A stretch of DNA of 21,894 nucleotides, taken from a virus. Location: IMG/VR virus record IMGVR_UViG_3300037137_000325, positions 1-21,894 of that record; one strand, 5' to 3'. This document shows positions 1 to 21,894 of the stretch, one piece after another. Within the stretch, counting starts at the first letter, position 1, and every line of letters starts with the position of its first letter. The translations under genes and the position numbers were made by a program. The notes under the pieces were generated by a model. That model did no database searches. It saw only the letters and a program-made list of their open reading frames with translations, and was not told the DNA's origin.

Positions 1-1557
1 TCGCAACTCGAATCATTGTCACTCGAGCTGAACCTTGATTGGAATGCTGCTTCATGGAACAAGGCATTCTTCGGGGAGCAGAACGGAATCCCCACGGGCC
101 TCTTAAAGCCCGCGCTGGGCGCCATCATCCCGTCCGCCGACAGGGACGACTATTTGAAACAGTGGAACTCCCGCCACTCCAGGAAGCGAGGGGTAGGGAT
201 CATGCCGCCTGGATGGGATTGGATCGAGGCGGGCGGATCACCGAAGGATATGGAGTTCAGCAATCAGCGGGAGTTCTCTCGTGAGCAGATCCTCGCGGTG
301 TTCGGTGTCCCCCCGTTCATAGCCGGCGTGCTCGACAAGGCGAACTATGCGAACGCCCGTGAGCAACGGGCTACCTACTGGAATGGGACCATCACTAGGA
401 TGCTCCGCTACTTCCAAGGGGTCATCACGTATGACTTCTTTCCGAAGATCGGTATCACTGGACTTGAAGTGTGGCCTGACTTCGAGAGCGTGAAGGCTCT
501 GATTGAAGACTTATCCCAGAAGGCGACGATTGCGACGGCTCTATTTTCTCTTGGGTTCACGAAGCGCCAACTCAATGAGCGCCTCGAGTTAGGGATCTCG
601 GTCGACGATCTTGAGGACCCCGACGTGGGTTATCTGCCTATCTCATTCCTCCCGGTGACGATGGTTGAAGAAGCCCACACGCCCGTTGCGCCTGCTGCGC
701 CCTCCGCGGATCGAGGGCAGGGGCAGGATCAGATAGACGAGAACGGCGACCCGATGCCCATGCCTCCAGCAAAGTCATGGGTCGGTAGCCAGTTCGCCTT
801 CAAAAGCCGCCGCGCGAACGTCTGGCGCGCGATCATCGCGTTAACGCGAGACATCGAATCCAGGTTCGAGAGCCGACTGCGGAAGCACTTCCGCGAGATA
901 GAGGCCGAAGTACTCGCGAATATGAACAGCCTGAAGGGGTGGAACCTCACGCAAGGCGTCGAGAAGGCCGAGACGTCTTCGCTGTTCGATATGCAGTTCG
1001 CCAAAGGGAAGTTGATTCGCCTGTCGCTCCCGCTCTATACGGCGGCGATGGACCGTGGCGGGTCGGCGGTGCTCTCCGAGATCGGGTCCGATGCGGCGTT
1101 CGACCGTTTGGCTCCGAACGTCAGCGCGAGGCTCGCTCAGCTCACGAGGAAGATTACGCGCATCGACGACACGATCGAACGACAGTTGCGGGAGTCGCTC
1201 GTCGAGGGGCTCAAGGCCGGTGAGGGCATCCCCCAGTTGGCGAAACGCGTGAGTCAGGTCATGGAAGCGTCGAGGACCAGGGCTGCTACGATTGCGCGCA
1301 CCGAAACTGGCAGCGCATTCTCGTCGGGTCGAGTCGAGGGGATGCGGCAGGCAGGGATCTCGAAGCAGCAGTGGCTCACGGCGCACGACGAGCACGTTCG
1401 AGAATCCCACGCAAATCAGGATGGGGACATCGAGTCGATCGATGGGACGTTCAAGAACGGATGCAGATATCCCAACGACCCAGAGGGATTGCCAGAAGAG
1501 ATCATCAACTGCCGTTGCACCGTCGTGCCGGTGGTGGGAGAACCCGATGCAGCCTGA
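1..1557 (+). CDS. Portal protein C-terminal part fused to MuF-like domain (5' partial)
   Basis: The frame is open to the left edge, so the true start lies outside the window; the TTG at 16 is internal. Codons about 1-215 look like the C-terminal half of an HK97-type portal protein, the dodecameric ring through which DNA is packaged. The stretch FSREQILAVFGVPPFIAG followed by an NAREQR-type helix is typical of that family. A Pro/Ala/Asp-rich linker (about 220-260) leads to a domain ending in ARTETGSAF (about codon 432) and the NCRC motif (Cys 504 and 506), the signature end of phage Mu gpF-like (MuF) head morphogenesis proteins. Portal and MuF are usually separate genes, so this is a fusion. 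The stop overlaps the protease start by 11 bases. The family calls are confident; the role of the MuF part (minor head protein) follows the family. Confidence 0.88.
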   Translation, partial: SQLESLSLELNLDWNAASWNKAFFGEQNGIPTGLLKPALGAIIPSADRDDYLKQWNSRHSRKRGVGIMPPGWDWIEAGGSPKDMEFSNQREFSREQILAVFGVPPFIAGVLDKANYANAREQRATYWNGTITRMLRYFQGVITYDFFPKIGITGLEVWPDFESVKALIEDLSQKATIATALFSLGFTKRQLNERLELGISVDDLEDPDVGYLPISFLPVTMVEEAHTPVAPAAPSADRGQGQDQIDENGDPMPMPPAKSWVGSQFAFKSRRANVWRAIIALTRDIESRFESRLRKHFREIEAEVLANMNSLKGWNLTQGVEKAETSSLFDMQFAKGKLIRLSLPLYTAAMDRGGSAVLSEIGSDAAFDRLAPNVSARLAQLTRKITRIDDTIERQLRESLVEGLKAGEGIPQLAKRVSQVMEASRTRAATIARTETGSAFSSGRVEGMRQAGISKQQWLTAHDEHVRESHANQDGDIESIDGTFKNGCRYPNDPEGLPEEIINCRCTVVPVVGEPDAA

Positions 1558-2278
1558 AATCATCGACCAAGATCCCGAGTGCGATCTTGTCCCGAGCTAC
1601 GCCCGCGCTCTATGCGCGACGACCATCAAGGCCGTAAACAAGGACACGCGCGAGGTCGCGCACCTGATCACGACGACGAACCCGGATCGAGTTGGCGACG
1701 TCGTCGAGGCCAGCGGAGCCGATCTGGCGAACTACCTTCGGCACCCCGTGGTCATGGCGGATCACTCGTACAGCATCGACAGGATCATTGGGCGGGCCGT
1801 CAACCTCACGGTGGACGAGAAGGGCATCTTCGCCCGGACGAAGTACCGGGACACGCCGCTCGGTCGCGATGCATTCAACCTCGCCGCCGAAGGACTCGGC
1901 GCGTGGTCTATCGGCTTCCGGCCGATCTCGTTTAAGGCCATGAAGGACGAGAAGGGTTTCACCAAGGGATTCCATTTCACGAAGTGGGAGATGCTGGAAT
2001 ACTCCCAGGTGGCCATTCCGATGAACGCCGACGCCGTACAGCAGGCGGTCACGCGCGGCCTAGTGGCCGCTGAAAACGTCAAAACCTTTTTCCGCGTCGA
2101 GGATTCGGGGCAGCCCGCCATCGAGCGTCCCTGCGGGGATCAGGCACAACCGAAGGCCGAAGCGCGTCCACTCAACCCGGCGAGCAGCCTACAAATCCGG
2201 CGCGCACTTTTGCGCGCTGAGACCATATTCGCCATTCACGAAGGCATGAACGACTTGGAGCGTGAGCTCCGGGGGTAA
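1547..2278 (+). CDS. HK97-type prohead protease
   Basis: This 243-residue protein is a serine protease of the HK97 prohead protease family (herpesvirus assemblin-like fold). It cleaves the N-terminal scaffold segment of the capsid protein during head maturation. The likely catalytic His is H73 in PVVMADHS, and the likely nucleophile is S121 in the hallmark WSIGF. The LEYSQVAIPMNADA segment matches the conserved E-x-S-x-V-x-x-P-x-N block. The last 65 residues or so are variable. I chose ATG 1547 because the family similarity begins just after it and GGGAG lies six bases upstream; the longer open frame reaching left would run deep inside the portal gene. Its place between portal and capsid genes is canonical. 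Confidence 0.9.
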   Translation: MQPEIIDQDPECDLVPSYARALCATTIKAVNKDTREVAHLITTTNPDRVGDVVEASGADLANYLRHPVVMADHSYSIDRIIGRAVNLTVDEKGIFARTKYRDTPLGRDAFNLAAEGLGAWSIGFRPISFKAMKDEKGFTKGFHFTKWEMLEYSQVAIPMNADAVQQAVTRGLVAAENVKTFFRVEDSGQPAIERPCGDQAQPKAEARPLNPASSLQIRRALLRAETIFAIHEGMNDLERELRG

Positions 2279-2281
2279 CTG

Positions 2282-3703
2282 ATGAGCAAAGAAATCGAAA
2301 AAGAGATCGACAGTGACGTGGATGACTCTCTAGTCATCGCACCACTGCTCGAGGGTCTGAAAAAGGTCGCCAAGCGCGCGACGGAAACGGAAGTTAGCAC
2401 AAAGGCTGCAATCACCGAGATCAAGACCGAGACAGCCGCGAGCATCGGGGCGGTCAAGGAACAGATCGAGCGTGGTATCGGGGACATGATCGACCGCATC
2501 GACACGCTCTCCAAGCGCACCAGCGTCTTCGGGAGGGTGAACGTCGATCAGGACACGTTCTCGGCGGTGAAGGAGGCTCTTCCTGCTCGGTTTTCGGATC
2601 GCGTCAGCAGGTACGAGCGCGAAACCGTGGGCACCAAGGGGTTCTTCTCGGACGCCCGAGGTCTCGCGGCGTCCCATGCATGGTTCCAGCTTTCGACCCG
2701 CCTCCAGACTCGAGCGTTCGACAAGGACCGTGAGAAGAACATGGCCGAGTTCACGAAACTGAATGACCGGCTGGAGGCCATCGAGAAGGCCGACATGGGC
2801 GGTTTGGTCGACACGAGCGGCGGATACGCCGTCCCGAACATCGTAGGCAACGAGGTCCTCAAAATCATCCGAGATGCTTCTCTCGTCTACAACAAGGCCC
2901 GACAGATCACGATGACATCGGACACTCTGTCGTTCCCTGATGAAGCGACGGCGGTTACGATCAACTGGTCGAACACGGACGGAACCGTCCTCACGGCCGG
3001 AGAGCCGGTATTTGGCGTCAAGACGCTGAACGCCCGCAAGCTGATCGGACGTGCGACGTTCTCGCTAGAGCTTCTGGATGACGCCAACGTTGCCATCGTT
3101 CCCTTCTTGCAGAGCTGCTTCGCTGAGAAGATGGGCGGCGAGCTAGACCTTCAGGCGATGGAAGGAAGCGGCGCTCCATTTACTGGCGTCTCCGGAGCGA
3201 CGAGTGTGAATGACGCCGTCGTTACCACAAACGGAACGTTAGGTCAGACGCTCACCTATGCGAGCGTTGTCGCAACGGCCGCATCTCTCGTTCGTATCTA
3301 CACGTCGGCTTCCGAGCAGTCGTCGATCGGCGGCGGGACGTTCGTTTGCGGGCCTGCGGTCTACGCCAAGATCATCGGCCTGATCGACACCAACGGTCAG
3401 CCGGTGGTTCGTCTCGGGACTGTTGAGGGTCAGCCGAATCAGACTCTCTTCGGGCGGCCGATCATCGTTAGTGCGCGGCTCCCCAAGGTGACACTCGGTG
3501 CTGGGACCAACAGCGTCGGCGGGCTGTACTACGGTCCGATGTCGTCGCTTCTGTTCGGCACCCGGCAGGGCATGCGGTGGGACGTCACCGACCAGGTTAA
3601 CTGGGCGAAGTACCAGGCGGATGCCCGCATGGTCGGCAGGTTCGGTTATGTCGTCGGAGTTCCGACGGCATGGGTTCGGAATCTCGGAATAGCCACAGCG
3701 TAA
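2282..3703 (+). CDS. HK97-fold major capsid protein with long N-terminal delta/scaffold domain
   Basis: This 473-residue protein is the main shell protein. Residues 1 to about 175 are charged and helical, including an acidic N-terminus and a long predicted coiled coil, as in the delta (built-in scaffold) domain removed by the prohead protease. The mature fold appears to begin near DTSGGYAVP (D177), followed by features of the HK97 family such as the VYNKARQITM and TLSFPDEATA region, LIGRATFSLELLDDA and a C-terminal MRWDVTDQVNW segment. No separate scaffold gene is seen. The start ATG lies four bases after the protease stop, with a GGGGG-type Shine-Dalgarno in the end of that gene. A strong hairpin follows the stop codon. 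The exact cleavage site is not visible from sequence. Confidence 0.92.
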   Translation: MSKEIEKEIDSDVDDSLVIAPLLEGLKKVAKRATETEVSTKAAITEIKTETAASIGAVKEQIERGIGDMIDRIDTLSKRTSVFGRVNVDQDTFSAVKEALPARFSDRVSRYERETVGTKGFFSDARGLAASHAWFQLSTRLQTRAFDKDREKNMAEFTKLNDRLEAIEKADMGGLVDTSGGYAVPNIVGNEVLKIIRDASLVYNKARQITMTSDTLSFPDEATAVTINWSNTDGTVLTAGEPVFGVKTLNARKLIGRATFSLELLDDANVAIVPFLQSCFAEKMGGELDLQAMEGSGAPFTGVSGATSVNDAVVTTNGTLGQTLTYASVVATAASLVRIYTSASEQSSIGGGTFVCGPAVYAKIIGLIDTNGQPVVRLGTVEGQPNQTLFGRPIIVSARLPKVTLGAGTNSVGGLYYGPMSSLLFGTRQGMRWDVTDQVNWAKYQADARMVGRFGYVVGVPTAWVRNLGIATA

Positions 3704-3709
3704 CAACTC

Positions 3710-3735
3710 GGGGCCGGGGCGAAAGCTCCGGCCCC
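3710..3735 (+). terminator. GC-rich hairpin with GAAA loop after the capsid gene
   Basis: An 11-base arm (3710-3720) and its partner (3725-3735) pair fully except for one G-U, closed by a GAAA (GNRA) tetraloop at 3721-3724. It starts seven bases after the capsid stop. No T-run follows, so it may be a weak or factor-assisted terminator, or a 3'-end stabiliser that lets capsid mRNA outnumber the downstream cassette. The structure is seen directly; its function is inferred. Confidence 0.6.
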
Positions 3736-3755
3736 ACATAGGAGAACGTGTCCGA

Positions 3756-4637
3756 ATGAAAACTCCGATGAGGGTCATGGTCGCCATTCCGACGATGACC
3801 AATCGAATCACTGTCCAGATCGTTGCGCTCCTCGACGCTATGCGTGTGACGTCGTTCGACGACGATGCCGCCTTCGGCATGGAGTTCTGTATAGAGGTTG
3901 GACGTTCTCCTGTGGAGTTCGCGAGGAACATCCTGTGCGGTGCATTCCTGAAATCAGACTGCGATAAGTTGTTGTTCATCGACGAGGACATGCTGCCAGA
4001 GTCGTCCGTGGTGAGGTTGATTTATTCGGACTCGGACATCATCTCCGCGCGGATGTACAAATTCGATCACCCCAATCCAGAGAAGCGCACGACAGTAGGG
4101 TTAGGACTATGCGCAATGAGGCGCCTCGAAACCGGGTTCTATCGTCCGTTGGCACCTGAGATTGGAGATCATGCTGTGCAGGAGTGCGACGCCGTAGGGA
4201 CGGCCTGCACGGTGATCTCTCGTCGCGTCATCGAGGACAGGCGCATGTGGTCTGACAACGTGTACGTGACGGCTGACGGCAATACCGTGGATGGCAATGA
4301 AATGGTCAGTGGCCGAGAGTTCGCTCCCAACATTTTCCAATACCCGAGGGCACCGAATGGGATGGGGATCATGGGTGAGGACATTGACTTCTGCGAGCGA
4401 GCGAAGGCTCTCGGTTACAAGATATCCGTCGACATGAATGCGGTATGTGGGCATTGGAAGTCGATAGACATCGACCAAGCTGGATTCCTCGCGCAGGAAA
4501 CACTCAAGCGTGCGGTGGCTGGGATCACGCTCGAGGACGGGCGAACGATCCAGGTGGACCTAGCTTCGTCGATCAAGTCTTCGAAGAGGCCACCCGTTGA
4601 CAAGATGGTTCATGCAGAGAACGCGGTGTGCAAATGA
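3756..4637 (+). CDS. GT-A type glycosyltransferase (phage-associated family)
   Basis: This 293-residue protein is probably a nucleotide-sugar glycosyltransferase with a GT-A fold. It opens with a beta strand MRVMVAIPT. It then has an EVGRSPVEFARN block and LLFIDEDM, in which D76 and D78 form a DxD-like metal and sugar-nucleotide site. Further on come a GEDIDF segment (E208, D209) that would supply the catalytic acid and a CGHW histidine (H233) near the acceptor site. This arrangement is common in glycosyltransferases on phage genomes. Acceptor and sugar cannot be read from the sequence. AGGAG at 3740-3744 precedes the chosen ATG by 11 bases, a little far; ATG 3768 is an alternative. It heads a five-gene coupled cassette directly after the capsid gene. 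Confidence 0.78.
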   Translation: MKTPMRVMVAIPTMTNRITVQIVALLDAMRVTSFDDDAAFGMEFCIEVGRSPVEFARNILCGAFLKSDCDKLLFIDEDMLPESSVVRLIYSDSDIISARMYKFDHPNPEKRTTVGLGLCAMRRLETGFYRPLAPEIGDHAVQECDAVGTACTVISRRVIEDRRMWSDNVYVTADGNTVDGNEMVSGREFAPNIFQYPRAPNGMGIMGEDIDFCERAKALGYKISVDMNAVCGHWKSIDIDQAGFLAQETLKRAVAGITLEDGRTIQVDLASSIKSSKRPPVDKMVHAENAVCK

Positions 4638-5422
4638 TGGTCTCGATAATCATCCGCGGAAAGAACGGGCACGAGTTGACGGCGAGGTGCATCGCGTCGA
4701 TCTTGGAGAATACCGAGATCGGAACCTACCGGTTGATCGTTGTGGACGACGGCAGTGAGCCCCGGTACTCGTTCCCGTGCGATTACGCGGTGCGCTCTGA
4801 GGTGAGCAGAGGAGCGGTCACTGCGACGAACCTCGGTCTAGGGATTGCTCTCCAACAGGCCGACGCTCCCTACATCCTCGTCATGGACAACGACACTGAG
4901 GTTCCATCTGGGGATTCGGAGTGGCTGGAACGGTTCGTTGCTGAGCTCGAGGAGAACCCTAAGACTGGCGCGGTTGGAGCCACCACAAACTTCTCGAAGG
5001 GTCCGCAGCACGCTCTCGCCGTTCCTCAGACGTACACGGCCGACTGGTCCGACGACAAGACTAAGTCCGGAGGGCAAAGGTCCAACCCGGAGGTCGCTGA
5101 CTTTGTTTCATTCGCTGTGCTGCTGCGCCGAGACGCTGTCGCGCGCGTCGGATTCTGGGATGAACAGTACAACCCAGGGAACTTCGAGGACACCGACTAT
5201 TCGGTGCAACTTCGTCTAGCCGGCTGGGAGGTCCGCGTCGCTAGATCGGTGTATATCCACCACCGAGGCCACTCCACTTTCGCGGCCAACCTGGCGAACC
5301 TACTCCAGTCCAACGGGCTGAAGTTCATGCAGAAGTGGGGACCAGGCCACCTGTGGGATCTAGGGTTACTCCCGACCAAGTCGCTAGTTCAGGCTGTGAA
5401 GTTCCGGGAGGGGCGGCAATGA
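4634..5422 (+). CDS. Family 2 (GT2) glycosyltransferase
   Basis: This is a textbook GT2-like inverting glycosyltransferase of 262 residues. MVSIIIRGKNG is the first strand, VVDDGS (D38, D39) binds the nucleotide, VMDNDTE (D85, D87) is the DxD metal motif, NFEDTDY (E185, D186) is the catalytic ED motif and HHRGH (H209, H210) is the late histidine element. There is no membrane segment, so it should be soluble in the infected cell. ATG 4634 is chosen because it forms an ATGA overlap with the previous stop, the rule in this genome; GTG 4628 and ATG 4637 are alternatives. The Shine-Dalgarno is weak, which suggests coupled translation with the upstream transferase and possibly a joint pathway. Confidence 0.85.
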   Translation: MMVSIIIRGKNGHELTARCIASILENTEIGTYRLIVVDDGSEPRYSFPCDYAVRSEVSRGAVTATNLGLGIALQQADAPYILVMDNDTEVPSGDSEWLERFVAELEENPKTGAVGATTNFSKGPQHALAVPQTYTADWSDDKTKSGGQRSNPEVADFVSFAVLLRRDAVARVGFWDEQYNPGNFEDTDYSVQLRLAGWEVRVARSVYIHHRGHSTFAANLANLLQSNGLKFMQKWGPGHLWDLGLLPTKSLVQAVKFREGRQ

Positions 5423-5964
5423 GCGAGGCCGTATTCTCTAGCATCCGTCGAGCCGCCCCGGCTGGGTGCATGATCGTCGATACAACTTGGAACGGTGCCG
5501 CCTTCGTCGGAGGGCTCGTCAACCTATTTCGTCCAACTCGAGCAATCGAAATCGGATCGTGCAACGGATTTACGTCGGCCTATATCGGAAACGCCATGAG
5601 TGAAAACGGGGTTGGTTCGTTCATCGCGTTTGAACTCGACGTCATTCGAGCTTTCGAGACAACATCGAAACTGAAAGCAGTTTGGCCTGAAGGATCGTGG
5701 TCGGTTGTCAACGGCGATTTCTTTTCAGAAGTCAAGGAAGACCCAATCGACTTCGCATTCCTCGACATCGATCCGAAGTCACTATACATCCCGGCGTTCG
5801 AGAAGATCAAACATCTCATGGGGAGCGGGTCGGTCTTGGTCGCACACGATCTTGACTATGATCCTCTCGCCGTAAACGAACTGCGCGAAGTCATGGCCGC
5901 AGACGGCTGGCTGTGCCTAGGACTTCACAAGGAACGCGGGTTCCTAGTGGCGGTGAAAGCATGA
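5419..5964 (+). CDS. Class I SAM-dependent methyltransferase (first of two)
   Basis: This 181-residue Rossmann-fold methyltransferase resembles the small O-methyltransferase-like group (Methyltransf_24 type). Motif I is AIEIGSCNGFTSA (residues 42-54), the SAM-binding loop. FLDIDPKSLYIPAF and a later VAHDLDYD carry the acidic residues that in this group often bind metal or lie at the active site. ATG 5419 is used rather than the upstream GTG at 5335, because GGGAGGGG sits just before it and it makes an ATGA overlap. It ends VKA, like the next gene. The substrate is unknown; a sugar made or transferred by the upstream glycosyltransferases is a reasonable guess. Confidence 0.75.
   Translation: MSEAVFSSIRRAAPAGCMIVDTTWNGAAFVGGLVNLFRPTRAIEIGSCNGFTSAYIGNAMSENGVGSFIAFELDVIRAFETTSKLKAVWPEGSWSVVNGDFFSEVKEDPIDFAFLDIDPKSLYIPAFEKIKHLMGSGSVLVAHDLDYDPLAVNELREVMAADGWLCLGLHKERGFLVAVKA
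5952..5964 (+). repeat. 13-base direct repeat, copy 1, at a methyltransferase gene junction
   Basis: GGTGAAAGCATGA covers the end of the first methyltransferase, its stop, and the Shine-Dalgarno and start of the second. An identical copy lies at 6497-6509, so the two copies bracket the second methyltransferase exactly. It could mark past duplication or exchange of that gene. Confidence 0.7.
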
Positions 5965-6509
5965 CCGCGCAGCAGTTGGTCGATGCCATCCTCGGGCTAG
6001 GCGTGACAATCCAGCCTCATCCTTCCAACGAACAGGATTGTCAGTACCAATCGCCGGATGACCCCGGCAGGCAGGACAGGTCGTCCGTGACTCTCCAGGA
6101 GGGTGTCCTATTGTCTGAGTGGGCTAGTGGGCACCGTGTTATGGAGATCGGTACAGGGCTCGGGGTTTCCACTGTGGCCTTGGCACACCATGCGGATTTC
6201 GTCCACACGATCGACCCGTCCGAGTGGGTTCGGTCTGCGCTGACGATGCCGCAGAACGTAAGACAGTGGGCATCGGTCGAAGACGTTCCTGGGACGTTCG
6301 GCAGGATCTTCATCGATGGTCTCCACGATTTTGCAAGCGTTTGCAAGGACATCGAATCGGCTCTCCTGATGCTGAGTCCGGAGGGGCAGGTCGCCTTCCA
6401 CGATATGTGTCAATCCGACGTTAGGGCCGCAGTCGACAGTTTCGACTGGAAAGACCGAATTGAGTATCCGACCGTGGGCCTTCTCACGTTCTGTATGGTG
6501 AAAGCATGA
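5961..6509 (+). CDS. Class I SAM-dependent methyltransferase (second of two)
   Basis: This 182-residue protein also has a Rossmann-type SAM site: VMEIGTGLGVST (residues 60-71) is motif I, followed by an acidic residue in TIDPSE. FIDGLHDFASVCKDIE and VAFHDM are the conserved blocks of the Methyltransf_24-like group, with an active-site Asp and His. It has about 40 extra N-terminal residues before the fold, unlike its neighbour. ATG 5961 overlaps the upstream stop as ATGA, and GGTGA lies upstream. It is probably a distant paralogue of the preceding gene, given the shared fold, size and VKA ending, but the two are not close in sequence. The substrate is unknown. Confidence 0.75.
   Translation: MTAQQLVDAILGLGVTIQPHPSNEQDCQYQSPDDPGRQDRSSVTLQEGVLLSEWASGHRVMEIGTGLGVSTVALAHHADFVHTIDPSEWVRSALTMPQNVRQWASVEDVPGTFGRIFIDGLHDFASVCKDIESALLMLSPEGQVAFHDMCQSDVRAAVDSFDWKDRIEYPTVGLLTFCMVKA
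6497..6509 (+). repeat. 13-base direct repeat, copy 2, at the radical SAM gene junction
   Basis: This is an exact second copy of the sequence at 5952-5964, again spanning Shine-Dalgarno, stop and start codons. Together the two copies frame a unit of about 545 bases containing one methyltransferase gene. Confidence 0.7.
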
Positions 6510-7600
6510 AGCCGCTCTACAAACCACGAGGCGGGATCATCTCTCGGGGTTGGCTGTTCCTCGGTGAAGATGGCGGGCCGTGCGACAAGGCGTGTGAGTT
6601 CTGTTATTACGCCTATTCAAAGAATCTTGTTTTCTTCTCGTTCGAGACGCTGCTACAGCACGCGAATCTCTTCCGCCACTACTACGACCTCGACGCCTGC
6701 GACATCACCGGGGGAGAGGCGACGATCTACAAGACGCCGAAGGGCACCATCGTTGATCTAGTCCGGCATTGCGCCAGTATCGGCCTCAAGCCCACGATCA
6801 TCTCGCACGGGCAGAACAACCGCGAAGATTGGAAGCTCGGCTACAAGCGCCCGCTGTACCAGGAGATCGAGGAGGCGGGCCTCGAGGATTGGCTCATCTC
6901 GCTCCACGGGGGGTCTCCCGAATCCCACGACAAGATCCTCGGCAGCGAAGGGTCGTTCCATCGCCTCATCGCCGGCCTCGATCTCGTCAAGAAGCCAGTT
7001 CGATTCAACTCGACCATCGTGGATACGAACTACCGCGACCTCCCCGTCAATATCCTGAAGGACCGTCCTCCCACGGTCTACAACATGATCGCGTTCAACC
7101 CGTTCCACGCATGGCACGAGAAGACCGGATTGACGGAGATCGACTTCCAGTCTAAGTACACTGACTCGGCTCCCTACGTTGCCAGGGCCGTGGAGGAACT
7201 CGAGACTGTAGGTTGGGAAGTGAACGTCCGGTACTTTCCGATGTGCATCGCTGAGAAGCACGGATTCGCGGCAAACGTCAGCGGCTATCACCAGGTCCCT
7301 TACGATCCCTGGGAATGGCGATTGAATGTGACAGGTAGAACTCCGATGGAGCAGATCAACCACCAGGGCGGGTGGGAAGCCGCAGAGCGCAATTCCGCGT
7401 TGACGTGGATGAAGGGGCGTTCGAATCCTACATGTTCCACGTGTAGGAACAAGATGATCTGTGACGCTCCACAGGTCCAATATCAGACGAAGTACGGGCT
7501 CGGTGAACTCATCCCCTCTCTTGGAGAGCCGATCATCGACCCGTTGCATTACCAATCCGCGAGGGGTCACGAGACCGTTGCTGAGGAGAAGGCATCATGA
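6506..7600 (+). CDS. Radical SAM protein with SPASM-like C-terminal cysteines
   Basis: This 364-residue enzyme carries the radical SAM CxxxCxxC motif (C26, C30, C33, followed by YY), which binds a 4Fe-4S cluster that cleaves SAM. The GGE motif of the SAM site is at 69-71 (DITGGEATIY). Near the C-terminus C310, C313 and C319 form a CxxCx5C pattern as in SPASM/twitch auxiliary-cluster domains, and C247 could be a further ligand. Such enzymes modify peptides, proteins or sugars by radical chemistry. It is the last enzyme of the capsid-adjacent cassette, joined by ATGA overlaps at both ends. The fold is clear; the substrate is not. A capsid, tail or sugar substrate is inference from context only. 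Confidence 0.85.
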   Translation: MKPLYKPRGGIISRGWLFLGEDGGPCDKACEFCYYAYSKNLVFFSFETLLQHANLFRHYYDLDACDITGGEATIYKTPKGTIVDLVRHCASIGLKPTIISHGQNNREDWKLGYKRPLYQEIEEAGLEDWLISLHGGSPESHDKILGSEGSFHRLIAGLDLVKKPVRFNSTIVDTNYRDLPVNILKDRPPTVYNMIAFNPFHAWHEKTGLTEIDFQSKYTDSAPYVARAVEELETVGWEVNVRYFPMCIAEKHGFAANVSGYHQVPYDPWEWRLNVTGRTPMEQINHQGGWEAAERNSALTWMKGRSNPTCSTCRNKMICDAPQVQYQTKYGLGELIPSLGEPIIDPLHYQSARGHETVAEEKAS

Positions 7601-8004
7601 GTGCAACACGCATCGAGATGTTGGCGTCGGCTACGCAATCGGCAACAGGGAATAGTGCAGCGTTCTCGGTCCCGACCTTGTCCATGGCGATGATCGGGGT
7701 CGACATCACGGCATTCTCTGGAACAACGCCGACGTTCACCGCATGGCTACAGGCAAGCGACGATGGTGGTACCACCTGGTACGACGTGCCAAACGATCTC
7801 GCGCTTATCTCCGCAACCACGGCGGCGACCGGAACGATGTCTGCAACAGCCCGCCGCAACATCATTGACACACTGGTGATATCGGTGGCGCAAAAGCATT
7901 ACGCCCTCTATCGCCAGATCCCCAGCGACACGGTCAGACTCAACTGGGTCATCTCGGGAACGACTCCGACGATCACGCTGTCGGCGTCGTTGGTAGCCAA
8001 GTAG
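7597..8004 (+). CDS. Beta-rich hypothetical virion protein, possible head decoration
   Basis: This 135-residue protein is rich in Thr, Ser and Ala with short alternating hydrophobic segments, suggesting a beta sandwich. The phrase AWLQASDDGGTTWYDV resembles Ig-like or sugar-binding beta folds often found on phage surfaces. It has no cysteine, membrane segment or catalytic motif. It starts with an ATGA overlap after the radical SAM gene, with GAGGAG upstream. Its position before the connector gene would suit a decoration or neck protein, but this is inference. It is also the first gene after the modification cassette and so could be that cassette's target. Confidence 0.6.
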   Translation: MSATRIEMLASATQSATGNSAAFSVPTLSMAMIGVDITAFSGTTPTFTAWLQASDDGGTTWYDVPNDLALISATTAATGTMSATARRNIIDTLVISVAQKHYALYRQIPSDTVRLNWVISGTTPTITLSASLVAK

Positions 8005-8006
8005 CC

Positions 8007-8621
8007 ATGGCGCTCGCGGGGCCTTCGGACATCGGCTCGTGGATCGGTAAGGACATCGACCCGTCTAAGCAAGCCGAACTGACAGCGACCATTGCCTTTG
8101 CACAGGCGTGGATCGCACAGGACGCGGGGCTGCGCAGTTTAGAAAAAGAATCGTCTGCGGTCACCACCTATCTCGACGGATCGGATGCTGGGGGTGGGTC
8201 GACTGCACTCTGGTTGCCGGCCGACCTCCGGCCCGTGTGGCACTCCGGTTCTGATTTGATGGTCGTGGCAGCGGAAGGGACAACACTAACACTATCCGTC
8301 GGGTATTCCATTACGGCCGATGTTGTCCTCAGTAATGTAAACACATCGAGGCGCGTCTGCCTTCATAAGAGGGGAGGATGGCTGACTTCTGGGCCCCAGA
8401 ACGTTTCCGTGACGTGCAAGGTAGGTTGGCATCTCGATACTGGGGTCCTCGTCGCCACACCAGAAATTAGACGCCTTATTATGGAGGTCGCCTGGTTGAT
8501 GTTCAACTCCCACGCGTGGGTTGGGAAGCAGAGCATCTCGAAGGGTGGTAGCTCCATATCCATTGAGAACGATCTATCCCCCGGATCAAGGTCGACCCTC
8601 GACAGTTTGCGGGGTGTCTAA
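8007..8621 (+). CDS. Head-tail connector (adaptor) protein
   Basis: This 204-residue protein holds the place of the adaptor that docks under the portal (HK97 gp6-like group). The N-terminal helices (SDIGSWIGKD, then KQAELTATIAFAQAWIAQDAG in part) and the C-terminal helix (TPEIRRLIMEVAWLMFNSHA) flank a beta-rich middle, the usual shape of phage gp6/Gp15-like connectors. It lies two bases after the preceding stop with little Shine-Dalgarno signal, and ends in a TAATG overlap with the gp10-like gene. The call rests on shape and gene order more than on a diagnostic motif. Confidence 0.65.
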   Translation: MALAGPSDIGSWIGKDIDPSKQAELTATIAFAQAWIAQDAGLRSLEKESSAVTTYLDGSDAGGGSTALWLPADLRPVWHSGSDLMVVAAEGTTLTLSVGYSITADVVLSNVNTSRRVCLHKRGGWLTSGPQNVSVTCKVGWHLDTGVLVATPEIRRLIMEVAWLMFNSHAWVGKQSISKGGSSISIENDLSPGSRSTLDSLRGV

Positions 8622-9220
8622 TGGCGCAGACGGAAACGGTAACACTCGACCTGACCGGGATGCTGGATCGTTTCCGGTCGTTGGGTCCGCTGCTCGCGCC
8701 GACGGTTTACACCGCGATGCTCGTCTCGGCGAAGAAGATGCTGAGCGACGTCGTATCAAAGCGTATGAGCAACGGCAGGAGAGGTAGCACCGCCACCAAT
8801 CTCGGGGTGGACACCGGGACGGCACGCAGATCGATGGTCGACCAGGCAGGGTTCGACGCGGACCACGTATTTTCGCTCATCGGATCCCCGATTGACTACG
8901 TCGCGGCACATGAGTTGGGATTCCAAGGTACGCAACACGTTCGGGCCCACGCGAGGCGGAACGTCGCTCTTGAGAGGAATACCAAGACGGGTCGTGTCAG
9001 CAAATCATCGGCTCGAGCTTACAAGGCCGCGGCACGCGCCGGGCACGTGTTGACATCGAACGTTCGAGCTCACGGCCGGCAAGTGAATATCGTTGCCAAG
9101 CATTTCATTCGGGACACGGTCATCGAGTCGAAGGTACCAACGGAAGATCGCATCCTGCGCGCATTACAGATAGCCGTAAAAACAGGCAGGACCCCGTCTA
9201 CCAGCCAGTTGGGAGCCTGA
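8621..9220 (+). CDS. HK97 gp10-like / Mu gpG-like neck or tail completion protein
   Basis: This 199-residue basic protein sits between connector and tail terminator, where tail completion proteins occur. The block DYVAAHELGFQGTQHVRAH matches the conserved Y-A-x-x-H/V-E-x-G element of gp10-like and virion morphogenesis proteins, and KHFIRDTVIESK matches the following H-P-F-x-R helix in that family. An Arg/Lys-rich insert of about 45 residues separates the two. The start overlaps the previous stop by one base. It probably joins the finished tail to the head; the assignment between the gp10 and gpG families is uncertain. Confidence 0.72.
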   Translation: MAQTETVTLDLTGMLDRFRSLGPLLAPTVYTAMLVSAKKMLSDVVSKRMSNGRRGSTATNLGVDTGTARRSMVDQAGFDADHVFSLIGSPIDYVAAHELGFQGTQHVRAHARRNVALERNTKTGRVSKSSARAYKAAARAGHVLTSNVRAHGRQVNIVAKHFIRDTVIESKVPTEDRILRALQIAVKTGRTPSTSQLGA

Positions 9221-9221
9221 G

Positions 9222-9704
9222 ATGCCTGGGAAGAAGTTGGCGGCCGTCGACGCTGCTATGGCCGTTCTACGGGGGATCAATGGTTCGTCCGGGAACTACA
9301 ACACTGATCTCGAGAATCGAGTGTATGACAGGTTGTTTACCCCACTCCAGAAGCCGGAAGTCAAGATGCCGTTCGTTTGTCTACCACTGGAGGACGAGGG
9401 CGAAGAGATCGGATACGAGGGTCTGTGCTTTACGGGGTCTTGGCGCCTCGTCGGCTCCGCGTTTTTTCAAGACAACCCGGAGAGCGACCCGCTTTTCTGT
9501 GACGGCGGCCGGCAAGCGGGGCGTTTCAGGGACGATCTGATCCGAGCATTCACGGTGGATCAGCACCTCGGCCGCGAGGTGCTCGATTGTTCCATCATCC
9601 GCGTGCAGACTTCAGCAGGAGTCATCGACGACGGCATCTCGGAGGTCGTTTTCACTTTGGAGTTCACTCAGGTGGCTGGCCCGTCGGATTTGGGGGCTGT
9701 GTAG
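9222..9704 (+). CDS. Tail terminator protein
   Basis: This 160-residue protein lies between the gp10-like gene and the tail tube gene, the usual place for the protein that caps the head-proximal end of the tail tube and sets its end. It has the expected alpha-beta look: an N-terminal helix, RVYDRLFTPLQKPEVKMPF as the entry to the sheet, a strand block around FTGSWRLVGSAFF, and a central helix GRFRDDLIRAF. GGGAG lies just upstream of the ATG, one base beyond the previous stop. The evidence is mainly synteny and shape. Confidence 0.6.
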   Translation: MPGKKLAAVDAAMAVLRGINGSSGNYNTDLENRVYDRLFTPLQKPEVKMPFVCLPLEDEGEEIGYEGLCFTGSWRLVGSAFFQDNPESDPLFCDGGRQAGRFRDDLIRAFTVDQHLGREVLDCSIIRVQTSAGVIDDGISEVVFTLEFTQVAGPSDLGAV

Positions 9705-9725
9705 ATGTTCAACTGTCACGAACAA

Positions 9726-9739
9726 GCGGCGGGAGCCGC
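9726..9739 (+). other. Short hairpin in the gap before the tail tube gene
   Basis: GCGGC (9726-9730) and GCCGC (9735-9739) can form a five-pair stem with a GGGA loop. It lies in the 71-base gap 9705-9775, one of the longest gaps in the structural block. No T-run follows. It may tune expression of the abundant tail tube protein, or may be chance. Confidence 0.3.
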
Positions 9740-9775
9740 ATCACAACGCGGCGTCAGCCGTAGAAGGGGATAACG

Positions 9776-10327
9776 ATGCCTATCAATGGCCTTCAAACGT
9801 TTCAGATCCTCGCGGGCGGCGCGACGTTGTCTATCGCTCCATATGCCGCAGCCGCAGGGACGTTTACGGGGACCTCGTTCGGTCACACGCTGACCCCGAC
9901 GGAGTTCGGGGTGTCGTTCGAGGACTTCGACGTGGAGACTGAGCAGTCGATCGGACGAGTCAAGAGCGTTCCTGTACTTGCCAATTACACGATCAAGTGC
10001 AGCCTCGCACAGAACGACACACAGGCGATGCTTATCGCACTTCGTGAGCCCGCGGCGTACCTCGTCGAGACCGGGACCGCGACAGCGAATCTCGCCATCG
10101 TCGACCCGCAGGAGATCTACTACCAGTTGAAGCTTGTCGGTCCAGGTTACGGCACGACCAAGATCGACACCTACAGGTTCTGGAGGTGCCAGGTGGGGAC
10201 AGTGGAGCCTGTGAGTTACGCCAAGAAGGGCGTCCAGGCTCTCGGGCTGACGTTCAAGATCACACGAGACGACTCGGTCACGACGTTCACGACGAGCGGA
10301 TTCTACGGATTCCGTGCCGTAGCGTAA
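9776..10327 (+). CDS. Major tail tube protein
   Basis: This 183-residue beta-rich protein, preceded by a strong AAGGGG Shine-Dalgarno, fits the tail tube subunit that stacks as hexamer rings around the tape measure. FGVSFEDFDVETEQSIGRVKSVPV, seen at about residues 43-65, resembles the conserved front strand of gpV/gp17-like tube proteins. YQLKLVGPGYGTTKIDTYRF and GVQALGLTFKITRDDS provide the closing strands typical of phage tube proteins. Gene order (terminator, tube, chaperone, tape measure) supports this. The good ribosome site and preceding gap suit a highly expressed structural protein. Confidence 0.75.
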   Translation: MPINGLQTFQILAGGATLSIAPYAAAAGTFTGTSFGHTLTPTEFGVSFEDFDVETEQSIGRVKSVPVLANYTIKCSLAQNDTQAMLIALREPAAYLVETGTATANLAIVDPQEIYYQLKLVGPGYGTTKIDTYRFWRCQVGTVEPVSYAKKGVQALGLTFKITRDDSVTTFTTSGFYGFRAVA

Positions 10328-10337
10328 GGGGTCTGAC

Positions 10338-10892
10338 GTGCCTCTCTCGGATTTACTCGGAAAGAAAACACGGACGGTCTCCGGCGTCGATGTGGGGGCG
10401 CCGACCGTCCGCCAGTTCTTTCGAGCGCTCGAGGTCTTCGGCACGGAGATCGGTATCATCCGCGAGGCTGCGCGGCAGATCCCAGGCGGTTTATTGCTGG
10501 AGGTGGCTGTCGCGCCGTTCCTCGTGTCTCCCGATGACGGAAGGCTGAAGTACGTTCTGGATCGTCCCGGCTGGGAAAACGCCGACGCGGTTCATGCAGT
10601 GGCACTCTTCGTGGCTCCTTTAGCTGCTCGCATCGACGGGTTACTTGGGGTTCCGGGTGAGGGTGGCGAAGACACTGAAGATATAGAATCCGGGGTTCTT
10701 CTCGTCTTGGGCTGCGCGGAGCGGTTCCATATTGACCCGATGGTCGTAATGGATTGGCCTCTCGGGTTGTTCCTTGACGTGGTCAACGCATTCTCCAGGC
10801 CACCGTCAAGGAGGTCTTCAGGTATCGACCTTGTAGGGTCGATCCCGCCGACGCACATTCCAGGGTTGCCGTTTGGCGGGACAAATGGCTGA
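10338..10892 (+). CDS. Putative tail assembly chaperone
   Basis: This 184-residue protein is called from its position between tail tube and tape measure, where chaperones that coat the tape measure are encoded. It is mostly helical and acidic in the middle (GEGGEDTEDIES), with a Pro-rich C-terminal end. Many phages make a second, longer form by ribosomal frameshifting. Here the GTG-started frame (AAGGGG seven bases upstream) runs eight bases into the tape measure gene with no separate second frame, although the -1 frame is open over its last 145 bases or so. I recognise no diagnostic motif. Confidence 0.55.
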   Translation: MPLSDLLGKKTRTVSGVDVGAPTVRQFFRALEVFGTEIGIIREAARQIPGGLLLEVAVAPFLVSPDDGRLKYVLDRPGWENADAVHAVALFVAPLAARIDGLLGVPGEGGEDTEDIESGVLLVLGCAERFHIDPMVVMDWPLGLFLDVVNAFSRPPSRRSSGIDLVGSIPPTHIPGLPFGGTNG

Positions 10893-12777
10893 CCGTTCGA
10901 TTCTCATCCAAGGGCTCATAGAGCTTCACCTGAAGGGCGAAGGCGGGCAGCAGGCCGTCGCCTCGATGACGAAGATCATCGCACAGGCCAAGGAAGTAGA
11001 GAAGGCGACCGGGAACCTAGGCACCGGAGCAACGCAAGCAGCGAAGGGCATCGGGACCTTAGAGTCTTCGTTCATCAGCTTGGGGAAGACCGTTGCCGGG
11101 TACTTCGCGGCAGGCGTAGTCGTCAACTTCCTGAAAGACTCGTATCTAGGTTTTGCTCGCACGGAACGTCAGGCACTCGCCACGGAGAACCAGATCCGAC
11201 TTCTGGGGCAGGCCGCCCAAGGTGCTGGGTTCCGAGATTTCATTTCGCAGCTCTCGAACACATCAGGCATCCTCGACGATGACCTCGTTCCGGCGATGCA
11301 ACGTGCTCTCCTGGCCTTCAAGGACTACAGCGCGGCCCAAGAGGTGGTAGGAATGGCCGCGAAGTTCGCGGCGGCCGGTATCGGAGACGTCGGATCAAAC
11401 GTCGAAGCGATCTCGAGATTTTTCCAGTCGGGACAGGCAAGGGGTCTCGTTCAGTTCGGCATCGACATCAAGGGAGGGGATGAAGCAACACTCAGCCTTT
11501 CGGAGGGATTGAAGCTTCTCCGCGGCCAGCTTGCCCTTCTTCCAGCATCGTTTGACGACGCTCAATCCAGTATCAACGCTGCGCGCATAGCGTGGGATTC
11601 ATTCAAGGATTCGATCGGTTCAGGGTTGGATAAGATTGTGAGTACGATCCAACTCGCTGGAACTGAACTCGGTGGGAGTTTCCTTTTCTTCAGCAAGAAA
11701 GACCAGGAGAAGATCGCGTCTGGGGAGAAGGACGCTTTAGATCAGGTCATGCGTGACGCTATCGAAGCGTACCGGAACAAGAACGTTGCTAGAACAGAGC
11801 TGGATAAGCAGGCGGCAGACCGTCAGGCGAATATCGACAAGCAGAAAAACGCAGAATCCGTGAAGACAGCCGCCAAAGCCGAAGAGGATAAGGCAGCCAA
11901 GGTTTCGGAACTCAACGAGAAGTCTCAGCAGGATCTTCTAAAATCTCGCGCCGAGTTCTACGAGGAAGGCTCGGACGAGCGGGTAGCCCTCGAGTTGCAA
12001 CTCCTTGCTCGTGTCGAAGCAGCATCCATAGAGAGCGCCAAGAAGATCGGAGCGGATACACTAGCCATCGCGGAGTTCTTCGCACGCGAGCGCGGTAAGA
12101 TCGTTGCATCCAAGGGCGAGACAGCAACGGCTAAGGACGCACGCGAGACAGCAGCCGAGTTCGATCCTAGGGCTGGGTTCGAAGAAGTAGAGAAGTTCAC
12201 TAAGGAGCACCAGGACGTCCTTACCCAGACAACTAGGGAAGCCGCAGAACTGCGCAATGAGATCGCCTCGGACTCGCTAAGATGGGACGCGGATACTGAA
12301 AAGAAAAAGACTCAGTCAGCTCTTCAGTCGTCTGCGGCTATAGCAGGCGCGCTGGGTGGGTTGTTCGCTAAACACAAGGGCTTCGCGATTGCTATGGCTA
12401 TAGTGAACACCGCATTAGGTATCACGTCGGTATGGACGGATGCCACTCTCTCTCTTTACGAAAAAATAGCGGGCACTATTGTCGTCGCGGCCTCTGGATT
12501 GGCGCAGATCTCGGCAATCCGCGCGGCTACTCTTGGAGGGGGCGGTGGTGCTCCTAGCGGTGGCGGAATAGCCACGGCCCCAACGCAGTCCGCGGTAAAC
12601 CCCGGACAACAGTCTCGAGTGTCATCCCAGACAGCGTCAGGATTCCAGTCGTCTACGGTTCAGCAACCAGCAACGGTCATCAATATCGGTACCGCGTTCG
12701 GGGATCGGCAGTCGATGGTTAAACTCTCTCGCGAGATCGAGCGCGTTACAAACAACAACCAGGGGAATCTCCGGTGA
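10885..12777 (+). CDS. Tape measure protein
   Basis: This 630-residue protein sets tail length. It is Ala-, Lys- and Glu-rich and largely helical. An N-terminal segment (GQQAVASMTKIIAQAKEVEK and onward) and a central coiled coil (about residues 300-400) are typical. Near the C-terminus a hydrophobic run (FAIAMAIVNTALGITSVW, then IAGTIVVAASGLAQI) and a Gly-rich linker (GGGGGAPSGGG) match the ends of many siphovirus tape measures. At the usual 0.15 nm per residue the tail would be about 95 nm, on the short side. No lysozyme or peptidase domain is seen. ATG 10885 is preferred over TTG 10873 because GGCGGGA precedes it and the hydrophobic N-terminus fits. Confidence 0.88.
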   Translation: MADRSILIQGLIELHLKGEGGQQAVASMTKIIAQAKEVEKATGNLGTGATQAAKGIGTLESSFISLGKTVAGYFAAGVVVNFLKDSYLGFARTERQALATENQIRLLGQAAQGAGFRDFISQLSNTSGILDDDLVPAMQRALLAFKDYSAAQEVVGMAAKFAAAGIGDVGSNVEAISRFFQSGQARGLVQFGIDIKGGDEATLSLSEGLKLLRGQLALLPASFDDAQSSINAARIAWDSFKDSIGSGLDKIVSTIQLAGTELGGSFLFFSKKDQEKIASGEKDALDQVMRDAIEAYRNKNVARTELDKQAADRQANIDKQKNAESVKTAAKAEEDKAAKVSELNEKSQQDLLKSRAEFYEEGSDERVALELQLLARVEAASIESAKKIGADTLAIAEFFARERGKIVASKGETATAKDARETAAEFDPRAGFEEVEKFTKEHQDVLTQTTREAAELRNEIASDSLRWDADTEKKKTQSALQSSAAIAGALGGLFAKHKGFAIAMAIVNTALGITSVWTDATLSLYEKIAGTIVVAASGLAQISAIRAATLGGGGGAPSGGGIATAPTQSAVNPGQQSRVSSQTASGFQSSTVQQPATVINIGTAFGDRQSMVKLSREIERVTNNNQGNLR

Positions 12778-13022
12778 ACGGGCGCAAAGGTAGGGCTGCG
12801 GCAGTCGCGGTGCTGCAAGATGCCATGGTATCCGCATCTCGTGGAGAGATGACCGAACTATCGTTCATCGCAATCGCCTTGGCGGTCAATAGTGCTGTCG
12901 CTTCGATGCCCTACGACCCAGACACCTCGAGCACGGTGGCTGCGGTGTATAAGCCGTTTGCTCGTCAGGCTGAGATTGCGTTGCTCGAGCGAGCGGCTGA
13001 GCTCAGACGGGAAGCCGAATGA
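12774..13022 (+). CDS. Small hypothetical helical protein between tape measure and tail tip genes
   Basis: This 82-residue, mostly helical protein (MTELSFIAIALAVNSAVASM, then KPFARQAEIALLERAAELRREAE in part) begins with GTG in a GTGA overlap with the tape measure stop, with AGGGGA seven bases upstream. It ends in an ATGA overlap with the large tail tip gene. I recognise no family. The position suggests a small tail assembly factor or tip component; the hydrophobic middle is too short and broken for a clear membrane helix. Confidence 0.6.
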   Translation: MNGRKGRAAAVAVLQDAMVSASRGEMTELSFIAIALAVNSAVASMPYDPDTSSTVAAVYKPFARQAEIALLERAAELRREAE

Positions 13023-15307
13023 GCTTCACCGCGTTCCGTCTCGTGCTCACATCCCCCGCCGGGGTCGTCTTCGATGCTTCGTCTTACCTCGACTTCGACG
13101 GCCTAGGATCTGTGAACTCGTCTCCGGAATCGGATCTCGCCATTCTGACGCACAGCGACCTAGCCTTGTCGCTTGACAACTCCGACGGGACTGTGGAGAG
13201 TTTCTTCCAGGGAGCCAAGCCAAGCGACCTCTACGATGTAACGCTTGACCGTGAGCATATCGGGAAGCCTGGGGTTTGGGATCGTATGTTCGGCGGGGTT
13301 ATCGACCACACAACCTCGCTGACCTACGACGATATGAACAAGACCGTTCACGTTCTTGCCTACAGCTATACAAAAGGTCTTGAGCGCACACCCGCGGACG
13401 GCACGGCGAAGGCATCGTCTGGTCTTATACGGCAGCTTAAGAACAAGACAGCGAGTATCACATCAGGGACGTCGACGCTCGTGTTCATAGCCGGCGAGAC
13501 CGCGGACCTAGAAGTGGGAGACATCGTTGAGCTGAATGATGCAACGAGGATCGAAACGTTCACTATCGACCGCATCATCTCCACGACGCAGGTTGCTACT
13601 TTAGAGTCGGCGTCGAAGACGTATGTCGACGCATTCGTCACGGTGCGGACAAAGGGCTTCCACGACAAGACACCGAAGGTTATGCTGCAGAAAATAGCAG
13701 ACGAGTCTGCTTTCGGATTCAACGATCTTGTCACGGGGACCGCCATGGCGAGCTTCCCGATTTCTACTCCCCAAAGCATCTTCGGTCTTAATCTCTCCGG
13801 TGTACCCCTAAGCCTAACGATCGTGTCCGGGGCTGAGTGCGCGACCTTCCCGTCGACTCATGGGACCAACCGCAAGATCGCTACCAGTCCCACCTCCGGT
13901 TGGGTTGATGGTGTCGCTTCGAATACTCCTCAGCTTGATTGGACGCCCTACATGACAACGGAGCCAGGGACGATCCAGGCTCTCGTTGGTGCTGGCAACG
14001 ATAGCGGATCGAAGGCCCCGGACCACACAACGGGTTGGGTCTATTACAATTTCTTGGGGGTTGGGCAGTTCGAACTTCACCGTCGCCAGAACAGCGGAGC
14101 GGATATCAACCTCGGTCCGTGGTCAGGGTTCCTCTCTGGCCGCCCTCCCACTCTCGTCAACGCTCGCGTTGAATTTGCCCCGCCCAATAATCGCGTATTC
14201 CTGTCCTACTACAACATCGTTCTCGACGCCACGAGAAAGTTTAGGTACTACGATGTCGGTGGCGTTGCGTTCGCAGACATCGACCTCAATCACAGTGGCG
14301 ACTTGCGGTGGATACGGTACGGCTCAGGAGGCATTCTTGTCCTAGTGAACAACGCAACTGACGCGGAACCCGAGAGTGCTTACAAGCACGCCAATGAAAT
14401 TGAGTTCTGGGATGCGAGCGGGCCCACAAAGATAAGAACGTTCCCGTGGCCGAATCGGACGGACAACATTCTAACGTGGACGATGAAGACATGGGGCGCG
14501 GGTGGGACGGTCGGCGGATTTCTCAGCAGACTCTGGTTCACGTTCCTCTTCGAACGCTTCAACGAAACATGGCTCGCCGTATACGACGCTCGAGGTGCAT
14601 ATACTAGCTGGAGCTTTGTCGCGGAGTACCGGATCTCTTCCGTAGTATCTAACCGGGTTCCCTCGGACAACGACGGCGTATCCTCATTCCAAACCATTAT
14701 CACACTTGCAGGGGGTGAGGAACTCGCTGTGGGCTACGCCGGAGGACAATGGTTTGTTCTGAGCACGTTTTACGCCGGGGTGATCCCCTACTCTAACTTC
14801 TCGGACAACTCATGTGGGAAGGCCGCTCGTGACATCGCAGTGATCCTCAACTCAATCGTTGATATCGACTATGTGAAGGTCATGACCGTGCGCAATCGCC
14901 GCGCGTTAGGTTCAGGGCCTGTCGCGGCCGACCTCGGGGTTCCGCTGTCCAGTATGCGCCAGCCAATCTCAGACCTCTATCGTGGTTCGGTCTCTGTGAC
15001 CGGTGAAAACTCGAGCGGAGTGAAGATCCAGGAGATCCAGGGGGCCTCCGGGGATTCTGCGCGGCGCCTGGACGTGTCCTCGAAACTGATCACGACTTCC
15101 GGCATGGCGCTCGCGTGCGCGCTGACAACTCTGGAGTTCGTTGAACAGATTAGGGAGCAACGCACGGTCACGGTTGTCGACGACGGAACTCCGATCGCTG
15201 CATTCGACCGCGTGACTATGGACGGGAAGACGTGGTTTATCTACAAGCTGTCGACCGACCTTGAGCAGCGGACGCACGATCTCGTGCTACTGGAGCTAGT
15301 CCCATGA
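13019..15307 (+). CDS. Large tail tip / baseplate hub-like protein
   Basis: This 762-residue protein follows the tape measure, where distal tail and hub (Tal/gp27-like) proteins are encoded. Residues 1-120 have a beta-rich hub-like opening (LSLDNSDGTVESFF, YDVTLDREHIG, FGGVIDHTTSLTYDD, TVHVLAYSYTKGLE). Residues 120-220 include a small beta-barrel-like part (ETADLEVGDIVELND). The middle, about 240-600, is rich in aromatic and Gly residues and could be a jelly roll or propeller that touches the host. The end returns to hub-like strands with a helix AARDIAVILNSI. No peptidoglycan hydrolase motif is visible. GGGAAG precedes the ATGA start. The domain division is by eye. Confidence 0.68.
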   Translation: MSFTAFRLVLTSPAGVVFDASSYLDFDGLGSVNSSPESDLAILTHSDLALSLDNSDGTVESFFQGAKPSDLYDVTLDREHIGKPGVWDRMFGGVIDHTTSLTYDDMNKTVHVLAYSYTKGLERTPADGTAKASSGLIRQLKNKTASITSGTSTLVFIAGETADLEVGDIVELNDATRIETFTIDRIISTTQVATLESASKTYVDAFVTVRTKGFHDKTPKVMLQKIADESAFGFNDLVTGTAMASFPISTPQSIFGLNLSGVPLSLTIVSGAECATFPSTHGTNRKIATSPTSGWVDGVASNTPQLDWTPYMTTEPGTIQALVGAGNDSGSKAPDHTTGWVYYNFLGVGQFELHRRQNSGADINLGPWSGFLSGRPPTLVNARVEFAPPNNRVFLSYYNIVLDATRKFRYYDVGGVAFADIDLNHSGDLRWIRYGSGGILVLVNNATDAEPESAYKHANEIEFWDASGPTKIRTFPWPNRTDNILTWTMKTWGAGGTVGGFLSRLWFTFLFERFNETWLAVYDARGAYTSWSFVAEYRISSVVSNRVPSDNDGVSSFQTIITLAGGEELAVGYAGGQWFVLSTFYAGVIPYSNFSDNSCGKAARDIAVILNSIVDIDYVKVMTVRNRRALGSGPVAADLGVPLSSMRQPISDLYRGSVSVTGENSSGVKIQEIQGASGDSARRLDVSSKLITTSGMALACALTTLEFVEQIREQRTVTVVDDGTPIAAFDRVTMDGKTWFIYKLSTDLEQRTHDLVLLELVP

Positions 15308-16350
15308 GTGGGTACAAGTGGGACCCCGTCTTCCGTGTCGTTCCCAAGAACGGGCCGGAGACTATCTATTGGCTCACGGATCGGCTCACCGATATTGGGA
15401 GCCATACGAAGATCGTTCTCCGGTACGTCGAGGCTATGAAGACGCGCGAGGACATCAATCGGTCGTTGCGTCCGGTCATGTTCGGGCTGCGACCGGAAGT
15501 GGAGATCGAATGCGTCATCCTATCGATGGCCGATCAGTCGTTCCTGGCCGAGATCGAAAGCGCACTCCTCGACCCTATGACCTACAACGTATTCCTGTCG
15601 CTGGACGGTGGTGTCGTGGAGCGCGAGGTCGTTCTCTCGAACGTGTCTAACGCGGAACCGCTCTCCGGGAAGACAGTCATCGGTGCGACGTTCAGGCTAT
15701 CTGTTCGGTGCGTCGACCTAATCCAACGCAAACCCGTCATGATGACCGACCCTGGAAACGGTGTAGAGAAGCTCGCGAATGGCGGCTTAGAAGACTGGGC
15801 CGACGCGAGCACTCCTAGGGGATGGCAGAACAACGGTTCCGGGACCAACGTACAGGAAGCGACCATCGTCGACGACGGGGCATTCTCGGCAAAGGTGACC
15901 AAGACGGCTATCGATGCAACCTATTTTGCTTTCTCGCAGAATAACGCCATCACCCTGAACGCTGGGGCCTGGTATCGGATGCGAGGCGTGGCGCAGGGTG
16001 GGCAAACGGACGTCTCACCGTCAGGGTTTTCGATACAACTATGGAATACGAGCGCGGATGGGTCGTCTGGACCTTCTCCACTCGCACTATCGCAGCAGCG
16101 TGCCGTCGTCGGCTCGTCGATAAACAAGTGGGGTACAGGAGAAACCGTCCAGCAGGATGTATTCGCCGGAAACTTTGTTTCCATCGACGTGTTTTTCAGA
16201 CGCCCTAACGTGAAGACGGGGTTCGTATTCAAATCGTCGGACATCTATAACTACCGGATACACGGGATCCAGGTTCAGAATCACTTCATCTATTACGATT
16301 CGCTCTCCCTTTACGGTCCCGTTCTAAGGACCGGGTATGCGACGTGGTGA
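15304..16350 (+). CDS. Tail tip protein with carbohydrate-binding-like C-terminal domain
   Basis: In this 348-residue protein the N-terminal 150 residues look like a tail structural domain, with a beta core around PEVEIECVILSMADQ and REVVLSNVSNAEPLSG. From about residue 158 the pattern KLANGGLEDWADASTPRGW, AFSAKVTKTA, TLNAGAWYRMRGVAQ closely follows the CBM4/9-type galactose-binding-like jelly roll: NGGFE-D-W-P-x-GW, then G-x-x-A-x-K-V, then L-x-x-G-x-x-Y. The domain ends with strands YYDSLSLYGPVL. Such modules bind sugars on the cell surface. It starts in an ATGA overlap with the preceding gene, and TGGAG is upstream. The binding target is unknown. Confidence 0.7.
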   Translation: MSGYKWDPVFRVVPKNGPETIYWLTDRLTDIGSHTKIVLRYVEAMKTREDINRSLRPVMFGLRPEVEIECVILSMADQSFLAEIESALLDPMTYNVFLSLDGGVVEREVVLSNVSNAEPLSGKTVIGATFRLSVRCVDLIQRKPVMMTDPGNGVEKLANGGLEDWADASTPRGWQNNGSGTNVQEATIVDDGAFSAKVTKTAIDATYFAFSQNNAITLNAGAWYRMRGVAQGGQTDVSPSGFSIQLWNTSADGSSGPSPLALSQQRAVVGSSINKWGTGETVQQDVFAGNFVSIDVFFRRPNVKTGFVFKSSDIYNYRIHGIQVQNHFIYYDSLSLYGPVLRTGYATW

Positions 16351-16353
16351 ACT

Positions 16354-16692
16354 ATGGCGGTTGAGACTACGACTATTGCCGGGAAGATTTACCAGCCGTC
16401 CGGGGCTGCCTACACCACCGCGCAGGGTTCTCTTGTGGCCTCGCTATCGAAGCCCGGTCGTGCAACGGACGGCGCTTCTACTTCGGTTGTCGCGGGTCGT
16501 ATATTAGGAACCATCGCGGCCAACGGTGACGTCTCAATCGTCCTCGTGCCGAACGACGTCATCTCCCCGGCGGCGACATACTACATGGTCTATTTCTCGC
16601 TCGTCGGTCCGACGCCGATGTCGTGGATGGAGAAGTGGAGTGTGGTCACTACCCCGGACCCGATCGCTTTAGGGGCCGTGACGAGGCTGTAG
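16354..16692 (+). CDS. Free-standing copy of the fibre N-terminal domain
   Basis: This 112-residue beta-rich protein is homologous along its whole length to residues 1-111 of the next gene product. By hand alignment with one gap, about 64 of 111 positions are identical, including LVPND, PTPM, EKWSV and TPDPIA. It therefore arose by tandem duplication or is the truncated remnant of a full fibre gene. It keeps an intact frame, a start with GGTGA nearby and a one-base overlap with the next gene, so it is probably expressed. It may bind the same tail site as the fibre and cap or adapt it. The function is inference. Confidence 0.75.
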   Translation: MAVETTTIAGKIYQPSGAAYTTAQGSLVASLSKPGRATDGASTSVVAGRILGTIAANGDVSIVLVPNDVISPAATYYMVYFSLVGPTPMSWMEKWSVVTTPDPIALGAVTRL

Positions 16693-17024
16693 TGGCTGTC
16701 AACACAACGACGGTTCAAGGGACAGTCTACCTTCCTGGAGGCGCCACGCCGGTGACGAAGGGGACCGTCACAGCGTCCCTATCATTCCGAGGTCAGGCAG
16801 CGGACGGCGCGACGACGGCTGTCATCGCCGGCCGTATTACGTCGCCCATAGACGTGGCCGGGTTCGTCACCATCTTACTCGTACCCAACGATCAAATAAC
16901 GCCGGCCGGAACCTGGTACAACGTGGCCTTCGATGTCCAGACGCCTACCCCGATGCGGTGGACCGAGAAGTGGTCAGTTACCAATACGCCAGACCCGATT
17001 GCCATCGGCTCAGTTACGCGGTTG
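16354..17024 (+). repeat. Tandem duplication of a roughly 335-base fibre domain
   Basis: Two adjacent units, 16354-16689 and 16692-17024, encode the same domain in different reading frames, with about 57 percent amino-acid identity by hand count. The nucleotide sequences have diverged well beyond simple repeats, so the duplication is old and both copies seem to be kept by selection. Confidence 0.75.
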
Positions 17025-18431
17025 GACTTTCCTCCTGGTGGCACCGGGGGAGGCGGCGGGTCTGGGTCGGTGACTCATACGTCTGGGCCTCTGACTTCCA
17101 ACCTGGTCATCCTCGGCGCCGGTGGGGATGACATCAAGACCCTGGCGACGACTGGCGCCGGTAAGTTCCTTCGCGATGACTCGACCTGGCAAACGATCGC
17201 AGCCGGAGGTGACGCTCTCGTCGCAAACGGCTTCGGTCAGTTCGCACCGCAAACGTCGTTGCAGTTGAAGAACACCCTGAGCGACGAAGTAGGAACCGGC
17301 GCTGCTGTCTTCAAGTCATACGTCGACGATCTTGTCACCCAGGTTTATTACTTCTGTGCTTCGGTCAACGTAACGGCTGGGACCCCCGTTGGGTTCGGTG
17401 TCCATGATGATCTGCACCAGCGCGGCGCTCCGTTCCTTGCCGGAGAGATTGTCCTAGACGACACCGCGACAACGCCTGGACTCTCGATGGAGATCATCTT
17501 CAGCGGTGTTGGGGCGATCACCACCGCCATCTTCGACGTGACGTACTACATCGCGACGGATGCGGCCCACACGATCTCCCTCCAGGCGTGGAACTACAAC
17601 ACCTCGGCGTGGGACACTCTAGGCACGGCCCCAGGAGAGGCGATCCAGTATTCCTACACGTCATATCAGTTCACGCTAACGACGCCCGCGAACTACGTTA
17701 GCGCCGGTGCTGCGAAACTGAGAGTGCATCATCCGGATCTGGGGATCGTAGGGCACGAACTGCTCGTAGGCTACGCATCGCTGGCGTACATCCCGGCTGG
17801 AATAGTCACAGACCACGGCAACCTGACGGGCCTCGCCAACAACGACCATCCCCAGTACGTTCGCCTATTCGACAATCCGATCTGGCAGGGAGTTCACAAT
17901 TTCGAGTGGCCGGTAACGCATCACGAAGCGTTGATCATCGACTTCGATACAGACATCTACGCTCATGCTGCGCCTTACTTGAGGTTTCTGAGAAGCTTAT
18001 CAGGGCTGCATATGGATTTCGTTTTGAGTCCAGAAGGCAGCATGACCCTGAATTCCAGTCAGACTGCAGCCATAGATACGGCTGTTCTGACAGTGATAAC
18101 GACTGAGGCTGCGGTGACGGGGTGGTCCCTATTCCGCACGCTGGATAGTGCAGGTCTAACGCAATTCTCCGTGCATAAGTTCGTAGACGGCTGGGGACTC
18201 AAGATCGGCAATCCCTCCATCAGCATCTACCCCAACAACACCACAGGGCACGGGGACATCAGCTACGACATGCCGAGCAATGACGCACTGGCTGAGAGCA
18301 TATTCAAGAACCGCCTTCGGGCGTCTAACTTCGCCGCAGGGGCGAGTGTTTCCGGCGTCAATACCGGGGACGATCCTCTTTCAACCGGAGGCTCAACGGT
18401 TCCACTCGTATTCTGTATGATGGGGGCATAA
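16692..18431 (+). CDS. Tail fibre / receptor-binding protein
   Basis: This 579-residue protein starts with GTG in a TAGTG junction. Residues 1-111 are the domain duplicated upstream, likely the virion anchor. A Gly-rich hinge (GGTGGGGGSGS) follows. The stretch THTSGPLTSNLVILGAGGDD, then GKFLRDDSTW, is a repeat-type fibre shaft motif. The middle (about 190-365) is beta-rich. At residues 374-391 is DHGNLTGLANNDHPQY, a motif found in many phage tail fibres that may hold metal through its histidines. The C-terminal 190 residues probably carry receptor contact (WGLKIGNPSISIYPN, ASVSGVNTGDD). No enzymatic motif is seen. The anchor and receptor roles are inference from layout. Confidence 0.8.
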   Translation: MAVNTTTVQGTVYLPGGATPVTKGTVTASLSFRGQAADGATTAVIAGRITSPIDVAGFVTILLVPNDQITPAGTWYNVAFDVQTPTPMRWTEKWSVTNTPDPIAIGSVTRLDFPPGGTGGGGGSGSVTHTSGPLTSNLVILGAGGDDIKTLATTGAGKFLRDDSTWQTIAAGGDALVANGFGQFAPQTSLQLKNTLSDEVGTGAAVFKSYVDDLVTQVYYFCASVNVTAGTPVGFGVHDDLHQRGAPFLAGEIVLDDTATTPGLSMEIIFSGVGAITTAIFDVTYYIATDAAHTISLQAWNYNTSAWDTLGTAPGEAIQYSYTSYQFTLTTPANYVSAGAAKLRVHHPDLGIVGHELLVGYASLAYIPAGIVTDHGNLTGLANNDHPQYVRLFDNPIWQGVHNFEWPVTHHEALIIDFDTDIYAHAAPYLRFLRSLSGLHMDFVLSPEGSMTLNSSQTAAIDTAVLTVITTEAAVTGWSLFRTLDSAGLTQFSVHKFVDGWGLKIGNPSISIYPNNTTGHGDISYDMPSNDALAESIFKNRLRASNFAAGASVSGVNTGDDPLSTGGSTVPLVFCMMGA

Positions 18432-18751
18432 TGCCAGCCACGTTAAAGATTCTTGGTCAAGTGATGCCCGCCGCCGGGGTCACGACGACGCTCTGTGGGA
18501 GCACATTCCAGATTACGATTAGCTCCGTCGTCTTCTGCAATACTGGCGGCAGCGCAACTACTGTTCGCCTTGCTGTCTCGGCTACCGGAGCCGACCTGGC
18601 CAAAGAGTTCATTTACTACGATCTCCCCATCGCAGCCAACGATACATTCATCGCGACAATAGGAATCACGATTGGAAACACAAACGTCCTTCGCTGTTCC
18701 TCGGGGAACGGCCTGGTGGCGTTCAACGCATTTGGCGTGGAGGTGTCGTAG
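18431..18751 (+). CDS. Small beta-rich hypothetical protein, likely tail-associated
   Basis: This 106-residue protein has strands TLCGSTFQITISSVVFCN, TTVRLAVSATG and TFIATIGITIGNTNVL, suggesting a compact beta sandwich, with three Cys. It overlaps the fibre stop by one base (TAATG), with a GGGGG Shine-Dalgarno upstream. Its place right after the fibre suggests a fibre accessory, tip or chaperone role, but I recognise no family. The repeated short beta pattern recalls small phage receptor-adaptor domains. Confidence 0.6.
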   Translation: MPATLKILGQVMPAAGVTTTLCGSTFQITISSVVFCNTGGSATTVRLAVSATGADLAKEFIYYDLPIAANDTFIATIGITIGNTNVLRCSSGNGLVAFNAFGVEVS

Positions 18752-18969
18752 TGGCGCAGGGCACAGCGATACTGAAGGGTTCCGTGGAAAGAGGGGGCAA
18801 CCTCGATCACATCAAATTAACTGGGTTCACCACGCAAGAACTTCTCATCGAGATGCTCTTGGAGCTTCATTCGATTCGATTGGCTACCGTTGCCCTTGCT
18901 TGCGACGGTGGGCATTACAAACCCAAGGACTTCAACCCCGATCACAATCGGACGACCAAAGGAGACTGA
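18751..18969 (+). CDS. Small hypothetical protein
   Basis: This 72-residue protein starts with GTG, with a strong GGAGGT six bases upstream and a one-base TAGTG overlap. The central segment TTQELLIEMLLELHSIRLATVALA is a likely amphipathic helix, and the C-terminal part is polar. I recognise no family. Expression is well supported by the ribosome site. It may belong with the adjacent tail accessory genes. Confidence 0.6.
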   Translation: MAQGTAILKGSVERGGNLDHIKLTGFTTQELLIEMLLELHSIRLATVALACDGGHYKPKDFNPDHNRTTKGD

Positions 18970-18970
18970 G

Positions 18971-19642
18971 ATGGAATTGCAAGTTGACGTAGGGCCGCAG
19001 ATCGTTGGGGACGGATCAAATCCGACGCTGCGAGGGGGACGGAGTGGAGAGGCGATCGTCCAGCAGCTACACGGTCGGTACTTCGAGCAAGCGTTTCGCG
19101 GCTTGCTGTTCTCGATAGGGTGCGCCCCCACCGCCTTGTCAGCGGCGACGATCGCCCTGACATCGAGCGGCCAGCCTATCGTCGGCGTCTGGAACCCGCT
19201 ATCGTCCGGAGTCAATCTAGTAATTCTCCAGGCGGCTCTCACCGACTTCATCAACACCGCGACGAGTGTTGCCCTTGGCGGGTTCATCTGGGCCTCCTCG
19301 GTCAACAACGGCGCTCTGACTGCGGGCCTCAACCCGTTCAATCGAAGGTCGATGGCGTCTTCAGGCTCCCTCGCCCGAGCGTTTTCGCTCTCGACCGCGA
19401 GTCTCCTCACGGGCCTGACCAACAATTTGACATTCTTCGAGGCGGCAGAATTCAACACGGCCAGCGGCCTCTTGACGACGACCGTCGCCGCCGCAACTCC
19501 AACGCCTTCCGTGGCGGGCGTCCAGGTGTTCGACGGATCGCTCCTCGTTCCTCCTGGTGGAGTGCTCGGCCTGTTCAACACGATTTCCTCAATAACGCAC
19601 ACCGTTTCGGCTCGCCTCATGTGGGAGGAAGTCCCGGTCTAA
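18971..19642 (+). CDS. Hypothetical structural protein of the tail accessory region
   Basis: ATG 18971 is chosen because AGGAGA lies just upstream and follows the previous stop; the longer frame starting at 18890 would overlap that gene. The 223-residue product is rich in Ala, Ser, Thr and Gly. After a polar start (GRSGEAIVQQLHGRYFEQAFRG, seen in part) come many short strands such as PIVGVWNPLSSGVNLVILQA, ALGGFIWASS and LLVPPGGVLGLF, ending HTVSARLMWEEVPV. This fits an all-beta virion protein. I have an impression of similar proteins beside tail genes in environmental phages but cannot name a family. No enzyme motif is present. Confidence 0.65.
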   Translation: MELQVDVGPQIVGDGSNPTLRGGRSGEAIVQQLHGRYFEQAFRGLLFSIGCAPTALSAATIALTSSGQPIVGVWNPLSSGVNLVILQAALTDFINTATSVALGGFIWASSVNNGALTAGLNPFNRRSMASSGSLARAFSLSTASLLTGLTNNLTFFEAAEFNTASGLLTTTVAAATPTPSVAGVQVFDGSLLVPPGGVLGLFNTISSITHTVSARLMWEEVPV

Positions 19643-19674
19643 TCTAAGCCCCGACACCAGAAAGGAAACGTCAC

Positions 19675-19932
19675 ATGGCGACAGCTCCACCCTTCAGCCA
19701 GTCGGTTATCATCATTCAAGAGAATGAAGACGGAATACAGTTGGAACTCTTCCACTGGACAGACGTTCCCGAGGGCACGATGCACCCTCCGCGAGGCCCC
19801 TTGGCTCCTCTGCTCACGGGTGGGGTCCTACCGCCGGACTTCGTTCGCAATCGGATGTGCTCGACAAGGACTGAAGCGATTCAAAAGTTCACGGCGTACA
19901 TCAACGCGAAGTTCCCCGATACTCCGGCTTAG
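19675..19932 (+). CDS. Small hypothetical protein
   Basis: This 85-residue protein is preceded by AAAGGAAA seven bases before the ATG, in a 32-base gap after the previous gene. It has a hydrophobic N-terminal strand (SVIIIQENEDGIQLELFHW), a Pro/Gly loop centre and a C-terminal helix (TEAIQKFTAYINAKF). I recognise no family. It lies between the tail accessory genes and the lysis region. Confidence 0.55.
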   Translation: MATAPPFSQSVIIIQENEDGIQLELFHWTDVPEGTMHPPRGPLAPLLTGGVLPPDFVRNRMCSTRTEAIQKFTAYINAKFPDTPA

Positions 19933-19937
19933 ACGTG

Positions 19938-20375
19938 ATGATCGGATCGGTGCTTCTAGCCGGCGTGTGTCTGTTGCCACCGATGTTCGACATGGACGGG
20001 CCGTCCTGTCTCATTGAGACCGAGGAGTGCCGGTGCTCGGAGTGTCTGGCGTGGGAAGCGACAGCGGGGGCGACGGAGTACCGCATCATGCGGACGACGC
20101 TTTCTACCGGGAATGAAGTTCAGGTGGGCATCGTGGGCGAGCGCGTGACCGACGAGGACGGAACGATCGACCTCCCCGAACTGTGGTGCGTGGCGAAGGA
20201 CGTCCCGTTCCCGCACGAGGGGACGTCGTACCGATACACCGTTGTCGCGTGCAATATCAACGGGTGCAGTCCGACTCCCAGTAACGGAGTCACCTACGTT
20301 GGTAGCCCCTACGCTTGCTTCTCAAATGACCGTGAGGTCTCCTGCTACATCGGAGACCCGGTGGTGACGCGATGA
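19938..20375 (+). CDS. Cys-rich fibronectin-III-like protein with hydrophobic N-terminus
   Basis: This 145-residue protein could instead start at GTG 19935; neither start has a clear Shine-Dalgarno. It opens with a short hydrophobic stretch (IGSVLLAGVCLLPPMF) that could be a signal or anchor, though it lacks the usual positive charge, and AGVC fits a lipobox poorly. Next come a run of cysteines (ETEECRCSEC) and a fibronectin-III-like pattern: LAWEATAGATEYRIMR and YRYTVVACNINGCS. Ten cysteines in total suggest disulphides, so export, or metal binding. It overlaps the endolysin gene by ATGA, so it may be part of the lysis cassette or a virion surface protein. The function is unknown. Confidence 0.55.
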   Translation: MIGSVLLAGVCLLPPMFDMDGPSCLIETEECRCSECLAWEATAGATEYRIMRTTLSTGNEVQVGIVGERVTDEDGTIDLPELWCVAKDVPFPHEGTSYRYTVVACNINGCSPTPSNGVTYVGSPYACFSNDREVSCYIGDPVVTR

Positions 20376-20884
20376 GCGGCCCCATGACCCCTTCGGCTGC
20401 TCGGATGGTCTGCGACGTGTTCTACCTCGCTCTCGTCGTGTGGCGAGAAGCCAGGGGGGCTTCCCATGCGGCTCAGGTTGCTGTGGCTCATTCCCTAATG
20501 AATCGGGTCAAGAGGCCCGGATGGTGGGGGAAAGACGTCTCGAGCGTGGCGACGAAGAAATGGCAGTACAGTTCCCTTGCCGCTCCGGGTGATCCGCAAC
20601 TGATCCTGTGGCCCACCTTGTCTGATTCCTCCTGGCTCGGGTCGCTCGGGGTGGCCTACGACGTGATCCACTCGGAGGAGCCGAACCCGATGCCGGGTGC
20701 CGACAGCTACTACGACGACAGCATCCCGCCGCCCAAGTGGACGAAAGGCGCACGGCTCTGCGGCAAGATCGACAACCTCAACTTCTACGACGTGGACAAC
20801 GACTGGGAGGCTGAGGGAATGGTCGCTACCGTTCCCGGCCCTTCCGACTTCGACGCGAAGCTCGCGGCGTTCCTTGGGGGATGA
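20372..20884 (+). CDS. Endolysin, SleB-type cell wall hydrolase
   Basis: This 170-residue protein matches the SleB/CwlJ cell wall hydrolase family (Hydrolase_2), peptidoglycan lytic enzymes. The block VVWREARGASHAAQVAVAHS places the family's catalytic Glu at E26, followed by LMNRV. Later come KWQYSS, an aromatic loop region around NPMPGADSYYDD, and KGARLCGKIDNLNFY, the family's substrate-side end. It has no signal peptide, so it needs a holin for release. The neighbours downstream are two small membrane proteins, a standard lysis arrangement. ATG 20372 makes an ATGA overlap with the upstream Cys-rich gene, and GGTGGTGA precedes it. Confidence 0.85.
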   Translation: MSGPMTPSAARMVCDVFYLALVVWREARGASHAAQVAVAHSLMNRVKRPGWWGKDVSSVATKKWQYSSLAAPGDPQLILWPTLSDSSWLGSLGVAYDVIHSEEPNPMPGADSYYDDSIPPPKWTKGARLCGKIDNLNFYDVDNDWEAEGMVATVPGPSDFDAKLAAFLGG

Positions 20885-20898
20885 AAGGTGGTCACGCC

Positions 20899-21171
20899 AT
20901 GAGGGTCCGAACGATCACGCAGCCGAACGGGAAGGGCGACGTGCGGGAGATGTACTTCGGGATGGACGTCATCGCCCCCGTCGCTGGATTCGTTGTTGCG
21001 GCATTCGCGGCATGGTTGTCTCTGAGACTCGAAGTGCAAGAGATCAAGACCATCCAGAGCGAAGACAACGACCACCTGCACACCATCATTCAGCAGCATG
21101 TTGAGCAATACGACGACTCGAAACAGTTTGTCACTCGGAGCGAACTAGACCGGGCAATGGTTGGACGTTGA
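20899..21171 (+). CDS. Single-pass membrane protein of the lysis cassette (holin- or spanin-like)
   Basis: This 90-residue protein has one clear membrane helix (about residues 22-43: MDVIAPVAGFVVAAFAAWLS). A charged, helical C-terminal half (EVQEIKTIQSEDND, then HVEQYDDSKQFVTRSELD) could form a coiled coil. This layout suits a small holin or an inner-membrane spanin; the sequence does not decide. ATG 20899 is preferred because AAGGTGG precedes it at good spacing; ATG 20881 would overlap the endolysin stop as ATGA, but with the Shine-Dalgarno almost touching the start. It directly follows the endolysin gene. Confidence 0.65.
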   Translation: MRVRTITQPNGKGDVREMYFGMDVIAPVAGFVVAAFAAWLSLRLEVQEIKTIQSEDNDHLHTIIQQHVEQYDDSKQFVTRSELDRAMVGR

Positions 21172-21242
21172 ACGTAAAAGAGCGGCTGGCTTTGTGGTAC
21201 ATCCGACGCCGCATTGTTGCGGCGATCACGAAAGGACGGAGT

Positions 21243-21425
21243 ATGAAACCTCTTCCGAAATGGCTCGCATGGCTCTCGAATCTCGGCGCCTTGGGAAGTC
21301 TGGTGGCTATGGTCGGGGGCCTGTTGCCGCCGAAGTATGCCGCCATAGCTACGACGCTCTCGACACTGATCAACTCCGTCACGCACAGCCTCCCTGGTAC
21401 TGGCGGAACCGTAGTCCCGAAATAG
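21243..21425 (+). CDS. Putative holin with possible alternative longer start at TTG 21168
   Basis: The 60-residue short form starts at ATG 21243, six bases after AGGA. It has two hydrophobic segments (WLSNLGALGSLVAMVGGLL and YAAIATTLSTLINSV) split by PPK, as in small two-helix holins that open the membrane for the endolysin. A TTG at 21168 overlaps the previous stop (TTGA) and would add 25 residues carrying seven Arg/Lys. Two starts differing in N-terminal charge recall the dual-start holin/antiholin scheme of lambda-type holins, but here this is only suggested by sequence. Position after the endolysin and another membrane protein supports a lysis role. Confidence 0.6.
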   Translation: MKPLPKWLAWLSNLGALGSLVAMVGGLLPPKYAAIATTLSTLINSVTHSLPGTGGTVVPK

Positions 21426-21427
21426 CC

Positions 21428-21450
21428 ATGCCGGATAACAAAACCGGCAT
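21428..21450 (+). promoter_or_regulatory. Hairpin containing the start codon of the zinc-ribbon-like gene
   Basis: ATGCCGG (21428-21434) pairs perfectly with CCGGCAT (21444-21450) across a nine-base A-rich loop. The first arm is the start codon and next codons of the zinc-ribbon-like gene. Folding in mRNA would hide the start unless ribosomes finishing the holin gene open it, giving coupled translation. The palindrome is seen; the role is inference. No T-run follows, so a terminator is unlikely. Confidence 0.4.
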
Positions 21451-21562
21451 ATGCCCGACGTGCCACGAACAGACGATGTCCTGCTGCCAAGAATGTAAGT
21501 GGTGCACCGGACACGATCCGTCCTGTATCCACGCTGAAAAGCGCGTAACCTCTAGCAAATAG
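21428..21562 (+). CDS. Tiny zinc-ribbon-like protein
   Basis: This 44-residue protein with seven cysteines in 25 residues (CPTC, then CCQECKWC, then a later Cys, with two His) looks like a small zinc-binding knuckle. Such proteins may bind nucleic acid or a partner protein, but no family is recognised. It lies two bases after the putative holin. No Shine-Dalgarno is evident; translation may be coupled to the gene before it. Its start codon is part of a hairpin arm (21428-21450). A longer frame reaching back to 21161 is open but covers the holin gene and is less likely. Confidence 0.5.
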   Translation: MPDNKTGICPTCHEQTMSCCQECKWCTGHDPSCIHAEKRVTSSK

Positions 21563-21585
21563 TTCGCCTCAACCTCCAACGTGCC

Positions 21586-21618
21586 GGGGCCGCCGCTCTG
21601 ACCCGAGTGCGCGGCCCC
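21586..21618 (+). terminator. GC-rich terminator-like hairpin at the end of the lysis block
   Basis: GGGGCCGC (21586-21593) pairs fully with GCGGCCCC (21611-21618). The 17-base interior can extend the stem by about five more pairs with one bulge, leaving a small loop. It lies 23 bases after the last gene of the block. Its GGGGCC/GGCCCC ends resemble the hairpin after the capsid gene. There is no clear T-run, so strength is uncertain, but a promoter-like sequence follows at once, as expected at a unit boundary. Confidence 0.55.
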
Positions 21619-21631
21619 AACTCCTCCCGAC

Positions 21632-21660
21632 TGGACAACGCGTAGGCGTGAGCGTATGTT
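21632..21660 (+). promoter_or_regulatory. Sigma70-like promoter
   Basis: TGGACA (21632-21637, five of six matches to TTGACA) is separated by exactly 17 bases from TATGTT (21655-21660, four of six matches to TATAAT). It lies between the terminator-like hairpin and the gene at 21682, whose AGGAG is at 21671-21675. A transcript would begin near 21667, leaving a very short leader. The match is partial, and the consensus assumes a host with a typical housekeeping sigma factor. Confidence 0.4.
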
Positions 21661-21681
21661 TATGGGCGAGAGGAGACCCCG

Positions 21682-21867
21682 ATGGCCACCTACAGAATCA
21701 ACGCCGAGTACCTCCCCAAGCCGCACCGCAAGACCGACGACATTCAGGACGTCGATGCGATCATCGAAGCGAACAGGGTCCTTATTTCTGAGTCGTGGAA
21801 GCGGGAGTTTTCTAACCCGGATTCGTACTGGCATAAGCGCGCGGTCAACGGAAAGGGTGGTGCGTGA
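21682..21867 (+). CDS. Small hypothetical protein, first gene of a new unit
   Basis: This 61-residue, charged protein (HRKTDDIQDVDAIIEANR, ESWKREFSNPDSYWHKRAV) has no recognised domain and no membrane segment. GAGGAGA lies about seven bases before the ATG, downstream of a promoter-like sequence and after the terminator-like hairpin, so it probably opens the non-structural or regulatory transcript. It ends in an ATGA-type overlap with the next gene. Confidence 0.6.
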   Translation: MATYRINAEYLPKPHRKTDDIQDVDAIIEANRVLISESWKREFSNPDSYWHKRAVNGKGGA

Positions 21868-21894
21868 TGGCAGGCTCACCACGTTTCAAGGTTT
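21867..21894 (+). CDS. Start of a further gene (3' partial)
   Basis: ATG 21867 overlaps the previous stop (TGATG), with AAAGGGTGG seven bases upstream. Only nine codons (MAGSPRFKV) lie in the window before the right edge, so no function can be given. Confidence 0.5.

Follow-up and report, generated by a model that had tools for sequence, protein, structure and literature searches.

Phage particles are usually regarded as bare protein. The locus described here raises the question of why the head operon of a virus should carry five consecutive enzyme genes, for two glycosyltransferase-like proteins, two methyltransferases and a radical SAM enzyme, and what these enzymes modify. It lies in a complete IMG/VR virus record (IMGVR_UViG_3300037137_000325), a linear fragment of 21,894 bases that was analysed as a whole and is referred to below as the window. 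The 5' end of the window falls within a portal-MuF fusion gene, with the S78 prohead protease gene and then the HK97-type capsid gene downstream; tail genes are found beyond the head-tail adaptor gene. The five enzyme genes, henceforth the cassette, and their flanking features are listed in Table 1.

Table 1. Features of the cassette and its immediate surroundings (window positions)
Feature	Coordinates	Strand	Basis
HK97-type major capsid protein, left neighbour	2282..3703	+	Pfam Phage_capsid 98 bits; PHROG major head protein
Hairpin, 11-bp GC stem, GAAA loop	3710..3735	+	Between capsid gene and cassette
GTA, putative GT-A-like glycosyltransferase (DED, ED, H motifs)	3756..4637	+	PHROG, motifs, L019 homologue
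GT2, family 2 glycosyltransferase	4634..5422	+	Pfam 60.2 bits
MT1, class I methyltransferase (Methyltransf_24), type 1	5419..5964	+	Pfam
MT2, class I methyltransferase (Methyltransf_24), type 2	5961..6509	+	Pfam
rSAM, radical SAM enzyme	6506..7600	+	PF04055, alignment
g8, small all-beta protein (predicted), 135 aa	7597..8004	+	Structure model; ATGA-coupled to rSAM
Head-tail adaptor, right neighbour	8007..8621	+	PHROG 442 connector E 8e-7

An earlier note, made from the sequence alone, had placed five enzymes between capsid and connector genes and described intact motifs and ATGA overlaps throughout. Both descriptions hold: the coordinates are correct, both flanks are assigned by Pfam and PHROG, all five open reading frames are intact where they had been located, and a 4-nt ATGA overlap is present at each junction from GTA through g8. 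Hydropathy analysis detected no membrane segments in any of the five enzymes, nor did Pfam and hydropathy reveal a flippase, a polyprenyl-phosphate transferase or a membrane protein in the cassette. No sugar-nucleotide synthesis gene was recognised within the cassette either, so host sugars would be needed. Transferases encoded among virion genes, as expected of phage-encoded virion glycosylation, are found in the window as well as in its relatives.

GT2 exceeds the Pfam cut-off for Glycos_transf_2 (PF00535; 23.3 bits) and carries the invariant residues D85-N-D87, E185-D186 and H209-H210; it is 27% identical to Mycobacterium phage Sparky gp88. On weaker grounds, GTA is probably a glycosyltransferase too. 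It matches a PHROG glycosyltransferase (E 4e-5), its distant homologue in the viral contig L019 matches Glyco_tranf_2_3 (E 3.5e-4), and residues D76-x-D78, E208-D209 and H233 are invariant in the alignment; its best Pfam match, Anp1, reaches an E value of 0.08 only. Profile comparison of GTA with GT2 as a test of homology gave a weak match (probability 4%), with only the ED motif region aligned. Neither GTA (50,697 records) nor its counterpart in contig L018 has a match among isolate phages.

The third type of enzyme, rSAM, belongs to the radical SAM superfamily (PF04055; 33.3 bits, cut-off 29.5) and displays the motifs CX3CX2C (C26-C30-C33) and GGE. Its nearest solved relative is BlsE, a cytosylglucuronate decarboxylase that decarboxylates a glucuronoside sugar at C5 (PMC3715490). 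BlsE is the sole convincing solved match by sequence (E 4e-5) and the first Foldseek match of the rSAM model, which is of low confidence (pLDDT 62). The CX3CX2C and GGE core is common to both proteins, but rSAM differs in having GGEA instead of GGEP and extra C-terminal cysteines, and BlsE acts in a different pathway; against the BlsE equivalog model (TIGR04466) rSAM scores E 6e-8 and 32.4 bits, below the cut-off of 400. The additional cysteines (Cys247, Cys310, Cys313 and Cys319) do not vary among eight diverse sequences and would be compatible with an additional Fe-S cluster. The description of rSAM as SPASM-like holds in part: these four residues may mark an auxiliary cluster, but rSAM has no match to the SPASM Pfam models.

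Close relatives that extend past the capsid gene comprise seven contigs (L002, L003, L005, L006, L007, L008 and L009), with capsid proteins 63-100% identical to that of the window. One of these contigs appears under several identifiers (L004, L007, L011, L013, L016, L027 and L033), L002 hardly differs from the window, and the cassette of L008 starts as that of L003 does, so that the contigs represent about five different viruses in addition to the window. GTA and GT2 occupy the capsid-adjacent slot in all seven contigs, and rSAM is present in every one that is long enough, L008 stopping just past GT2. Because the slot recurs in this way, the position of the cassette is not due to chance. In these relatives, identity amounts to 78-87% for rSAM and 74-82% for GT2, compared with 64-80% for the capsid protein. 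Changes in GT2 and rSAM are concentrated at codon position 3, reflecting purifying selection. Conservation of both enzymes at least equal to that of the capsid protein is what would be expected of functional enzymes whose substrate is stable.

MT1 and MT2 both pass the Methyltransf_24 cut-off (PF13578; 33.9 and 38.1 bits, respectively, cut-off 26.3), and the two types are just 15-20% identical to each other. Orthologues of either type are found between GT2 and rSAM, the MT1 type in L003, L005 and L007 and the MT2 type in L006 and L009, and both types occur together in the window and L002. An assembly join as the source of the double methyltransferase was rejected, L002 (possibly the same virus) being 100% identical there. 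No recognised methyltransferase is present in L018, and the methyltransferase position is an exchangeable slot. A search for the exact five-gene order in other phages, as the earlier note had suggested, gave a different picture: relatives carry four genes, and five is the window's own version, shared by L002.

More distant relatives retain parts of the set. In L029 (capsid 37% identical), GTA alone is sandwiched by the capsid gene and g8, while in L014 (capsid about 32-36%) GTA alone follows the capsid gene, the portal and protease genes being separated by an MT1-like gene; matches to GT2 or rSAM were found nowhere in the available sequence of these two records, both possibly fragments. L018 (capsid 23%) displays the order capsid, small protein, GTA, GT2 (39%), a stretch lacking a recognised methyltransferase, rSAM (47%) and adaptor. 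L019 and L017 carry GTA, GT2, a GT4-type gene, a Methyltransf_24 gene, a sulfotransferase-like gene and rSAM between terminase-like and portal-like genes. The adaptor of L018 and the terminase-like and portal-like genes of L019 and L017 were named from translations and gene order. GTA, GT2 and rSAM are thus combined in three unrelated viral contigs (L018, L019 and L017), in each case within a virion gene block, and constitute a core that recurs at different points of such blocks with varying tailoring enzymes around it. None of the isolate phages searched carries the full set, and megablast identified no near-identical isolate phage.

Among isolate phages, rSAM relatives spanning most of the protein are found only in Campylobacter phages (24-26% identical). 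One of these, gp166 of phage CPt10, is likewise a radical SAM protein, but it lacks glycosyltransferase and methyltransferase neighbours and adjoins a thymidine kinase and a phosphoesterase; with no cassette around the gene, it was discarded as a model. Phage rSAM proteins fall on one side of a branch (86/99), with the bacterial and Campylobacter-phage proteins on the other, and this phage-specific clade possibly represents new sugar chemistry. Of the four best-matching bacterial rSAM contigs (L021 to L024), the three covered by the family scan (L021, L022 and L023) have GT2 or GT4 neighbours. No host was identified: four MAG contigs contain distant rSAM relatives, and a genome-contig scan at E 1e-3 detected none of the window's virion genes on them.

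Since the best-matching bacterial rSAM relatives mostly adjoin GT2 or GT4 genes, and two of the phage sets also include genes for GT4, methyltransferase and sulfotransferase enzymes, a sugar or glycan is the favoured substrate. Where the earlier note had offered a glycan or a tailored peptide as product, the former is supported by these neighbourhoods and the latter becomes less likely. Its claim of a dedicated modification pathway is backed by the co-inheritance of the set in a virion operon and by related sets in other phages. On balance, we consider it probable that the cassette encodes a cytosolic, late-expressed glycan pathway that modifies a virion protein. The glycan chemistry is well supported, whereas a virion acceptor is suggested by position. 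GTA, the only cassette gene that distant relatives retain by itself behind the capsid gene, would attach the initial sugar to either the capsid protein or g8, with GT2 elongating the product. The radical SAM enzyme would carry out a reaction at a sugar carbon (oxidation, decarboxylation, epimerisation or another change), comparable to that of BlsE on its glucuronoside, and the methyltransferase or methyltransferases would cap hydroxyls. The benefit might be, for example, altered adsorption, stability or particle recognition. Step order, sugar, chemistry, acceptor and benefit are the parts of this pathway that we infer.

Alternatively, the cassette may modify the surface polysaccharide of the host during infection, excluding other phages or altering the receptor. 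Such a role would fit the glycosyltransferase-rich loci that bacterial rSAM relatives occupy. It would also fit the interpretation of pelagimyophage glycosyltransferases as modifying host LPS (PMC7029224). Those genes belong to a hypervariable region in which radical SAM cassettes are likewise found; in contrast to the set of the window, they accompany tail-fibre genes, and the myophage genome is large. We nevertheless regard a host-surface target as unlikely. The set contains none of the membrane components named above, its genes reside in the head operon, constantly beside virion genes and coupled to g8, and late expression, as deduced from the head operon, would be poorly suited to exclusion.

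A second alternative is that rSAM acts on the capsid protein or g8 itself, by epimerisation, crosslinking or thioether formation in the manner of HxsC or SPASM maturases, the transferases being separate or acting later. HxsC (TIGR03977) is indeed the top NCBIfam match of rSAM (E 1.7e-9), although at 37 bits it stays far below the cut-off of 267.9; SuiB and EpeE are among the structural matches of the low-confidence model, and the four conserved cysteines could hold an auxiliary cluster. However, no RiPP precursor-peptide gene is found beside rSAM, the 4-nt overlaps leaving no space for one inside the set and the adjacent g8 encoding a 135-aa protein predicted to fold, and both the closest solved sequence, BlsE, and the sugar-related gene neighbourhoods in bacteria and phages argue against a protein substrate, which we consider improbable as well.

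Accidental cargo (a moron) with no role in the particle would be in line with the swapping of the methyltransferase slot and the absence of most of the set from distant relatives, but is very improbable in view of the strict slot, the coupling, the conservation at least equal to that of the capsid protein and the recurrence of the set in unrelated phages. DNA-glucosylating transferases are known from phages, and rSAM weakly matches prokaryotic viperin models; yet modification of phage DNA or nucleotides, such as hypermodified bases or viperin-like products, is scarcely credible given 23.6 bits against a viperin cut-off of 180 (NF038283), the absence of nucleotide-metabolism neighbours and the location in the head operon. 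A defence function was likewise set aside, the only indications being weak matches to viperin and to a MADS methyltransferase domain.

Under the preferred reading of a virion glycan pathway, the location of the set, its coupling and the absence of membrane components argue for a particle protein as acceptor, with the capsid protein or g8 as candidates. The neighbour of rSAM, g8, is predicted to be a folded protein. Its model (pLDDT 79) is all-beta with nine strands, and the predicted fold resembles that of many small uncharacterised phage proteins. Ser and Thr make up 27% of its residues, and identity in close relatives is only 43-53%. It is a candidate virion surface protein as well as a candidate acceptor. 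In its strict form, the idea of a dedicated acceptor travelling with the set was rejected: because L029 has a g8 (66% identical to that of the window) in the absence of GT2, methyltransferase and rSAM, g8 is not a dedicated partner of these enzymes. No homology was detectable between g8 and the small protein of L018.

Among known systems, mycobacteriophages Che8 and Rita (cluster F1) resemble the window in that their own glycosyltransferases are thought to glycosylate the capsid protein; capsid-linked glycans reported for both are cited in PMC11256854, which also describes the glycosyltransferase genes of Maravista near the genome 3' end. In contrast to such a 3' location, the transferases of the window sit in the head operon; moreover, no comparable radical SAM and methyltransferase set was found alongside the mycobacteriophage genes, and sequence similarity is weak. 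No description of the cassette was found in openly licensed papers, nor did the literature searched describe radical chemistry on a virion glycan. We would class the cassette as a variant of virion glycosylation encoded by phages, distinguished by its unusual radical step, rather than as a new type of system. A conceivable extension, which we put forward tentatively and rate as falling short of probable, is that in several unrelated phage lineages rSAM remodels a phage-built virion glycan on a capsid or decoration protein, the methyl or sulfate caps being interchangeable. Judging from this recurring, position-conserved set for glycan building and radical tailoring in head operons, some uncultured phages may carry elaborate sugars, and the cassette provides a defined gene set for testing virion glycans.

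Finally, the hairpin reported at the left edge of the cassette is well founded. Its stability corresponds to a z-score of -4.8, with 0 of 200 shuffles equally stable. In an alignment of six sequences, 95.5% of cells are paired as compared with 78.5% in shuffles, and both sides have changed at five pairs; the position is common to all six group viruses compared despite differing sequence. An intrinsic terminator was rejected, as there is no T-run and the hairpin is absent from the terminator scan listing. It likely ends or stabilises the capsid message, such that capsid output would greatly exceed enzyme output. In L014 and L018, a hairpin is likewise located immediately 3' of the capsid gene.

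Two close relatives of the window virus, L003 and L008, have near-identical cassette starts but unlike capsid N-termini, a combination that suggests recombination inside the capsid gene. Among the relatives, insertion of a short ORF between GTA and GT2 is confined to L006; its product is Cys-rich with a signal-peptide-like start.

The tandem radical SAM enzymes of L019, an unrelated viral contig, are 28% and 42% identical to that of the window, and the first copy falls outside the group of other phage enzymes in the radical SAM tree. In L017, likewise unrelated, the start region of the radical SAM gene differs in frame from the remainder, reflecting either a break or a sequencing error. An HNH-type homing-endonuclease-like ORF immediately precedes this gene.

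Locations of individual features
Feature	Location	Strand
Extra short Cys-rich ORF between GTA and GT2	L006:6655-6936	
Two tandem radical SAM genes	L019:8866-11116	
HNH-type homing-endonuclease-like ORF	L017:14969-15763	minus
Stand-alone 112-aa protein	window 16354-16692	
Long protein, next after 112-aa protein	window 16623-18431	
SleB-like endolysin, then small protein	window 20372-21171	

In the window, the 112-aa protein resembles a copy of the long protein's N-terminal domain, with common motifs such as '...MEKWSVVTTPDPIALGAVTRL' and '...TEKWSVTNTPDPIAIGSVTRL'; the pair is probably a tail-fibre base duplication. The small protein following the endolysin has a single strong hydrophobic segment, and the two probably form a lysis pair.
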